Source: Ideonella sp. MAG2 (GTDB taxonomy: Bacteria > Pseudomonadota > Gammaproteobacteria > Burkholderiales > Burkholderiaceae_C). From it: a stretch of 64,000 bases of DNA. The notes beneath the pieces are model-generated. The model did not search any database and was not told the origin of the DNA. It worked only from the letters and a program-made list of their open reading frames with translations. The number at the start of each line of letters is the position of its first letter. Within the stretch, counting starts at the first letter, position 1. Shown here piece after piece: positions 1 to 64,000 of the stretch. The DNA is taken from contig PTEU01000002.1 in NCBI GenBank assembly GCA_004359425.1, positions 560,736-624,735 on the forward strand, read 5' to 3'. A program made the position numbers and the translations under genes.

Positions 1-462
<462 letters not shown>

Positions 463-505
463 TGACCTCGGCCCTCGGCCAACGAGGGCTTGAAACCGCA
501 CGCAA

Positions 506-536
506 GGGCGGCCCCCGCAAGAGGGCCGCCCTTTTT
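506..536 (+). terminator. Rho-independent terminator of gap
   Basis: A perfect 9-bp GC stem (GGGCGGCCC at 506-514 with GGGCCGCCC at 523-531) encloses an 8-nt loop and is followed by five T. It lies 44 bp after the gap stop codon and before the S8 protease gene, as expected for an intrinsic terminator. Confidence 0.9.
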
Positions 537-652
537 CTTCGATTAAGAAAAGTTGCGCGATGCAGAATTTTGCAATGTGTCACGAAGCACGGTGACGAGA
601 CGCTTGGGCGCGCCATAGACTCCACCCTGCTTTACTTCTTTACGAGACCACG

Positions 653-2659
653 ATGACCGCATCAGCCAGCTCCCACGCCGCTCGGGCGCAACGCCGTTTT
701 TTGCTGGCCTTGGCGGCCATGACGGCCCTTGGCTTAGGCCTACTGGCTGGCCCCGGTAGGGCGGCCGAGCCTGGCCCTCTGCCGCCGCCCAAGCTGGCGG
801 CGGAAACCGTGGGCCGCGTCATCGTCAAATATCGAGAGGGGGCGGCTGCGCTGCGGGCCAGCACTTATTCGGTCAAGCAAGGGCCGCAGCAGGCCCAAGC
901 GCTTGGGCTGCGCTTGGGTCTGAAGCTCCAAGATGGACGAGCTTTGAGCGAGCGCTCCCAGGTCTTGATGGCCGCTGGGCTGAGCAGCAGTGCCTTGGTC
1001 CAGGCACTCTCCAAGCACCCCGATGTGGAATGGGCGGTGGAAGACCGCCGCCGCTTTGTGCGCGCTGTGCCCAATGACCCGCTGTTCCCCGACAACCTGA
1101 CCACCACCACGCCCGTGGTGGGCCAATGGTATTTGAGAACACCGACGACCAACCTGGTCTCAGCCATCAATGCCCAAGCGGCTTGGGACCGCACCAAGGG
1201 CAAGAGCAGTGGGGTGGTGGCGGTGCTGGATACCGGCATTCGAGCCGATCACCCAGACCTGGCCGGCAAGACCTTGCCGGGCTATGACTTTGTGGGTTTC
1301 AGCGCTCCGTCGGATGGCTACAGCACAGCCGACGCCATCGCCTTCGCCAATGACGGCAATTTGGCAGACGCTGACCCCTCCGACCCTGGGGATTGGATTT
1401 CGGCCGCAGACGCCGCCTCCGCTCGTTTCTCAGGTTGTCAGGTGTCCGACAGCTCTTGGCACGGCACGCGGGTGGCGGGCTTGATCGCCGCTTCCACCGA
1501 CAACGGCATCGGCATGGCGGGTGCAGGCTGGAATGCCAAGGTGCTGCCGGTGCGGGTTTTGGGCAAGTGCGGTGGCTATGACTCCGAGATCATTGCGGGC
1601 ATGAAGTGGGCGGCCGGCCTCTCTGTACCCGGCATCCCTAGCAACAGCAACCCTGCCAAGGTGCTGAACATGAGCCTGGGCAGTTCGGGGGCCTGTGGCG
1701 CGGCATACACCGAAGCAGTCAACCAGCTCACTGCGGCCAACGTCACCGTGGTCGTGGCGGCGGGCAATGAGGGCTTGGCGGTCGGCGCACCGGCCAACTG
1801 CGCCGGGGTGGTCGCTGTGGCGGGCGTTCGCCATGCGGGCACCAAGGTGGGCTTTTCCAACCTGGGGCCTGAAGTCACGGTGGCGGCACCGGCGGGCAAC
1901 TGCGTCCAAGAAACCGGCCTTTGCCTGTATTCGCTGATCACCACCACGAACTCGGGGGCCACCAGCCCCGCTTCGTCCACCTATTCGGATGGCATCAATT
2001 CCTCCGTAGGTACCAGCTTTGCAGCGCCCTTGGTCGCTGCCACGGTGTCACTGATGCAAGCCGTGAAGCCAGACGCAACGCCAGCGCAAATCATTGCCGC
2101 GCTGCGCTCCAGCGCTCGTGCCTTCCCCAGCAGCGGGGCCGGGCCGGAAGTATCGGCCTGCCAAGCCCCGTCAGGCTTTCCACAAGAGAGCGAGTGCTAC
2201 TGCACCACCAGCACCTGTGGCGCAGGCCTGTTGGACGCCTCAGCAGCGGTAGCCACCTTTGCCGGGGCCCTGCCCACGGCGGCCTTCAGCGTTTCGCCGT
2301 CCAGCCCCACGGTCGGTGTGAGTGTGTCGCTCAATGGCCAAGCCAGCACCGCCGCCACCGGGCGCACGCTGACGGCTTATCAATGGGCCATCACCTCGGG
2401 CAGCAACCTGGCCAGCTTCAGCGGTGCGACCAATGCCGCAACAGCCACGCTCAGCCCCTCGGCTGCAGGCACGGTGACGGTGCAACTCACGGTAACCGAC
2501 GACCTGGGAACCAGCCATAGCACCAGCCAGAGCCTGACCATTTCGGCCGCCACCAACCCCAACCCGGGCTCCTCGTCATCCGGCGGCGGCGGTGCGCTGA
2601 ATCTCTGGGCCTTGGGCCTGCTGGCGCTGTGCTTGGCGCTGTCTCGGCGCAAAGCCTGA
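653..2659 (+). CDS. Secreted S8 (subtilisin-like) serine protease with PKD-like domain and GlyGly-type C-terminal sorting tail
   Basis: A 668-aa exported endopeptidase. The N-terminus has twin arginines followed by a hydrophobic stretch ending at a GRAA-like signal-peptidase site near residue 38. A propeptide (about 50-140, ending near VPNDPLF) precedes the S8 catalytic domain (about 180-510). The triad is visible: Asp193 (VAVLDTG), His270 (SSWHGTRVAG) and Ser455 (GTSFAAPL). A PKD/REJ-like beta domain spans about 545-635. The C-terminus is a Ser/Gly-rich linker, a hydrophobic helix and a basic end (SRRKA), matching the GlyGly-CTERM plan handled by rhombosortase in other proteobacteria; that processing is inferred. 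The ATG start is the only one giving a complete signal peptide. A paralogue follows immediately, suggesting a tandem duplication. Confidence 0.93.
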   Translation: MTASASSHAARAQRRFLLALAAMTALGLGLLAGPGRAAEPGPLPPPKLAAETVGRVIVKYREGAAALRASTYSVKQGPQQAQALGLRLGLKLQDGRALSERSQVLMAAGLSSSALVQALSKHPDVEWAVEDRRRFVRAVPNDPLFPDNLTTTTPVVGQWYLRTPTTNLVSAINAQAAWDRTKGKSSGVVAVLDTGIRADHPDLAGKTLPGYDFVGFSAPSDGYSTADAIAFANDGNLADADPSDPGDWISAADAASARFSGCQVSDSSWHGTRVAGLIAASTDNGIGMAGAGWNAKVLPVRVLGKCGGYDSEIIAGMKWAAGLSVPGIPSNSNPAKVLNMSLGSSGACGAAYTEAVNQLTAANVTVVVAAGNEGLAVGAPANCAGVVAVAGVRHAGTKVGFSNLGPEVTVAAPAGNCVQETGLCLYSLITTTNSGATSPASSTYSDGINSSVGTSFAAPLVAATVSLMQAVKPDATPAQIIAALRSSARAFPSSGAGPEVSACQAPSGFPQESECYCTTSTCGAGLLDASAAVATFAGALPTAAFSVSPSSPTVGVSVSLNGQASTAATGRTLTAYQWAITSGSNLASFSGATNAATATLSPSAAGTVTVQLTVTDDLGTSHSTSQSLTISAATNPNPGSSSSGGGGALNLWALGLLALCLALSRRKA

Positions 2660-2674
2660 GGCGCATACAGGCCT

Positions 2675-4423
2675 TTGGTTTCAGAGGCCGTGGTCGAATG
2701 CCGCCCAAGCGGCCGAGTGGAAGGCGCGGCTGACACGGCAAGACGCCAGCGCCACAGCCAGCGCTGGCAGGCGCTGGTGCAGGGGGCAGGTTTGCAAGGC
2801 TTGAGTGATTGGCAGATTGAGCCCGTAGGCGCGGCCTCGCAACTCTTGCGACCCCCGGCCACGCTCACTGCCGCCCAAGCGGCCGAGTGGAAGGCGCGGC
2901 TGGCGGCCAGGCCGGAGGTGGCCTGGGTCGAAGAGGACGTGCGCGAACCCTTGCAACAGGCCATCGTGCCCAACGACCCATGGTTTGAAGGGGCCAGTGG
3001 CCAGTGGTGGCTGCAAGCTGTCTCGGGCAGCAACAGCCTGCCCCTGGCAGACCGCCGCCGCGGGGTGCCGGGGGCGCAATCGGCCTGGCGTCAAACCACA
3101 GGGCGCAACCAAGATGTGGTGGCAGTGCTGGACACGGGGGTCACAGCCCACCCCGATCTCTCCAGCCAGCGCCTGCTGCCCGGCTATGACTTTGTCTCTG
3201 ACTGGGACACACGCCTGAGCCGGGGCTTTGCCAACGATGGTGACGGCCGCGATGCCGACCCCAGCGACCCTGGCGACTGGGTCAGCGCAGAAGACCAAGC
3301 CCTGGACCCGGCGCGCTACGGCAGTTGCCCACTGAGCACCAGCAGTTGGCATGGCACCGGTGTGGTGGGCGTGGTGGCCGCCGCCACGCACAACAGCCTG
3401 GGTGTGGCGGGGCTGACCTGGCAGGGGCGCGTGCTGCCCGTGCGCGTGGCGGGCAAGTGCGGAGCATCGGTGCGCGACATCATTGATGGCATGCGCTGGG
3501 CGGCCGGTTTGGCGGTGTGCCAGCGCTGGGCGCAGCCACAAGACCCGGGTTCGGGTTGTGCGGCCTGGTTGCCCCTCAACCCCACGCCCGCACGGGTGGT
3601 CAACATCAGCTTTGGCGGGCCTGCCGCCTGCCATGCCGAGTACCAAGCGGCGGTGGACGAGCTGTGGCAGCGCGGCGTGGTGGTGGTGGCCGCAGCGGGC
3701 AACCAGCATGCAGACCCCGCTCGCCCCGCCAATTGCAACAAGGTGCTGGGCGTGACAGCCCTCAACCGCGACGGCTTCAAGGCCAGCTATGCCAATTTTG
3801 GGCCTGCCGTGCGCCTGGCCACGGTGGGTGGCGACGACACCGGCGGGACATGGGGCCGTTTGTTGGCCGACGGTGGCCTGCTGACCCTGCACAACGAGGG
3901 TACGCAAAGCCCAGCAGCCGGCAGCTACGGCCGTTTGGTGGGCACCAGTTTTGCGGCCCCCATGGCCAGCGGCACTCTGGCCTTGATGCTGGCGGTGCAC
4001 CCGGCCTTGAGCGCCTCGGAGCTGGTGGAGGGACTGCAACTCAGTGCCAGACCGCATGTGGGCTCGCGGCTGATGCGGGCTTGCAGTGCTGCCAACCCAG
4101 GCCGCTGCCTGTGTACCACCCAAACCTGCGGCGCAGGTATTTTGGACACGGAGCAGGCCTTGAGCTACGCCCGGGCACGCGCCCAAGGCCAAGCCTACCA
4201 AGCCCCCCAATGGCCTTGGGTGGAATTGGACACACCAGAGCTGGAGCAGGCCGTGGCCCTGGGGCCAGACCGCGAACCCACCGCAGGTACAGCACCCAAC
4301 CCCAACAGCGCCGCACCCGCTTCTAGCGGTGGGGGCGGTATCGCGGGGCCTGCCTTGCTGCTGCTGGGCTGGGCCTTACTCTTCGCAGGCGCGCCAGCGC
4401 AGCGGCCCCTCCGCAGGGGCTGA
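2675..4423 (+). CDS. S8 serine protease paralogue with disrupted N-terminus
   Basis: A second subtilisin-like protease, paralogous to the upstream gene. From about residue 30 a propeptide-like region runs to VPNDPWF. The catalytic domain keeps all three residues: Asp153 (VAVLDTG), His226 (SSWHGTG) and Ser425 (GTSFAAPM). The tail (SSGGGG, hydrophobic helix, basic end) again resembles GlyGly-CTERM. The 5' end is abnormal: the only upstream in-frame start is a TTG at 2675, there is no signal peptide, and the propeptide opening strand seen in the paralogue (RVIVKYR) is missing. A 34-bp direct repeat lies exactly at this edge. As written the product could not be exported, so it may be a pseudogene or a mis-assembled gene. 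The 3' end overlaps the convergent SPOR gene by 48 bp. Confidence 0.8.
   Translation: MVSEAVVECRPSGRVEGAADTARRQRHSQRWQALVQGAGLQGLSDWQIEPVGAASQLLRPPATLTAAQAAEWKARLAARPEVAWVEEDVREPLQQAIVPNDPWFEGASGQWWLQAVSGSNSLPLADRRRGVPGAQSAWRQTTGRNQDVVAVLDTGVTAHPDLSSQRLLPGYDFVSDWDTRLSRGFANDGDGRDADPSDPGDWVSAEDQALDPARYGSCPLSTSSWHGTGVVGVVAAATHNSLGVAGLTWQGRVLPVRVAGKCGASVRDIIDGMRWAAGLAVCQRWAQPQDPGSGCAAWLPLNPTPARVVNISFGGPAACHAEYQAAVDELWQRGVVVVAAAGNQHADPARPANCNKVLGVTALNRDGFKASYANFGPAVRLATVGGDDTGGTWGRLLADGGLLTLHNEGTQSPAAGSYGRLVGTSFAAPMASGTLALMLAVHPALSASELVEGLQLSARPHVGSRLMRACSAANPGRCLCTTQTCGAGILDTEQALSYARARAQGQAYQAPQWPWVELDTPELEQAVALGPDREPTAGTAPNPNSAAPASSGGGGIAGPALLLLGWALLFAGAPAQRPLRRG
2699..2902 (+). repeat. 34-bp exact direct repeat (2699-2732 and 2869-2902)
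   Basis: The same 34 bases, beginning TGCCGCCCAAGCGGCCGAGT, occur twice 170 bp apart. The second copy encodes the propeptide segment AAQAAEWKARL in frame. The first copy is read in a different frame and sits where the protease loses homology to its family. This points to a local copy inserted at a deletion junction, or to an assembly join. Confidence 0.9.
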
Positions 4424-5086
4424 CGCTCTGAGCTTGCCCAGGGCGGTGGGGCTGAGTTGGTCGGCGCGCAGGCGCACTTCCACCCGGCCTTCGTCAAGGC
4501 TCACCACGCGGGCTGTGCGCACCCCGCGTTGCCTGAGTTGCGCCATTCGGTCTTGTGCAGCCTGGGCCGTGCTGAACTCGCCCAAGATGAGCCCAGGGGC
4601 GAGCTCGCCCGTGGCCTCGGTGGTTTTGAGCTGCAGTCGCTGCAATTCGCCCAGCTTGCGCTGGAGTTGTTCGCGGTTTTCAAAGCGGCCCATGGCAATC
4701 ACCCAGCGGCCCGGGATGTCGCGCCGAATCTCTGCCCAGCCCCCCGGAGCCACCCCGGCCTGCAGCAGAGCCTTGGTGGCTGTGGGCAGTTGGGCAGGGT
4801 TCAGGGGCCCCGCCTCCAGGCAAGCCTGGCCATCAAAAGCCGGTGGGCTTGCAGGGCTGCTGCTGGCCGCACTGCCGGCAGACAAGGCAACCACGGGGCT
4901 GGACGCGGCCTCAGCGCCGGGCAGCGGCACCAAGCGGATGGCATCGGGTTTGATCTGGCGCAGCAAGCGCTCGGGTTCACGGTCTTGAGATTGGGGCAAG
5001 CCCAGGGCCTGGGCAATGGTGGGCTGCTTCCAAGCCCAAAAACCCAGGTTAGCCACCAGCAGCGCAACCACCAACCAACGCAGCAT
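4376..5086 (-). CDS. Membrane-anchored SPOR-domain protein
   Basis: A 236-aa protein with one N-terminal membrane helix (about residues 4-19, LRWLVVALLVANLGFWAW), a Pro/Ala-rich linker, and a C-terminal region with the pattern of a SPOR peptidoglycan-binding repeat (WVIAMGRFENREQLQRK, then a paired GEFSTAQAAQDRMAQLR-type segment). SPOR domains bind denuded glycan strands at division sites; a cell-envelope role in the periplasm is inferred. It starts 11 bp after birA and appears to be the last gene of the SET-birA-SPOR operon. A SPOR gene beside birA is common in Burkholderiales. Its 3' end overlaps the convergent protease gene. Confidence 0.75.
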   Translation of the reverse strand: MLRWLVVALLVANLGFWAWKQPTIAQALGLPQSQDREPERLLRQIKPDAIRLVPLPGAEAASSPVVALSAGSAASSSPASPPAFDGQACLEAGPLNPAQLPTATKALLQAGVAPGGWAEIRRDIPGRWVIAMGRFENREQLQRKLGELQRLQLKTTEATGELAPGLILGEFSTAQAAQDRMAQLRQRGVRTARVVSLDEGRVEVRLRADQLSPTALGKLRASAPAEGPLRWRACEE

Positions 5087-5097
5087 GCCTCTGTCCT

Positions 5098-5928
5098 TCA
5101 GTAAGCCACTTGAACAGGACGCACGCTGACCTCGCCGCTGACGATGCGATGAGGCCCGGCATCGCCACGCAGCAACAGCGCACCATCGACATCTACCCCT
5201 TCGGCCAGCCCCAAGAGGCAGCCGGGGTCGGTGGTGGTGAGGGTGCGGCCACGCAGAATGTCGCGTTTGGCATAGGCCTCCACAAACCCGCCAAAGCCTG
5301 TGTGGTCAAACGCTTGCAGGCCTTGCACCAAGCGGGGCATGAGCTTGGCCAGCGCCCAGGGCGCGGTGGCACCGGGGTGGACCTCGCTGAGCGCCGCCAC
5401 AGACGGCCCCAAGGGCTGAATGTTCAGGCCAATGCCGATCACGGCCACGCGGACCTGGCCCACGGTGAGCGCCTCAATCAGAATGCCGCCCAGCTTGCGG
5501 TGGCTGCCGTCGCGGAGCCACAGGTCATTGGGCCACTTCAGGCCCAGATGCTGGCCCTCAGGGTCCAAGGCCTCGGCCACGCACAAGCCCACCGCCAAGG
5601 ACAGGCCCGACCAATCAGCCCGCTGCAAAGGCAGGCTCAAAGAGAAGGTGAGCGACGCGCCAGCGCTGGACTCCCAAGCGCGCCCCAGGCGGCCCCGGCC
5701 CTGGGTTTGATGTTCGGCCACCAGCAGGCAGGGGTTCAGGTCATCGGCCCGCACCTCGCGGCTGCGCCCACTGCTGGCGACCACGCGCAAACGCTCCACC
5801 AGCTCGCCATTGGTCGAGCCCATGCGCTCCACCACCTCGATGCTCAGGCCAGGTAAGTGGGGCGACAAGACATCCCACAGGGCTTGGGTCCCCCATTTGG
5901 CCAGCCGAGAAGAAGTGGCGCGCACCAT
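5098..5928 (-). CDS. birA: Biotin--[acetyl-CoA-carboxylase] ligase
   Basis: A 276-aa biotin protein ligase that activates biotin to biotinyl-AMP and transfers it to the biotin carboxyl carrier protein. Landmarks are the STNGELVERL substrate motif, the biotin/AMP loop GRGRLGRAW with its preceding AEHQTQ, and LKWPNDLWL. The ATG at 5928 (MVRATSS) is chosen because the upstream extension reads the SET gene's 3' end in another frame and has no family likeness. There is no N-terminal winged helix, so this is a class I enzyme without repressor function. Only two bases separate it from the SET gene stop codon, which implies co-translation. Confidence 0.93.
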   Translation of the reverse strand: MVRATSSRLAKWGTQALWDVLSPHLPGLSIEVVERMGSTNGELVERLRVVASSGRSREVRADDLNPCLLVAEHQTQGRGRLGRAWESSAGASLTFSLSLPLQRADWSGLSLAVGLCVAEALDPEGQHLGLKWPNDLWLRDGSHRKLGGILIEALTVGQVRVAVIGIGLNIQPLGPSVAALSEVHPGATAPWALAKLMPRLVQGLQAFDHTGFGGFVEAYAKRDILRGRTLTTTDPGCLLGLAEGVDVDGALLLRGDAGPHRIVSGEVSVRPVQVAY

Positions 5929-5930
5929 CG

Positions 5931-6476
5931 TCAGGCTTTGTGGGAGCTCGCCCGCCCACGCTTGGGGGCCAGCATGGTGCGGCGGCACTCTGGGGAGCCG
6001 CAGCGGCATTCATAGCGCTTTTTCAAGGCCGGGGTGTAGCGTTCCTGAATGACCAGGCCGTAGTCATAGAACAACTCCTCGCCCGGGCCAATGGACCGCA
6101 GGGCGTGGATGAAGACGCGGCCGTCTTCGGTTTCTTCGGCGTAGCAGTTGGGCTCGCAGGCGTGGTTGATCCAGCGCGAGGCATTGCCGCCATACAGCGC
6201 GTCAATCACCTCCCCACCTTCGATCTGGAAGTAGAAGGTGTGGTCGGGCTGCAGGGGGTCGTGGGGGTGGCGGTCTAGCGCCTCTTGCCAGGAGATGCGC
6301 TGGCCGGTGTATTCGATCAGCAGCTCGCCCGGCTCCAGCGTGGTCAGAGCAAAAACGCCCCGGCCGTGCACGCCGCTGCGGCGCACCTGAATGCGCCGTC
6401 CGCCCCGGGCCCGTTCAGGCTGGGAGGTGTTGGCGACAGGGGCCTTGGGCGGCTTGGCTTGCGTGGGCGATTTCAT
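5931..6476 (-). CDS. SET-domain protein-lysine methyltransferase
   Basis: An approximately 181-aa protein that is almost entirely a SET domain with post-SET cysteines. Visible motifs are SGVHGRGVFA at the domain start, the SAM/pseudoknot motif RWINHACEPNC, the active-site region ELFYDYGL, and the post-SET ECRCGSPECRR. It would transfer methyl from S-adenosylmethionine to protein lysine; bacterial targets are generally unknown, so the substrate is open. The ATG at 6476 is preferred, with in-frame ATGs at 6485, 6494 and 6518 as alternatives. It heads the operon with birA and the SPOR gene, and is divergent from topB. Confidence 0.9.
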   Translation of the reverse strand: MKSPTQAKPPKAPVANTSQPERARGGRRIQVRRSGVHGRGVFALTTLEPGELLIEYTGQRISWQEALDRHPHDPLQPDHTFYFQIEGGEVIDALYGGNASRWINHACEPNCYAEETEDGRVFIHALRSIGPGEELFYDYGLVIQERYTPALKKRYECRCGSPECRRTMLAPKRGRASSHKA

Positions 6477-6496
6477 TAGGTACATTGAAAGCATGG

Positions 6497-6539
6497 GCGC
6501 GCGCGTGTGTGCGTGCACACCTGCGAGCGCGTGCGCGTA
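6497..6539. other. Alternating purine-pyrimidine (Z-DNA-prone) tract in divergent promoter region
   Basis: Positions 6497-6520 are a perfect 24-bp alternating purine/pyrimidine run of GC, GT and CA steps, followed by another GC/GT run at 6527-6539. It occupies the space between the SET gene and topB, where both promoters should lie. Such tracts favour Z-DNA under negative supercoiling. A regulatory effect is inference. Confidence 0.6.
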
Positions 6540-6617
6540 AGCGCGCGAGAGCTGCGATTGTAGGCATGGCGTTTTGTTTGTGCCCCGAAGGTCAACCTGA
6601 AAAGCGATTGAACAAGA

Positions 6618-9260
6618 ATGAGCAAGTCACTGATCATTGCCGAGAAGCCCAGCGTGGCGCAGGACATCGTGCGCGCGCTGACCCCGGTTGCGGGCAAGTT
6701 CGAGAAGGCGGCCGACTACTTCGAGAACGACCGTTATGTGGTCACCTCGGCCGTCGGCCACCTGGTGGAGATCAAGGCACCCGAGGAATATGACGTGAAG
6801 CGCGGCAAGTGGAGCTTTGCCCACCTGCCCGTGGTGCCGCCGCACTTTGACCTGGCCCCCATCGACAAAGCCAAAACCCGGCTGGCGGCGGTGGTCAAGC
6901 TGGTCAAGCGCAAGGACGTGACCGAACTCATCAACGCCTGCGACGCGGGCCGCGAAGGGGAGCTGATCTTCCGCTTGATCGTGCAATACGCCGACAACCT
7001 CAGCAAGTGGAGCTTTGCCCACCTGCCCGTGGTGCCGCCGCACTTTGACCTGGCCCCCATCGACAAAGCCAAAACCCGGCTGGCGGCGGTGGTCAAGAGC
7101 ATGACGCCGCAGGCCATCCGCGATGGCTTTGACAAGCTGCGCAGCGACGAGCAAATGCGCGGCTTGGCCGATGCGGCGCGCAGCCGCTCGGAGGCGGACT
7201 GGCTGGTGGGCATCAATGGCACGCGCGCCATGACGGCTTTCAACTCGCGCGACGGCGGCTTCTTCTTGACCACCGTGGGCCGGGTCCAGACCCCCACGCT
7301 GTCCATCGTGGTCGAACGCGAAGAAAAAATCCGCAAGCACGTTGCCCGCAACTACTGGGAAATCAAGGCGGACTTTGGTGCTGCCGCCGGCGAGTACGAA
7401 GGCAAGTGGTTTGACCCCAGCTTCAAGAAAAACGACGACGCCGACCGCCGTGCCGACCGGCTCTGGAGCGAAGCCGAGGCCCAGGGCATTGCGGCCGCCG
7501 TGAAGGGCCAGCCCGGTGTCGTCACCGAAGAAGCCAAGCCCAGCACCCAGGCCAGCCCCCTGCTCTATGACCTGACCACGCTGCAGCGCGAGGCCAACTC
7601 ACGCTTTGGCTTCTCGGCCAAGACCACGCTGAGCCTGGCCCAGGCCTTGTATGAAAAGCACAAGGTGCTGACCTACCCGAGAACCGACTCGCGCGCTCTG
7701 CCCGAGGACTATCTGGGCACCGTCAAGCAGACCTTCGAGATGCTGGCGCACGAGGACATGCCCGGGCCGCTCAAAGACCTGTCGCAACATGCCAGCAAGG
7801 CGCTCAAGGCCGGTTATGTGAAGCCCAGCAAACGGGTGTTCGACAACGCCAAGGTCTCGGACCACTTTGCCATCATCCCCACGCTGCAAGCGCCCAAGGC
7901 CCTGAACGAGATCGAGGCCAAGCTCTATGACCTGGTGGTCAAGCGCTTCATCGCGGTGTTCTACCCCTCGGCCGAGTTCATGGTCACCACCCGCATCACC
8001 AAGGTGGCGGCCAGTGGCACCCAGCATCACTTTCAAACCAACGGCAAGGTGCTGGTCAACCCCGGCTGGCTGGCGGTGTATGGCAAAGAGGCGCAAGACG
8101 AAGACGCCAACCTGGTGGCCGTGCAGCCCGGTGAGAGCGTGAGTAACGAAGGCGTGAGCCTGAACGCCTTGGCCACCAAGCCGCCCGCGCGCTACACCGA
8201 AGCCACGCTGCTGTCGGCCATGGAAGGGGCAGGCAAGCTGATCGACGATGAGGACTTCAAGGCGGCGATGCAAGAGAAGGGACTGGGTACGCCAGCCACC
8301 CGCGCCGCCACCATTGAAGGCCTGATCCTGGAAAAGTACATGCTGCGCGAAGGCCGCGAGCTGGTGCCCACGGCCAAAGCCTTTCAGCTCATGACGCTGC
8401 TGCGCGGTCTGGACATTGAAGACCTGACCAAGCCTGAGCTGACCGGCAACTGGGAACACCAGTTGGCCGAGATGGAACATGGCCGCCTCTCGCGCGACCA
8501 GTTCATGAAGGCGATTGCGGGCTTGGCCGAGCGCATCGTCAAAAAGGCCAAGGAATACGACCGCGACACCATTCCCGGCGACTACGCCACGCTCAAGGCA
8601 CCGTGCCCCAACTGCGGCGGCGTGGTCAAAGAGAACTACCGCCGCTTCACCTGTACCGGAAGCGTAGGCGCCGAAGAAGGCTGCGGCTTCTCCATCACCA
8701 AGATCCCGGCGGGCCGCAGCTTTGAGCTGCATGAGGTGGAGCAGTTCTTGGTCGACAAGAAGATCGGTCCGCTGGAAGGCTTCCGCTCCAAAGCGGGTTG
8801 GCCCTTCACGGCCGAGCTGAAGCTGGCCCATGACGAGGTCGAAAGCCAGTGGAAGCTAGAGTTTGATTTTGGCGAAGACGCCAAACAAGCCGAGGAAGGC
8901 GAAGCGGTTGATTTCTCGGCCCAAACCACCTTGGGTGCCTGCCCCAAATGCGGCCACAGCGTGTTCGAGCATGGCAGCAACTACGTCTGCGAAAAGAGCT
9001 TGGGCCCCGGCCCGAGCTGCGACTTCAAGACCGGCAAGGTCATCCTGACCCAGCCGGTGGACCACACCCAACTGGCCAAGTTGCTGGAGACCGGCAAGAC
9101 CGATTTGCTGGAGAACTTTGTCTCCAACAAGACCCGCCGCAAGTTCAAGGCCTTCCTGGCCTTTGATAAGAAAGAGGGCAAGGTCAGCTTTGAGTTTGAG
9201 CCGCGCGCCACCAAGGTGGCGGCCAAGAAAGCCGCCGCCAAAAAGGCCGCCAAGGCGTGA
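6618..9260 (+). CDS. topB: DNA topoisomerase III, with internal duplication
   Basis: A type IA topoisomerase of 880 aa, which relaxes and decatenates DNA by single-strand passage. The N-terminal TOPRIM domain shows Glu9 (IIAEKPS) and the DAGREGE motif from Asp109. The catalytic Tyr353 is in TYPRTDSR. The C-terminus has two zinc-ribbon-like units (CPNCGG... and CPKCGH...) and a Lys/Ala-rich tail. It is anomalous between residues 126 and 160: the segment KWSFAHLP...AAVVK (residues 64-94) is repeated exactly at 130-160, in place of the short RLWLQ-containing linker that type IA enzymes have before SMTPQAIRDGF. The frame stays open, but a conserved motif is lost and activity is doubtful unless this is an assembly error. 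Confidence 0.92.
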   Translation: MSKSLIIAEKPSVAQDIVRALTPVAGKFEKAADYFENDRYVVTSAVGHLVEIKAPEEYDVKRGKWSFAHLPVVPPHFDLAPIDKAKTRLAAVVKLVKRKDVTELINACDAGREGELIFRLIVQYADNLSKWSFAHLPVVPPHFDLAPIDKAKTRLAAVVKSMTPQAIRDGFDKLRSDEQMRGLADAARSRSEADWLVGINGTRAMTAFNSRDGGFFLTTVGRVQTPTLSIVVEREEKIRKHVARNYWEIKADFGAAAGEYEGKWFDPSFKKNDDADRRADRLWSEAEAQGIAAAVKGQPGVVTEEAKPSTQASPLLYDLTTLQREANSRFGFSAKTTLSLAQALYEKHKVLTYPRTDSRALPEDYLGTVKQTFEMLAHEDMPGPLKDLSQHASKALKAGYVKPSKRVFDNAKVSDHFAIIPTLQAPKALNEIEAKLYDLVVKRFIAVFYPSAEFMVTTRITKVAASGTQHHFQTNGKVLVNPGWLAVYGKEAQDEDANLVAVQPGESVSNEGVSLNALATKPPARYTEATLLSAMEGAGKLIDDEDFKAAMQEKGLGTPATRAATIEGLILEKYMLREGRELVPTAKAFQLMTLLRGLDIEDLTKPELTGNWEHQLAEMEHGRLSRDQFMKAIAGLAERIVKKAKEYDRDTIPGDYATLKAPCPNCGGVVKENYRRFTCTGSVGAEEGCGFSITKIPAGRSFELHEVEQFLVDKKIGPLEGFRSKAGWPFTAELKLAHDEVESQWKLEFDFGEDAKQAEEGEAVDFSAQTTLGACPKCGHSVFEHGSNYVCEKSLGPGPSCDFKTGKVILTQPVDHTQLAKLLETGKTDLLENFVSNKTRRKFKAFLAFDKKEGKVSFEFEPRATKVAAKKAAAKKAAKA
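6805..7097 (+). repeat. 95-bp exact in-frame direct repeat inside topB (6805-6899 and 7003-7097)
   Basis: Two identical 95-bp segments lie 198 bp (66 codons) apart. The upstream copy has its expected family context, while the downstream copy replaces the usual family sequence between RLIVQYA and SMTPQAI. The copies show no divergence, which indicates a very recent event or an assembly artefact. Confidence 0.95.
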
Positions 9261-9297
9261 GGCTTGAGGGCGGGCTGAAGAAGAGGGGCGCTGGCCG

Positions 9298-10284
9298 ATG
9301 ACGCTGGCGCTGTTCTACAAGCTACTGGCCATGGTGGCCGTGGTGGGCCTGGGCTGGGCCGTGGGGCGGCTGCGTTGGCTGGGCGACGAGCAGGCCGACC
9401 CGGCCCGCGTGCTGGCCAATGCGGCCTTCTTCATCTTTGCCCCGGCGCTGCTGTTTCGCACCACCGCGCGCATTGACCTGGGGGCCTTGCCCTGGCACAT
9501 GCTCGCGGCCTATTTCATCCCGGTGGTGGCCATCATGCTGGCCGTGTGGGGCTGGCAGCGCTGGCGGCGCGAGTCTCTGGGCCTGCCCGTCGCCGCCCCG
9601 GCCACCCGCGCCATCACCGTGAGCTTTGGCAACTCGGTGCAGATCGGCATCCCTTTGGCCGCCGCCTTGTTTGGCGAGGCGGGTTTGGGGCTGCACCTGA
9701 CCCTGGTCAGCCTGCATGCTTTGGTGCTGCTGTCCATGCTCACCTTGTTGGTCGAGGCCGACCTGGCCCTAGAGCGCGCCCGCGAAGGCTCGGCCACCCA
9801 AGGCCGCGCCAGCGTGTGGCGCCTGTTGCGCGGCACGCTGCGCAACACCCTCATTCATCCGGTGGTGCTGCCCGTGCTGCTGGGCATGGCCTGGAACGTG
9901 ACGGGCTGGCCCATCCCCGAGGCCATGGACGAAGTGCTCAAGCTCTTGGGTGCGGCCGTGGTGCCGCTGTGCCTGACGCTGATTGGCATGAGCCTGGCCT
10001 ATCTGGGCCTGCCCCGCCCGCTGCACCATGCCGTGGGCCTGACGCTGCTGAAGATGCTCGCCCAGCCCTTGCTGGTGTGGCTGGCGGGCCGCTATGTGTT
10101 TGGCCTGAGCGGCCTGCCGCTGAACGTGTGCGTGATGATGGCCGCCTTGCCTGTGGGCTCCAACGCCCTGCTCTTTGCCCAGCGCTACCGCGCGCAAGAG
10201 GCGGAGACTACCGCGGCCATCGTGCTCTCCACCTTGGGCTTGGTGGCGGCGGTGCCGCTGTGGTTGTGGGTGTTGGAGCCTTGA
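9298..10284 (+). CDS. AEC-family transporter (auxin efflux carrier fold)
   Basis: A 328-aa inner-membrane protein with about ten hydrophobic segments distributed over its whole length, matching the AEC/BASS-like family. Characteristic features are an N-terminal helix followed by GWAVGRLRWL, the SFGNSVQIGIPLA segment in the middle (an unwound Asn-containing helix in this family), and a C-terminal PVGSNALLFAQRY. Bacterial members move small organic acids such as malate or malonate; the substrate here cannot be told. It begins 37 bp after topB on the same strand and is convergent with the following lipoprotein gene. Confidence 0.85.
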   Translation: MTLALFYKLLAMVAVVGLGWAVGRLRWLGDEQADPARVLANAAFFIFAPALLFRTTARIDLGALPWHMLAAYFIPVVAIMLAVWGWQRWRRESLGLPVAAPATRAITVSFGNSVQIGIPLAAALFGEAGLGLHLTLVSLHALVLLSMLTLLVEADLALERAREGSATQGRASVWRLLRGTLRNTLIHPVVLPVLLGMAWNVTGWPIPEAMDEVLKLLGAAVVPLCLTLIGMSLAYLGLPRPLHHAVGLTLLKMLAQPLLVWLAGRYVFGLSGLPLNVCVMMAALPVGSNALLFAQRYRAQEAETTAAIVLSTLGLVAAVPLWLWVLEP

Positions 10285-10293
10285 ATGCGAGCC

Positions 10294-10803
10294 TCAGCGC
10301 CCCGTGTCCAGCTCGCGCGGGTCGTCTTGAGTGCCGGTGGCGATCACGGTGTTGTCTTTACCAAAGGTCACGCTGAAGACCTTGCGCTGCTGGCCGTCTT
10401 GAAAGCGCCAGTCCCAAATGGTTTCGTCGGGCTTGAGGTCAAAGCGGTGGGTTTTGGCGGGCTGGCCCAGGAGTTGGCGAACGTCCTGATCCGTCATGCC
10501 GGGCTGGACCTTGGCAAAGTTGGCCGGGTGCAGCAGTTGGCGCAGTGAGCTCATCTTGCCATCAGGGCCGATCTCGATGACGTAGTTGGTCACACCCTCC
10601 GGTTGGCGCGGATATTCCAACACCTTGGAGCCATCGGCCCGCTCAATGATGCGCTTGGGCTCGCCAAACTGTTGGCGCACATCAGACTCGGTGGCCACCC
10701 CCTCTTCCAGTTTGGCAACGCGCTCTTGGTCGCAAGCGCTCAAGGTGCCCAAGCTCAGGGCGACCAGCAGGGAAAGGGTGAGGGGGCGGATAGAAAGGGG
10801 CAT
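10294..10803 (-). CDS. BamE/SmpA-OmlA-like outer-membrane lipoprotein
   Basis: A 169-aa lipoprotein with a signal sequence ending in the lipobox LSAC, so lipidation at Cys24 is expected. It carries two short SmpA/OmlA-like repeats, each with the family pattern (ESDVRQQFGEPKRI and TDQDVRQLLGQPAKTHRF, followed by a WDWRF-type strand). The fold is shared with BamE, but the genuine bamE is most likely the gene at 45331 beside fur, so this is a paralogue of unknown envelope function. It is monocistronic and divergent from proA, with about 160 bp between them for both promoters. Confidence 0.8.
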   Translation of the reverse strand: MPLSIRPLTLSLLVALSLGTLSACDQERVAKLEEGVATESDVRQQFGEPKRIIERADGSKVLEYPRQPEGVTNYVIEIGPDGKMSSLRQLLHPANFAKVQPGMTDQDVRQLLGQPAKTHRFDLKPDETIWDWRFQDGQQRKVFSVTFGKDNTVIATGTQDDPRELDTGR

Positions 10804-10963
10804 GGGGCACTCTTTGGTGAAGAAGGTGCGGGCATAACGCCCGCCAGGGTCTCAAGGACGACAAGCAGCATGGCATGCCTAGCCAGGGCTTGCGCGCGCT
10901 GGGCGCAAGGATGTGCGCGATTTGGGACAATGCGCCTCAAATTGACTTTTTTGCGCGACGAAC

Positions 10964-12253
10964 ATGATGGCGATGGATGTCTCTGACCTGACGGCGTACA
11001 TGGCCCATTTGGGGGCGTCTGCCCGGGAGGCGTCACGCACCATGGCCGCCGCGCCGACGCGCGCCAAGAACCAAGCCTTGCTGAACCTGGCGCGCTTGCT
11101 GCGAGACGCAGGCACGCAGCTGGCCCAGGCCAATGCCCAAGACCTGAACGCGGCCCGTGCCGCTGGCTTGGCCGAGCCGCTGGTGGACCGCCTCAAGCTC
11201 AGCCCCGGTGTGATCGCCACCGTGGCCGAGGGCTGCGAGCAACTGGCCGCCATGCCCGACCCGGTGGGCGAGATCACCGGCGTCAAGCGCCGCCCCACCG
11301 GCATCAGCGTGGGGCAGATGCGGGTGCCGCTGGGGGTGTTCGGCATGATTTATGAAAGCCGTCCTAACGTGACGATTGAGGCGGCGTCCTTGGCCATCAA
11401 GAGTGGCAATGCCTGCATCTTGCGCGGCGGCTCCGAGGCCTTTCACAGCAATGTCGCCTTGTGGCAGGTGGTGCAGCGAGCCCTACTTGAGGCCGGCTTG
11501 CCCGAGGCCGCGGTGCAACTGGTGCAAACCACCGACCGCGCGGCCGTGGGCCAACTGATTGCCATGCCCGAATTTGTGGATGTGATCATCCCGCGCGGCG
11601 GCAAGGGCTTGATCGAGCGCATTGCCAAGGAGGCGCGCGTGCCGGTCATCAAGCACCTGGATGGCAACTGCCACACCTATATCGACGCGCAAGTGGACCT
11701 GGAGCAAGCCTTGGTGGTGACTGAGAACGCCAAGACCCAGAAGTACAGCCCTTGCAATGCCACCGAGTCGCTGCTGGTGCATGCGGCCAGCGCAGCGGCG
11801 TTTTTGCCGCGCATGGGCGCGGTGTTGGCGGCCAAGGGTGTGGAGATGCGCTGCTGCCCCGCCGCGCGTGCGCTGCTGGCCAGCGTGCCGGGGGCACACC
11901 TCACCGACGCCCAAGAGAGCGACTGGAGCGAGGAATACTTGGCCCCCATCATCAGCATCAAGGTGGTGGAGAGCCTGGATGAAGCCATTGCTCACATCAA
12001 TCGTTATGGCTCGCACCACACCGATGCCATTTTGACCACCCACCACCCCAGCGCCATGCGCTTTTTGCGCGAGGTCGACTCCGCCAGCGTGATGGTGAAC
12101 GCCTCGACCCGCTTTGCCGATGGCTTTGAATATGGCCTGGGCGCCGAGATCGGCATCTCCACCGACAAATTCCATGCGCGCGGCCCGGTGGGCTTGGAGG
12201 GCTTGACCTCGATGAAGTGGGTGGTGCTGGGCCAAGGCGAGGTGCGGCAATGA
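10964..12253 (+). CDS. proA: Glutamate-5-semialdehyde dehydrogenase (gamma-glutamyl phosphate reductase)
   Basis: A 429-aa enzyme for the second step of proline synthesis: NADPH reduction of gamma-glutamyl phosphate to glutamate semialdehyde. It belongs to the aldehyde dehydrogenase superfamily. Visible are the [17 protein letters not shown] motif, the LRGGSEA loop, and the catalytic Cys264 in [10 protein letters not shown]. The C-terminal region [15 protein letters not shown] is typical. The length is normal. The start is at one of the clustered ATGs at 10964/10967/10973. The stop overlaps the queC start (ATGA), so the two are translationally coupled. Confidence 0.96.
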
Positions 12254-12984
12254 GCGCGGCTGTCATGGCAGCTCAAAACCGCACAGCGCTCGTGCTGTTC
12301 TCGGGCGGGCAAGACTCCACCGTCTGCCTGGCCTGGGCCCTGCAGCGCTTTGCGCGGGTCGAGACCCTGGGTTTTGACTATGGCCAGCGCCACCGCATTG
12401 AGCTGGATTGCCGCCTGACGGTGCGCCAAGAGCTGGCGCGCCATTTTCCGCAGTGGGCGGCCAAGCTGGGCGAAGACCATGTGCTGGACTTGAGCCTGCT
12501 GGGCCAAATCTCCGCCTGCGCCCTGACGGAACACCGCGCCATCGAGCTAGAAGCCAACGGCCTGCCCAACACCTTTGTGCCTGGCCGCAACCTTCTGTTC
12601 TTGAGCTTTGCCGCCACCTTGGCTTACCGGCGCGGCGCCAGCGTGCTGGTGGGCGGCATGTGCGAGACCGATTACTCCGGCTACCCCGACTGCCGCGACA
12701 ACACGCTCAAGGCCTTGCAAGTGGCGCTGAGCCTGGGGCTGGACACACCCATGACGCTGGAAACCCCGCTGATGTTCCTGACCAAAGGCCAGACCTGGGC
12801 CTTGGCGCATGAGCTGGGCGGCGAGGCCTTGAATGCCCTGATCGCCGAGCACACCCACACCTGCTACTTGGGTGAGCGCGGCACGCGCCACCCTTGGGGC
12901 TACGGCTGTGGCGAATGCCCGGCCTGCCAGTTGCGGGCCGCAGGCCATGCAGCTTGGTTGCAGCACGATGAGGCAGGCCTATGA
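12250..12984 (+). CDS. queC: 7-cyano-7-deazaguanine synthase
   Basis: A PP-loop ATPase of 244 aa that converts 7-carboxy-7-deazaguanine and ammonia to preQ0 in queuosine biosynthesis. The ATP-binding PP-loop FSGGQDST is near residue 16. The C-terminus carries the zinc-site cysteines (CYLGERG..., then [10 protein letters not shown]). The ATG at 12250 is chosen because it overlaps the proA stop in an ATGA and gives the expected short N-terminus. It overlaps the next gene by ATGA at 12981, so proA-queC-lemA forms a tightly coupled operon. Confidence 0.96.
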
Positions 12985-13553
12985 GCACCAGCTTGGCGGC
13001 AGAGTTTTCAAGCTGGGCCTGGCTGCTGCGCTTAGCGCTGCTGGCGGTGCTGCTGTTTTGGATGGTGGGGGCCTACAACCGCCTCACACGCCTGCGGGGT
13101 GCCATAGGCGCAGCCTGGGGCCAGATCGATGAGCAACTGGCGCGCCGCGCCGCCGCGCTCGATTCATTGCTGGAGTTGGTGCGCGAGCCTTTGGCCGATG
13201 AAGCGACTACGCTGTCGGCCTTGGCCGCGGCCCAAGAGCGCCAGCAGCAGGCCGCGCGTGCGGTACGGGCCAAACCGCACCTGGCCGCCGCCCTGCAGGC
13301 CTGGCAGTTGGCCGAGAGCGAGCTGGCCTCGCCCCTGGCCCGCTTGCAAGCCCTGTTGGAACACCGGCGCGACTTTGAAGGTGCCGAGGCCGTGCGTCCC
13401 TTGATTCGCCAATTGGTGGAGCTGGTGCCGCGCATGAGCTACGCCCGCCAAGGTTTTAACGACGCGGCAGCGGCCTATAACGCGGCGGTGGCGGAGTTTC
13501 CCACCCGCCTGCTGCAACGCCCCTTTGGCTTCAGGCCCACGGCCTCCCTGTGA
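12981..13553 (+). CDS. LemA family protein
   Basis: A 190-aa protein with a single N-terminal membrane helix (about 13-30, ending VGAYNRL) and a long alpha-helical remainder, the layout of LemA proteins. The signature [22 protein letters not shown] follows the membrane segment, and the helical C-terminus contains [21 protein letters not shown]. LemA function is poorly defined; it is probably envelope-associated. It is coupled to queC by an ATGA overlap and followed 4 bp later by the DUF4124-like gene. Confidence 0.85.
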
Positions 13554-13557
13554 CGCC

Positions 13558-13950
13558 ATGCAAGCCAGCCGCCTCTGGAAAGCTCTCGCTGCACTCACAC
13601 TGGCGCTGGCCGCAGCTTGGTGGTGGGCCCCGGCGGAGTTTGCCCAAGCCCAAGCCTGGGTGGCCACGCAGTGGCGGGGCTGGACGGGCAGTGAGCCCAC
13701 ACCGGTGTATCGGCGCACCGATGCCAAAGGCCGGGTCCTCTACAGCGACCAAGCGCCTGCCAGCGGAGTGGCACCGAGGACGCTGCCCGCACTGACGGTG
13801 ATGCCGCCTGCGCCGCGCCCCGCCATCAAACCCGCTGAGGCCTTGCAGCAAGACCGCGCTCGCATGGCCGAGGAGGCGCAGCAGCTCAAAGATCAGCGAA
13901 TGGAGCGATTGATTGAGACTGGATCGACCGAGCGCAAGCCTGCGCCCTAG
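13558..13950 (+). CDS. DUF4124-like membrane-anchored or secreted protein
   Basis: A 130-aa protein with an N-terminal hydrophobic segment (about residues 5-24), so it is membrane-anchored or exported. The central motif VYRRTDAKGRVLYSDQAP matches the short beta-hairpin pattern of DUF4124 proteins (Y-[KR]-x-D-xx-G-x-xx-Y-[ST]-D). The C-terminus is a charged helix (QQDRARMAEEAQQLKDQR). No enzymatic role is evident. The ATG at 13558 is 4 bp after the lemA stop and is preferred over the ATG at 13525. It is probably the last gene of the proA operon and is convergent with the BLUF gene. Confidence 0.65.
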   Translation: MQASRLWKALAALTLALAAAWWWAPAEFAQAQAWVATQWRGWTGSEPTPVYRRTDAKGRVLYSDQAPASGVAPRTLPALTVMPPAPRPAIKPAEALQQDRARMAEEAQQLKDQRMERLIETGSTERKPAP

Positions 13951-13980
13951 CTGCGAGCCGGGGTATCCGGGCCCAGGCGC

Positions 13981-14406
13981 TCAGCTCTGCCCCATGATGG
14001 CCGCCGAGGCCATCATTTCTTCGAACAGCGCGGCAGTGGCTTCCCCCGAAACCGCGTAAGGGTCCAGGGTGGCGGTCTCGGAATATTTGAGCAGCATCGC
14101 GGGGTTGAGTCGGTTGGTTTGCACCTGGCCCATGGACCAACCGGCAAAGCGGCGCTCGGCAATTTCTTGGTAGGCCAGCAAAGTGACTTCGGCGTGGCGC
14201 GGGTCGGTGGCGATCTTGTTGTAGAGCGCATTCACCGCAGCCCGCCCGCCTTCCAAGACCTGAATGAAGATGCCGCGTGAGAGGCACAGCACGCCGGTGA
14301 TGCCGCGCTCGGGGTTTTGCGTGCGCGACTGACGCAAGATGCCAAGCAACTCTTCGGTGTCGAGGCCAGAGATCGCCCGGCTGCAATACATCAATCGCAC
14401 CAGCAT
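13981..14406 (-). CDS. BLUF-domain blue-light photoreceptor
   Basis: A 141-aa stand-alone BLUF protein. BLUF domains bind FAD and signal blue light through hydrogen-bond rearrangement around a Tyr-Gln pair. The key residues are present with AppA-like spacing: Tyr7 (RLMYCSRA), Asn31, and Gln49 (GIFIQVLEGG); Trp91 and Met93 (GWSMGQ) lie near the expected semi-conserved position. There is no output domain, so it must act through a partner. A good ribosome site (GAAGGAG, 7 nt upstream) supports the start. It lies 12 bp downstream of folE on the same strand, so the two are almost certainly cotranscribed. Confidence 0.92.
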   Translation of the reverse strand: MLVRLMYCSRAISGLDTEELLGILRQSRTQNPERGITGVLCLSRGIFIQVLEGGRAAVNALYNKIATDPRHAEVTLLAYQEIAERRFAGWSMGQVQTNRLNPAMLLKYSETATLDPYAVSGEATAALFEEMMASAAIMGQS

Positions 14407-14418
14407 AGAGAGGCTCCT

Positions 14419-15162
14419 TCAGGACTTCTTGGGCAGCAGCGACAGGAACTCGCGACGCAGATTGGCGTCTTTGAGGAAGGCACCGCGCATCACGCTATTG
14501 GTCATGGCGGAGTCATTGTCTTTCACCCCGCGCCAGGCCATGCAGAAGTGATCGGCTTCCATGACGATGGCCAGACCATCCGGCTTGACGCGCTCTTGCA
14601 AGGTGTCGGCCAGCATGATCACGGCTTCTTCTTGGATCTGCGGGCGGCTCATGATCCAGTCGGCAATGCGGGCGTACTTGGACAGGCCAATCAGGTTGGA
14701 GTGCTCGTTGGGCAGCACGCCGATCCAGAGCTTGCCGATGATGGGGCACATATGGTGCGAGCAGGCACTGCGCACGGTGATGGGGCCGACGATCATCAGT
14801 TCGTTGAGGCGCGAGATGTTGGGAAACTCGGTGACATCGGGCATGGGCTGATAGCGCCCACGGAACACCTCTTCCACAAACATCTTGGCCACGCGCTTGG
14901 CGGTTTCTTGGGTGTTGTGGTCGCTGTCGGTGTCGATCACCAGGGCCTTGAGCACCTCGGCCATCTTGGCCTGAACCTCGGCCTTGATTTCAAGCAATTC
15001 ACCCTCGCGGATAAAGGCCGAGATATTGTCGTTGGCGTGATAGCGCCGGTCTGCCCCTACCAAGCGATAGCGGATTCGCTCTGAGGCGGGTAAGGTCGCC
15101 AAATCGTCCTCATTCAAGATGAGGCCCGAAGGGCGGGAAGGCGATTGAGAGGTGTCGGCCAT
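14419..15162 (-). CDS. folE: GTP cyclohydrolase I
   Basis: A 247-aa FolE enzyme converting GTP to 7,8-dihydroneopterin triphosphate, the entry step to folate and related pterins. The zinc ligands are visible in RSACSHHMCP and in the C-terminal DHFCMAWRG. Other landmarks are the Thr-Gln-Glu triplet NTQETAKRVAKMF and the GLSKYARI motif. The N-terminus carries about 40 extra residues compared with minimal enzymes. The gene precedes a BLUF photoreceptor in the same orientation. It is divergent from rsmB with only about 70 bp between them. Confidence 0.96.
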   Translation of the reverse strand: MADTSQSPSRPSGLILNEDDLATLPASERIRYRLVGADRRYHANDNISAFIREGELLEIKAEVQAKMAEVLKALVIDTDSDHNTQETAKRVAKMFVEEVFRGRYQPMPDVTEFPNISRLNELMIVGPITVRSACSHHMCPIIGKLWIGVLPNEHSNLIGLSKYARIADWIMSRPQIQEEAVIMLADTLQERVKPDGLAIVMEADHFCMAWRGVKDNDSAMTNSVMRGAFLKDANLRREFLSLLPKKS

Positions 15163-15233
15163 GCCGGGGCTCCTGGCGAGCGTGATCGAGGGCCGATTGT
15201 GGGCCAGAACAGAAAGCCCCGTAGACTCCCCGG

Positions 15234-16574
15234 ATGAACGGATCGATCTCTTCTGCGCCCGAGCACGCCAGCCCGCCGCTGTCTCAGCTCTTAAGCCTCA
15301 CCAGCGACGCCGTGCAGGCGGTGCGTAAAGGGCGCTCGCTGACGGAGGTGCTGGCCAAAGCGCCCCCCACGGCCCGCGCCGGTGTACAGGCCCTGAGTTT
15401 TGCAGTCTTGCGCCGCTTGGGGGCAGCGCAGGCCTTGCGCCAAGGCTTGGCTCCACGGCAGCCGCCGCCCCAGGTTGAGGCCTTGCTGATCACGGCACTG
15501 GCCTTGTTGTGGCCGGACGACCACCCACCTTACCCCGACCACACCCTGGTGGACCAAACCGTGACGGCCGCGCGCAAGCGCATGCCTGCCGCTGCGAGCT
15601 TTGTGAACGCGGTGTTGCGGCGGTTTTTGCGCGAGCGAGACGCCTGGGTCGCCAAGGTCCAACAAGACCCGGTGGCCGCCTGGAACCACCCGCTGTGGTG
15701 GATAGAGCGCCTGCGCCAAGATTGGCCCACGCATTGGCAAGCCTTGCTGCAACAAGCCCACCAGCATCCGCCCATGGCCTTGCGCGTCCACGCGGGCCGG
15801 GGCAACCCCCAAAGCTATCTGGCCCGCTTGGCTCTGGCAGGTATAGCGGGCCGCGAGGTGCCCGGTTTTGAGGACGGCGTGCTGCTGGAGCGGGGTTGGC
15901 CTGTGGAGCGGCTACCGGGCTTTGCCCAGGGGGATGTATCGGTGCAAGACCTGGCAGCCCAGCGCGCTGCCGGGCTGCTGCTGGGCCGCGGATTGCCCCC
16001 TGGCGCAAGAGTGCTGGACGCCTGCGCCGCGCCTGGTGGCAAAACCGCCCATCTGCTGGAGCGGGCCGACCTGAATCTGCTGGCCCTGGACAGCGACGCG
16101 GGCCGCTTGAGCCGCGTCAAGCAAACCCTGGATCGGGTGGGTGCCAAGGCCGAGTTGAAAGCCGCTGATGCACGGCAGGTTTCCGCTTGGTGGGATGGCC
16201 AGCCTTTTGACGCCATATTGCTGGATGCACCTTGTTCGGCCTCGGGGATTGTGCGCCGCCACCCGGACATTGCTTGGCTGCGGCGGCCCGAAGACATCTC
16301 AGCCCTGGCGCAAACCCAGGCCGAGCTGCTGGATGCGCTGTGGCCCCTGCTCAAGCCGGGTGGCCGCCTGGTCTATGCCACCTGTTCGGTGTTTAAAGCC
16401 GAAGGTCAGCAGCAGATCGACGCATTTTTGCAACGCCAAGCGGCGGATGATGCCTGGCTGGACCCGGACTCTCCCGGCCATTGCCTGCCGCTGCCGGACA
16501 ATGGTGCCGCCGAGGCGAAGGTCGCCTTGGCCGACGGTTTTTTCTACGCCTTGCTGCACAAACGCCAGGCTTGA
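15234..16574 (+). CDS. rsmB: 16S rRNA (cytosine-967-C5)-methyltransferase
   Basis: A 446-aa SAM-dependent rRNA methyltransferase. The N-terminal NusB-like RNA-binding domain (about 15-160, including SFVNAVLRRFLRE) precedes a Rossmann catalytic domain. SAM motif I is LDACAAPGGKTAHLLE, catalytic motif IV is LDAPCSASGIVRRHPD, and the second catalytic Cys lies in YATCSVFKAEGQQQ. The length and order are normal for RsmB. It heads the rsmB-DUF4390-ntrY-ntrX-like unit that is conserved in Burkholderiales. Confidence 0.95.
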   Translation: MNGSISSAPEHASPPLSQLLSLTSDAVQAVRKGRSLTEVLAKAPPTARAGVQALSFAVLRRLGAAQALRQGLAPRQPPPQVEALLITALALLWPDDHPPYPDHTLVDQTVTAARKRMPAAASFVNAVLRRFLRERDAWVAKVQQDPVAAWNHPLWWIERLRQDWPTHWQALLQQAHQHPPMALRVHAGRGNPQSYLARLALAGIAGREVPGFEDGVLLERGWPVERLPGFAQGDVSVQDLAAQRAAGLLLGRGLPPGARVLDACAAPGGKTAHLLERADLNLLALDSDAGRLSRVKQTLDRVGAKAELKAADARQVSAWWDGQPFDAILLDAPCSASGIVRRHPDIAWLRRPEDISALAQTQAELLDALWPLLKPGGRLVYATCSVFKAEGQQQIDAFLQRQAADDAWLDPDSPGHCLPLPDNGAAEAKVALADGFFYALLHKRQA

Positions 16575-16619
16575 AGTGCCGCTCGACGCCCTCCTGCCTG
16601 ACCACCTGATGCTGCTGAC

Positions 16620-17219
16620 GTGAACCGCTGTGCGACCCTGTTGGCCGTGGCGACCCGCCTTGGGCGTGGTCTGGCTGCGGCCATGGGTGCTTGGATGGTG
16701 GCCTTGCTTCTCCTGGCGCAGGCGGGGCTGGCGCAGGCCCAAAACATGGACTTACCCAAGCTGACCCTGGAGCGCCAAGAGGGCGCGCTAGTGTTGAGCT
16801 TTGTGGCCAAGCCCACGCTTTCCAAAGCAGTGGAGGAGGCCTTGCAAAGAGGAGTGCCGGTCTACTTTGTGGCCGAGGCCCAGGTCAACCGCGTGCGCTG
16901 GTATTGGCGCAATGAGCGCATCACGCGGGCTTCGCGCACCTGGCGGCTGTCTTATCAGCCGCTGACCTCCTCTTGGCGGGTCAGCTTTGGGGCCTTGAGC
17001 CAAAGCTTTCCCAGCCTGAATGAGGCCTTGTCTATCGTCACGCGGGCCACCGACTGGAAGATTGCCGAGGCGGAGCAGTTGGACGCTGGTGAACGCTATG
17101 AGGTGGAGTTCAGCTACCGGCTGGATGCCAACCAATTGCCGCGCCCTATGCAACTGGACTTGGCGGCTCAGGCCGATTGGCGGCTGGCCGTTGAGCGCAA
17201 GCTGAAGATCGACTTCTAG
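16620..17219 (+). CDS. DUF4390 secreted protein
   Basis: A 199-aa exported protein of unknown function matching the DUF4390 family that sits between rsmB and ntrY in betaproteobacteria. It has a hydrophobic signal segment ending near LAQAQ, then a beta-rich domain with RVRWYWRNERI, RTWRLSYQPLTSSW and YEVEFSYRLD. GTG at 16620 is the longest start. The ATG at 16683 gives a cleaner signal peptide and is a real alternative. Its position suggests co-expression with the NtrYX-like system; a role in envelope sensing is only a guess. Confidence 0.8.
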   Translation: MNRCATLLAVATRLGRGLAAAMGAWMVALLLLAQAGLAQAQNMDLPKLTLERQEGALVLSFVAKPTLSKAVEEALQRGVPVYFVAEAQVNRVRWYWRNERITRASRTWRLSYQPLTSSWRVSFGALSQSFPSLNEALSIVTRATDWKIAEAEQLDAGERYEVEFSYRLDANQLPRPMQLDLAAQADWRLAVERKLKIDF

Positions 17220-17343
17220 ACCGAGATTCGGCGACTGGCCGCTGTATTCGCATGACCCCACCCTTGGATCAACAGCTCACGCACACGGCATCCGTCTCCC
17301 TTGGGGTGAAGGCGCTGCGGGGCCGCTGGTCTGCCGCATCCAA

Positions 17344-19608
17344 ATGAGCGCCTCCTCCAAGCGTTGGGGCTGGGGCATTGCGCTGCTGGCGGCGTCAGGC
17401 CTGGGCCTGGTGCTGGCGGCCTTGCTCTCGTTGCTGGCCCAAGGGCCGGAGCGCTATGAGCGACATATCGGCTGGCTGTTTGCCGTCAATGCAGTGGTGG
17501 CCACCCTGCTCTTGGTGGTCATTCTCACCGCCGCTTTTCGCCTGGTGTTGCGGCTGCGCCAGGGCAAGTTTGGCAGCCGTTTGCTCATCAAACTGGCAGG
17601 CATTTTTGCGCTGGTCGGCGTGCTGCCGGGGGCCTTGATCTACACGGTGAGCTACCAGTTTGTCTCTCGCAGCGTCGAGGCCTGGTTTGACGTGCGAGTA
17701 GCGGGTGCGCTGGACGCGGGCTTGGCCCTGGGTAAGGGCACGCTGAACGCCATGGCTGAGGACTTGGGCGAGAAGACGCGCAGCGCGGCCCTGCGCATGA
17801 GCGAGCGCAACAGCTCCGAGCCGACCTTGGCCGCGCTGGAACGATTTCGCGAGGAGATGGGGGCGCAGGAGATGTCTGTGGTCGGGGCATCGGGCCAGAT
17901 TTTGGTGACCGTCAGCACCCAAGCCGACATCGCCGCTGAACGCCCCTCGGCCCTGCTGCTGCGGCAGGCCCGCAGCAGCAGGGTGGCGAGTGTGGTGGAG
18001 GGGCTAGAGGATGAAGCCGGGGGCAGCCCCAAGGTGGTGGCCCGCGTGCGGGTGCTGGCCCTTTTGCCCAGCAACAGCCTGACCCTGGTGCCTGAGGGCG
18101 AGCGCTTCCTCATGGCGGTGCGCAAGCTGCCCGAGGACATGGCGCGCGACGCCCTCACCGTCCAAGCGGCTTACCGCGACTATCAGCAACGCATCTTGGC
18201 CCGCGATGGCCTGCGTCGCATGTACATCGGCACGCTCACGCTCTCACTCGTGCTGTCGGTGTTTGGGGCCGTGCTGCTGGCGGTGGTGCTGGGCAATCAG
18301 TTGGCCAAACCTTTGCTGCTGCTTGCCGAGGGCATGCGCCAAGTGGCGGCGGGTGACTTGAGTGTGAAGCCCGTGTTTGCCTCGCGCGACGAGTTGGGCG
18401 GCCTGACCCGCAGCTTTGCCGACATGACCGGCCAGTTGGGCAGTGCGCGTGAACAGGCGCAGGCCTCGCTGCGGCAACTGGAGAGCGCGCGCACCCGCTT
18501 GCAGACCATTCTGGACAACCTCACGGCCGGCGTGATTGTGTTTGACCGCAACCAGCATATCGACACGGTCAACCCAGGTTCCACCCGCATTTTGCGGGCC
18601 CCCTTGTCGGCCTATGTGGGCCGGGGTTTGGGCGAGGTGCCCAATCTGGAAGCCTTTGCCCAGGCGGTTTGGCAGCGCTTTGATACCCACCAAACCAGCC
18701 CCGAGGACGGTGAGCGTGACCATTGGCAAGATGCGTTTGAGTTGCAGGTGGGCGCTGATGATGATGTCTTAACCCTGCTGGTGCGGGGTGCCGATTTGCC
18801 CCGTGGTGCGCACCTGATGGTGTTTGACGACATCACCGAGGTCGTGTCTGCCCAGCGCTCGGCAGCCTGGAGTGAAGTGGCTCGTCGCCTGGCCCATGAG
18901 ATTAAGAACCCCCTCACCCCGATTCAACTCTCTGCCGAGCGCCTGCAACACAAGCTCGAAGACAAGCTGGAGGCCTCTGACGCCGCCATGCTCAATCGCT
19001 CTGTGGCCACCATCGTCAATCAAGTGCAGGCCATGAAGCAACTCGTCAATGAGTTTCGCGACTATGCCCGCCTACCCGCCGCACGGCTGACGGCCATCGA
19101 TCTCAATGCCTTGGTGGCCGAGGTGCTGGCGCTCTATGACAACGAACAGGAGCAAGGGCAATTGCTGGCCCGCTGCGAGCCCACTTTGCCGCTGATTCAA
19201 GGCGACCCGACCCAGTTGCGGCAGGTGATTCACAACCTGGTGCAGAACGGATTGGACGCGGTGTCAGGCCGCGACGACGCCCGCGTGCAGATCAACACCG
19301 AGCTGGCGCGCTTCGACGATGGCCGCCCAAGAATCGTTCGGCTCAAAGTGACGGACAATGGCCCCGGATTCAGCGAGAAGGTGCTCAAGCGCGCCTTCGA
19401 GCCCTATGTCACCACCAAGAGCAAAGGCACGGGCCTTGGCTTGGCGGTGGTCAAGAAAATTGCCGACGAACACGGTGCGCGCATCCGCATCGGGAACCTC
19501 CCTCCCTCCGAAGGGACTGAGGGTTTGCCCGGTGGTGCTCAGGTTTCGTTATCATTTTCGAGTTTCACAGCAGAGCAGGGACACCTTCTGGGGTCTGGCA
19601 TCAGCTAA
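17344..19608 (+). CDS. ntrY: NtrY-like sensor histidine kinase
   Basis: A 754-aa membrane sensor kinase. Two N-terminal helices (about 10-32 and 42-65) and a third at about 80-105 precede a periplasmic sensor region. A further helix (about 300-320) leads into a HAMP domain (about 322-375), a PAS domain (about 385-490), and a HisKA domain with phospho-acceptor His518 in AHEIKNPLTP. The ATP-binding domain shows the N box LVQNGLDAV, TDNGPGFSE and KGTGLGLAVVKK. It phosphorylates the regulator encoded 21 bp downstream. NtrYX-type systems respond to nitrogen or redox state in other proteobacteria; the signal here is unknown. Confidence 0.92.
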   Translation: MSASSKRWGWGIALLAASGLGLVLAALLSLLAQGPERYERHIGWLFAVNAVVATLLLVVILTAAFRLVLRLRQGKFGSRLLIKLAGIFALVGVLPGALIYTVSYQFVSRSVEAWFDVRVAGALDAGLALGKGTLNAMAEDLGEKTRSAALRMSERNSSEPTLAALERFREEMGAQEMSVVGASGQILVTVSTQADIAAERPSALLLRQARSSRVASVVEGLEDEAGGSPKVVARVRVLALLPSNSLTLVPEGERFLMAVRKLPEDMARDALTVQAAYRDYQQRILARDGLRRMYIGTLTLSLVLSVFGAVLLAVVLGNQLAKPLLLLAEGMRQVAAGDLSVKPVFASRDELGGLTRSFADMTGQLGSAREQAQASLRQLESARTRLQTILDNLTAGVIVFDRNQHIDTVNPGSTRILRAPLSAYVGRGLGEVPNLEAFAQAVWQRFDTHQTSPEDGERDHWQDAFELQVGADDDVLTLLVRGADLPRGAHLMVFDDITEVVSAQRSAAWSEVARRLAHEIKNPLTPIQLSAERLQHKLEDKLEASDAAMLNRSVATIVNQVQAMKQLVNEFRDYARLPAARLTAIDLNALVAEVLALYDNEQEQGQLLARCEPTLPLIQGDPTQLRQVIHNLVQNGLDAVSGRDDARVQINTELARFDDGRPRIVRLKVTDNGPGFSEKVLKRAFEPYVTTKSKGTGLGLAVVKKIADEHGARIRIGNLPPSEGTEGLPGGAQVSLSFSSFTAEQGHLLGSGIS

Positions 19609-19629
19609 CCCCCGCAGGCAAGGGACTTC

Positions 19630-20349
19630 ATGGCAACTATTCTTGTAGTCGACGACGAAATGGGCATACGAGCCCTCTTGTCGGAAATCCTCACCGACGA
19701 AGGCCACGCGATCGAGATCGCCGAAAACGCCACACAGGCCAGAGCCGCGCGTGAGCGCAGCCGCCCTGACCTGGTGTTGCTGGACATCTGGATGCCGGAT
19801 GTCGATGGCATCACCCTGCTCAAGGAGTGGGGGGCCACCGGTCAGCTGAACATGCCCGTCATCATGATGAGCGGCCACGGCACCATAGACACTGCGGTGG
19901 AGGCCACCAAGTACGGGGCCACGGCTTTTCTTGAAAAGCCCATTACCCTGCAAAAGCTGCTGCGTGCCGTGGAGCAAGGCTTGGCCAAGGCCCCACCCCG
20001 TGCGCCAGGAGCGCTCACCAGCGCCAGCCCCATCGTGGCCAATGTGCTGCCCGGTCAGCGCTTGGACGCGGACCTGACGGTGGAGTCCGCCATGACTGGT
20101 GGCATGGGTTTGCCGAATATGCCGGTGGACCTGGGACCGCAGAGCGAACAAAGCTTTGACCTGGACCGCCCCTTGCGCGAGGCGCGCGATGCGTTTGAGA
20201 AGGCCTATTTCGAGTTCCATCTGGCCCGCGAAAATGGCTCCATGACGCGCGTGGCCGAAAAAACCGGCCTGGAGCGTACCCACCTCTACCGCAAGCTCAA
20301 GCAATTGGGGGTGGATCTGTCTCGCAACAAGCGCGGCGGCTCACACTGA
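19630..20349 (+). CDS. NtrX-like response regulator lacking the AAA+ domain
   Basis: A 239-aa regulator with a receiver domain (about 1-120; acceptor Asp52 in VLLDIWMPD, Lys in FLEKPITL) joined by a linker to a C-terminal Fis-type helix-turn-helix (about 185-230, SMTRVAEKTGLERTHLYRKLK). Classical NtrX has a sigma-54-interacting AAA+ ATPase between these parts; here it is absent, and only about 65 linker residues remain. The same compact form is common in Burkholderiales, so this is probably not a deletion. It is paired with the NtrY-like kinase and followed by tRNA genes. Confidence 0.88.
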   Translation: MATILVVDDEMGIRALLSEILTDEGHAIEIAENATQARAARERSRPDLVLLDIWMPDVDGITLLKEWGATGQLNMPVIMMSGHGTIDTAVEATKYGATAFLEKPITLQKLLRAVEQGLAKAPPRAPGALTSASPIVANVLPGQRLDADLTVESAMTGGMGLPNMPVDLGPQSEQSFDLDRPLREARDAFEKAYFEFHLARENGSMTRVAEKTGLERTHLYRKLKQLGVDLSRNKRGGSH

Positions 20350-20383
20350 TTCGGCGCTGTTCAGGCCTGCGGCCACGGCGGCC

Positions 20384-20411
20384 AAGACAGCTCCAAAAGT
20401 CGTGCTAGAAT
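20384..20411 (+). promoter_or_regulatory. Putative sigma-70 promoter for the tRNA-Phe/tRNA-Gly unit
   Basis: A good -10 hexamer TAGAAT (20406-20411) lies 16 bp after a weak -35-like AAGACA (20384-20389) and 13 bp before the first mature tRNA base. The placement fits a stable-RNA promoter. Confidence 0.5.
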
Positions 20412-20424
20412 AGCTGTCTTTCGT

Positions 20425-20500
20425 GGCCTGGTAGCTCAGTTGGTAGAGCAGCGGATTGAAAATCCGCGTGTCGGTGGTTCGATTCCGCCCCAGGCCACCA
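20425..20500 (+). tRNA. tRNA-Phe (GAA)
   Basis: A 76-nt cloverleaf. The acceptor stem GGCCTGG pairs with CCAGGCC, followed by discriminator A and an encoded CCA. The D-arm is GCTCAGTTGGTAGAGC, the anticodon stem-loop CGGATTGAAAATCCG reads GAA, and the T-arm contains GGTTCGATTCC. The anticodon is Phe. Confidence 0.97.
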
Positions 20501-20507
20501 AAGAAAT

Positions 20508-20583
20508 GCGGGATTAGCTCAGTTGGTAGAGCGATACCTTGCCAAGGTATAGGTCGAGAGTTCGAGCCTCTTATCCCGCTCCA
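20508..20583 (+). tRNA. tRNA-Gly (GCC)
   Basis: A 76-nt cloverleaf that begins 7 nt after tRNA-Phe. The acceptor stem GCGGGAT pairs with ATCCCGC, followed by discriminator T and an encoded CCA. The anticodon loop CTTGCCAAG reads GCC, and the T-arm contains AGTTCGAGCCT. It is cotranscribed with tRNA-Phe. Confidence 0.97.
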
Positions 20584-20594
20584 AACGCCAAGCA

Positions 20595-20626
20595 AAAAGC
20601 CAGGTTTCACGACCTGGCTTTTTTGC
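20595..20626 (+). terminator. Rho-independent terminator after the tRNA pair
   Basis: An 8-bp stem (AGCCAGGT with ACCTGGCT) and a 6-nt loop are flanked by A-rich sequence upstream and a T tract downstream. The flanking A/T runs make it potentially bidirectional, so it could also serve the convergent diguanylate cyclase gene. Confidence 0.85.
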
Positions 20627-20706
20627 TTTTCGGCCTTGTTGTTCCGCCTTGCTTTTCAACCGCACTAAGGCACTGAATCACGGCCCGCGGCGGCACGGCC
20701 TGGTGT

Positions 20707-21990
20707 TCAAGGCGCGTCGCTGGCGCACACCCGGTTGCGGCCACTGGTCTTGGCCTCATACAAAAGCAGGTCGGCGCGTTGCAGCAACTCATGCGCGGGC
20801 AGGCCCGGCGTCAGGCACAGGCCAATGCTGCACGTACAGCTCAGCACATGGCCATCATGGGCGGTGGGCGACTCTTCCAGCGCCAGCCTGAAGGCCTCGG
20901 CTCGGGCTTTGGCCTCGTCTGGTGTGGTGGTCAGCATCACCGCAAACTCCTCGCCGCCCAGCCGAGCCACCAAGCCGTCACTGAAGTGACGCGCCAACAG
21001 TTGTGCCATGTGGCGGATCACGGCGTCCCCCGCCGGGTGACCGTAGGTGTCGTTGACCTTTTTGAAAAAGTCGATGTCCAGCATCAGCGTGGCATGGACC
21101 TGCCCGTTCACAGCGGCGCTGCGCGCCAGCAATGGGGCTTGGTCATAAAAATAGCGGCGGTTGTACAGCCCCGTCAATGCGTCGCGGGTGGCCTGTTCGC
21201 GTAGCGTAGCCACGCTGTCCAGCATGGCAATGTTTTGGTTGACGCGGGCGCTCAGCTCCTCATACGTGAAGGGCTTGCCCAAGTAATCGTTGGCACCCAG
21301 CTTCAAGAAGCGGGCCGAGAGTGAACCGTCTTCGCTGGAGGAGACCCCCACGATGGCCAAATGCTCGCGATCGCGTTTGCGGCGCAACTGCCCCACCAGC
21401 GCAAAGCCGTCCATGCGTGGCATATGGCAATCAGTGACCACCAAACAGATGTCTGGATGCTCCTTGAAGACTTCCAGCGCTTCCTGGCCGTCTGCCGCCA
21501 AGTACACCGTGAGTTGTTGGCGCTCCAGCCAGTTCTTAACCAGTTGTCGGGCCCCGGGGGAGTCATCCACCACTAAGGCCGACTGGCCTCCGTTGCACCA
21601 CAGGCGGCGAATCTGATCCGCCACATAGCGAAAGACCTGGGTGTTGTCCTTGATCACATAGTCCACCGCGCCGCGCAGCAGCATGGACTCGCGCAAGTCC
21701 TTGTCAAAGCTGGCGGTCACGCCAATGGCAGGAATGTCGGCCGCCGTGAGCGTGGAGAGAATTTTGCCCGCATCCGCATCGGGCAGGTGCAGGTCGGCCA
21801 CGGCCACAAAGTAAGGCGCATCGACGCTGCGGGCTTCGATCAAGCGCTTGGCCTCGGCCAGAGTGCCTGCTGCCTCCACCACACAGCCCAGCCGCATACG
21901 CAAGGTTTGGGCCGCTAGGTCGCGCACCAGGGCTTGGTCTTCAATCAATAACACCGCACAGCGGCTGGCCAGCTCGTGGGCTGCGCTCAT
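20707..21990 (-). CDS. Two-receiver diguanylate cyclase (REC-REC-GGDEF)
   Basis: A 427-aa soluble signalling protein. The first receiver (about 8-130) has an Asp in VADLHLPDAD. The second receiver (about 140-260) has the acceptor Asp in VVTDCHMPRMDG and Lys in YLGKPFTYEEL. The GGDEF domain (about 275-425) carries the active-site motif GGEEF in ARLGGEEFAV and the substrate region DIDFFKKVNDTYGHPAGD, so c-di-GMP synthesis from GTP is expected. The ATG at 21990 (MSAAHE) is chosen because the upstream extension is arginine-rich non-domain sequence. No partner kinase gene is adjacent. Confidence 0.93.
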   Translation of the reverse strand: MSAAHELASRCAVLLIEDQALVRDLAAQTLRMRLGCVVEAAGTLAEAKRLIEARSVDAPYFVAVADLHLPDADAGKILSTLTAADIPAIGVTASFDKDLRESMLLRGAVDYVIKDNTQVFRYVADQIRRLWCNGGQSALVVDDSPGARQLVKNWLERQQLTVYLAADGQEALEVFKEHPDICLVVTDCHMPRMDGFALVGQLRRKRDREHLAIVGVSSSEDGSLSARFLKLGANDYLGKPFTYEELSARVNQNIAMLDSVATLREQATRDALTGLYNRRYFYDQAPLLARSAAVNGQVHATLMLDIDFFKKVNDTYGHPAGDAVIRHMAQLLARHFSDGLVARLGGEEFAVMLTTTPDEAKARAEAFRLALEESPTAHDGHVLSCTCSIGLCLTPGLPAHELLQRADLLLYEAKTSGRNRVCASDAP

Positions 21991-22073
21991 TGTGGACTCC
22001 CATCTGGACGGGTTGCTGCCGCGCAGCCCCCTGATGGCTATATCGGCCAATCGGCCCGGGCCTGAAGCCGGTC

Positions 22074-23435
22074 TCAGCGGGCCAAGGTCCAGGCCAAACC
22101 CAGGCCAGCGCACAGCGCGAGGGTTTCCATCACGCTGCGCTTGAAGCGGAACAGGGCCAGCACCGCCACCAGGGCGATGCCGGCGGCGGCAAGATCCAAG
22201 CCCCCCTGCCAACCGCTAGGCCACAGGGCGTGATAGGCAAAAAACAGCGCCAGGTTCAGCACCACCCCCACCACGGCGGCAGTAATGGCGCTCAGAGGTG
22301 CGGTGAATTGCAGCTTGCCATGGGTGGATTCCACCAACGGCCCGCCCGCCAAAATAAAGATGAAGGACGGCAGAAAGGTGAACCAGGTCACCAGGCTGGC
22401 GGCCACCGTGCCTGCCAGCAGGCGTTCATTTGCACCCCACAAGGCGGCCAGCTCATGGCTTTGCCAACCGCCCACAAAGCCCACAAAAGCCACCACCATG
22501 ATCAGCGGCCCGGGCGTGGTTTCGCCCAGGGCCAGGCCGTCCATCATCTGGCGGCCATTGAGCCAGCCAAAGTGCCCGACCGCACCTTGATAAACATAGG
22601 GCAGCACGGCATAGGCCCCACCAAAGGTCAGCAGCGCTGCTTTGGTGAAGAACCAAGCCATTTGGGTGAGCGTGCCTTGGCTGCCGTACAGGCTCCACAA
22701 CACACCAAAGGGCAGCAACCACAGCAGGGCACCTGCGGCCAGCACTGTGCCCAAGCGCCAAGGTGCAAAGCGCGCATGGGCGGGCGTAGGGGTGTCGTCG
22801 TCGATCAGGGCCGAGCCGTAGTGGGCGGCGCTGCCGCCATGCCCACCACCCATGCTGAACCATTCGGGCCGCAGCCGACCGCCCAAGCCGCCCAGCAGGG
22901 CCGCTACCAACACAATCGCCGGAAAGGGCACCTGCCCGACAAAAATGGCCACGAAAGAGGCTGCTGCCACAGCCCATAGAACCTTGCTCTTGAGGGCTCG
23001 GCTGCCAATACGGTGCGCCGCTTGCACCACGATGACCGCCACGGCCGGTTTGATGCCATAAAACAGGCCCGCCACCAGCGACACATGGCCCCAGGCCATA
23101 TAGACCCAGCTCAAACCGATGAGGATGAACAGCGATGGCAGGACAAACAACACCCCAGCCACCACGCCGCCCCAGGTGCGGTGCATCAACCAGCCGATGT
23201 AGGTGGCCAATTGCTGGGCCTCGGGCCCGGGCAGGAGCATGCAGTAATTCAGCGCATGCAAGAAGCGCCGCTCACTCAGCCAGCGGCGGCGCTCCACCAA
23301 TTCGGTGTGCATGATGGCGATCTGCCCGGCTGGCCCCCCAAAGCTGATGAAGCCCAGTTTCAGCCAGAAGCGCAACGCCTCCCCAAAGCTGACGGGGGCG
23401 GGTGGCGTGTCCGCCACCGCGGGCGCTGCGTTCAT
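22074..23435 (-). CDS. chrA: Chromate transporter ChrA
   Basis: A 453-aa inner-membrane protein with about ten or more hydrophobic helices and two homologous CHR halves. The N-terminal half shows FGGPAGQIAIMH and LPGPEAQQLATYIGW, and the second half has FTKAALLTFGGAYAVLPY with GETTPGPLIM. ChrA exports chromate by proton-driven antiport in characterised bacteria. It is the last gene of a minus-strand operon, its start overlapping the tag stop codon (ATGA). No chrB-type regulator is adjacent. Confidence 0.92.
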   Translation of the reverse strand: MNAAPAVADTPPAPVSFGEALRFWLKLGFISFGGPAGQIAIMHTELVERRRWLSERRFLHALNYCMLLPGPEAQQLATYIGWLMHRTWGGVVAGVLFVLPSLFILIGLSWVYMAWGHVSLVAGLFYGIKPAVAVIVVQAAHRIGSRALKSKVLWAVAAASFVAIFVGQVPFPAIVLVAALLGGLGGRLRPEWFSMGGGHGGSAAHYGSALIDDDTPTPAHARFAPWRLGTVLAAGALLWLLPFGVLWSLYGSQGTLTQMAWFFTKAALLTFGGAYAVLPYVYQGAVGHFGWLNGRQMMDGLALGETTPGPLIMVVAFVGFVGGWQSHELAALWGANERLLAGTVAASLVTWFTFLPSFIFILAGGPLVESTHGKLQFTAPLSAITAAVVGVVLNLALFFAYHALWPSGWQGGLDLAAAGIALVAVLALFRFKRSVMETLALCAGLGLAWTLAR

Positions 23436-24040
23436 CGGGGAACGCGCAATGCAGCCCTGGCGGCCAAGGCGGGGCCACGGCGGATGCAGCCTTCCATATG
23501 GTCGTTGACCAAGCCCATGGCCTGCATAAAGGCATAGGCGGTGGTGGGGCCGACAAACTTCCAGCCACGCTTCTTCAAGTCTTTGGACAGGGCAATGGCC
23601 TCTGGCGAGGTGGTCATGGTGCGCAAGACCTCAGGCGTCAGCTTGGCGGGGCGGCTATCGGCTGCGGGCTCGAAGCGCCAGAAATAGGCTGCCAGCGAGG
23701 GAAACTCTTGCAGCAACTCCTGGGCTCGCCTGGCGTTGTTGATGGCCGCTTCTATCTTGCCGCGATGGCGCACAATGCCTGCGTCGCCTAGCAGGCGCTC
23801 TACATCACGCTCGGTAAAGCGGGCCACGGCGGCCACCTCAAACTGGGCAAAAGCGGCTCTAAAGCCCTCGCGTTTGGTGAGGATGGTCAGCCAAGACAGG
23901 CCGGACTGAAAGCCCTCCAGGCAAATTTTTTCAAACAAACGCCGGTCGTCGGTAACGGGGAAGCCCCATTCATGGTCGTGGTAGGCGATGTAGTGAGGGC
24001 TGGCAGCACACCAGCCGCAGCGCAGGTCGGAAGCGGTCAT
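23432..24040 (-). CDS. tag: DNA-3-methyladenine glycosylase I
   Basis: A 202-aa base-excision repair enzyme that removes 3-methyladenine from alkylated DNA. It has the Tag-family opening RCGWC...YHDHEWG, the helix-hairpin-helix region FEKICLEGFQSGLSWLTIL, and the C-terminal zinc-linked VGPTTAYAFMQAMGLVNDH followed by GC. The ATG at 24040 forms a TGATG overlap with the preceding TPR gene; an in-frame GTG at 24043 is an alternative. It is coupled on its other side to chrA. Confidence 0.95.
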   Translation of the reverse strand: MTASDLRCGWCAASPHYIAYHDHEWGFPVTDDRRLFEKICLEGFQSGLSWLTILTKREGFRAAFAQFEVAAVARFTERDVERLLGDAGIVRHRGKIEAAINNARRAQELLQEFPSLAAYFWRFEPAADSRPAKLTPEVLRTMTTSPEAIALSKDLKKRGWKFVGPTTAYAFMQAMGLVNDHMEGCIRRGPALAARAALRVPR

Positions 24041-25407
24041 CACAGCTCAATATGTAGGTGCTGAGCCCAGTGGCGGGTCAGCGGCGTCAGGGCACGGGCC
24101 AGCCGTCGCTCATTGAGCAAGGCTCGCCCAATGGGGTGGCCGCCCAAGTGTGCGGCCGCTGCCAGCAAGGTTTGGTCGATCAAGTCGCGCTGGGCTTGGC
24201 TGCCGCCCAAACGCCAAGCTTGGGGGCGCAGGGCATGCAAAGCAGCCAGGGCCTGGGGGTATTCACCTCGGGCAAAGGCCAGCAGGCCACGCATCAGGGG
24301 CAGGCCCACCTCACGGGCAGGCAGGTGGTTGCTGCGGCGCACGTCTTCGGGCTCAAACGCCCGCGCGGCGCAACGCCCCAGCCACTGCTCGGCCCGGCCG
24401 GGCTCGCCCGCCCCCAGCAAGGCCAGCACACCATGCACATCGTGATAGGCGTGCCAACCCGCGTCCTCTTTACCCAAGGGCCAGGCCTCCACCAATTGGA
24501 CGAAGCAGGCCTGCACATCCATGCCCAGCAAGTGCATGCGCCACAGCAGAGAGGCCGCATCCATGCGCCGCAAGGCGCTGGTCAGCACAGGGCGGCTGAA
24601 ATGCGCATCTATCAAGCGCTGTGTGCCGGGCATGTCCATGGCTTCTAGGCGGAACAGGCCCATATGCCACCACAAATGGCCCGCCAGCAAGCTGCCTTCC
24701 GCCCAGCCTGGCTGATGGTGGCGCAACCACGCCGCACCGTCTTCACAACGCCCTTGCATCTCCATCACATGGGCCACGGCATGCACAGCCCAGGGCACCG
24801 GACGCCCGGGCTCGGTGGTGGCGCGGTGCCCCATGTCTTCGGCCAAGGGAAAGAGGTTGTTCTCTTGCAGGCCAAAGGCGTAGAGGCCCAGGGCATAGGG
24901 GTAGAGTGGGTCGGCCTCATCCCACTCGGGCAGCGCCTGGGCGGGACGCTGGCGCAACTGCACCGTGTCACCGCGCACCAAATCCCATTCATGAGCCCAT
25001 AGCAAGGCCAGAGCGTCGCGGGGTTGGTCCAGCAGCAGCTCGTCCCACAAGCGGCAAGCGTGGTGCCAGCGGCCTTCTGCCAGCGCCGAAACGGCCGCAA
25101 GGTGGATACGCTCGCGGTCGACCGCATCATGGCTCAGCGCCTGGGCTTGTTCCAGGAGCACGGCAATCTCATGCTCGTGGCCACGGTCACGCAAACTCAG
25201 CAAATGCCCCGCCCGCATCACCAGGGGCAGCAGCCATTGCGTATCGGCCAGTTGGGCGCTGCCTAACTCGGTGAGCGGATCGGCGTCAAAAGCCATCATG
25301 CGCCGCAAGGCTTCTTCCACATGCTGGGCCGCCTGCGGATCGGCCGTGCCCAGCAATAGCTTGCGCGAGTCTCTAAGCAGAGGCGGTGCAGGCGGTGGAT
25401 TGGTCAT
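24040..25407 (-). CDS. TPR-rich TTC38-like protein
   Basis: A 455-aa, Ala/Leu/Trp-rich, almost wholly helical protein consistent with degenerate tetratricopeptide repeats. Segments such as PYALGLYAFGLQENNLFPLAEDMG, HAVAHVMEMQGR and AGHLWWHMGLF resemble the TTC38 family. No catalytic motif is recognised and the biochemical role is unknown; a scaffold role is inferred from the fold only. The ATG at 25407 (MTNPPP) is preferred over an upstream ATG at 25449. It is the first gene of the TPR-tag-chrA operon, coupled to tag by a TGATG overlap. Confidence 0.7.
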   Translation of the reverse strand: MTNPPPAPPLLRDSRKLLLGTADPQAAQHVEEALRRMMAFDADPLTELGSAQLADTQWLLPLVMRAGHLLSLRDRGHEHEIAVLLEQAQALSHDAVDRERIHLAAVSALAEGRWHHACRLWDELLLDQPRDALALLWAHEWDLVRGDTVQLRQRPAQALPEWDEADPLYPYALGLYAFGLQENNLFPLAEDMGHRATTEPGRPVPWAVHAVAHVMEMQGRCEDGAAWLRHHQPGWAEGSLLAGHLWWHMGLFRLEAMDMPGTQRLIDAHFSRPVLTSALRRMDAASLLWRMHLLGMDVQACFVQLVEAWPLGKEDAGWHAYHDVHGVLALLGAGEPGRAEQWLGRCAARAFEPEDVRRSNHLPAREVGLPLMRGLLAFARGEYPQALAALHALRPQAWRLGGSQAQRDLIDQTLLAAAAHLGGHPIGRALLNERRLARALTPLTRHWAQHLHIEL

Positions 25408-25455
25408 CCGCCTACTGTATCGCGTCTGTAAAGCACTGCTGTGACGCACCAGGGT

Positions 25456-26331
25456 TCAGAGGTCCAAAGGCCACGGCCTCTGTGCTGGCCTGATCTGCTC
25501 CCACAGCGCGGCCATGCGCAGCACGCCCAGGTCATCATGGCGATGGCCGATGAACTGCACACCCACGGGCAGGCCCGACTCGCTGTAGTCCGCATTCACA
25601 CTGATGGCGGGCTGCTCGCTCATATTCCACGGTAGCGTGTACGCAATGTGCTCAAACGGGCGCTCGGGGTCGTTCAAGGGGCTGGCCCACTCGGCGGCAA
25701 ACGCCACCTCGGGGCTGACGGGGGCGAGCACAAAGTCCAGGCCCTGGCAGGCGGCCACCGCACTATCGCGCAGCACACCGATCTGGCTGAAGCCGGTGAA
25801 GACCTCGGCCGCACTGAGCCGTTCGCCACGGCGAATCCATTGGCTGATGTAGGGCAGCACCAAAGCTTGGCGCTCAGGCGGGAGCGCTGCAAAGTCCAGC
25901 CAGGAGCGCATGCGCCAAAAGTTATCCAGGCCGTCGACCATGGCGCGGGTCATGAAGGCGGGCAGCTCCACGACCGTGGCACCGGCGGATTGCAGGCGGG
26001 CAGCCGCGTCCAGCACCACCTGGCGCACGCTGCTTGACAGCGGTGTCCCCCAGCCTGGGTCCAGCCACAGGCCAATGCGCAATGCCCGAGGGTCCAAGCC
26101 ATCAAGCTGCAACCAAGGAATGTCTTGCGGCGGCAGGCTCATGGTGTCGCGCCAGTCTGGCCGCGACAACACGCTCATGGCCAGGGCCGCATCGGCCACC
26201 GTGCGCGTCATCGGGCCTGCCACACGTCCCGCATAGGGGGGCTGAATAGGGATGCGCCCCAGGCTGGGCTTGAAGCCCACGATGCCGCACCAACTGGCGG
26301 GCAGGCGGATGGAGCCGCCAATGTCAATTCT
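25456..26331 (-). pseudogene. Amidase (amidase signature family), 5'-truncated remnant
   Basis: The frame encodes the C-terminal ~290 residues of an amidase-signature hydrolase. It begins inside the catalytic core at DIGGSIRLPASWCG, which holds the cis-Ser/nucleophile Ser region, then continues GFKPSLGRIP, GPMTRTVADAALAM and a normal C-terminus. The N-terminal portion, including the catalytic Lys, is absent (complete enzymes are about 450-500 aa). Upstream the DNA is fused to the 3'-truncated peptide-binding-protein gene at about 26324-26340. There is no plausible start with a ribosome site, apart from a GTG at 26280 inside the core. It is interpreted as a deletion remnant or an assembly join. 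Confidence 0.8.
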
Positions 26332-27337
26332 GGGCCGTCAGGTCCACATAGCCTGCGTCGGTGGGGGCAAAGTGGCTCCCAATGGGCACGGCCTTGCCAT
26401 CGAGCACACCATCAATAAAGGCCTTGCGGTCAATGGCATGGGCCAGGGCACGGCGTACACGCACATCGTCAAAGGGCTTGCGCTTGTTGTTGATGGCCAG
26501 AATGCCCTTGCCCGCCGTGGCCCCCATGGTGACGGTAAAGCGCGCATCTGACTGAAACTGCTTCAGGCTCTGGTTGGCCAAGCCGCGGGGGAAACCGTCC
26601 ACATCGCCGGCCAAAAGCGCGGCCACCTGGGCGGCTGGGTCGCTGATGAAGCGGAAGGTAACTTTCTTGAGCTTGACGCTGGCGGCAGCGCGATAGCCGT
26701 CAAAGCGGCTGAGCACCACAGCGTTGCCCTTCTTCCAGTCCTCAAACTTGAAAGGGCCGGTGCCGATGGGGCGTTGGGCCGTGCTGGCCGCGCTTTTGGC
26801 GTCCAGAATCACCGCCGGGTTCTCCCCCAGGCGGAATAGAAAATTTCCGTCTGGGTTGTTGAGGGTGAAGATGACGGTGTAAGCGTCGGGCGTGCTGACC
26901 GAGGCGATGTTGTCGAACAGGGCTTTTTTGGCCTTGTTGGTCGACCCCTCCGCCTTGGCACGTTCTACGCTGAACTTGACATCGGCGGCGTCAAAGGCTT
27001 CGCCGTCATGAAACTTGACGCCTTTGCGCAAGGTGAAGGTGTAGGACTTGCCGTCGGGCTCCATGCTCCAGCGCTCGGCCAGCAAGGGCGTGATCTGCCC
27101 ATCCACATTGATTTTGGTCAGCCCCTCCAACACATTGAGGTGCACGATCTCGCCAATGGCGGCGGCCGGCGCGATGGTGGGGTCCAGGCCTGGAGGTTCC
27201 AGCACCATGCCGACCACCACCGTGGCCTTCTGGCTTTGCGCCATGGTGCGCAGTGGCCACAGAGCCACCGTGCTGGCGACCAAGGCAGAGGCCAGCAAAG
27301 CGCGGCGATGGCGATACAGGGGCAGAAAGGGGCGCAT
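26324..27337 (-). CDS. Peptide-type ABC transporter substrate-binding protein, 3'-truncated
   Basis: A 337-aa solute-binding protein of the SBP_bac_5 (DppA/OppA) family. It has an N-terminal signal segment ending near TMAQ, then typical elements: LEPPGLDPTIAPAAA, LLAERWSMEPDGKSYTFTLR, KFHDGEAFDAADVKFS, and RRALAHAIDRKAFIDGVL. Family members are about 500 aa and continue well past GYVDLT; here the frame meets an unrelated stop three codons later, at the join to the amidase remnant. The missing third would complete the ligand-binding cleft, so this copy is probably non-functional. ABC permease and ATPase genes of the same class lie 5.5-10 kb away on the same strand. Confidence 0.85.
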   Translation of the reverse strand: MRPFLPLYRHRRALLASALVASTVALWPLRTMAQSQKATVVVGMVLEPPGLDPTIAPAAAIGEIVHLNVLEGLTKINVDGQITPLLAERWSMEPDGKSYTFTLRKGVKFHDGEAFDAADVKFSVERAKAEGSTNKAKKALFDNIASVSTPDAYTVIFTLNNPDGNFLFRLGENPAVILDAKSAASTAQRPIGTGPFKFEDWKKGNAVVLSRFDGYRAAASVKLKKVTFRFISDPAAQVAALLAGDVDGFPRGLANQSLKQFQSDARFTVTMGATAGKGILAINNKRKPFDDVRVRRALAHAIDRKAFIDGVLDGKAVPIGSHFAPTDAGYVDLTAQN

Positions 27338-27724
27338 GGACAGAATCCTTTCGAAGGAGGACGGGCCAATGGTGCCTCAAAAACGGGCGATTCGACGCCA
27401 CCGAAGGCCCTGGCTTACCCGGGCATTCGTCTGCCGCCAGGGCAGGCAGGCCCTGCCAGATGGGCAGCAGAGGCCTCGGATGCCCTCAAAACCCTAGCTG
27501 CCTCGTCGGGCAAGCGGCCCGCTCGCTGCCAACTTTGCCACGCGCCTGAGGGTGTTGCCGCACTCAAAACATCAGCGGGGGCTGTTTCTAAACGCAACAA
27601 AGCGTTAAATTCGAGGGTCTACTGCGCAGATCCTCGGCTTGCTGTGTCCAAGCCATGCGTCCGGAACCCTTGCGGGCTCTGTGCGCCTAGATGTCGCCAT
27701 CTGCAAGGGCTGGAGTTGTACGCC
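27338..27724. other. Divergent intergenic region between SBP and oxidase genes
   Basis: This is 387 bp without a convincing gene. A ribosome-site-like AAGGAGG reads outward on the plus strand at about 27354-27360 but has no start codon in place. A short inverted repeat (AACGC at 27591-27595 with GCGTT at 27602-27606) lies in the A/T-richer part, about 120 bp before the oxidase start, and could be an operator. Promoters for both flanking genes are expected here, but none is clear. Confidence 0.5.
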
Positions 27725-29377
27725 ATGAATACAAAAATGAATCGCTGGTCACATGGGTCCTTGTTGGCTGCCACCTGTGTCGCCTTGCTCAGCCTGACCG
27801 CCTGCGGTGGCGGTGGCGGCAGCGAGGCGGAAGAACCCGCCGCCGCCCTTGATCCGGACCTGCGCCGTGCGCCGACCGCAGCCCGCTCTCCCCTGAATGC
27901 CCAAACGGCGGCCACCGCGCGTTGGTCCGCGCCCACCAGCCTGAGCTTGGTACCCTCGTCGGGGTCAGTGCTGCCCAATGGCAAGGTCTTGCTGTGGTCG
28001 GCTGACACCCCTATGGGTTTTGGCGGCAGCGGCCGCACCTACACCACCCTGTTCGACCCGGCGACCAACAGCGCCAGCGACCGCCTGGTGCAGGAAACCG
28101 GCCATGCCATGTTTTGCACCGGTACCACGCTGCTGCCAGATGGCCGCCTGCTGGTCAACGGGGGCAGCGACTCCGCAGCCACCAGCATTTACGACCTGAG
28201 TTCCAACTCTTGGACACGGGGCGGGAATATGAACATTCCCCGTGGCTACCAGTCCAACACGCTGCTGCAAGACGGCTCGGTGTTGACGTTTGGCGGCTCC
28301 TGGAGCGGTGGCACCGGCAACAAGCATGGCGAAGTCTGGTCTTCTGGGTCGGGCTGGCGCAATCTCAGCGGCCTGCGCATCGACTCCACCCTTACGCCCG
28401 ACGGCCCCTGGGGCGGGGACTCTCACTACTGGCTGGTGCCTGCGGGCAACGGCAAGGTGCTGCACCCTGGCCCCGGTGTGCGCATGCATTGGCTCGACAC
28501 ATCGGGCTCCGGTGCCATCACCTATATTGGCGACCGCACCGACCCCAGTGTGCAAAATGGAGCGGACGGCCCCAGTGTGGCAGGTAGCTTCGTCATGTAT
28601 GACGTGGGCCGAGGCCTCAAGACGGGCGGCGTGCATAAGCTAGGGCAGGCCGCCCGCAGCAACGCCTATGTGATCGAATTCGACAAGGGCGTGTCGGTGC
28701 GCAAGGTGGCTGATATGGCCTTCCAGCGCGTCTACCAAAACAGTGTGGTGCTGCCCGACGGCCGCGTGGTGCTGATTGGCGGCCAAACCTTTGAGGCGCA
28801 GTTCACCGACCGCGACTCGGTGATGTCGGCCGAAATTTGGGACCCGACTACCGAAACCTTCACCACCCTGCCCGCTGCGATGTCGGTGCCCCGCAACTAC
28901 CACAGCATCGCCATGCTGATGCCAGACGGCCGGGTGATGGCCGCCGGCGGTGGTTTGTGTGGCGGCTGCTCGGCCAACCATGCCGACTTGCAGATGCTCT
29001 CGCCGCCCTATTTGTTCAATGCCGACGGCAGCCCTGCGCAACGCCCGGTGATCAACACCGCGCCCAGCACCGTGCGCTATGGCTCGGTGGTGAATGTGGC
29101 CATGAGTGGCCCCGTCACCGACTTTGCCTTGGTGCGCATGTCCTCCACCACCCACACCATCAACAACGACCAGCGGCGCATCCCGCTGCTCTCAGCGGAC
29201 ATTGGCAACAATATTTACAGCCTGCAGATCCCCAGCAATCCAGGGTGGTTGCTGCCGGGGGTTTGGATGCTGTTTGCCATGGACGCCAAGGGCGTGCCCT
29301 CAGTGGCCAAATTGGTCTCCATCAGTGCCGACGGCCTGCCGCTCATCCAGCCCGTGCCTTCGCACCACCACCTTTGA
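27725..29377 (+). CDS. Galactose/glyoxal oxidase-like radical-copper oxidase lipoprotein (AA5-type)
   Basis: A 550-aa lipoprotein: signal peptide, lipobox LTAC, Gly5 linker, a seven-bladed Kelch propeller, and a C-terminal DUF1929 domain. By analogy with fungal galactose oxidase, all active-site residues are present: Cys131 (MFCTGT; Cys228 there), Tyr175 (RGYQSN; Tyr272), Trp193 (GGSWSGG; Trp290), Tyr392-His393 (RNYHSIAML; Tyr495/His496) and His477 (TTHTINNDQRR; His581). This predicts a Cu ion with a Cys-Tyr cofactor, oxidising an alcohol or aldehyde and reducing O2 to H2O2. The gene ends at TGA 29375-29377, apparently after a frameshift, because the next frame continues without a gap into PA14 and cytochrome domains. 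Confidence 0.88.
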   Translation: MNTKMNRWSHGSLLAATCVALLSLTACGGGGGSEAEEPAAALDPDLRRAPTAARSPLNAQTAATARWSAPTSLSLVPSSGSVLPNGKVLLWSADTPMGFGGSGRTYTTLFDPATNSASDRLVQETGHAMFCTGTTLLPDGRLLVNGGSDSAATSIYDLSSNSWTRGGNMNIPRGYQSNTLLQDGSVLTFGGSWSGGTGNKHGEVWSSGSGWRNLSGLRIDSTLTPDGPWGGDSHYWLVPAGNGKVLHPGPGVRMHWLDTSGSGAITYIGDRTDPSVQNGADGPSVAGSFVMYDVGRGLKTGGVHKLGQAARSNAYVIEFDKGVSVRKVADMAFQRVYQNSVVLPDGRVVLIGGQTFEAQFTDRDSVMSAEIWDPTTETFTTLPAAMSVPRNYHSIAMLMPDGRVMAAGGGLCGGCSANHADLQMLSPPYLFNADGSPAQRPVINTAPSTVRYGSVVNVAMSGPVTDFALVRMSSTTHTINNDQRRIPLLSADIGNNIYSLQIPSNPGWLLPGVWMLFAMDAKGVPSVAKLVSISADGLPLIQPVPSHHHL

Positions 29378-32300
29378 ATGGGTGGTGACGGGCGCCTCCA
29401 GCCAGGGCTCGGGCCTGATCGGGCGTTACTTTACGGGCCAGAGTTTGGGCGGCACCGCCGTCTATCTGCGCACCGAAAACGTCGATTTCACCTGGAATAC
29501 CTCGCCCGCCCCCGGCGTCTCGGTGAATGATTTCTCTGTGGAATGGTCGGGCCAGGTGCAGGCCCCCAGCAGTGGCACCTACCAATTCCAGACAGTGTCT
29601 GACGATGGTGTGCGCTTGGCGCTGAACAATGCCACGCTGATTGACAACTGGGCCAACCACGGCACCACCACGGACACCAGTGGGCCCGTGCAGTTGCTGG
29701 CGGGTCAGCGGGTGCCGATCTCACTGAAGTATTTCAACGGCAACGCCACCGGCACCGTCCGCTTGCTCTGGAAGAAGCCTGGGGCCGGTGCGTTTGAAGT
29801 TGTGCCCGCCTCAGTGCTGTTTGGCGACCTCTCTATCGCCACCGGCCTGCGGGCGACCTACTTCAACAACACCACCTTGTCGGGTGTTCCCGTCTTGGAA
29901 CGTGTGGAGTCACCCAACTTCGACTGGGGCCAGGGTGCGCCCGACCCCAAGGTCCAGGCCGATGGCTTCTCGGTGCGTTGGCAAGGCAGTCTGGTGGTGA
30001 GCACCAGTGGTGACTACGAGTTCCGCACCGAAGCCGATGACGGCGTTCGCATGTGGGGCGGCGGCATTGTTGATCCGGTGATCAACCGCTGGAGCGCATC
30101 TGGCGCTGTGGTGGCTGATACGGTGGGCCCGGTGGCGCTCACCGCCGGCCAGACTGTGCCCATTACCTTGGAATACTTTGACCAAGACAAGGCCGCCGTG
30201 GTGCGCCTGCTCTGGAAGACGCCTGGCTCCAGCGCCTTTGTGCCGGTGCCGGCCAGCAATTTGTTGTCCACGCTGGCGAATGCAGCCCCTGTGATGACCG
30301 CCTTGACCGATAGGCAAGGCTTGCGTGGTGTGGCCGACAGCGTCACCGTCAGTGCCCGTGACCCCGAAGGAGCAGCCCTGAGCTACAGCGCCAGTGGCCT
30401 GCCCTCGGGCATGAGCATAGATGCAGCGACCGGCGTGATCAGCGGCACACCCACGGTCAGCGGTGTTTATGCGGTGTTGGTGACCGCCACCGACTCCGAT
30501 CGCATGTCGGGCCAAGCAGGCTTTACCTGGACCATCACCGAACCTCTGGCGGAAGTGGACCCGATTGAGGCTCCGCCCATCTTGGCCGGTCAAACCGCCA
30601 GCTATCGCCCGGTGGTCAAGAGCGCGGGCAGTGTGGAGTACATCTGGCAATTTGGCGACGGCAGCGCGGACACCGCCGCCTCGACCTCTCCCAATGCTGA
30701 CCATGTGTACACCACGCCGGGCGTGTACTTGGTCAACCTCATCATCCGCAGCACGGTAGACGGCAGCCGCAAAACGGTGAGCTTCCGCCAGGCAGTAACC
30801 ACTCCGGTGACGGCCAAAGCGCCTCTGGCCAGCACCAACATCTTGGTCGAACCGCGCACCGATGTGGCACCGCGCTTGTGGGTGCTCTCACCCGACAACA
30901 GCACCGTCACCGTGTTTGAGCTGCCCAGCATGAACCGCTTGGGTGAGGTCTCCACCGGCGGCAGTGGCCCCACCACCTTGGGCTTGGTGCCCAACGGCCC
31001 TGTGGTGGTGGTCAATCAGACCAGTGGCAACTTGGTGGTGATCGACCAAAACAGCGGTAGCGTCTCGGCCTCTTTGCCCACTCCGCGTGGATCACGGCCT
31101 TACGGCATCGTGTTCTCACCCTTGGGTGACTTCGCCTACGTCAGCTATGAAGCCACCGGCCAGGTGGTGAAGTACGACCTGACGGGTGCTGTGGTGGGCA
31201 CGCTCACCGTGGGCGGCAACCCCCGTCATCTGTCGATCTCGGCGGACGGCTCGCGCCTCTTTGTCTCGCGCTTCACCACGGCCCCGCAACCGGGTGAAGG
31301 CACGGCCTCCGTGCGCGGCGACATCAATGGTGTGAAGACCGGTGGCGAGGTGATCGAGGTCAACACGGCTGCCTTCACCACTCAGCGCCGCATCGTGCTC
31401 CAGCACAGCGACAGGCTGGACACCACCGTGACCGGCAGCGGCGTGCCCAACTACTTGGCTGCGGCTGTGATCTCGCCCGACGGCAAGTCGGCCTGGGTGC
31501 CCTCCAAGCAGGACAACATCGGCCGTGGCATGTTGCGCAGCCGCCAGCAATTGGACTTCCAGAATTCAGTGCGCGCCATCAGCTCACGCATTGACCTGAC
31601 GGCCAACCAAGAGGACTACGCGGCGCGTGTCGACCATGACAACGCAGGCTTGGCCACGGCCGCAGCCTTCCACCCCACTGGGGCCTACCTGTTCGTGGCA
31701 CTGGAGACCAGCCGCGAAGTGGCGGTGGTGGACCCGGTCGGCCGCCGCGAGCTGTTCCGCATCAATGTGGGACGGGCTCCGCAAGGTCTGACGGTGTCGG
31801 CTGATGGCCGCACGCTGTACGTCCAAAACTTCATGGACCGCAGCGTCAGCGTGGTGGACTTGAGCCCCCTGGTGCGCAATGGCTTGCTGGAAAGCAAACT
31901 CATCACCACCGCCTCCACGGTGGTGACCGAAGCCTTGGCTCCGGCCGTGCTGCTGGGCAAACAGTTGTTCTATGACGCCAAAGACACCCGGCTGGCCCGC
32001 GACGGCTACCTGAGCTGTGCCGTCTGCCATGCCGAAGGCGCGGATGACGGTCGCGTGTGGGACTTCACCGGCTTTGGTGAAGGCCTGCGCAACACCATCG
32101 ACTTGCGAGGCAAGGCAGGAGGCCAGGGCTTCCAGCACTGGAGCGGCAACTTTGACGAAATCCAGGACTTCGAAGGCCAGATCCGCAACTTTGCCCAAGG
32201 CTCGGGCTTGATGGGCTACAACGAGTTTTATGGCGGCACCCGCAGCACGCCCTTGGGCGACCCCAAGGCCGGTTTGAGTGCAGATTTGGATGCTTTGGCC

Positions 32301-32771
32301 AGCTATGTGAAGTCCTTGAGCACGCCGGTGGACAGCCCTTGGCGTCAGGCCGATGGCACCCTCACGGCCACGGCGCAGTTGGGCCGCCAAACCTACCTCA
32401 ACGCCCAGTGCGCAAGCTGCCACGGCACGCCGGGCTTCCCTGGTAGTGCCACGCCCTTGCGTGATGTCGGCACCTTGAAAGCCAGCAGCGGCACCCGCTC
32501 AGGCGGCACGCTGACCGGCATTGATGTGCCCTCGCTGGCCGGCGTTTGGGCCACTGCGCCCTACCTGCATGACGGCTCCGCTGCCACACTGGAAGACGCG
32601 GTACGCGCCCACACCAAGAACACCATTCAGCCGCCTGCGGCGGAGATGGCGCAACTGGTGGAATATCTGCGTCAGATCAACGCCGACAGCGGCACCCAGT
32701 CCCAAGCGGCTGCACGGGCCAAAGCTGCGGCCCAAGGCACCGGTGGTTTGAAGAAAGGCCGTGGGGGCTGA
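29364..32771 (+). CDS. PA14-PA14-Ig-PKD-beta-propeller-dihaem cytochrome polypeptide (probable frameshifted continuation of the oxidase)
   Basis: An open frame of about 1135 codons, one frame over from the oxidase. Domains in order: PA14 (GLIGRYFTGQ..., about 15-150), a second PA14 (GLRATYFNNT..., about 155-300), a putative cadherin/Ig domain (DPEGAALSYSASGLPSGM), a PKD domain (WQFGDGSADTAA), a YVTN-type beta-propeller (about 490-860), and a C-terminal cytochrome-c-peroxidase/MauG-like domain with two haem motifs, CAVCH (32016-32030) and CASCH (32409-32423), plus WATAPYLHDGSAATLEDA. It has no signal peptide or convincing start (GTG 29382 or 29385 only), although haem attachment requires export. 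It is therefore most likely the C-terminal part of one ~1690-aa exported protein, broken at about 29360. Confidence 0.75.
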   Translation, partial: TTTFEWVVTGASSQGSGLIGRYFTGQSLGGTAVYLRTENVDFTWNTSPAPGVSVNDFSVEWSGQVQAPSSGTYQFQTVSDDGVRLALNNATLIDNWANHGTTTDTSGPVQLLAGQRVPISLKYFNGNATGTVRLLWKKPGAGAFEVVPASVLFGDLSIATGLRATYFNNTTLSGVPVLERVESPNFDWGQGAPDPKVQADGFSVRWQGSLVVSTSGDYEFRTEADDGVRMWGGGIVDPVINRWSASGAVVADTVGPVALTAGQTVPITLEYFDQDKAAVVRLLWKTPGSSAFVPVPASNLLSTLANAAPVMTALTDRQGLRGVADSVTVSARDPEGAALSYSASGLPSGMSIDAATGVISGTPTVSGVYAVLVTATDSDRMSGQAGFTWTITEPLAEVDPIEAPPILAGQTASYRPVVKSAGSVEYIWQFGDGSADTAASTSPNADHVYTTPGVYLVNLIIRSTVDGSRKTVSFRQAVTTPVTAKAPLASTNILVEPRTDVAPRLWVLSPDNSTVTVFELPSMNRLGEVSTGGSGPTTLGLVPNGPVVVVNQTSGNLVVIDQNSGSVSASLPTPRGSRPYGIVFSPLGDFAYVSYEATGQVVKYDLTGAVVGTLTVGGNPRHLSISADGSRLFVSRFTTAPQPGEGTASVRGDINGVKTGGEVIEVNTAAFTTQRRIVLQHSDRLDTTVTGSGVPNYLAAAVISPDGKSAWVPSKQDNIGRGMLRSRQQLDFQNSVRAISSRIDLTANQEDYAARVDHDNAGLATAAAFHPTGAYLFVALETSREVAVVDPVGRRELFRINVGRAPQGLTVSADGRTLYVQNFMDRSVSVVDLSPLVRNGLLESKLITTASTVVTEALAPAVLLGKQLFYDAKDTRLARDGYLSCAVCHAEGADDGRVWDFTGFGEGLRNTIDLRGKAGGQGFQHWSGNFDEIQDFEGQIRNFAQGSGLMGYNEFYGGTRSTPLGDPKAGLSADLDALASYVKSLSTPVDSPWRQADGTLTATAQLGRQTYLNAQCASCHGTPGFPGSATPLRDVGTLKASSGTRSGGTLTGIDVPSLAGVWATAPYLHDGSAATLEDAVRAHTKNTIQPPAAEMAQLVEYLRQINADSGTQSQAAARAKAAAQGTGGLKKGRGG

Positions 32772-32795
32772 AACTAGACACGGTTGAATTTATCT

Positions 32796-32826
32796 GTGCA
32801 GGCTCCTAGGAGCCTGCACTTTTTTG
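32796..32826 (+). terminator. Rho-independent terminator after the oxidase-cytochrome locus
   Basis: A perfect 24-nt palindrome (GTGCAGGCTCCT with AGGAGCCTGCAC, 32796-32819) is followed by a T run. It lies 25 bp after the cytochrome stop and before the convergent ABC ATPase gene. Confidence 0.88.
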
Positions 32827-32833
32827 AGGGGCT

Positions 32834-33619
32834 TTATGGGGCTCTGGCTGCCGCCAACAGGCTTTGCGTATAGGGGTGTCGGGGCTGGCCTAACACCTCC
32901 TGGCAAGGGCCTTGCTCGACGACCTGCCCGTGTTGCAACACCAGCACGTCATCGCACATCAGCTCGATCACCGCCAGGTCGTGGCTGATGAAGAGATAGG
33001 TCAGGCCGTAGCGGTCTTGCAAGTCCTGCATCAAGTTCAGCACTTGGGCCTGTACCGACACATCCAGCGCGCTAACAGGCTCGTCCGCCACAATCAATTG
33101 AGGTCGGGTGATCAAGGCCCGCGCAATGGCAATGCGCTGGCGCTGCCCCCCCGAGAACTCGTGCGGGTAACGATCAGCATCGGTGGCTGGCAAACCCACA
33201 GCCTCCAGCATCTCGGCCACTCTGGCGGCTTGTTCGCTCTCTGGCGTGGCACCCAAACCCCGCAGGGGTTCGGCAATGCTGGGGCCTATGCGCATGCGCG
33301 GGTCCAGCGAGCCAAATGGGTCTTGAAACACCATCTGAAACCCCTTGCGTGCGCCGCGCAAAGCCTGGGCCGATAGCTGATGCAGGTTTTGGCCTTGAAA
33401 GGACACGCTGCCGCTGTGCGGCACCTCCAAGGCACACACCAGCCGCGCCAGGGTGGATTTGCCCGAGCCGGATTCACCCACCACCCCCAGGTTGCGCCCG
33501 GCCTGCAGCGAGAAGCTGACGCTTTGCAAGGCCTGCACCATGGGCCGCTGCCAGCCAGCGCCACGGGGCAAGGCATAGCGTTGACTCAGAGACTGGACCT
33601 CCAGCAGGGTTGTACTCAT
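32834..33619 (-). CDS. Peptide-type ABC transporter ATPase (DppF/OppF-like)
   Basis: A 261-aa cytoplasmic ATPase of the dipeptide/oligopeptide importer class. It shows Walker A GESGSGKST, Q-loop MVFQDPFGSLDP, signature FSGGQRQRIAIARAL, Walker B LIVADEPVSALD and the switch His in FISHDLAV. The short C-terminal HPYTQSLLAA is typical of DppF/OppF. The ATG at 33619 overlaps the upstream ATPase gene's stop (ATGA), so it is coupled to it. It is the final gene of the five-gene permease-permease-sulfotransferase-ATPase-ATPase operon. Confidence 0.94.
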   Translation of the reverse strand: MSTTLLEVQSLSQRYALPRGAGWQRPMVQALQSVSFSLQAGRNLGVVGESGSGKSTLARLVCALEVPHSGSVSFQGQNLHQLSAQALRGARKGFQMVFQDPFGSLDPRMRIGPSIAEPLRGLGATPESEQAARVAEMLEAVGLPATDADRYPHEFSGGQRQRIAIARALITRPQLIVADEPVSALDVSVQAQVLNLMQDLQDRYGLTYLFISHDLAVIELMCDDVLVLQHGQVVEQGPCQEVLGQPRHPYTQSLLAAARAP

Positions 33620-34593
33620 GAGGACTCCAAGGGCTGCCAACAACGCACTTGGTGAGCGCCCTCATCCAGGCTTGGCGGCTGCTGTGTGCAAGCGGCTTGC
33701 GCCCGGGCACAGCGGGGGGCAAACGCGCAGCCTTGGATCTTGGTGTGGCTGGCGGGCACGCGGCCCGGCAATACCGGCAGGCGCGTGCCGCGCGGCAAAC
33801 CCAGGCGCGGGCGAGCCGCCATCAAGGCCTGGGTGTAAGGGTGGCGAGGGCGGGCGAACACGGATTCGGTCGGGCCGATTTCAACCACCTCGCCCGCATA
33901 CATCACCGCCACCTGCTGCACCCGCTGGGCCATCACCGCCAGGTCATGGCTGATCAGCAACAGGCTCATGCCCTGCGCGGTCACCAAGTCCGTCATCAAG
34001 TCCAGCACCTCACGCTGCACCTGGGCGTCCAATGCGGTGGTGGGCTCGTCGGCCACCAGCAACTCAGGCCCACAGGCCAGGGCCATGGCCAGCACCACCC
34101 GCTGGCGCTGGCCGCCTGAGAGCTGGTGAGGATAGGCCTGTAGGCGTTGTGCCGCCTGAGGCATGCGTACCCGCTCCAACCACTGTAGGGCACAGTCCAG
34201 GGCCTCACGCCGCTGGAGACCCTGGTGCAAGCGCAGGCCCTCGGCAATTTGCTGACCCACGGTGTGCAAGGGGTTGAGCGCCGTCATGGGCTCTTGGAAC
34301 ACCATGGCCACTCGGGCCCCACGCCAGCGGCACCAAGCGGCTTCGTCCAGTGTGTGCAGGGCCTGCTCGCCCCACCACATCTCGCCGCCGATCTGCGCTC
34401 CTTCCGGCAGCAGGCCCATCAAGGCCAAGGCCGTCATGGACTTGCCGCAACCCGACTCGCCCACCAGCCCCAGCGTCTGGCCCGCCCCCAACTGAAACGA
34501 CACATCGCGCAGCACCTGCGCCCCGCCGGGCAGGCGCACTGCCAGCTGCTGAACCCGCAAGCCACCGGGGGATGAGGCGGCGGTGCCGGTCAT
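33616..34593 (-). CDS. Peptide-type ABC transporter ATPase (DppD/OppD-like)
   Basis: A 325-aa ATPase partner of the downstream one. It has Walker A GESGCGKSM, Q-loop MVFQEPMTALNP, signature LSGGQRQRVVLAMAL, Walker B LLVADEPTTALD and switch ISHDLAVMA. The C-terminal oligopeptide/dipeptide domain carries the cysteine cluster C-AFAPRCARAQAAC that binds an Fe-S cluster in some homologues. It starts at ATG 34593, overlapping the sulfotransferase stop codon, and is coupled to the next ATPase by ATGA. It powers uptake through the two permeases at the head of the operon. Confidence 0.94.
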   Translation of the reverse strand: MTGTAASSPGGLRVQQLAVRLPGGAQVLRDVSFQLGAGQTLGLVGESGCGKSMTALALMGLLPEGAQIGGEMWWGEQALHTLDEAAWCRWRGARVAMVFQEPMTALNPLHTVGQQIAEGLRLHQGLQRREALDCALQWLERVRMPQAAQRLQAYPHQLSGGQRQRVVLAMALACGPELLVADEPTTALDAQVQREVLDLMTDLVTAQGMSLLLISHDLAVMAQRVQQVAVMYAGEVVEIGPTESVFARPRHPYTQALMAARPRLGLPRGTRLPVLPGRVPASHTKIQGCAFAPRCARAQAACTQQPPSLDEGAHQVRCWQPLESS

Positions 34594-35357
34594 GGCGTGG
34601 GTGAGGCCATCAACGGCGAGGCCTGCTCAAGCGGCACGCTGGGCAAGGCCGGGCGGAACCAATCCACCGTGGCTAACAATTCTTGATGCAGTGCGTCCAT
34701 GGGCGGTGCCGGGCAGTCTTCGCTGTAGCCCAGCGCCGCCAGTTGCGGGGCCAGCAACCGGCTCAAACGCCAACGCTCAAAAGGGCTGAGGCCCGAGCGG
34801 CCCAAGCGCTGAGCGACCGCCGGGTCCGCCTCACCCAGCGCACCGCGCTTCCAGGTCTCAAACGGCATCAAGAGTCGGCCTTGGCCCAAGCGGCGGCCAC
34901 GCCGGGGCGCACGGCGCAGGAATCGACCGATGCGCTCCAACTCAGCGTCTGCATCGCGGCTCAAGTCTTCCAGACGCACTTGCAGCAAGGCGTTGGGGTG
35001 GGCTTGGGCAAACTGCCAGATGTGCTGCTGGGTCCAGGCCCAGTCACGGGCGTAGTCGTCAATGGGCCGCCAGCCTTCGCCCCAGCCCCGGCCGGGTTGG
35101 GCCAGCTCCCGGCGCGAGGCCAAGGCGGTGAACGGCGAACGCACCATGGCAATAAAGCGCGCCGCCGGGAACAGCTTCAAGATGCGCTCTAAGCCTTGGG
35201 CCTGACGGCGGCTCAACCGCTCACCCTCAGGCAGATGCTCGGGCAAGCACTCAAAAAAATGGGTTTCTGGCACGGTGGCCAAGGCAAAGTGTTCGGCCAC
35301 CAAGCGTTGGCACAGGGTGGTGCCCGAGCGCGCAAAACCAACAATAAAGGTGGGCAT
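34590..35357 (-). CDS. Sulfotransferase-family protein embedded in the ABC operon
   Basis: A 255-aa protein with the PAPS-binding 5'-phosphosulfate loop GFARSGTTL at residues 7-15 and the 3'-phosphate-binding pattern ARFIAMVRSPFTAL near residues 66-79. Such enzymes transfer sulfate from PAPS to a hydroxyl or amine acceptor. The two motifs are only about 50 residues apart, where family members usually have roughly 100 or more, so the middle of the fold may be deleted. The C-terminal half is Arg/Leu-rich and ordinary. It starts 9 bp after the permease gene, with a clear TAGGAG site, and overlaps the ATPase gene, so it is a true operon member. Confidence 0.75.
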   Translation of the reverse strand: MPTFIVGFARSGTTLCQRLVAEHFALATVPETHFFECLPEHLPEGERLSRRQAQGLERILKLFPAARFIAMVRSPFTALASRRELAQPGRGWGEGWRPIDDYARDWAWTQQHIWQFAQAHPNALLQVRLEDLSRDADAELERIGRFLRRAPRRGRRLGQGRLLMPFETWKRGALGEADPAVAQRLGRSGLSPFERWRLSRLLAPQLAALGYSEDCPAPPMDALHQELLATVDWFRPALPSVPLEQASPLMASPTP

Positions 35358-35366
35358 CAGGGGCTC

Positions 35367-36206
35367 CTAGTGCCGATGGCGAAGTTGGGGGTCGAGCACA
35401 TCGCGCAGCCCATCACCCAAGAGGTTGAGCCCCAGCACCGTGATGGCAATGGCCAGGCCCGGCCACAGGGCCAGCAATGGGGCATTGAAGAGCTGCAATT
35501 GCGCGTCGGCCAGCATGCGGCCCCAACTGGCTTGTGGCGCTTGCGTGCCCAGGCCCAAAAAGGCCAGAGCGGCCTCGGCCAGAATGGCCAGCGCACACTG
35601 GATGGTGGCCTGCACGATCAATGGGGCAGCGATATTGGGCAACACATGGCTCGCGGTGATGGCGCTGCGGCCGAGGCCAGAGAGCCGGGCGGCGAGGATG
35701 TAATCCCGCGCCCAAACATTGAGAGCAGCAGCCCGCGTGACCCGTGCAAACACCGGGATGTTGAAGACCCCAATGGCGATGATGCTGGTACCGAGGCCCG
35801 GGCCTTGGGCCGCCGCCAGCAAAATGGCCGTGAGTAAGGCCGGAAAGGCAAATCCAAAGTCCACGGCCCGCATCAGCAGCTCATCCACCCAGCCCCGGCG
35901 GGCAGCGGCCAACAAGCCCAGGCCGAGGCCGATGCACAGACCCCAGCCCACGGCCAAGAGCCCCACCATCAAAGCGCTCTGTGCCCCGACCATGAGCTGT
36001 GCGGCAATGTCGCGCCCCAGGCTGTCCGTGCCCAGCCAATGCTGGCTGCTGGGGCCTTGCAGCTTGTGGGGAATGTTCAGCTCGCCCGGCGGATAGGGTT
36101 GCCACAGCAGCGAGAGCAGGGCCACGCCCAGCACCCCTGCCACCAAGCAAGCGCCCAGCATGAAGCTGCGGTGACGCCAGGCGCGCTGCCAAAACCCTGG
36201 GTTCAT
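35367..36206 (-). CDS. Peptide-type ABC transporter permease (DppC/OppC-like)
   Basis: A 279-aa inner-membrane permease with about six helices. Family features are the periplasmic GTDSLGRDIAAQLMVGAQSAL after the first helix and the EAA loop EAALAFLGLGTQAPQASWG near the C-terminus. The ATG at 36206 overlaps the stop of the upstream permease (ATGA), which indicates translational coupling and heterodimer assembly. With DppB-like and two ATPases it would form a complete importer, but the likely binding-protein gene at 26.3-27.3 kb is broken. Confidence 0.93.
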   Translation of the reverse strand: MNPGFWQRAWRHRSFMLGACLVAGVLGVALLSLLWQPYPPGELNIPHKLQGPSSQHWLGTDSLGRDIAAQLMVGAQSALMVGLLAVGWGLCIGLGLGLLAAARRGWVDELLMRAVDFGFAFPALLTAILLAAAQGPGLGTSIIAIGVFNIPVFARVTRAAALNVWARDYILAARLSGLGRSAITASHVLPNIAAPLIVQATIQCALAILAEAALAFLGLGTQAPQASWGRMLADAQLQLFNAPLLALWPGLAIAITVLGLNLLGDGLRDVLDPQLRHRH

Positions 36207-37165
36207 GATGCCGCCCGCTTGAGCCGGGGGTCTAACCACAGGTAGAGCAACTCGACCAGGAAGTTGAGCACCACCACCAAGGCCACCAAGGCCATCACCA
36301 CATCCCGCACCAGAACCAGGTCACGGTTGCTGATGGCCTGAAACACCAGCCGGCCTACACCGGGCAGCACAAACACGTTCTCTACCACGATGGTGCCGGT
36401 CAGCAGGTTGGCCATTTGCAGGCCCATGACCGTGAACACCGGCACCATGGCATTGCGCAGCACATGCCGCCACATCACCGCGCGTCGGCTCAGGCCTTTG
36501 GCGCGGGCGGTGCGCACAAAATCTTCGCGCATCACCTCCAGCACGGCGGAGCGCGTCACCCGGGCCAAGATGGCCGCCTGCACGCAAGCCAGCGCCAGGG
36601 CCGGCAGCAACAGCGCGGTGAATCCCGCCCGCAGGCCACCGCCGTCGTCTTCTGTCCAGCCCGGAAAGCCCCCCGCGCCGACCCATTGCAACTTCACCGC
36701 AAACAGCAAGATCAGCAATATGGCCAACCAAAAATTGGGCAGGGCCAGGCCCACTTGGCCTGCCGTCATCACCGCCATATCACCCAGGCGGCCATGCCGG
36801 GCGGCAGCAAACACCCCTAGGCTCAAGGCCACCACGGTGGTCAACGCCATGGCCATCAGGGCCAGCGGCCCGGTGACCTGCATGCGCTCGGCCAGCAGAG
36901 TCAGCGTGGGTTCATCGTAAGACAGGCTCAGGCCCGTTTCGCCGCAAAGCAGGCCGGTGACCCAGGCGAGGTAGCGCGTCAGGGCCGGTTGATCCAGGCC
37001 CAGCTTTTGCTCCAACGCGGCCACCGCCTCGGGCGTCGCGGACTCTCCCAGCATGACCTCGGCTGCATTGCCGGGCAACCACTCCAGCGCCGCAAAGACC
37101 AAGGCCGAGGCCACCAGCAGGGTCAGGCACAGCGAGAGCAAACGGCGAAGCAGCAGAGCACCCAT
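36203..37165 (-). CDS. Peptide-type ABC transporter permease (DppB/OppB-like)
   Basis: A 320-aa inner-membrane permease and first gene of the ABC operon. The N-terminus MGALLLRRLLSLCLTLLVAS is the usual first helix. It is followed by PGNAAEVMLG and EQKLGLDQPALTRYLAWV, and the EAA loop appears as DFVRTARAKGLSRRAVMWRH near the C-terminus. The ATG at 37165 is chosen over an upstream extension to 37306 that would read through the divergent promoter region and add non-family sequence. It is divergent from the shortened aldehyde dehydrogenase gene. Confidence 0.93.
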   Translation of the reverse strand: MGALLLRRLLSLCLTLLVASALVFAALEWLPGNAAEVMLGESATPEAVAALEQKLGLDQPALTRYLAWVTGLLCGETGLSLSYDEPTLTLLAERMQVTGPLALMAMALTTVVALSLGVFAAARHGRLGDMAVMTAGQVGLALPNFWLAILLILLFAVKLQWVGAGGFPGWTEDDGGGLRAGFTALLLPALALACVQAAILARVTRSAVLEVMREDFVRTARAKGLSRRAVMWRHVLRNAMVPVFTVMGLQMANLLTGTIVVENVFVLPGVGRLVFQAISNRDLVLVRDVVMALVALVVVLNFLVELLYLWLDPRLKRAAS

Positions 37166-37247
37166 GGGCAGGGGTTGGCGGGGATGGCATGTGGAACAAG
37201 GCTGTCTATGATGCCCGCAATTCTTTGTGGCTTTGCGGGAGTACGCC

Positions 37248-38303
37248 ATGTCAGCCAACTTCACCGCCTTCACGCTGCGCGAACCGCATGGCGTGACGGG
37301 CCACATCGTGCCCTGGAACTACCCCATGCAAATCATTGGCCGCTCAGTCGGGGCGGCCCTGGCCATGGGCAATGCCTGTGTGCTTAAACCGGCCGAGCAA
37401 GCCTGCCTCAGCGCCTTGGCCTTGGCCCACCTGGCGCAGGCCGTGGGGCTGCCGCCAGGGGCATTGAATGTGGTGACGGGCTTGGGTGAAGAGGCGGGCG
37501 CGGCACTGGCCACTCATCCTGGTGTGGCTCATCTCTCCTTTACCGGCTCCGCGGCAGTAGGCCGCGCAGTGCAACGCGCGGCGGCCGAGCACACCATACC
37601 CGTCACCCTGGAGCTGGGGGGCAAAAGCCCGCAGATCGTGTTTGCTGACGCCGACCTGGATGCCGCCCTGCCCGTGCTGCTGCAAGCGGGCCTGCAAAAC
37701 GCGGGGCAAACCTGCTCGGCCTCCTCACGCATCTTGGTGCAAGCCACTGTGTTCGACGAGGTGGCTCGGCGCATGGCCGAGGGCTATCGCGCGATGCGGG
37801 TCGGCCCGGCACTCAGCAGCCCCCAAGTCGGGCCGCTGGTGTCGGCCGAGCAACAAGCCGCTGTCTTGCGCTGCCTGGCTCAAGCCGGGCCTGAGGCGGT
37901 GCTGGCGCAAAGCACCTTGCCCGCCGACCTGCCCGCCAAGGGCTACTACGTGGCCCCCACGTTGCTGGCGGGCTTGCCGCCCGAGCATGTGCTGGCGCAA
38001 GAAGAGATTTTTGGCCCGGTGCAGCTCTTGCTGCCCTTTGAGGACGAGGCTGAGGCACTGCGCATTGCGAATGGCACGCCCTATGGCCTGGTGGCAGGTC
38101 TTTGGACCCGCGACATCAGCCGGGCCATGCGCCTGATGCACCGCCTGCATTGCGGCCAGGTGTTCATCAACAACTATGGCGCGGGCGGCGGCGTGGAGCT
38201 GCCCTTTGGGGGCGTCAAAGCCTCGGGCCATGGCCGAGAAAAGGGTTTTGAAGCCCTGTATGGTTTCTCTCGCACCAAGACCGTCGCGGTGCGCCACGGT
38301 TGA
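37248..38303 (+). CDS. Aldehyde dehydrogenase (NAD(P)-dependent), N-terminally shortened
   Basis: A 351-aa aldehyde dehydrogenase lacking roughly the first 110-120 residues of the usual ~480-aa enzyme. The retained part begins at TLREPHGVTGHIVPWNYP and includes the oxyanion Asn, FTGSAAVGRAVQ, the general base Glu in LELGGKSPQ, the nucleophile Cys in NAGQTCSASS, and EEIFGPVQ. The ATG at 37248 has a GGGAG site 6 nt upstream, so it may still be translated. The first few codons (SANFTA) do not match the family. Loss of the N-terminal arm of the cofactor domain would probably disable it. It is divergent from the ABC operon. Confidence 0.85.
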   Translation: MSANFTAFTLREPHGVTGHIVPWNYPMQIIGRSVGAALAMGNACVLKPAEQACLSALALAHLAQAVGLPPGALNVVTGLGEEAGAALATHPGVAHLSFTGSAAVGRAVQRAAAEHTIPVTLELGGKSPQIVFADADLDAALPVLLQAGLQNAGQTCSASSRILVQATVFDEVARRMAEGYRAMRVGPALSSPQVGPLVSAEQQAAVLRCLAQAGPEAVLAQSTLPADLPAKGYYVAPTLLAGLPPEHVLAQEEIFGPVQLLLPFEDEAEALRIANGTPYGLVAGLWTRDISRAMRLMHRLHCGQVFINNYGAGGGVELPFGGVKASGHGREKGFEALYGFSRTKTVAVRHG

Positions 38304-38346
38304 GAGGCCTTGGAACTTGCCCTTGAAGGGCAGGAGGGGACAGCTT

Positions 38347-38613
38347 TTAGTCGTTCAGGCCGTCATGGCGGGCGGCGGCGGCGTACAGATCAGCCGCAAA
38401 GCCGGGGTCGCTGTGTTCCACGCTGCGGGCCAAGCCACGCACGGCTTCGGCATCCCGCGAGCGGGCGAGGCGAGCCGCGCGGATCTTGGGCGCGCTGCTG
38501 AGGCGGGCCAGCAGGCGGGCAGCGGAGAGGAAGGCCTCCGCAGCGGCAAGCGCACCTCGGGGGGCGGTGATACGGGGGCTGAGGCCAAAGGTTTGTGAGG
38601 TGATGGCAGACAT
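38347..38613 (-). CDS. Small helical protein of unknown function
   Basis: An 88-aa, Ala/Arg/Leu-rich, probably helical protein with no recognised domain. The start has a good ribosome site (AGGAG, 8 nt before ATG), which supports real translation. The middle of the protein repeats Ala-Arg-Leu-rich helical patterns (AARLLARLSSAPKIRAARLA). It lies downstream of another small minus-strand gene and is convergent with the aldehyde dehydrogenase. The pair is divergent from the LysR regulator and may be its target. No function is assigned. Confidence 0.5.
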   Translation of the reverse strand: MSAITSQTFGLSPRITAPRGALAAAEAFLSAARLLARLSSAPKIRAARLARSRDAEAVRGLARSVEHSDPGFAADLYAAAARHDGLND

Positions 38614-38657
38614 GATGTGACTCCTGCGGTTCAGGGCAAAAAAGACACGGGCACCGA

Positions 38658-38906
38658 TCAGGTGCGAGCGTGCGGGGTGCCCAAGCGGCGCAATTCGGCC
38701 GCCAAGGCGGGATGATCCAGCTCGTACTGCTGGGCCAGATGGCGCAGATGTGGTGCGGCACGCTGCACAGCAGTACGTACTAACTCGGTGCGGATGCGTC
38801 GCCCTATCTGGCGCACCTGCGCTTGCAACGCTTGGCGCAAGGACACCGCGCGCATGGCACGGGCAGGGCGAGCAGCAGGGGCAAAGACGAAGGTGGCGGC
38901 AGTCAT
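38658..38906 (-). CDS. Small basic helical protein of unknown function
   Basis: An 82-aa Ala/Arg-rich protein with no recognised domain (start ATG 38906; in-frame ATGs at 38939 and 38951 would add up to 15 hydrophobic residues). The central region VSLRQALQAQVRQIGRRIRT and the C-terminal QYELDHPALAAELRRLG look helical and basic. No clear ribosome site is seen before any candidate start. It is transcribed away from the LysR gene across an A/T-rich gap of about 100 bp, the classical arrangement of a LysR-controlled target. Confidence 0.4.
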   Translation of the reverse strand: MTAATFVFAPAARPARAMRAVSLRQALQAQVRQIGRRIRTELVRTAVQRAAPHLRHLAQQYELDHPALAAELRRLGTPHART

Positions 38907-39004
38907 GGCAGTCAGCGGTGAGTCAATGAACAGAAGCATAAGGGTTTGCACTAATGCGTGTCTATTGAATAATTGGCAGAAGTGATATCAATAAAACAAA
39001 TATC

Positions 39005-39949
39005 TTGAACCACCCCAATTTCCGCACTCTGGACCTGAATCTGTTGCGCGTTTTTGACGCTGTGATGGCCGAAGGCAGCCTGACCCGCAGCGCGGTGGTC
39101 TTGGCCATGACGCAGCCGGCTGTCAGCCATGCGCTCAAGCGCCTGAATGAGTCGGTGGGTGAGCCTCTGTTTGAGCGCACCGCCCATGGCATGCGGCCCA
39201 CGCCCTTGGCCCAGACGCTATGGCCCCAGGTGCGTTCGGCGCTGGCCACTTTGCAGCAGGCCCTTGCCCCCAACACCTTTGAACCCGCCCGGGACCGTGT
39301 GGTGTTCAGGCTGGCCATGGCGGATGCCACGGCCGCCTTGTTGATGCCCGCCTTGGTGCAGGCCATCGAGGCCCAGAGCGCCCTGGCCAACCTGCGGGTG
39401 GTGCCCCTGACCACGCGCGACCCGCGCGGCATGCTGGAGCGCGGCGAGGTGGATGTGGCGGTGGGTTACTTCCCTGACGCCATGGCCGCTCTGCTGGCCC
39501 AAGGTGATGACGCAGCCCTGCGCCACCAACGCCTCTCCGACACCCACTATGTCTGTGTGATGCGCCGTGGCCACCCGCTGGCCGACCAAGCTTTGACGCT
39601 GGAAGCCTATTGCGCGGCCCACCACCTGCTGGTGAGCTTTTCAGGCCGAGCCCATGGTTTTGTGGACCAAGCCCTTGCGGCCGTGGGCCAGCAGCGCCGT
39701 ATTGTGTTGACGGTCAACCAGTTCTACACGGCCGGGCGGGTGGTCGCCGCGTCAGACCTGCTGACGGTGTTGCCGCAGTCGTTTGTCGAGGCCACGGGTG
39801 CGGCAGATGCCTTGGTGGTCAAGCCCTTGCCGCTGGCCCTTGGCCGGGTGCATGTGGAGATGATGTGGCACTTGCGCAAAGACGCCCTGCCCGCTCAGCG
39901 CTGGCTGCGTGGGCTGTTGGCAGGCATTGAAGGGCCGATGGTGGGCTGA
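39005..39949 (+). CDS. LysR-family transcriptional regulator
   Basis: A 314-aa regulator with an N-terminal winged helix-turn-helix (about 8-66; LDLNLLRVFDAVMAEGSLTRSA, MTQPAVSHALKRLNE) and a C-terminal periplasmic-binding-protein-like effector domain (about 95-300). The start is TTG at 39005: an in-frame stop at 38966 and the absence of any ATG between leave no better choice, so low or tuned expression is possible. The effector is unknown. It is divergent from two small genes, with an A/T-rich intergenic segment that could hold a T-N11-A operator. Confidence 0.9.
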   Translation: MNHPNFRTLDLNLLRVFDAVMAEGSLTRSAVVLAMTQPAVSHALKRLNESVGEPLFERTAHGMRPTPLAQTLWPQVRSALATLQQALAPNTFEPARDRVVFRLAMADATAALLMPALVQAIEAQSALANLRVVPLTTRDPRGMLERGEVDVAVGYFPDAMAALLAQGDDAALRHQRLSDTHYVCVMRRGHPLADQALTLEAYCAAHHLLVSFSGRAHGFVDQALAAVGQQRRIVLTVNQFYTAGRVVAASDLLTVLPQSFVEATGAADALVVKPLPLALGRVHVEMMWHLRKDALPAQRWLRGLLAGIEGPMVG

Positions 39950-40070
39950 TGCCAAGTCTGCATGTTCCGGGTGGCTGATGCTTTGCATCGCACTGTACGA
40001 GCGCACAGTCTTGGGGCTCAAGCCCGTACACCATGGATACGGGCCAGACACGGGCACTGTGCGCTGGTGC

Positions 40071-40427
40071 TCACCGGCCCATCAAGAGCGCGAGACCAAT
40101 CACCGCAGGCACAGTCTGGATCAACACAATGCGCTTGCTGGCTGTGGCTCCTCCGTAGAGCCCGGCCACCGCCACACAGGCCAAGAAGAAGACCTTCACA
40201 CCAAAACCGGCCTCACCCAGCAGCAAGCCCCACAGCAGGCCGGCTGCCAAGAAGCCGTTGTAAAGCCCTTGGTTGGCCGCCAGCACTTTGGTGGCCTCGG
40301 CAAACTCCGGTGTGGTGCCAAAAGCCCGCCGAGCGCGGGGGGTGGTCCAGAGAAACATCTCCAGCACCAGAATGTAGAGGTGGAGGGCGGCAATCAGCCC
40401 CACCACAATATTGGCCGCCAGCGTCAT
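40071..40427 (-). CDS. DUF1304 small integral membrane protein
   Basis: A 118-aa protein with four predicted membrane helices. It matches the DUF1304 family by its opening VVGLIAALHLYILVLEMFLW, the NQGLYNGFLAAGL motif, and a C-terminal helix ending in LLMGR. The function is unknown. A GGAAGG ribosome site supports the ATG at 40427. It stands alone between the LysR and HAD genes. Confidence 0.85.
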   Translation of the reverse strand: MTLAANIVVGLIAALHLYILVLEMFLWTTPRARRAFGTTPEFAEATKVLAANQGLYNGFLAAGLLWGLLLGEAGFGVKVFFLACVAVAGLYGGATASKRIVLIQTVPAVIGLALLMGR

Positions 40428-40508
40428 GGGTACCTTCCTGTGTGAAAGCGCGCGATGCTAGCTGCTCTGGCCTGCCTTGCCGTGGAGTGGCCGGTCTAAA
40501 GGCCACAC

Positions 40509-41222
40509 TCATCGCGGCTCGCGCGGCGTAATGCCTAAAGCCCTCACCAATTGGGCCAGGTCGCCGCCCTCAAACCAGGGCTGGGCCTGAGCCCCAGCAG
40601 GTTTGGTGGGGTGGCCCGGTCGGCAAATCCAGGCCGCTGCAAGGCCCGCCCCGCAGGCTCCCTCGATATCCAATGCCCAGTCATCCCCCACATGCAGCAC
40701 CTGGTATGGGGCGAGCCGCAGATGATCGCAAGCTGCATGGAAGAAGACGGGCGCGGGCTTGCCTTGGCCAAAGGCCTTGGCACTGAGGCCTCCGACGAAA
40801 TAGTGGGCCAAACCCATGCGCTCAAGATCGGCGTTACCGTTGGTCAAAGCAAACAAGGGCCAGCGGCTGCTCAGGGCCTGCAAGGCGGCCAGGGCGTCGG
40901 GGTACAAGTCCACGCGCTGGCGCTCAGCGAAGAAGACCTCAAAGGCCGCTGCGGCCAAAGCCTCGTCGTCACCGGCTTCCCGCAAGGCCAGGGCGATGCT
41001 GGTCTGGCGCTGCCAGGAAAAGTCATGCGCCATCTCGGGGTGGGCCAATGCCACCGCATTACGCACCTGGCGCAAGGCCGCCACATCAAAGCGCGCCGCC
41101 GTGCGCGGGGCATGGGCTTGCAGCCACTGATGTAGCTGCGCTTCTGCCCGCTCGATGGTGGGCCACACCGGCCACAGCGTGTCGTCCAGGTCCAGCGTGA
41201 GGGCCTTGATGCCCGCGCTCAC
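40509..41222 (-). CDS. HAD-superfamily hydrolase
   Basis: A 237-aa HAD subfamily IA phosphatase. Motif I is LDLDDTLWPV (the Asp nucleophile and second Asp), motif II is FALTNGNADLERM, motif III a Lys in AFGQGKPAPVFF, and motif IV is GDDWALDIEGA. A helical cap lies between motifs I and II. Related enzymes act on small phosphorylated metabolites such as nucleotides or phosphoglycolate; the substrate is not identifiable. GTG at 41222 overlaps the corA stop (GTGA) with an AAAGGG site 8 nt upstream; GTG at 41231 is the alternative. It is translationally coupled to corA. Confidence 0.88.
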   Translation of the reverse strand: MSAGIKALTLDLDDTLWPVWPTIERAEAQLHQWLQAHAPRTAARFDVAALRQVRNAVALAHPEMAHDFSWQRQTSIALALREAGDDEALAAAAFEVFFAERQRVDLYPDALAALQALSSRWPLFALTNGNADLERMGLAHYFVGGLSAKAFGQGKPAPVFFHAACDHLRLAPYQVLHVGDDWALDIEGACGAGLAAAWICRPGHPTKPAGAQAQPWFEGGDLAQLVRALGITPREPR

Positions 41223-42193
41223 CGCATCCACCCTTTGCGGCGGAAGTAGATCAGCGGGGCTGCGACCGAGCAGACCATCAGCCCCAGCGCAAAGGGGTAG
41301 CCCCAGGTTTGGCTGAGCTCAGGCATGTGCTGAAAGTTCATGCCGTAGACGCTGGCGATCAGCGTGGGCGGCAGCAGGGCCACACTGGCCACCGAGAAGA
41401 TTTTGATGATCTTGTTCTGGTTGATGTTGATGAAGCCGACGGTGGCATCCATCAAGAAGTTGATCTTGTCGAACAAGAAGGCGGTGTGGCTGTCCAGCGA
41501 GTCGATGTCGCGCATGATCTGTCGCGCCTCTTCAAACTGCTCGGCATTGAGCATGCGGCTGCGCATCATGAAGCTGACCGCACGGCGGGTGTCCATCACG
41601 TTGCGGCGGATGCGACCGTTCAAGTCTTCTTCGCGGGCAATGGCGGCTAGGGCTTCACCGGCTGCGCGGTCGTCCACGTCTTGCTTCAAGACGCGGGCGC
41701 TGACCTTCTCCAGCGAGTCGTAGATACCCTCCAGCGCATCGGCCGAATACTCAGCGTCGGCGTCGTAGAGCTTGAGCAGCACATCTTTGGCGTCTTCAAT
41801 CAAGGCCGGTATGCGGCGGGCGCGCAGGCGCAGCAGGCGAAACACTGGCAGGTCCTCGGCATGAACCGAGAACAGCACGTTATGAAAGAGAATGAAGGCC
41901 ACCCGCACGTTGCGTGGGGTGATGTCATCGTCGATCAAGAAGTCGGAGCGGATGTGCAACTCGCCGTTGTCTTCTTCATAGAAGCGGGCCGACTCTTCCA
42001 GGTCGTCATCAACAATGTTGTTGGGAATGCTCAGGCCAAAGCGGGCAGCAATCCAGCCAATTTCTTCGGCTGTGGGGGCCTCTAGGTCCACCCAAACGGG
42101 TTGCACGTCGGCCAGGTCGGCGGCCGAGTCGATCTCTGCTTGCAGCAAGCGGCCACTGAGGCGGCCTTTGTCCAGCGTGAATACGTTCAGCAT
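41219..42193 (-). CDS. corA: Magnesium/cobalt transporter CorA
   Basis: A 324-aa CorA-type channel with a large N-terminal cytoplasmic funnel and two C-terminal membrane helices. The selectivity motif YGMNF (Gly-Met-Asn) follows the first helix. The basic end FRRKGWMR is typical. It mediates Mg2+ (and Co2+/Ni2+) influx as a homopentamer. The ATG at 42193 (MLNVFTLDKGRL) is chosen over a longer start at 42277 that adds Cys/Arg-rich sequence unlike the family. The HAD gene is coupled downstream. Confidence 0.93.
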   Translation of the reverse strand: MLNVFTLDKGRLSGRLLQAEIDSAADLADVQPVWVDLEAPTAEEIGWIAARFGLSIPNNIVDDDLEESARFYEEDNGELHIRSDFLIDDDITPRNVRVAFILFHNVLFSVHAEDLPVFRLLRLRARRIPALIEDAKDVLLKLYDADAEYSADALEGIYDSLEKVSARVLKQDVDDRAAGEALAAIAREEDLNGRIRRNVMDTRRAVSFMMRSRMLNAEQFEEARQIMRDIDSLDSHTAFLFDKINFLMDATVGFININQNKIIKIFSVASVALLPPTLIASVYGMNFQHMPELSQTWGYPFALGLMVCSVAAPLIYFRRKGWMR

Positions 42194-42729
42194 GGGTCCA
42201 GTTCCAGCGTCGGCATGCAGCGCAGCACAGCGGCTGCGGCACAGTTCGGGGCTTTCAACAGGTGCAATCTGCACCAAGGCGGGGGAGTGGGAACCGTCTC
42301 ACCCCGCATCCGGCAACGAAGCTCAGGGGGTCTGAGCCTCAGCGCGCCGGGCTGGAGGGGACGGTCACCGCGGGTGAGGGGCTTCCAAGGGGGCACCTTC
42401 GTAGTGACGATGGCTGAATTATCGTCTAAGGGCGAGTCCTGGGCGACGCGACTGGCCCTGCCACATCAGCAACCCCCAAGGACACCGGTGCCCCTCGGTC
42501 AAAAACAAGCCCCCTAAAGTCGCTTGACGGTGCTTTTGGCAGGCCCAGTGCAGAACTTGGCACAGTCCGCCGCAACACGAAATCTACACAGATTTTTTAC
42601 ACGTGAACATGCTTGGCAAAGCGCTTTAAAGAGCGCATAGTTGCTCAGACGGATCGGCGCTTTTGCCTTCACCGGCAGGCCTGATTCGCAGCTCGTTCCA
42701 TACGTTTGCGTGCCCGTAAGGAGGCCTCG
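42194..42729. other. Long intergenic region between corA and hpf
   Basis: This is 536 bp with no convincing gene. It should contain the divergent corA and hpf promoters. A candidate sigma-54 element (TGGCAGGCCCAGTGCA, 42537-42552) has GG and GC at the right spacing, but it lies about 180 bp from hpf and may be chance. An A/T-richer stretch at 42583-42640, including ATTTTTTACACG, is the likeliest site for the hpf promoter. No riboswitch is recognised. Confidence 0.4.
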
Positions 42730-43071
42730 ATGAATCTGAAGATCAGCGGACATCACCTTGAAGTGACCCCAGCCCTCAGAGAGTATGTGTTGACAAAGCT
42801 GGACCGCATCACGCGGCACTTTGACCAGGTGGTTGATGTCAATGTCCTCTTGACCGTTGAAAAGCTTAAGGAAAAGGAGCGTCGCCAAAAAGCCGAAGTC
42901 AACTTGCATATCAAGGGCAAGGACATTTTTGTAGAGCAATCGCACGAGGATCTGTACGCCGCCATTGACCAATTGATGGACAAACTGGACCGCCAAGTGG
43001 TGCGCCACAAGGACAAGGTTCAAGATCATCATCACGCCAGCGTCAAGCGTCAAAGCGCCAGCGTGATGTGA
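42730..43071 (+). CDS. hpf: Ribosome hibernation-promoting factor (HPF/RaiA family)
   Basis: A 113-aa short HPF that binds the 30S decoding region and inactivates ribosomes in stationary phase. It begins [20 protein letters not shown] and contains HLEV and [21 protein letters not shown] with a basic C-terminus, all typical of the family. It lacks the C-terminal dimerisation domain of long HPF. The ATG at 42730 follows an excellent AAGGAGG site at 42718. It precedes ptsN and hprK, the conserved betaproteobacterial order, but has its own terminator. Confidence 0.95.
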
Positions 43072-43115
43072 GCACCAACTCACAATAAGCAGCCGATGCG
43101 TTCGGCCTGCCCCTC

Positions 43116-43141
43116 AAAGGCGATCTTCGGATCGCCTTTTT
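43116..43141 (+). terminator. Rho-independent terminator of hpf
   Basis: A 10-bp stem (AAAGGCGATC with GATCGCCTTT) with a stable TTCG tetraloop is followed by T residues, 45 bp after the hpf stop. Confidence 0.92.
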
Positions 43142-43205
43142 CATGCCGCCTGTTGTTGCGACGCAGCAAACACCAATCTCGCAACAGAATGTGCTTGAAT
43201 TCAAG

Positions 43206-43234
43206 TTCCATCGCCAAGGACCGATTTCTATAAT
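43206..43234 (+). promoter_or_regulatory. Putative promoter upstream of ptsN-hprK
   Basis: A consensus -10 TATAAT at 43229-43234 lies 17 bp after a poor -35 (TTCCAT), between the hpf terminator and ptsN. The -10 alone supports a start site near 43241, giving a leader of about 70 nt. Confidence 0.45.
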
Positions 43235-43308
43235 CCGCACCCTTGACCTGACGCATCAAGGTCGTCCTGCCGCAGTATCCCAGTGACCCGTCGTCGAAAG
43301 AGCCCTCC

Positions 43309-43779
43309 ATGAACCGCCTCGCCGCCATCCTGCCTGCCGACAATGTGTTGGTCAGTGTGGAAGCCACCAGCAAGAAGCGCGCGTTCGAGCACGCAGGCAT
43401 GCTGTTTGAAAACCAGCACGCCATTGCCCGAGCCACGGTCACGGACAATCTGTTCGCCCGAGAACGTTTGGGCTCCACCGGCTTGGGCCACGGCGTGGCC
43501 GTACCGCATGGGCGGGTCAAGGGCTTGAAGAACCCGCTGGCGGCGGTGTTGCGGGTGCAGCAACCCATCCCTTTTGACGCCCCCGATGATGAGGCCGTCA
43601 GCCTGCTGATCTTCTTGTTGGTGCCCGAGGCCGCCACACAGCGGCATCTGGAAATCCTCTCCGAGATTGCTGAGTTGCTTTCTGACCGCGAATTGCGCGA
43701 CAAACTCAAGACCGCCCCCGATGCCGCAACAGTGCATAGCCTGATTGCGGGGTGGGAGCCGCTGAAGTCGGTGGCTTAA
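43309..43779 (+). CDS. ptsN: Nitrogen-PTS EIIA component (PtsN)
   Basis: A 156-aa EIIA-Ntr protein with phospho-acceptor His67 in GVAVPHGRV, the family's [11 protein letters not shown] loop and the C-terminal [10 protein letters not shown] helix. It receives phosphate from the NPr/HPr relay and signals nitrogen, carbon and potassium status. It is followed 22 bp later by hprK, which phosphorylates HPr, so the pair forms a regulatory PTS module. Its own promoter lies after the hpf terminator. Confidence 0.95.
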
Positions 43780-43801
43780 GCTCCCAAAACAGCCCACGCG
43801 C

Positions 43802-44758
43802 GTGAAGGCCATTTCCATCAGCGCCGAGGCGCTGTTTGAAGAACATCAGTCCACCCTGCGCTGGGAGTGGATTGCGGGCCATGCCCACCCCGAGCGGCGC
43901 TTCGACGAAAGTGCCATGCGCGAGGCCCGCTCAGCCGCCGACTTGGTGGGCTATCTCAACTACATCCACCCCTACCGGGTGCAGTTGGTGGGCCGCCGAG
44001 AGGTGGTTTATCTGCGTGACTGCCCACTGGAGACACAAGAAAGCCGCATCCAGCGCATTGTGACGCTGGAGCCGCCCGTGATCATTGTGGCGGACGGTGA
44101 AAAGGCCCCGGACAAACTGGTGGCCATGTGCGACCGGGCCGAGATACCCCTGTTCATCACCGAGCACTCGGCCGGTCATGTGATCGACTTGGTGCGCTCC
44201 TACCTCAGCCAGTTGCTGGCCGAGCGCACCACGCGCCATGGTGTCTTCATGGACATCCTGGGCATGGGCGTGCTGCTGACCGGCGAGTCTGGCTTGGGCA
44301 AGAGTGAGCTAGGGCTGGAGTTGATTTCGCGTGGCCACGGTTTGGTGGCTGACGACGCGGTCGATCTCTACCGGGTCTCTCAAACCACACTGGAAGGCCG
44401 CTGCCCCGAGCTGCTGATGAACCTGCTGGAGGTCCGCGGCATCGGCCTGCTGGACATCAAGGCCATCTTTGGGGAAACCGCAGTGCGCCGCAAGATGCGG
44501 CTCAAGCTCATTGTTCACCTGGTGCGCAAAGAGACCATGGAGCGCGAATTTGAGCGCCTACCCTATGAGCCGCTGTTCGACGAAATCCTGGGCATCCCTA
44601 TTCGCAAAGTGGTGATTGCCGTGGATGCTGGCCGCAACCTCGCGGTGCTGGTCGAGGCGGCGGTGCGCAACACCATTTTGCAAGTGCGCGGCATCGACAC
44701 CTATCAAGAGTTCATTCGCCGCCACCAAGCCGCGATGGCGTCTGGCCGAGACCTTTGA
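43802..44758 (+). CDS. hprK: HPr kinase/phosphorylase
   Basis: A 318-aa bifunctional enzyme that phosphorylates HPr on Ser and dephosphorylates it. Its N-terminal domain precedes the Walker [20 protein letters not shown] from Gly161, and the HPrK signature ([17 protein letters not shown]) is present. It starts at GTG 43802; no better start is in frame. The 3' end overlaps the convergent fur gene by 47 bp. Confidence 0.95.
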
Positions 44759-45182
44759 CCGGCCGGTGTTGACAGTCGGCCTTGGTGCAATGGCCGTAAA
44801 GCGATAAGGCATGGTCTTGCAGCGCGAAGCCGCGGCTTTGCGCCACGGCACGCTGGCGCGCCTCAATGTCCGCGTCAAAAAATTCCTCGACCCGGCCGCA
44901 GGTCAGACACACCAAGTGGTCGTGGTGCTCGCCTTCGTTCAGCTCGAACACCGACTTTCCCGACTCAAAATGGCTGCGCGAGAGAATGCCCGCCTGCTCA
45001 AACTGCATCAGCACGCGGTAGACCGTGGCCAAGCCGATGTCGGCCTCCTCGGCCAGCAAGGCCTTGAACACGTCTTCCGCTGTCATGTGCCGCTGAGAGG
45101 TTTTCTGGAACACTTCCAGAATGCGAATGCGCGGCAAAGTCGCCTTCAGTCCGCTGCTTTTGAGTTCGTCAACATGGGTCAT
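44712..45182 (-). CDS. fur: Ferric uptake regulator
   Basis: A 156-aa Fur repressor with an N-terminal winged helix ([29 protein letters not shown]) and C-terminal metal-binding region ([18 protein letters not shown]; later [11 protein letters not shown]). The Cys-x-x-Cys and His clusters bind structural Zn and regulatory Fe(II). The ATG at 45182 (MTHVDELKS) is the family start. It is divergent from bamE across about 150 bp, an arrangement conserved in betaproteobacteria. Confidence 0.95.
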
Positions 45183-45330
45183 GAGGAGTCCTGAACACCG
45201 ACTGCGCCACGGGTGCGCCACCGCTAGAATCGCCGCATGATAGCCAGCCTGTTCGCAGCCTGCCTATCTGTCTGCGCTTTGTGGCCTGCCGGGCCACGGG
45301 CTTTTTGCTGATCACCGAGGCTTCTCCTCC

Positions 45331-47323
<1,993 letters not shown>

Positions 47324-47328
47324 ACATC

Positions 47329-47747
<419 letters not shown>

Positions 47748-47751
<4 letters not shown>

Positions 47752-49802
47752 GGTAGACCGCGGGCCTGCACAAAAGGCCGCGCCTGCAAGATCACCAGCC
47801 GACCTTGGGGGTCGATGGCCCACTCGATGTCTTGCGGGCCATGGCCCAAGAGGCTGCGCACCTGCTCCCCCATATGGGCCAATTGGCGCACTACTTCGTC
47901 GCTCAACACCGCGCGGCCGGGCTCCACCGCCTGCTCTCTCACCCCGCCTTGGGCATCCAACAAGAGGGCCGTCGGGTCGTCGGAGCGACTCAAGACCTGA
48001 ATGGCATTGCTGCGCCGGGCATAAAGCACCTGTTCAGCCAGACGCCGCCCTTCCACCACGCGAATGCCCAGGCCGCGCTTGGCCGACACATAGGTGACCG
48101 CCGACTGCGCCGTATCAAAGGGGTTGAGGGTAAGCATCACGCCCGAGGCACGCGCGTCGATGGCCCGCTGCACCAGCACGCCCATCACCACCTTGTCGTG
48201 CGGCACACCATGCCAACGCCGGGCTTCCCACGCCTCCGCGTTAAACACTGAAGCCCAGACGGTTTTGACCGCCTGCGCCAGCGCATCCGCCTGCTTGACG
48301 TTGGGCACGGTGGTGTACAGGCCCGCGCCGCTGAAGCCAGGCAAGTCTTCAGAGTTGGAGGAGCTGCGCACAAACACGCCGTCGCCCGCTAATTGACGCT
48401 GCCATGCGGCTTGCCATCGGGCGGCTTGGCCTTCGGGCAGCGGCATGGCCACCAGCGCCTCGCGCAACTGCGCCAGTGCCTGCGTGCGCACTTGGCGGCT
48501 TTGGGCAAACCCTGGGGTAGCTTGCGCCGCCTGCACCGCCTGCTGGGCTTGGGGCTGGGCCATGAAGGCCGCAAAATCCGCAAAGGGGATGCAAAAGCCG
48601 TCGGGCACCGGTGCCACGTCTTTCAAACCACCACGCTGCTGAGCATGGGTCAGCTCGCCCAAATTGGCCGCCTTGCTGCCACAGCGCTGGCGGTCTGCCG
48701 CTCGCATCTGGCCGAGCGGCAGCAAGGCTGCGCGCTTCAGGTCGGGTTGGGGCCAGGCTTTGGGGGTGCCGGGGCGGTGCACCGCCGAGCGCGCCTCAGC
48801 GCGGCTGGGCACCACACTCACCCCCGTGCGCTGCACCTGCAAGTCCACCCACTGACCGTCCAGTGCCAGCCAGTCTTTGACCTCGCGCACATAGGCATTG
48901 GGAATGCCCCAGCCCTTGGCCAGCAAGTTCACGTGCGACAAGGTGGTGGAGGGCCGCGTGGTGATGACGCCAGCCACGGGCGGCAGGCTTAACGGCACCT
49001 CTTGCAGCAAGGCGATGTCGTCAGGCTCTAGGCCGTCAACAGACTGCCCCGGGCTCAACACCCGCAAACGCCCCACGGCCCGCCCGGGGTTCAGCGGCAG
49101 AAAGCCTTGCTGGGCAATCACATTGGCCTGGGTCAGCAGGCTCAGCTTCAAGCCCTGGCCCACGGCCTCTTGGGCGGCTGAGTTGGGCTTGAAGAGCACC
49201 GGGGCAAAGAACTGCTGGCTCAAGCGCTGCTGCGCCAAGGCCAGCAGCTCGGGAGTGAGTTGATCGCCCTCCCAAAACTCATAGGCCCAAGCCTTGGCCT
49301 GGGCGCGCCAAGCCAGCGTGCCAAACAGGTAGCGGCGCTGAGGCGAGCGGTAGTTCTCATTCAAACCGCCAGGGCCGAAGTCGCTGACATGGTCGCGCGC
49401 CTTGAGAAACTGCTCGTGAAACTGGAAGCGCCGCGAGTGGATGAAGTAGACCTTGTCGGCCTGGCCACGGTCGATGGCAAAAATCAGGTGCGGCAAAGCC
49501 AGCGGCGTGCCCGCGTCGTGCACCCGCGCCAGCATGTCGAAGTCGGCACGGTCTTTGAGCCGGAACAGCCAGCCTGGCAAGGCATCGGCCGTGGACCCCG
49601 GCACGGGCCGCCCTGGCTGCGCCACCAAACCCTGCGCCAATGGCGCTGCAGTGGGTGCCGCGAGGCGCGCCGTCTGGTAGCCCGAGGGCTTTTGCCCAAG
49701 CTGGGCCGAGGCCGTGCCACCCCAGGCTAGCCCCAGCACCAAGCCGCAAGCAAACCTAAACCCCTGCCCTCTGCCAAAGCCCTGCCTCCAATACCCACCC
49801 AT
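47748..49802 (-). CDS. Secreted PEP/pyruvate-binding-domain protein with glucan-water-dikinase-like domain order
   Basis: A 684-aa protein. A signal peptide (hydrophobic core about 18-31, cut near TASAQ) precedes an N-terminal domain of unknown type, with [20 protein letters not shown]. Next comes a swivelling phosphohistidine domain around His290 ([20 protein letters not shown]). The C-terminal half is a PPDK_N-type ATP-grasp domain: [10 protein letters not shown] near 370, [20 protein letters not shown] from Arg479, and a final [18 protein letters not shown]. The His domain preceding the ATP domain is the order of alpha-glucan water dikinases, not PEP synthase. An exported ATP-dependent dikinase is unexpected, and the substrate is unknown. 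It lies antisense between tolR and leuS. Confidence 0.85.
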
Positions 49803-49865
49803 GCCCACTGTCCTTTGTCGTGTGTGAGCCCCGATGATGCCAGCGCAGGACGCGATAATCAGGCT

Positions 49866-52577
49866 ATGAACGACAAGTACGCCCCCTCCGAGGTCGAAGC
49901 CGCCGCCCAAGCCCACTGGAACGCGGCCGACGCCTACCGCGTCACCGAAGACGCCCGCGACAGCCACGGCCAGCTCAAGCCCAAGTTCTACGCTTGCTCC
50001 ATGCTGCCCTACCCCAGCGGCAAGCTGCACATGGGCCATGTGCGCAACTACACCATCAACGACATGCTCACCCGCCAGCTGCGGATGAAGGGCATGAACG
50101 TGCTGATGCCCATGGGCTGGGACGCCTTTGGCCTGCCGGCGGAGAACGCCGCCATGAAGGGCAAGACGCCACCGGCCGCTTGGACGTACTCCAACATCGC
50201 CTATATGAAGCGGCAGATGCAGGCCATGGGCCTGGCCATCGACTGGTCGCGCGAGGTCGCCACCTGCCAGCCCAGCTACTACCGCTGGAACCAATGGCTG
50301 TTCCTGAAGATGCTGGAGAAGGGCATCGCCGTGCGCCGCACCCAGGTCGTCAACTGGGACCCGGTGGACCAAACCGTGCTGGCCAATGAGCAGGTCATCG
50401 ACGGCAAGGGCTGGCGCTCGGGCGCGGTGGTCGAGAAGCGTGAGATCCCCGGCTACTACCTGAACATCGTCGGCTATGCCGACGAGCTGCTCTCGGCCGT
50501 GGCCAACCCGGAAGACCCGAATTACCTGAGCGGCTGGCCCGAGCGCGTGCGCCTGATGCAGGAGAACTGGATCGGCAAGTCCGAGGGCGTGCGTTTCGCC
50601 TTCCCGCACCAAATCCAAGGTGCCGACGGCCAACTGGTGCAAGACGGCAAGCTCTATGTCTTCACCACCCGCGCCGACACCATCATGGGCGTCACCTTCT
50701 GCGCGGTGGCGCCTGAGCACCCCTTGGCCGCGCTGGCCGCTGCCAGCCAGCCGGAGGTGGCGGCCTTCATCGCCGAATGCGCCCAGGGCGGCACCACCGA
50801 GGCCGAGCTGGCCACGCAAGAGAAAAAGGGCGTCAAGACCGGCCTGAGCGTGACCCACCCGCTGACCGGCGCCGCCGTGGACGTGTGGGTGGGCAACTAT
50901 GTGCTGATGAGTTATGGCGACGGCGCCGTGATGGGCGTGCCCGCCCACGACGAGCGCGACTTTGCCTTTGCCAAGAAGTACGGTATTGCGATCCAGCAAG
51001 TGGTCAGCGCGGAAGGCGAGACCTTCTCCACCGAGGCCTGGGCCGACTGGTACGGCGACAAGCAGCGCGCGGTCTGCGTGAACTCTGGCGTGCTCGATGG
51101 CTTGGCCCACAAGGCGGCCGTCAGCAAGGTCGCTGAGTTGCTGGCGGCCAAGGGCCTGGGCGAGAAGAAAACCACCTGGCGCCTGCGCGACTGGGGCATC
51201 AGCCGCCAGCGCTACTGGGGCACGCCGATCCCCATCATTCATTGCGAGTCCTGCGGCGCCGTGCCGGTGCCCGAAAAAGACTTGCCGGTGGTGCTGCCGG
51301 AAGACCTGATTCCGGACGGCAGCGGCAACCCGCTGAACAAGTGCGAGGCCTTCTTGAACGTGGCCTGCCCCTGCTGCGGCAAGCCCGCCCGCCGCGAGAC
51401 GGACACGATGGACACCTTCATCGATTCGTCTTGGTACTTCATGCGTTACTGTGATCCGACGAACTCGGACGCCATGGTCGGCGCAGGCACCGAGTACTGG
51501 ATGGGCAGCGCGGATGCGGCCGGTCATCGCGGCATGGATCAGTACATCGGCGGCATTGAGCATGCGATCTTGCACCTGCTGTATGCGCGCTTCTGGACCA
51601 AGGTCATGCGCGACCTGGGCCTGGTCAGCATCAGCGAGCCCTTCACCAAGCTGCTGACGCAGGGCATGGTGCTCAACCACATCTACTCGCGCAAGACAGC
51701 CCAGGGTGGCATCGAGTACTTCTGGCCGCATGAAGTGGAGCATGTGCACGACGAAGGCGGCAAGATCATCGGCGCCAAGCTCAAGAGCGATGGCTCGGCC
51801 GTGGACTACCAAGGCATCGGCACGATGTCCAAGTCCAAGAACAACGGCGTGGACCCGCAAGACCTGATCAACACCTACGGCGCCGACACCGCCCGCCTGT
51901 TCGTGATGTTCGCCAGCCCCCCCGAGCAGACACTGGAGTGGAACGACGCAGGCGTTGAAGGCGCGCACCGCTTCTTGAAGCGCGTCTGGAACTTTGCCGC
52001 CCAGCGCCGCGAGGCCTTGCAGGCCGCCACCGCCGGTGACTTGAGCCAAGCCCCGCTGAGCAAAGAGGCCAAGGCCCTGCGCCGCGAGGTGCACTTGGTG
52101 CTCAAGCAGGTCAGCCACGACTACGAGCGCATGCAGTACAACACCGTGGTGTCGGGCTGCATGAAGCTGCTCAATGCGCTGGAGGAGTTCAAGGCCAGCG
52201 CCGACGCGGGCGACCAAGCTGTGGTCTGCGAAGGCTTCTCCATCCTGCTGCGCGCGCTCTACCCCGCTTGCCCGCACATCGGCCACGCTTTGTGGGCTGG
52301 CCTGGGCTTTGCGGCCGCCCAAGGCGACCTGCTGGACACCGCTTGGCCTGCCGTGGACGACGCCGCCTTGGTGCAAGACGAGCTGGAGCTGGTCCTGCAG
52401 ATCAACGGCAAGCTGCGCGGTGCGCTCACCGTGCCCGCCAGCGCCGACAAGGCGGCCATCGAAGCGGCAGCCCAGGCCCTGCTGGCCAGCTCGGCCGACC
52501 TGCAGAAGTTCACCGAAGGCAAGGCCCCGAAGAAGATCGTGGTGGTGCCGGGCCGCTTGGTCAACGTGGTGGTCTGA
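49866..52577 (+). CDS. leuS: Leucyl-tRNA synthetase
   Basis: A 903-aa class I aminoacyl-tRNA synthetase. The HIGH motif is [15 protein letters not shown], an editing (CP1) domain with [13 protein letters not shown] and [20 protein letters not shown] follows, then the catalytic [10 protein letters not shown] and KMSKS motif [13 protein letters not shown], an anticodon-binding helical domain and a C-terminal domain ([16 protein letters not shown]). It is full length. The ATG at 49866 gives the conserved start [11 protein letters not shown]. lptE begins 2 bp after its stop and holA follows, the usual Burkholderiales order. Confidence 0.98.
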
Positions 52578-52579
52578 GC

Positions 52580-53083
52580 ATGCGCCAGCCACTGACCCGA
52601 CGCCTCTGGCTGTGTGCCGCGGTGGGCGCGCTCAGCCTGTCGGGCTGTGGCTTTGCGCTGAAAGGCCCACCCCAGTTGGGCGTGCAAACAGTGGCCCTGC
52701 AAGGCTTTGCGCCACAGTCTGAGATGGCTGCCGCGCTGCGCCGCGCCTTGCCGCGCGACGTGCGCGTGGTGGCCAGCCCGGCCCAGGCCGAGTTGGTGAT
52801 CAGCGCCCGCGACGACCGCTTTGAGCGCAGCGTGGTGTCCTCCACCGCCGCCGGTCAGGTGCGTGAGTTTCGGCTGCGGGTCAGCCTGAAATTCAGCCTC
52901 AGCACGGGCACAGGCAAGCCGCTGCTCAAGGAGACGCTGCTGGAGCAGTCGCGTGACATGAGCACGATTGAAACCGCCGCGCTGGCCAAAGAGGTGGAGC
53001 AAGAAGCCCTGCTGCTGGAGATGCGCGACGACCTGGCACGCCAGCTCTTGCGCATGGCGGCCACCGTGGCCCCCGCGCGCTGA
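52580..53083 (+). CDS. lptE: LPS-assembly lipoprotein LptE
   Basis: A 167-aa outer-membrane lipoprotein with signal peptide and lipobox LSGC, followed by GFALKGPPQL, a typical LptE opening (CGF-LRG). The body has the alternating strands and central helix of the family (VRVVASPAQAELVISA, VREFRLRVSLKFSL). It plugs the LptD barrel that inserts lipopolysaccharide. Placed immediately between leuS and holA, it is cotranscribed with them. Confidence 0.92.
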   Translation: MRQPLTRRLWLCAAVGALSLSGCGFALKGPPQLGVQTVALQGFAPQSEMAAALRRALPRDVRVVASPAQAELVISARDDRFERSVVSSTAAGQVREFRLRVSLKFSLSTGTGKPLLKETLLEQSRDMSTIETAALAKEVEQEALLLEMRDDLARQLLRMAATVAPAR

Positions 53084-53091
53084 CAGCCGCC

Positions 53092-54180
53092 ATGCAACTG
53101 CGCCCCGAGCAACTCGCCGCCCATCTGGCCAAAGGTGAGCTGAAGGCCGTCTACACCTTGTGGGGCGACGAGCCGCTGCTGGCGCAAGAGGCGGCCGATC
53201 AGCTGCGCGCCGCCGCCCGTGCGGCCGGCTATAGCGATAGGCAGGTGTTCACCGTCAGCGGTGCGCACTTTGACTGGAGCGGCGTGCTGGGCGCCTCGCA
53301 GTCCATGGGCCTGTTTTGCGACAAGCAGTTGATGGAGATCCGCATCCCCAGCGGTAAGCCGGGCAAAGAGGGCTCGGCAGCCTTGCAGCAGTATGCGGAG
53401 ATGGCTTCGTCCGACAGCCTGCTGACCCTGGTGCACCTGCCCAAGCTCGACCGGCAACAGCAGCAAAGCGCATGGTTCACCGCGCTGGACCGCGCCGGCA
53501 TCACCCTGCGCATCGACCCCATCGAGCGGGCGCAACTGCCGCGCTGGATCGCTCAGCGCCTGCAAGCCCAAGGCCAGAGCCTGGCGCATGATGAATCCGG
53601 CCAACAGGCCTTGGCCTTTTTTGCGGACCGCGTGGAAGGCAACCTATTGGCCGCCCACCAAGAACTGCAAAAGCTGGCCCTGCTCTACCCGGCCGGGCCG
53701 CTGAGCTTTGAACAAATCCAGGCCGCCGTGCTGGATGTCGCCCGTTACGACGTCTTCCAGCTGGGTGCTGCCGTGCTGGCAGGGCAGACCGAGCGCGCGC
53801 TGCGCATGCTGGACGGCCTGAAGGCCGAGGGCGAAGCCGCCGTGCTGGTGCACTGGACGCTGGCCGAAGACATCCGCGCCCTGAAGCGCGCCCGCGACGC
53901 CATGGACGGCGGCAAGCCCCTGCCCATGGCGCTGCGCGAGGCCCGCGTCTGGGGCGACAAAGAACGCGCCTTCGAGCGCGTGCTGCCCCAGGCCAGCGGC
54001 GCCCAACTGGCCCGGCTGGTGGCGGCGGCCAGTGTCTGCGACGGTCTGGTCAAGGGCCTGCGCCACCCCGACTGGCCCGAAGACGCCTGGGACGGCCTGC
54101 GCCGCTTGCTGCTGCTGACGCTGGATGCGCTAGCACCGCGTGAGCGGGGGCGGGGCAAGTTAGCGCTGAGTGCCCACTAG
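53092..54180 (+). CDS. holA: DNA polymerase III delta subunit
   Basis: A 362-aa clamp-loader subunit that opens the beta clamp. It matches HolA by LKAVYTLWGDEPLLAQEAAD at the N-terminus, the beta-binding region around QSMGLFCDKQLMEIRIP, SDSLLTLVHLPKLDR, and the central ERAQLPRWIAQRLQAQGQ. AAA+-like domains I-II and the C-terminal collar domain are all present. It starts 9 bp after lptE and is convergent with the ghrA-like gene. Confidence 0.95.
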   Translation: MQLRPEQLAAHLAKGELKAVYTLWGDEPLLAQEAADQLRAAARAAGYSDRQVFTVSGAHFDWSGVLGASQSMGLFCDKQLMEIRIPSGKPGKEGSAALQQYAEMASSDSLLTLVHLPKLDRQQQQSAWFTALDRAGITLRIDPIERAQLPRWIAQRLQAQGQSLAHDESGQQALAFFADRVEGNLLAAHQELQKLALLYPAGPLSFEQIQAAVLDVARYDVFQLGAAVLAGQTERALRMLDGLKAEGEAAVLVHWTLAEDIRALKRARDAMDGGKPLPMALREARVWGDKERAFERVLPQASGAQLARLVAAASVCDGLVKGLRHPDWPEDAWDGLRRLLLLTLDALAPRERGRGKLALSAH

Positions 54181-54201
54181 GCGCGTGGGTCTCCACCCTC
54201 G

Positions 54202-55158
54202 TCAATACCCAAGGGTGAAGTCCACTTGATGCATGAGTGGTTCACCCGCTTTGAGTGCCCGCACATTGGCAGCCACCACGGCGGCAGCGCTGCGGGGGTC
54301 GGTCTGGGCGGCCGCATGGGGCAAAACGGTGATGGCCGGGTGTTGCCAAAATGGGTGAGAGGCAGGCAGGGGCTCGGTGTTGAACACATCCAACACGGCA
54401 TGGGACAACTGGCCCGCATCCAGCGCCGCCAGCAAATCAGCCTCCACCAGATGTGCCCCACGAGCCAGGTTGACCACCGAGGCACCGCGTGGCAAGGCAG
54501 CAAAGCAACTGGCGTTCAATAACCCCCGGGTGGAGGGCGTGAGCGGCAGCAGGTTGACCAGGATGTCGGCCTGGCCCAGGGCAGCCCCAAGCGCCTCGGT
54601 GCCGATATGCATCTCCACGCCGTCGACCTGCTGGGGCTGTGCCGTGGCTGCGGCACGGGACCGCCATGCCGCCACGCGATACCCCATGGCGTTCAGGCGC
54701 AGGCCCAGCGTGCGGCCCATCTGGCCCCACCCCAGCACCAAGACCCTCAGTTCATCGGCCCGCCGCTGAGCCAACGGCTGCCACTGCGCCTTGGCCTGCT
54801 GGCGGGCATAGCCAAAGAACCCCCGGTGCAGGGCCAGCACGGCCCACTGGCCGGTTTCCGCCATGGCGACATTCATCTGCGGGTCTACCATGCGGCATAC
54901 CGGAACCCCTGGGGGTAGAGTGGTGTCAGCCACTAAGCGGTCCACGCCTGCCCACAAAGACTGGATCAAACGCAGGCTCGGCAGTGGGTACAGCGAGCCG
55001 GGCGTTGGATTTGCCACCACAGCCACACTGATTTCTGCATTTTGTTCGGGCTCGAGCGTGGTCAGAACTTGATCTTCCGGCATTTCGGCCTGAAGATGTC
55101 GCTGCCATTCATTCAGGGCGACAGCATCCAGACTGCCGCAGAGATAAATCTTCATCAT
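54202..55158 (-). CDS. D-2-hydroxyacid dehydrogenase (GhrA-like glyoxylate/hydroxypyruvate reductase)
   Basis: An approximately 318-aa NAD(P)H-dependent reductase. The Rossmann motif is VLGWGQMGRTLG, and catalytic Arg is in VVNLARGAHLV, Glu in the NTEPLP region and His in LPHAAAQTD. The short N-terminal half and WAGVDRL match the GhrA subfamily, which reduces glyoxylate and hydroxypyruvate. Adjacent in-frame ATGs at 55158 and 55155 are both possible. It is monocistronic and divergent from the GGDEF-EAL gene. Confidence 0.88.
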   Translation of the reverse strand: MMKIYLCGSLDAVALNEWQRHLQAEMPEDQVLTTLEPEQNAEISVAVVANPTPGSLYPLPSLRLIQSLWAGVDRLVADTTLPPGVPVCRMVDPQMNVAMAETGQWAVLALHRGFFGYARQQAKAQWQPLAQRRADELRVLVLGWGQMGRTLGLRLNAMGYRVAAWRSRAAATAQPQQVDGVEMHIGTEALGAALGQADILVNLLPLTPSTRGLLNASCFAALPRGASVVNLARGAHLVEADLLAALDAGQLSHAVLDVFNTEPLPASHPFWQHPAITVLPHAAAQTDPRSAAAVVAANVRALKAGEPLMHQVDFTLGY

Positions 55159-55346
55159 GAGGACTGTTTGACTGGCAAAATTCACAGTGCTGCTGATTTT
55201 GGGCAGCGCTCGGTCAGGGTGCTGGGCTCACACTGTGCCTTCAGGAAGGCTGTGTTGACGCCATGCTAGCCTGACAAACAGGGAGTTGGGCGCTGTTGGA
55301 GCGGTGCCTTCTCGCAACGCGCGCCACGCGCACATTGGAGAGACCG

Positions 55347-57479
55347 TTGGCAAAAGGCGGCAAGTGGCCCATCAAGTGGTCGTTGCGCGCGACGGTGATC
55401 AGCATCATCGTCGCGGGTGTACTTGCGCCTGCCGTGTTCTTAATGGTGATGGAGCCTAAGCTGGGGAGCGCCACAGACCCAGCCCTGGGTGCCCCCTACC
55501 GCCACGACATCCTGAACCAAGCTGCGGGCTCTCTGGAGAAGTTGTCGAGCCAAGACGCCCTAGAGCCTTGGCTGCAAAAACTGCTGGCCCATCCTGATGT
55601 CTGTGCCGTCGAGCTTGATCATGGTCTGAGCCGCCCCCCGGGGCCTGCACGCTACGCCACCCACTGCGCCTCAGGGCTCAGCCTGTATTGGGCTGAGATC
55701 GCCGTCACCCTGCCGAGCGCCACCCCCGCCACGCTGCGCGTCGGTTTCGAGCCGGGCCTGCCGACGGCCCTGATCCAAGAACGCCGCTGGGCCATGTGGC
55801 GTTTGGTCGGCCTGCAATTGGCGCTGGGCACCTTGGCCATGTTGGCCGTCATGGGTGTGTTGCTGCTAGGCCCGCTGCGCCGTCTGAAGGTCCAGGCCAT
55901 GGCTCTGGCCGCCCCCGGCCGCAACGCTGAAGAGGCCACCAGCCTTCGCTGGACCCGTGCAGACGAGATTGGTGAAGTGGGCCAGCAGCTCACCCAAGCC
56001 AGTGGCCGCATTGCAGACCTGGTGGGGGAGCTGGAAAACAGCAATATCGAACTACGGCGGCTGGCCATGTACGACCAGCTCACCGGCCTGCCCAACCGGC
56101 GCTTGTTCAAAGAACTGTACGACCACGCCCAAGCCGTGGCGCGCCGCAGCCGCGGCACCATGGCGCTGATGTTCATTGACTTGGATCGCTTCAAGCAAAT
56201 CAACGACGCCCACGGTCATGCGGCGGGCGATGTGCTGCTGCTGTGCATCAGCCAACGCTTGCGCGACACCGCGCGCGAGTCCGACATCATTGGCCGCCTC
56301 AGTGGTGACGAGTTTGTGGCCCTGCTGCCCCAAGCCCAAAACTTTGAGGCCATTGCCCACACCGCGCTGCGCCTGATCCACGCCATTGAAGAGCCTGTGG
56401 TGATTGACGCTGCGGGTACCAAGGTACGTATCTCGGCCACCATTGGTGTGGCCCGCTTCCCGCGCGACGGTGAAGACTTTGACGACCTGCTACGGCATGC
56501 CGACCAAGCCATGTACCGAGCCAAAACCTTGGGCCGAGGGCGGTATGCACTTTATAGAGACGGCGATGTGCAGGCCATGCCTGCGCCCGTCACCGAAGAA
56601 GCCGATGTCGAAATTCAGCACGCCCTGACCCGCCAAGAGCTGATGATGTTCTACCACCCAGTGGTCGACACCCGCAGCGGCCAGTCGGTGGGCACCGAGG
56701 CCTTGATGCGCTGGCGGCATCCCCATCGTGGTGTGTTGACGCCGTCGCAGTTCATTCGTCGCGCTGAAGAGGCGGGGGTGCTGCATCAAGTGGCCGCGCG
56801 TGCCATCGAGCTGGCCTGCGCCCAGGTGGCAGCCTGGAAGGGCCAGGGCCGCTTTCCGGGGAGTATTGCGGTCAATGTCTCAGACGCTCAGTTCCGCCAC
56901 GAAGAGTGGCTGGACATGCTGCGCGTGGCACTCAAGCAGCACCGGGTGGAGCCGGGTGAGCTGGAAGTAGAGCTGACTGAAGCCACGCTGATGAGTGACC
57001 CAGAAAACACCGACCAGCGGGTTCGCGCCTTGCGTGACATGGGTGTAGGCCTGGTGATCGACGATTTCGGCTCGGGCATGTTCTCGCTGACCCGGCTGAT
57101 GTCTTTGCAGCCTCATCGCATCAAGCTGGACCCCTCCTTTGTGCAGACCATGGAGACCAGCGAAGCCTCTCGAAAGATGGTGGCCACCATGGTGCGCATG
57201 GCACGGGGCATGGGCTGGGAAGTCATTGCCGAAGGCGTAGAAGCCACCAGCCAGCGCGATATGCTGGGCCGACTGGGCTGCCCACTACAGCAAGGTTATT
57301 TGTTTGGTGAACCACAGGCTGCCCTGAAAGAGCCGCCCTGGCCGCTCCCCACCTGGAGCCTTGGCGGAGGGCTGCCCGCTGCCCCCAAGGTGGCGGCCAA
57401 TGCCGCCATGCTGGCCCCCGGCTATATCGAGCCTGGCAGCTCCACCAACCCCAGCCGCAGGCGGCCCAAGGCCCACTGA
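55347..57479 (+). CDS. Membrane GGDEF-EAL protein (c-di-GMP turnover)
   Basis: An approximately 710-aa membrane signalling protein. Two helices (about 12-33 and 150-175) flank a periplasmic region; a HAMP-like linker follows, then a GGDEF domain (about 245-400; DRFKQINDAHGHAAGD, active-site motif SGDEF) and an EAL domain (about 415-680). EAL residues are visible: GTEALMRWRHP, VELTEATLM, VIDDFGSGM, IKLDPSFV and VIAEGVEA. Both activities may be present. The start is probably TTG 55347, with GGAGAG 5 nt upstream; TTG 55296 extends it by 17 residues. Its 3' end overlaps the convergent pncC-like gene by 58 bp. Confidence 0.9.
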   Translation: MAKGGKWPIKWSLRATVISIIVAGVLAPAVFLMVMEPKLGSATDPALGAPYRHDILNQAAGSLEKLSSQDALEPWLQKLLAHPDVCAVELDHGLSRPPGPARYATHCASGLSLYWAEIAVTLPSATPATLRVGFEPGLPTALIQERRWAMWRLVGLQLALGTLAMLAVMGVLLLGPLRRLKVQAMALAAPGRNAEEATSLRWTRADEIGEVGQQLTQASGRIADLVGELENSNIELRRLAMYDQLTGLPNRRLFKELYDHAQAVARRSRGTMALMFIDLDRFKQINDAHGHAAGDVLLLCISQRLRDTARESDIIGRLSGDEFVALLPQAQNFEAIAHTALRLIHAIEEPVVIDAAGTKVRISATIGVARFPRDGEDFDDLLRHADQAMYRAKTLGRGRYALYRDGDVQAMPAPVTEEADVEIQHALTRQELMMFYHPVVDTRSGQSVGTEALMRWRHPHRGVLTPSQFIRRAEEAGVLHQVAARAIELACAQVAAWKGQGRFPGSIAVNVSDAQFRHEEWLDMLRVALKQHRVEPGELEVELTEATLMSDPENTDQRVRALRDMGVGLVIDDFGSGMFSLTRLMSLQPHRIKLDPSFVQTMETSEASRKMVATMVRMARGMGWEVIAEGVEATSQRDMLGRLGCPLQQGYLFGEPQAALKEPPWPLPTWSLGGGLPAAPKVAANAAMLAPGYIEPGSSTNPSRRRPKAH

Positions 57480-57961
57480 AGCGTGGCCGAGCGCACGGCT
57501 TGGCGTGAACCAGGCCAGCACTGCCGCTCCGCCCAGACGGTGGGGGCGGCCCCCTGCAACGGGCCATAGGCCCAAGCCAGCCATACCGTGCCCACTGGCT
57601 TCTCGGCAGAGCCGCCGCTGGGCCCGGCAATGCCAGTGACCGCCAGCGCCCACTGCGCCGCACTGCGCACCAAGGCCCCTTCGGCCATGGCGCGTGCCAC
57701 GGGTTCGCTCACGGCCCCGTGCTGCTCAATCAGGGCTGCGGGCACCCCTAGCAGCTCGGTTTTGGCGGCGTTGCTGTAGGTGACAAAACCCCGGTCAAAC
57801 CAGTCGCTAGAGCCCGCCAGCTCGGTACACGCCGCCGCAATCAAGCCACCGGTGCAACTTTCGGCACAGCACAGGCGCTGCCCTCGCGCTCGCAGCGCTT
57901 CTGCCACAGACGCTAGCAAGGGGTTCAGCGCTTGGCCGACATCGGCCGTCAACAAGCTCAT
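57422..57961 (-). CDS. pncC: Nicotinamide-nucleotide amidohydrolase (CinA C-terminal domain)
   Basis: A 179-aa stand-alone CinA_C domain protein that hydrolyses nicotinamide mononucleotide to nicotinate mononucleotide in NAD salvage. Signatures are CCAESCTGGLIAAACTE, GFVTYSNAAKTELLGV, and VTGIAGPSGGSAEKPVGTVW. There is no N-terminal CinA domain. It is the distal gene of the thiL-pgpA-pncC cluster, an order common in proteobacteria, and starts 21 bp after pgpA. Confidence 0.93.
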   Translation of the reverse strand: MSLLTADVGQALNPLLASVAEALRARGQRLCCAESCTGGLIAAACTELAGSSDWFDRGFVTYSNAAKTELLGVPAALIEQHGAVSEPVARAMAEGALVRSAAQWALAVTGIAGPSGGSAEKPVGTVWLAWAYGPLQGAAPTVWAERQCWPGSRQAVRSATLQWALGRLRLGLVELPGSI

Positions 57962-57982
57962 GGGGCAAGCTCCATCATCACG

Positions 57983-58552
57983 TCAAGAACCGTGCCGCCA
58001 CAGCGCCATGACCAGCAGCGTACACAGTGCAGCCACCAAATCGTCCAAGAGGATGCCAAAGCCTTGAGCCCATCCCGGTGCCTGACCAGGAGCAGCCTTG
58101 AACAAACTATCTGCCCAACGCACAGGCCCTGGCTTGGCGGCGTCAAACAAGCGGAACAGCGCAAATGCGGCCAACTGGGTGAGCCAGCCTGTCGGGGTCA
58201 CCACCCACAGCACCAACCAAAATGCCAGCACCTCGTCCCACACAATGGCCCCCGGGTCGGCCGTGGCCATGGCCTGGGCCGTGCGCGTACAGGCCCACCA
58301 GCCCAGCAGCAAGCCACCCAGCATCACGCCAGCCCACTGAAGATCGGTGAGCCACAGGTCCAGCAGCCAAAACGAGGCCCAGGCCCAGAGGGTGCCTACC
58401 GTGCCCGGAGCCATGGGGGCCAAGCCGCTGCCAAAACCAAAAGACAGCCAATGCAAGGGGTGGGACAGCATCAGCCGCGCACTGGCCCGCCGCGGCGCGG
58501 CCTGGCCGTGCTCGTCGCGCAAGATGTCGGCATCGCTGATGGGGTTGCTCAT
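57983..58552 (-). CDS. pgpA: Phosphatidylglycerophosphatase A
   Basis: A 189-aa inner-membrane phosphatase converting phosphatidylglycerophosphate to phosphatidylglycerol. Family motifs are FGFGSGLAPMAPGTVGTL, DPGAIVWDEVLAFWLVLW and FRLFDAAKPGPVRWAD, with a C-terminal ILLDDLVAAL. It has about four membrane helices. The start overlaps the thiL stop (ATGA), so the two are translationally coupled. Confidence 0.95.
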   Translation of the reverse strand: MSNPISDADILRDEHGQAAPRRASARLMLSHPLHWLSFGFGSGLAPMAPGTVGTLWAWASFWLLDLWLTDLQWAGVMLGGLLLGWWACTRTAQAMATADPGAIVWDEVLAFWLVLWVVTPTGWLTQLAAFALFRLFDAAKPGPVRWADSLFKAAPGQAPGWAQGFGILLDDLVAALCTLLVMALWRHGS

Positions 58553-59514
58553 GATTTGAAGTGGTCGAAGGCTGACAGGCCCTGCAAGTCCAGCGCCGCG
58601 CCGTTCTGGGTGACGACCAAGCCTCGCTCAGCGGCAACGATTTGCCCCACACAATGCACAGGCGTCTGCACCATCGTTGCTGAACTTAAGACTTGATGGT
58701 GATGAGCTGCGGGCGCGGTAAAGAGCAACTCATAGTCGTCCCCGCCGGTCAGCAAACAGGCGCGCTGCCATGCCTCGGATTGCACGCCCAAGATGGCAGA
58801 ACGCGGCAAAGCCTCCCAGGCCAATTCCGCCCCAACACCCGAGGCTCTCAGCACATGGCCCAGGTCGCCCAGCAAACCGTCTGAGAGATCGATGGCCGCA
58901 CTGGCCAAGCCGCGCAAAGCCAGGCCCAGCGCCACGCGGGGGCTGGGGCACTCCATGGCCCGGCGAACCTGCTCAAAGGCCTCGCCCGGCAGGCTGAGGC
59001 TGCCGCGAAATGCCTCCAAGGCCAAGCGCGCATCACCCAGGCTGCCGCTGACCCAGATTTCGTCGCCCACCCTGGCACCGCTACGCAGCAAGGCCTGGCC
59101 GGGGGGCACTTCGCCCATCACCGTGATACCAATGCACAGCACCGGCCCGCCGGTGGTGTCGCCACCCACCAGCTCGATGCCGTGGGCCTCGGCCAGCGCC
59201 AGCAAGCCTTGCGCAAAGGGCTCTAGAAAGCGCTCTTCGGCTCGCGGCATCGACAGGCTCAGGGTAAAGGCCAGGGGGCTGGCACCGGCTGCCGCCAAGT
59301 CACTCAGATTGACCGCCAAGGCTTTATGACCCAATCGCTCGGGTGCCACCGTCGACAAGAAGTGCCGCCCCTCGACCAATAAGTCCGTGGACACCGCCAA
59401 TTGTTGCCCGGGCGTGAGACGCAGCAGCGCGCAGTCGTCCCCCACGCCCAGCGCCGCCCGCGCGACGGGGCGCTTGAAGTAGCGGGCAATCAGATCGAAT
59501 TCACCAAGGGCCAT
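58549..59514 (-). CDS. thiL: Thiamine-monophosphate kinase
   Basis: A 321-aa enzyme that phosphorylates thiamine monophosphate to thiamine diphosphate, the last step of cofactor synthesis. It opens GEFDLIARYF, with GVGDDCALL, the SVNLSDLAAAGASPL-like loop, LVGGDTTGGPVLCIGITVMG, and the C-terminal TGGDDYELLFT. The length is normal. It is the first gene of the thiL-pgpA-pncC operon. Confidence 0.96.
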   Translation of the reverse strand: MALGEFDLIARYFKRPVARAALGVGDDCALLRLTPGQQLAVSTDLLVEGRHFLSTVAPERLGHKALAVNLSDLAAAGASPLAFTLSLSMPRAEERFLEPFAQGLLALAEAHGIELVGGDTTGGPVLCIGITVMGEVPPGQALLRSGARVGDEIWVSGSLGDARLALEAFRGSLSLPGEAFEQVRRAMECPSPRVALGLALRGLASAAIDLSDGLLGDLGHVLRASGVGAELAWEALPRSAILGVQSEAWQRACLLTGGDDYELLFTAPAAHHHQVLSSATMVQTPVHCVGQIVAAERGLVVTQNGAALDLQGLSAFDHFKS

Positions 59515-59540
59515 GCAAGGATTGTCGCTGTTGGCGACCC

Positions 59541-60200
59541 TTACTCCCGCCCTTGCACCTTGTTGGCCAACTCCACAGCCGACTTGACCCCCATCTTGTC
59601 GAAGACGCGGGCACGATGGACCTCCACGGTACGCACGCTGATCTGCAAGTCGTCGGCAATCAATTTATTGGGCTTGCCCGCAATCACCAGTTGCATGACC
59701 TCACGTTCACGCTCGGTCAGATCGGCCAAGGCCAGTTGCACGGCAGTTTTGTCGCGCACCAGCCGCAAAGCTGCCTCGCTGCGGCGCAAGGCTTGCTCTA
59801 CCTTGTCTACCAGAGCGTTGTCTGAGAAGGGCTTCTCCACAAAGTCGAAGGCCCCGCGCTTGACGGTCTGCACGGCGGTCGGGACATCTCCATGACCGGT
59901 TAAAAAAATGACGGGCAGTCGTTCGATCAAACCCCGCTCGATGAGGCGGTCAAACAGGGCCAAACCATTCATGCCCGGCATGCGCACATCCAGCAATAGG
60001 CAAGACGGCGCACTCGGCCAACCCAAGTCTTGTGCACCACCGGGTAGGCGCTGGTTCAGCAATGCCTCAAAAGCCTCGGCACTGGCAAAGCCTTCAGAGA
60101 GCAGGCGGCGCGAGCGCAGCAACCAGGCCAAGGCATCGCGCACCACGTCCTCGTCGTCCACCAGATAGACCATGGGCAGGCCAAAGGAAGTTGTCATCAT
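59541..60200 (-). CDS. FixJ/DctR-family response regulator
   Basis: A 219-aa regulator with a receiver domain (about 8-125; Asp in LLLDVRMPGMNG, Thr in VIFLTGHGDVPTAV, Lys in FVEKPFSDN) and a LuxR-type helix-turn-helix (about 150-215; LTEREREVMQLVIAGKPNK, ISVRTVEVHRARVFDKM). The start overlaps the stop of the sensor kinase gene (ATGA), so the pair is translationally coupled. DctSR/FixLJ-like systems often control C4-dicarboxylate uptake; the target here is unknown. Confidence 0.93.
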   Translation of the reverse strand: MMTTSFGLPMVYLVDDEDVVRDALAWLLRSRRLLSEGFASAEAFEALLNQRLPGGAQDLGWPSAPSCLLLDVRMPGMNGLALFDRLIERGLIERLPVIFLTGHGDVPTAVQTVKRGAFDFVEKPFSDNALVDKVEQALRRSEAALRLVRDKTAVQLALADLTEREREVMQLVIAGKPNKLIADDLQISVRTVEVHRARVFDKMGVKSAVELANKVQGRE

Positions 60201-62263
60201 GAGGGCTCCTCAGGAGACTGTAGTGCAGCCGCGGCAGCGACGGCAGGCCGCTGAGACTCAGCAACGGGCAGAGTGAAGCGAAATTCACAGCCAACGCCGT
60301 CTGTGGCTGAAGCAGGGCCAAAGTCCAGCACACCACCGTGCTGTTCTATCACCGTTCGGCACAGCGACAAGCCCAAGCCCATGCCCTCCTCGCGGGTCGT
60401 GAAGAAGGGCGTGAAGAGTTTGCTGGCCACCTCGGGGGCAATGCCTGGGCCGCGGTCGATGACCGCAAACCGCACCCAGCGCGCATGGTTGGCTGTAACG
60501 CGCAGAATCAGCACCCGGTCTGACGGCGCTGCATGAGCCTCCATGGCTTGCAGCCCATTGCGTGTGAGGTTGAGCAGCACCTGTTCGACCATGGTGCGGT
60601 CCGCCAACACCCGGGGGGCTGGTTTGGGGCATTGAACCTCTAGCCGGGTGCCGGTCTTGCGAGCCTGGAGACGCACCAGCGGCATGACCGACTCAATGAG
60701 CAAATCCGCAGCGATGGGCTCCTTGGCCTGCTCTCGCCGCCGCACCAAGCCGTGCACGCTCTTGATGACCCGCCCGGCGCGCTCAGCCTGCTCGGCAATA
60801 CGCTCCAGGGCTTGCTTGATCATGCCCGGCGGCATGTCCGGGTCGTCCAGCAGATTCAGTGAGCCCGTGGCATAACTGGCAATGGCGGCCAGTGGCTGGT
60901 TCAGCTCATGGCTGAGCAAGGTGGCCATCTCGCCCACACTGGCCAGCCTGGCCGCAGCAGCCAAGCGCTCTTGTTGCTGGCGCGAGCGCTCCTCCATGCG
61001 GCGCTGCTCACTGACATCGAGCGCAGCGCTCATCCAGCCCGCATGGTGACCCACCCGGTCCAGCAGCGGGGCCTCGTAAATCATCACCGGAAAGCGCTCA
61101 CCGCTTTTGCGAATGAACAAGGTCTCGAAGCCCTGGCGCTGCGCGGCCAGCTCCGCAGCATCGGGGTTGAGGCGGTCGGCTTGGCGGCGCTGGTATTCAT
61201 CCACATGCTCTGGGGGCCAATAGGGTGGCGGGCTTTTGCCAATGATCTCCTCGGCACCAAAACCCACCATGTCACAAAATGCCGGGTTGACATAGGTGAC
61301 CCGGCCTTGCCGGTCGCGAGCGCGCAAGCCGGTGACCAGCGAGTCCTCCATGGCGCGCCGAAAAGCCAACGCATCGGCCAAGGCCAGCTCGGCCCGTGCC
61401 CGACGACGCACATCGCGCGCCAACAGCACCACTAAGGCAAACAAGCCCAGTGACAAGCCCAAGACCAAGGCTGTGGTGAGGTTGGGGATGAGGCCGGGGC
61501 GGCCATAGACCGCATCGGCCCGCAGCAGCAGGGGCGGGCCGGCCACATCGACCAAGCGAGTGGCCTGATAGATGCCCGTGCCACGCTGCGCCCCGGAACG
61601 GGCCAGACGCGTGCCGTCGGCCTCCACCACCGAGATTTCATGCTCGGTCACGCCCACGCTTTGCACCGCGCTCTCCATCAAGAGCGGCAAACTCAGCGTG
61701 GCCACCACAAAGCCTTTGAGTTGGCCCTGGACCTGGGAGGGAATGCAAAGGTCGAGGACCTCCAGCCCGTGGCCTGCCTGTTGCGGCACAAAGTAAGACC
61801 GCGACAGCACCGGCGAGGAGGTCCGCAAGGCCAGCGCGCACGCCGCTTGCATCTCCACCTCTTGGTCGCTGCGCCGCATCTGCGCAAACAGGCTGCCTTC
61901 GAGGGGGCTGTCCAGCGCATCTTGCGCCTTGAGGGCTGCATCGCGCCACTCCAAGCGCAGCATCTCACGCCGCTGCTTGAGCATCTCTGCCGCGTCGTAA
62001 TGCCACTGCGCCAGAGGTGGGTCGTTCCAGGTCAGGGATTGGGCGGCCTGCACCGCCCGTTGGGTGGAGCGTCGCATCTCGGCAGCAACGGCCGAAGCCA
62101 CCGACTCAGCCTTGTCTTGGGCTCGATTGGACTCATGGTCCAGGGTCAGGCGCAGCAGCAAGGTCTGCGCCACCGCCAGCAGGGCGATCAGCACCACCCA
62201 CAACAGCCAGCGAGGGCGGCGTCGCAGGCGACGGATGTCGAGCAGGGAGGCAAGGTCAGTCAT
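60197..62263 (-). CDS. DctS/FixL-like membrane sensor histidine kinase
   Basis: A 688-aa kinase. Two helices (about 19-38 and 265-290) bracket a periplasmic sensor domain (about 40-260). A PAS domain (about 305-420; VTYVNPAFCDMVGFGAEEIIG) precedes HisKA, with His in LLSHELNQPLAAIAS, and the ATPase domain (NLTRNGLQAM, DRGPGIAPE, GMGLGLSLC). The architecture matches DctS of the DctSR family. It phosphorylates the regulator encoded downstream. The start codon abuts a 9-bp hairpin and no Shine-Dalgarno site is visible. Confidence 0.92.
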   Translation of the reverse strand: MTDLASLLDIRRLRRRPRWLLWVVLIALLAVAQTLLLRLTLDHESNRAQDKAESVASAVAAEMRRSTQRAVQAAQSLTWNDPPLAQWHYDAAEMLKQRREMLRLEWRDAALKAQDALDSPLEGSLFAQMRRSDQEVEMQAACALALRTSSPVLSRSYFVPQQAGHGLEVLDLCIPSQVQGQLKGFVVATLSLPLLMESAVQSVGVTEHEISVVEADGTRLARSGAQRGTGIYQATRLVDVAGPPLLLRADAVYGRPGLIPNLTTALVLGLSLGLFALVVLLARDVRRRARAELALADALAFRRAMEDSLVTGLRARDRQGRVTYVNPAFCDMVGFGAEEIIGKSPPPYWPPEHVDEYQRRQADRLNPDAAELAAQRQGFETLFIRKSGERFPVMIYEAPLLDRVGHHAGWMSAALDVSEQRRMEERSRQQQERLAAAARLASVGEMATLLSHELNQPLAAIASYATGSLNLLDDPDMPPGMIKQALERIAEQAERAGRVIKSVHGLVRRREQAKEPIAADLLIESVMPLVRLQARKTGTRLEVQCPKPAPRVLADRTMVEQVLLNLTRNGLQAMEAHAAPSDRVLILRVTANHARWVRFAVIDRGPGIAPEVASKLFTPFFTTREEGMGLGLSLCRTVIEQHGGVLDFGPASATDGVGCEFRFTLPVAESQRPAVAAAAALQSPEEPS

Positions 62264-62288
62264 GGGTCGGCCCGATTGTGCCGACCCA
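62263..62288 (-). promoter_or_regulatory. Hairpin abutting the sensor-kinase start codon
   Basis: A perfect 9-bp GC-rich stem (TGGGTCGGC with GCCGACCCA) and an 8-nt loop fill most of the 39-bp gap between the permease stop and the kinase start, and include the first base of the ATG. No T run follows, so it is not a classical terminator. It could hinder ribosome access or act as an attenuating structure; this is inference. Confidence 0.4.
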
Positions 62289-62302
62289 CGACCGAGACGG
62301 GA

Positions 62303-63826
62303 TCAGTGAATACCGAAAGACTTGGAGGCTTCAACCGAAGACTGGGTGTCGCCTCGGCTGCCGTTAAAGAGCAGGTTGAGCAGAACGGCGCTCAACGAAG
62401 CCAGCAAGATGCCCGACTCCAGCAGCGGATGCAGAGACTTGGCCATGTGCTGGGTCCAGTTAGGTGCCACCAAGGGCAGCAAACCGAAACCAATCGACAC
62501 CGCCACAATCATCTGGTTGTGACGATTGTTGGCAAAGTCCACCTTGGACAGAATGCGCACACCGGTGGCGGCCACCATGCCAAACATCACCAAACCAGCG
62601 CCGCCCAGCACAAACTGAGGCACAGACTCCACCAGCGCGGCCATCTTTGGCAACAAGCCCAGCACGATCATGATGACCCCCGCAGCCACGCAGACAAAGC
62701 GGCTGCGCACCCCGGTGACCCCGACCAAGCCCACGTTTTGCGAGAAGCTGGTGTAGGGGAAGGTGTTGAAGACGCCGCCAATCAAGGTGCCGAGGCCGTC
62801 GGTACGCAGGCCGGCCGTCAGCTCGGCCTGGCTGAGTCGTTTGCCCGTGATGTCGGACAGGGCCAGGAACATGCCGGTGGATTCGATCATCACAACAATC
62901 ATCACCAGGGTCATGGTGAGGATCATCACCAGGTCAAAGGTGGGCATGCCAAAGGCAAAGGGCGTGACCACATCAAACCAATGCGCCTTGGCCACTTTGT
63001 CGAAATTCATCTTGCCCACGGCAATGGCCACCACGCAGCCCGCCACCAGGCCCAGCAACACCGAAATATTGGACACAAAGCCCTTGGCGTATTTGGAGAT
63101 GAGCAAGATAGCCACCAGCACAAAGGCCGCGATGGCGAGGTTGTCGAGCGCCCCGTAGGTGGCCGAAGGCACCATGGGCACGGGTCCGGGCAACTTCATC
63201 GCGGGAGCTGCTGCCGCTGATGCACCTGCCGCCACCGAAGCTGCCGCCGAAGCTGCGGCTTCGGCGGCCTTGGCTTTCACGCCGTCCACCATGGTGACCA
63301 GCTTGGGCACATCCACCTGCTGCGCAAAATTGGCCGGCCCGCCCATGGCCCAACCCACGCCCACCCGCATCAAGCTGATGCCAATGACAGCAATGATGGT
63401 GCCGGTGACCACTGGCGGAAAGAAGCGCAGCATACGCCCCACCAACGGTGCCAGCACCATGGAGAGAACGCCCGCCCCGATGATGGCCCCGAAGATGGCG
63501 CGTGCCCCGTCCACCCCCGGTTGCGCATTAGCCATGGCCACCATGGGCCCCACCGCTGCGAAGGTCACCCCCATCATCACCGGCAGCCGAATGCCAAACC
63601 ATTTGCTAAAGCCCAGGGACTGAATCACCGTCACCAAGCCACAGCAGAACAAGTCGGCGGAGATCAGCAAGGCCACTTGCTCGGGCGTGAGCTTGAGGGC
63701 TCGTCCCACGATCAAGGGCACGGCGATGGCACCGGCATACATCACCAGCACATGTTGCAAGCCCAGCGCGGCCAAACGGCCTGCAGGCAGCTTTTCGTCG
63801 ACCGGGTGGTCGCTGCTTGAACTCAT
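62303..63826 (-). CDS. NCS2-family nucleobase (xanthine/uric acid-type) permease
   Basis: A 507-aa symporter with about 12-14 helices, of the nucleobase:cation symporter-2 family. Signatures are LQHVLVMYAGAIAVPL, LPVMMGVTFAAVGPM, and the NAT motif region GGVFNTFPYTSFSQNVGLV. FNTFPYTSFSQN fits purine (xanthine/urate) transporters rather than uracil ones. Near residues 180-220 it carries an unusual Ala-rich insert (AAEAAASAAASVAAGASAAA). It is upstream of the sensor kinase on the same strand, separated by a hairpin. Confidence 0.92.
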   Translation of the reverse strand: MSSSSDHPVDEKLPAGRLAALGLQHVLVMYAGAIAVPLIVGRALKLTPEQVALLISADLFCCGLVTVIQSLGFSKWFGIRLPVMMGVTFAAVGPMVAMANAQPGVDGARAIFGAIIGAGVLSMVLAPLVGRMLRFFPPVVTGTIIAVIGISLMRVGVGWAMGGPANFAQQVDVPKLVTMVDGVKAKAAEAAASAAASVAAGASAAAAPAMKLPGPVPMVPSATYGALDNLAIAAFVLVAILLISKYAKGFVSNISVLLGLVAGCVVAIAVGKMNFDKVAKAHWFDVVTPFAFGMPTFDLVMILTMTLVMIVVMIESTGMFLALSDITGKRLSQAELTAGLRTDGLGTLIGGVFNTFPYTSFSQNVGLVGVTGVRSRFVCVAAGVIMIVLGLLPKMAALVESVPQFVLGGAGLVMFGMVAATGVRILSKVDFANNRHNQMIVAVSIGFGLLPLVAPNWTQHMAKSLHPLLESGILLASLSAVLLNLLFNGSRGDTQSSVEASKSFGIH

Positions 63827-63936
63827 GGAATGCTCCTCGACAAAAAAAGTGGGTCACACAGCACTGGCACCGCTTTTTGGGCACGCGGTACGCAATACAT
63901 CAAGGCTTCAGGGGTGCAGCACAGGCCCGCACCGCT

Positions 63937-64000
63937 TTAGCGAATAGAGGCTCCCTCTTGCATCCAGCGTCGCAGAAGCTCGCGCTCTGCATCCGTCATT
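63937..64000 (-). CDS. C-terminal end of a gene entering from the right (cytochrome-like tail)
   Basis: On the minus strand the frame is open from the window edge to TAA at 63937-63939 and ends TDAERELLRRWMQEGASIR. This resembles the final helix of c-type cytochromes and related proteins (xLRxWIxxGA). Only about 20 codons are visible, so the assignment is tentative and it may be a small complete or unrelated gene. Confidence 0.35.
   Translation of the reverse strand, partial: MTDAERELLRRWMQEGASIR

Follow-up and report, generated by a model that had tools for sequence, protein, structure and literature searches.

Whether a copper-radical oxidase and a di-haem peroxidase-like unit belong to one protein or to two is the question raised by positions 27,725–32,771 of the window, the 64,000-nucleotide stretch of Ideonella sp. 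MAG2 DNA analysed here. The sequence-only reading had described an AA5 oxidase lipoprotein with the full galactose oxidase active-site set, running one frame over into two PA14 domains, Ig and PKD domains, a YVTN propeller and a domain with two CxxCH sites. Alignment to 1gof and 9g8h confirmed the first part, and Pfam, TIGR02276 and motif searches recovered the second (Table 1).

Table 1 Features of the oxidase and haem halves in the window
Feature	Position	Strand	Basis or remark
AA5 copper-radical oxidase lipoprotein (putative), 550 aa	27725..29377	+	stop TGA at 29375-29377
Lipobox LTAC (Cys27)	27794..27805	+	read from sequence; like N-termini in many relatives
Galactose-oxidase-like propeller and E-set domain (aa 60-534)	27902..29326	+	1gof/9g8h alignment
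Cys131, thioether cofactor Cys	28115..28117	+	alignment
Tyr175, radical Tyr	28247..28249	+	alignment
Trp193, stacking Trp	28301..28303	+	alignment; Trp in 34/84 rows
Tyr392-His393, Cu ligands	28898..28903	+	alignment
His477, Cu ligand	29153..29155	+	alignment
Junction of 194-bp loss relative to I. paludis (L035)	29363..29365		most of first He_PIG Ig-like domain gone, frame shifted
Rest of reading frame (P0002), PA14 to di-haem, one frame over	29367..32771	+	own start and signal peptide absent
Two PA14 domains (approximate limits)	29472..30266	+	Pfam
He_PIG Ig-like domain	30303..30539	+	Pfam
PKD domain	30585..30782	+	Pfam
YVTN beta-propeller, hydrazine synthase beta-like (approximate limits)	30807..31886	+	NCBIfam, single-sequence and structure searches
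Di-haem CcP/MauG/hydrazine-synthase-gamma-like domain	31887..32711	+	Pfam, profile search
First haem motif CAVCH (C884-H888 of P0002)	32016..32030	+	
Second haem motif CASCH (C1015-H1019 of P0002)	32409..32423	+	

The oxidase reading frame begins with MNTKMNRWSHGSLLAATCVALLSLTACGGG and aligns to Pseudoarthrobacter 9g8h with 460 bits and to Fusarium galactose oxidase 1gof with 356 bits. In these alignments C131, Y175, W193, Y392, H393 and H477 pair with the galactose oxidase active-site residues C228, Y272, W290, Y495, H496 and H581. Pfam searches found Kelch and, at aa 440–533, GO-like_E_set (76.8 bits, cut-off 25). With residues for the Cys–Tyr cofactor, an axial Tyr, two His ligands and an E-set domain, the protein is predicted to belong to AA5. 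The domain and the complete copper-radical residue set are common to the window and to galactose oxidase of CAZy AA5_2 (1gof; 9g8h/9g43 of Pseudoarthrobacter). In contrast to galactose oxidase, the oxidase of the family described below is fused to a haem cassette, and the window protein has Gly230 at the position of the galactose-binding Arg330. The Ideonella paludis orthologue likewise has Gly there, both references (1gof and 9g8h) carry Arg, and among 15 fused rows Arg occurs once. Judged on this one residue, galactose itself is an unlikely substrate. Gln406 falls in a gap in the window but is Asp in 9g8h, which makes it an unfair criterion for a galactose 6-oxidase. GlxA of Streptomyces, likewise a bacterial copper-radical oxidase of AA5, gave a partial match of 139.8 bits, below the equivalog cut-off of 800 (NF052501), and membership was rejected. 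The word 'cytochrome' does not occur in PMC3543389.

In the second frame, no stop interrupts positions 29106–32771. PA14 (in two stretches), He_PIG, PKD and CCP_MauG (43.2 bits, cut-off 25.6) each scored above the Pfam cut-off, as did the YVTN repeats in TIGR02276. CCP_MauG and two CxxCH motifs are also common to MauG, MbnH and bacterial cytochrome c peroxidase, and place the haem part in the di-haem CcP/MauG superfamily. Membership in MbnH (TIGR04039, 42.3 bits, cut-off 362.85) and MauG proper (TIGR03791, 39.3 bits, cut-off 443.85) was rejected, and the cassette differs from these two and from bacterial CcP by a conserved motif of its own around HW-x-x-NFDE-x-QDFE. Propeller and di-haem part were modelled as a single unit (pLDDT 90.6, pTM 0.92), for which the second Foldseek match was hydrazine synthase beta. 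In a profile search against the PDB, the best match of the di-haem part was hydrazine synthase gamma (2.4e-23), narrowly ahead of CcP 3o5c (9.2e-22); a single-sequence search reversed this order, with 3o5c first among the di-haem proteins. On these matches, a more fitting name than the earlier cytochrome-c-peroxidase-like domain is a cassette of propeller and di-haem unit akin to CcP, MauG and hydrazine synthase gamma.

The order of propeller and di-haem unit is common to the window, to hydrazine synthase beta and gamma (5c2v) and to fused beta–gamma homologues (PMC12758564), a paper in which 'galactose oxidase' does not occur. Membership in the beta–gamma family was nevertheless rejected (NF052342, 55 bits, cut-off 1250). 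P0002 contains only four Cys, all within CxxCH, so the third haem-bound Cys of hydrazine synthase (Cys165) is absent. Judged by spacing, the window has a Trp near the place of gamma-His144. W925, a candidate for the Trp between the haems of the CcP/MauG superfamily, is present in 94 of 95 rows; its fit to the Trp described in PMC12758564 is one of spacing only.

Comparison with relatives addresses whether the two halves form one chain. Of 79 related loci, 75 carry oxidase and haem cassette in a single ORF, which in 61 cases is bounded by a stop at either end; the remaining four comprise one locus with an in-frame stop (L065) and three truncated at contig edges. The module order runs from the AA5 oxidase through a series of Ig, PA14, PKD or other domains that differs between members to the YVTN propeller and the di-haem CcP/MauG-like domain, with PA14 an optional accessory. 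In several bacterial groups, as read from these frames, a copper-radical oxidase of the peroxide-making type and a two-haem peroxidase-like unit are parts of one predicted secreted protein, which in many members from Pseudomonadota is an apparent lipoprotein. In the oxidase alignment of 84 rows (the window, duplicates and truncated copies among them), C131 is Cys in 73, a gap in 10 and Ala in 1, Y175 is Tyr in 75 and a gap in 9, Y392 and H393 are kept in 80 with a gap in 4, and H477 is kept in all 84. The haem motifs are kept in 94/94 and 95/95 rows, which count the window twice, as itself and as L001. Copper and haem residues are conserved across four phyla. No description of an oxidase/haem fusion was found in the literature searched, from which subscription papers and preprints were mostly out of reach.

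The orthologue of I. paludis (L035), the nearest relative, is a single ORF of 1,745 aa. It carries 195 bp (6059–6253) where the window has 1 bp, and the 121-aa piece spanning them matches He_PIG with 52.8 bits. The resulting 194-bp loss at 29364 shifts the frame between the oxidase and the PA14 part. By comparison with its relatives, the window gene is evidently an interrupted copy of a gene for one large secreted protein, and the frame change is evidently not ancestral. The break at 29364 is not a gene boundary; either a deletion of recent date or a mis-join in the assembly accounts for it. Within a 400-kb stretch, of which 253,016 bases were aligned, the window's assembly shows 11 abrupt losses of at least 60 bp and I. 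paludis 5; 4 of the 11 fall within positions 26325–37252 of the window. Five single Ns occur across the 400 kb, one of them at the base preceding the window. These counts favour a mis-join, short of proof. The break is a warning that a gene boundary should not be read off this assembly.

An oxidase ending naturally at 29377, followed by an independent cytochrome protein, is what the window spells out as assembled, and L065 is split as well. The fused relatives, I. paludis included, nevertheless contradict two separate genes, a reading we regard as scarcely credible; the second part lacks a signal peptide and a sensible start, and both sides are constrained. The dN/dS values relative to I. paludis are 0.105 for the oxidase, 0.124 for the middle part, 0.074 for the propeller and 0.060 for the haem part, and the window gene is under purifying selection on both sides of the break. 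An oxidase ending near 29377 beside a cytochrome protein with its own signal peptide and start, named beforehand as the pattern contrary to a fusion, was absent among the 79 loci. The proposed single polypeptide is thus supported for the family and unsupported for this assembly, in which the haem half has no start or signal peptide of its own. A programmed +1 frameshift could in principle yield the full protein, since the stop is read as CTT TGA, a prfB-like site, and the shift enters the PA14 frame. This is very improbable: I. paludis reads the same stretch in frame and needs no shift, the site coincides with the deletion junction, and a Shine-Dalgarno-like stretch was not seen by eye just upstream.

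The neighbourhood of the fused gene varies. A homologue of the copper chaperone SCO1/SenC lies at most 0.9 kb away in 35 of 79 loci (29 found with one query, 6 more with a second). Two representatives were confirmed by Pfam, and CxxxC is present in all SCO1/SenC ORFs recovered (33 and 16). At 19 of 79 loci the fused gene has a neighbour for a small protein with CxxCH, a putative cytochrome c, although L037, L069 and L076 are discounted because there the match ends within the fused gene; the representative of this CxxCH protein matched no Pfam or NCBIfam family. A homologue of an MbnP plus MbnH-like fused protein adjoins it in 12 of 79 loci, all of class B and none of classes A, C or D; the representative (L112) scored 123.2 bits with PF20243 and 255 bits with TIGR04039, under the cut-off of 362.85. 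Homologues of SCO1, the CxxCH protein and MbnP are absent from the 64-kb window, where the MbnP-MbnH query matched the di-haem ORF alone, and none was found in the I. paludis stretch.

The oxidase tree requires 4 changes for the fused rows, and the hypothesis that these rows form a single clade was rejected (p-AU 2e-66, based on 65 of 91 rows; the dropped rows include four long unfused ones), so that several fusions or several losses are possible. When imposed on the cassette tree, the split of the oxidases into A+B versus C+D is not rejected (p-AU 0.151; 62 of 73 AA5-bearing rows), and partner swapping between oxidase and cassette is suggested. The label 'fused' was set before the tree and classes A–D were named after inspection of the oxidase tree; unfused rows were drawn only from the window's own order. 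Cassettes without an AA5 domain occur in L017 and L018, and in L019 and L146, both cut at one end, which shows that the cassette has roles needing no copper oxidase.

Based on the architecture, conserved sites, neighbours in relatives and purifying selection observed, we infer substrate, peroxide handling, activation and electron path as follows. The oxidase would oxidise a primary alcohol or aldehyde of an outside substrate, reducing O2 to H2O2. The tethered di-haem unit would use this H2O2 to form a strong one-electron oxidant, which would re-form the Cu(II)–tyrosyl radical each time the copper enzyme lapses into its inactive one-electron-reduced state; the di-haem unit would also clear surplus peroxide. 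Where adjoining, SCO1/SenC would load copper and the small CxxCH protein would supply or drain electrons. Copper-radical oxidases require a one-electron oxidation for activity. In PMC9770985, such enzymes reach maximum activity in vitro only with a peroxidase, and fungal CorPerox activates CorAlcOx, as supported by EPR. The fungal tandem likewise pairs a copper-radical oxidase with a haem peroxidase as its activator, although there the two are distinct secreted proteins and the peroxidase is of class II, whereas in the bacterial family a c-type di-haem unit sits on the same chain as the oxidase. The family is most likely a one-chain counterpart of the fungal pair, in which the haem unit draws on peroxide made by its own oxidase, either to (re)activate the copper radical or to remove the peroxide. 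The earlier idea of a peroxide-producing site and a peroxidase-like module sharing one protein is plausible. Coupling between them is conjectural: the spacing between oxidase and cassette varies from 93 to 551 aa (41 relatives measured) and L110, a compact member, was modelled with a pTM of 0.62 only, so no fixed docking is indicated and the two appear tethered, not docked. We give the whole explanation, an interrupted fused gene with a peroxide-fed di-haem unit serving the copper oxidase, an even chance of being correct.

Other roles for the haem unit were weighed against this explanation. Electrons could pass from the oxidase to the di-haem unit and onward, by way of the adjacent putative cytochrome c, into the respiratory chain in a dehydrogenase mode, with O2 and H2O2 minor. 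The adjoining CxxCH protein and the two haems within one unit are compatible with such a conduit, but AA5 enzymes are known as O2-using oxidases, the spacing varies widely, no fixed contact is predicted and the CxxCH protein lacks a family match; we consider it unlikely. Somewhat less probable still is a role in maturation or copper handling, in which an MbnH/MauG-like unit would oxidise a protein side chain, such as a Trp of an MbnP-like partner, and so build a copper site for the oxidase. The MbnP-MbnH neighbours of class B and SCO1/SenC at other loci agree with this reading. Against it, the representative MbnP-like partner has a di-haem domain of its own, this neighbour was not found at the other classes in this set, and Cys–Tyr formation in galactose oxidase is self-processing. 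The numerous PKD, Ig and PA14-type modules would also suit a structural or adhesive surface protein with a non-catalytic haem part, which is improbable given the conservation of copper and haem residues noted above.

A more specific form of the peroxide-fed explanation, which we consider less likely than not, is a self-activating copper-radical oxidase on one exported chain, whose c-type di-haem peroxidase unit, fed by H2O2 from the oxidase, would keep the Cu(II)–tyrosyl radical charged while co-encoded SCO1 supplies copper; the same hydrazine-synthase-beta–gamma-like cassette would serve several copper-oxidase lineages and be the physiological activator of these bacterial enzymes. In the literature surveyed, the activators of copper-radical oxidases are partner peroxidases of fungi or horseradish peroxidase supplied from outside, and no bacterial one is named. 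A natural one-chain oxidase with a di-haem unit, often beside a copper-chaperone homologue, makes the question of a bacterial activator testable and would be useful to biocatalysis, where the peroxidase is currently supplied externally. The family also places a hydrazine-synthase-like beta–gamma module in apparent surface oxidases, which bears on the origin of this module.

Both reading frames proposed in the sequence-only reading are present in the window sequence: an AA5-domain lipoprotein, in which Pfam recognises a GO-like E-set and Kelch, is followed, one frame over, by two PA14 domains, He_PIG, PKD, YVTN repeats and CCP_MauG. The oxidase scored 460 bits against 9g8h and 356 bits against Fusarium galactose oxidase, and all six active-site residues aligned with those of the references. 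The genome (4.39 Mb, 8 contigs, 91.14% complete) contains a single strong copy; its remaining four matches are weak and cover short stretches.

The architecture of oxidase and haem cassette (YVTN propeller plus di-haem domain) is real and widely shared, while the copy in the window is broken. A contig scan yielded 79 distinct loci (from the best 80 of 472 stretches encoding a relative), all of which contain the cassette. The full-length fused homologues sought were found: an AA5 domain lies in the same ORF in 75 of the 79 loci, a set biased towards the fused architecture by its selection for similarity to the second part of the window gene. Of these 75, 61 have an ORF closed at each end. Among the other four loci, a single in-frame stop splits L065, and L090, L102 and L104 start at a contig edge. 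The loci belong to Pseudomonadota (54), Verrucomicrobiota (23), Planctomycetota (1) and Myxococcota (1). Cassettes without AA5 occur in L017 and L018, and also in L019 and L146, both cut at one end; in L017, L019 and L146 the N-terminal part attached to the cassette is of another kind and contains repeats. Of 199 genomes screened as relatives, 25 had AA5 E-set domains. Among 398 genomes sampled evenly from the phylum, 3 had the cassette (E 1e-60 or better) and 10 the AA5 E-set, own genome included in both counts, indicating that the system is rare. Genome G268 carries both in one frame, and G559 has two cassettes, with AA5 not found. No description of this architecture was found in the literature searched.

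Among 84 aligned rows, every row without a gap at a copper or cofactor position retains the expected residue, the one exception being Ala in place of Cys131 in L100. The galactose-oxidase Trp occurs in 34 rows and is substituted or gapped in the rest. At the position of galactose-oxidase Arg330 the window has Gly, and of 15 fused rows compared 1 has Arg, with the alignment there being unsure in the most distant rows. The haem motifs are invariant, and the first is followed by a family motif around HW-x-x-NFDE-x-QDFE. In the oxidase-to-cassette part of 33 members, Pfam assigned GO-like E-set, PKD, Kelch_6 and CCP_MauG to every member, He_PIG to 23, F5/8 type C to 7 and AbfB to 6; PA14 was not among the 25 families listed out of 43. 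With phmmer, PA14 precedes the cassette in some loci, follows it in others, flanks it in others again and is missing from either side in the rest. A rough lipobox pattern matched 27 of 69 N-termini, and more were recognised by eye, including that of the Ideonella paludis orthologue (L035).

The propeller and di-haem part of the window was modelled at pLDDT 90.6 and pTM 0.92 (alignment with 75 of 79 loci), and its best Foldseek matches were 1l0q and hydrazine synthase beta. A di-haem profile built from the window and 25 relatives retrieved hydrazine synthase gamma first and bacterial CcP next, whereas the single sequence placed CcP 3o5c (3.8e-12) ahead of gamma (1.3e-9). The model of the compact member L110 (pLDDT 83.2, pTM 0.62) gave AA5 structures as best matches. 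Linker lengths of 93 to 551 aa (41 relatives measured) point to a flexible tether between oxidase and cassette.

The I. paludis gene, also recovered as L006 in G012, is one ORF of 1,745 aa that starts at the equivalent ATG and contains two He_PIG stretches. A piece of L035 that spans the extra 195 bp matches He_PIG (52.8 bits), and the 194-bp difference shifts the frame. The single polypeptide postulated earlier is supported for the relatives, L035 included, but not for the window as assembled. Values of dN/dS between both copies are 0.06–0.12 in each of the four parts, whether before or after the break, indicating that the second half remained under constraint during most of the period since the two diverged. 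Three more abrupt losses lie in the surrounding 11 kb, and single Ns number five in 400 kb. Judged from these sequences, an assembly mis-join or a recent deletion probably explains the break. Attachment of c-type haem happens outside the cytoplasm, and the haem half as assembled has no in-frame signal peptide, so that it would be idle in this form.

Coordinates of features in the window and in related loci
Location	Feature	Observation
Window 27725-29377	Oxidase frame	
Window 29364	Frame break	1 bp in window, 195 bp in L035
Window 25456-27337	Two short ORFs, named by eye	Substrate-binding-protein-like (337 aa), amidase-like (274 aa); in I. paludis ORFs of 516 and 486 aa, same order, upstream of oxidase gene
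Window 26325-26333	Abrupt loss	I. paludis has 1,024 bp more
Window 35189-35191	Abrupt loss	192 bp vs I. paludis, inside sulfotransferase-like ORF (named by eye); frame kept
Window 37252-37258	Abrupt loss	426 bp vs I. paludis
G012:C11:948221-950365	Second, more distant I. paludis copy	AA5 E-set just upstream; one in-frame TAG in cassette match
L039:1576-9279	One 2,568-aa frame	Propeller/di-haem cassette twice
L112:2573-4357	One 595-aa frame beside oxidase-cassette gene	MbnP and MbnH-like di-haem domains (checked in L112)

Two other roles of the di-haem unit were weighed alongside the neighbouring genes. It might act as a conduit passing electrons on to a neighbouring putative cytochrome and the respiratory chain, which we regard as unlikely. 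A small CxxCH protein was listed for 19 loci, all of class A of the oxidase tree; three (L037, L069, L076) were discounted because the match ends inside the gene. CxxCH is present in 23 of 26 such ORFs when the position filter is dropped, and a representative had no Pfam or NCBIfam match. Slightly less probable still is a maturation role, in which the unit would build the copper site as MbnH/MauG-like proteins do. A homologue of a combined MbnP plus MbnH-like protein adjoins the fused gene in 12 of 21 class B loci (opposite strand in L058), 11 of them from Verrucomicrobiota. SCO1/SenC homologues, two representatives of which were confirmed by Pfam, lie within 0.9 kb in 35 of 79 loci (29 by one query, 6 more by a second; opposite strand in L048): class A 25/30, C 5/10, D 4/9, B 0/21 and L075, one of nine loci left unclassified because of an incomplete oxidase part. 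None of these three neighbours was found in the 64-kb window, where the MbnP-MbnH query matched solely the di-haem ORF itself, or in the L035 stretch.

Passages of PMC9770985 state that maximum CRO activity in vitro requires peroxidase and that a fungal oxidase is activated by a partner peroxidase. Parts of PMC10928124 describe reactivation of a glyoxal oxidase by horseradish peroxidase plus a mediator, and according to PMC12758564 environmental bacteria commonly have hydrazine synthase homologues in which beta and gamma are fused. Based on these and on portions of PMC11267884, PMC3543389 and PMC3621798, we infer that the tethered di-haem unit would take up the peroxide made by the oxidase, thereby keeping the copper radical active and clearing the peroxide.
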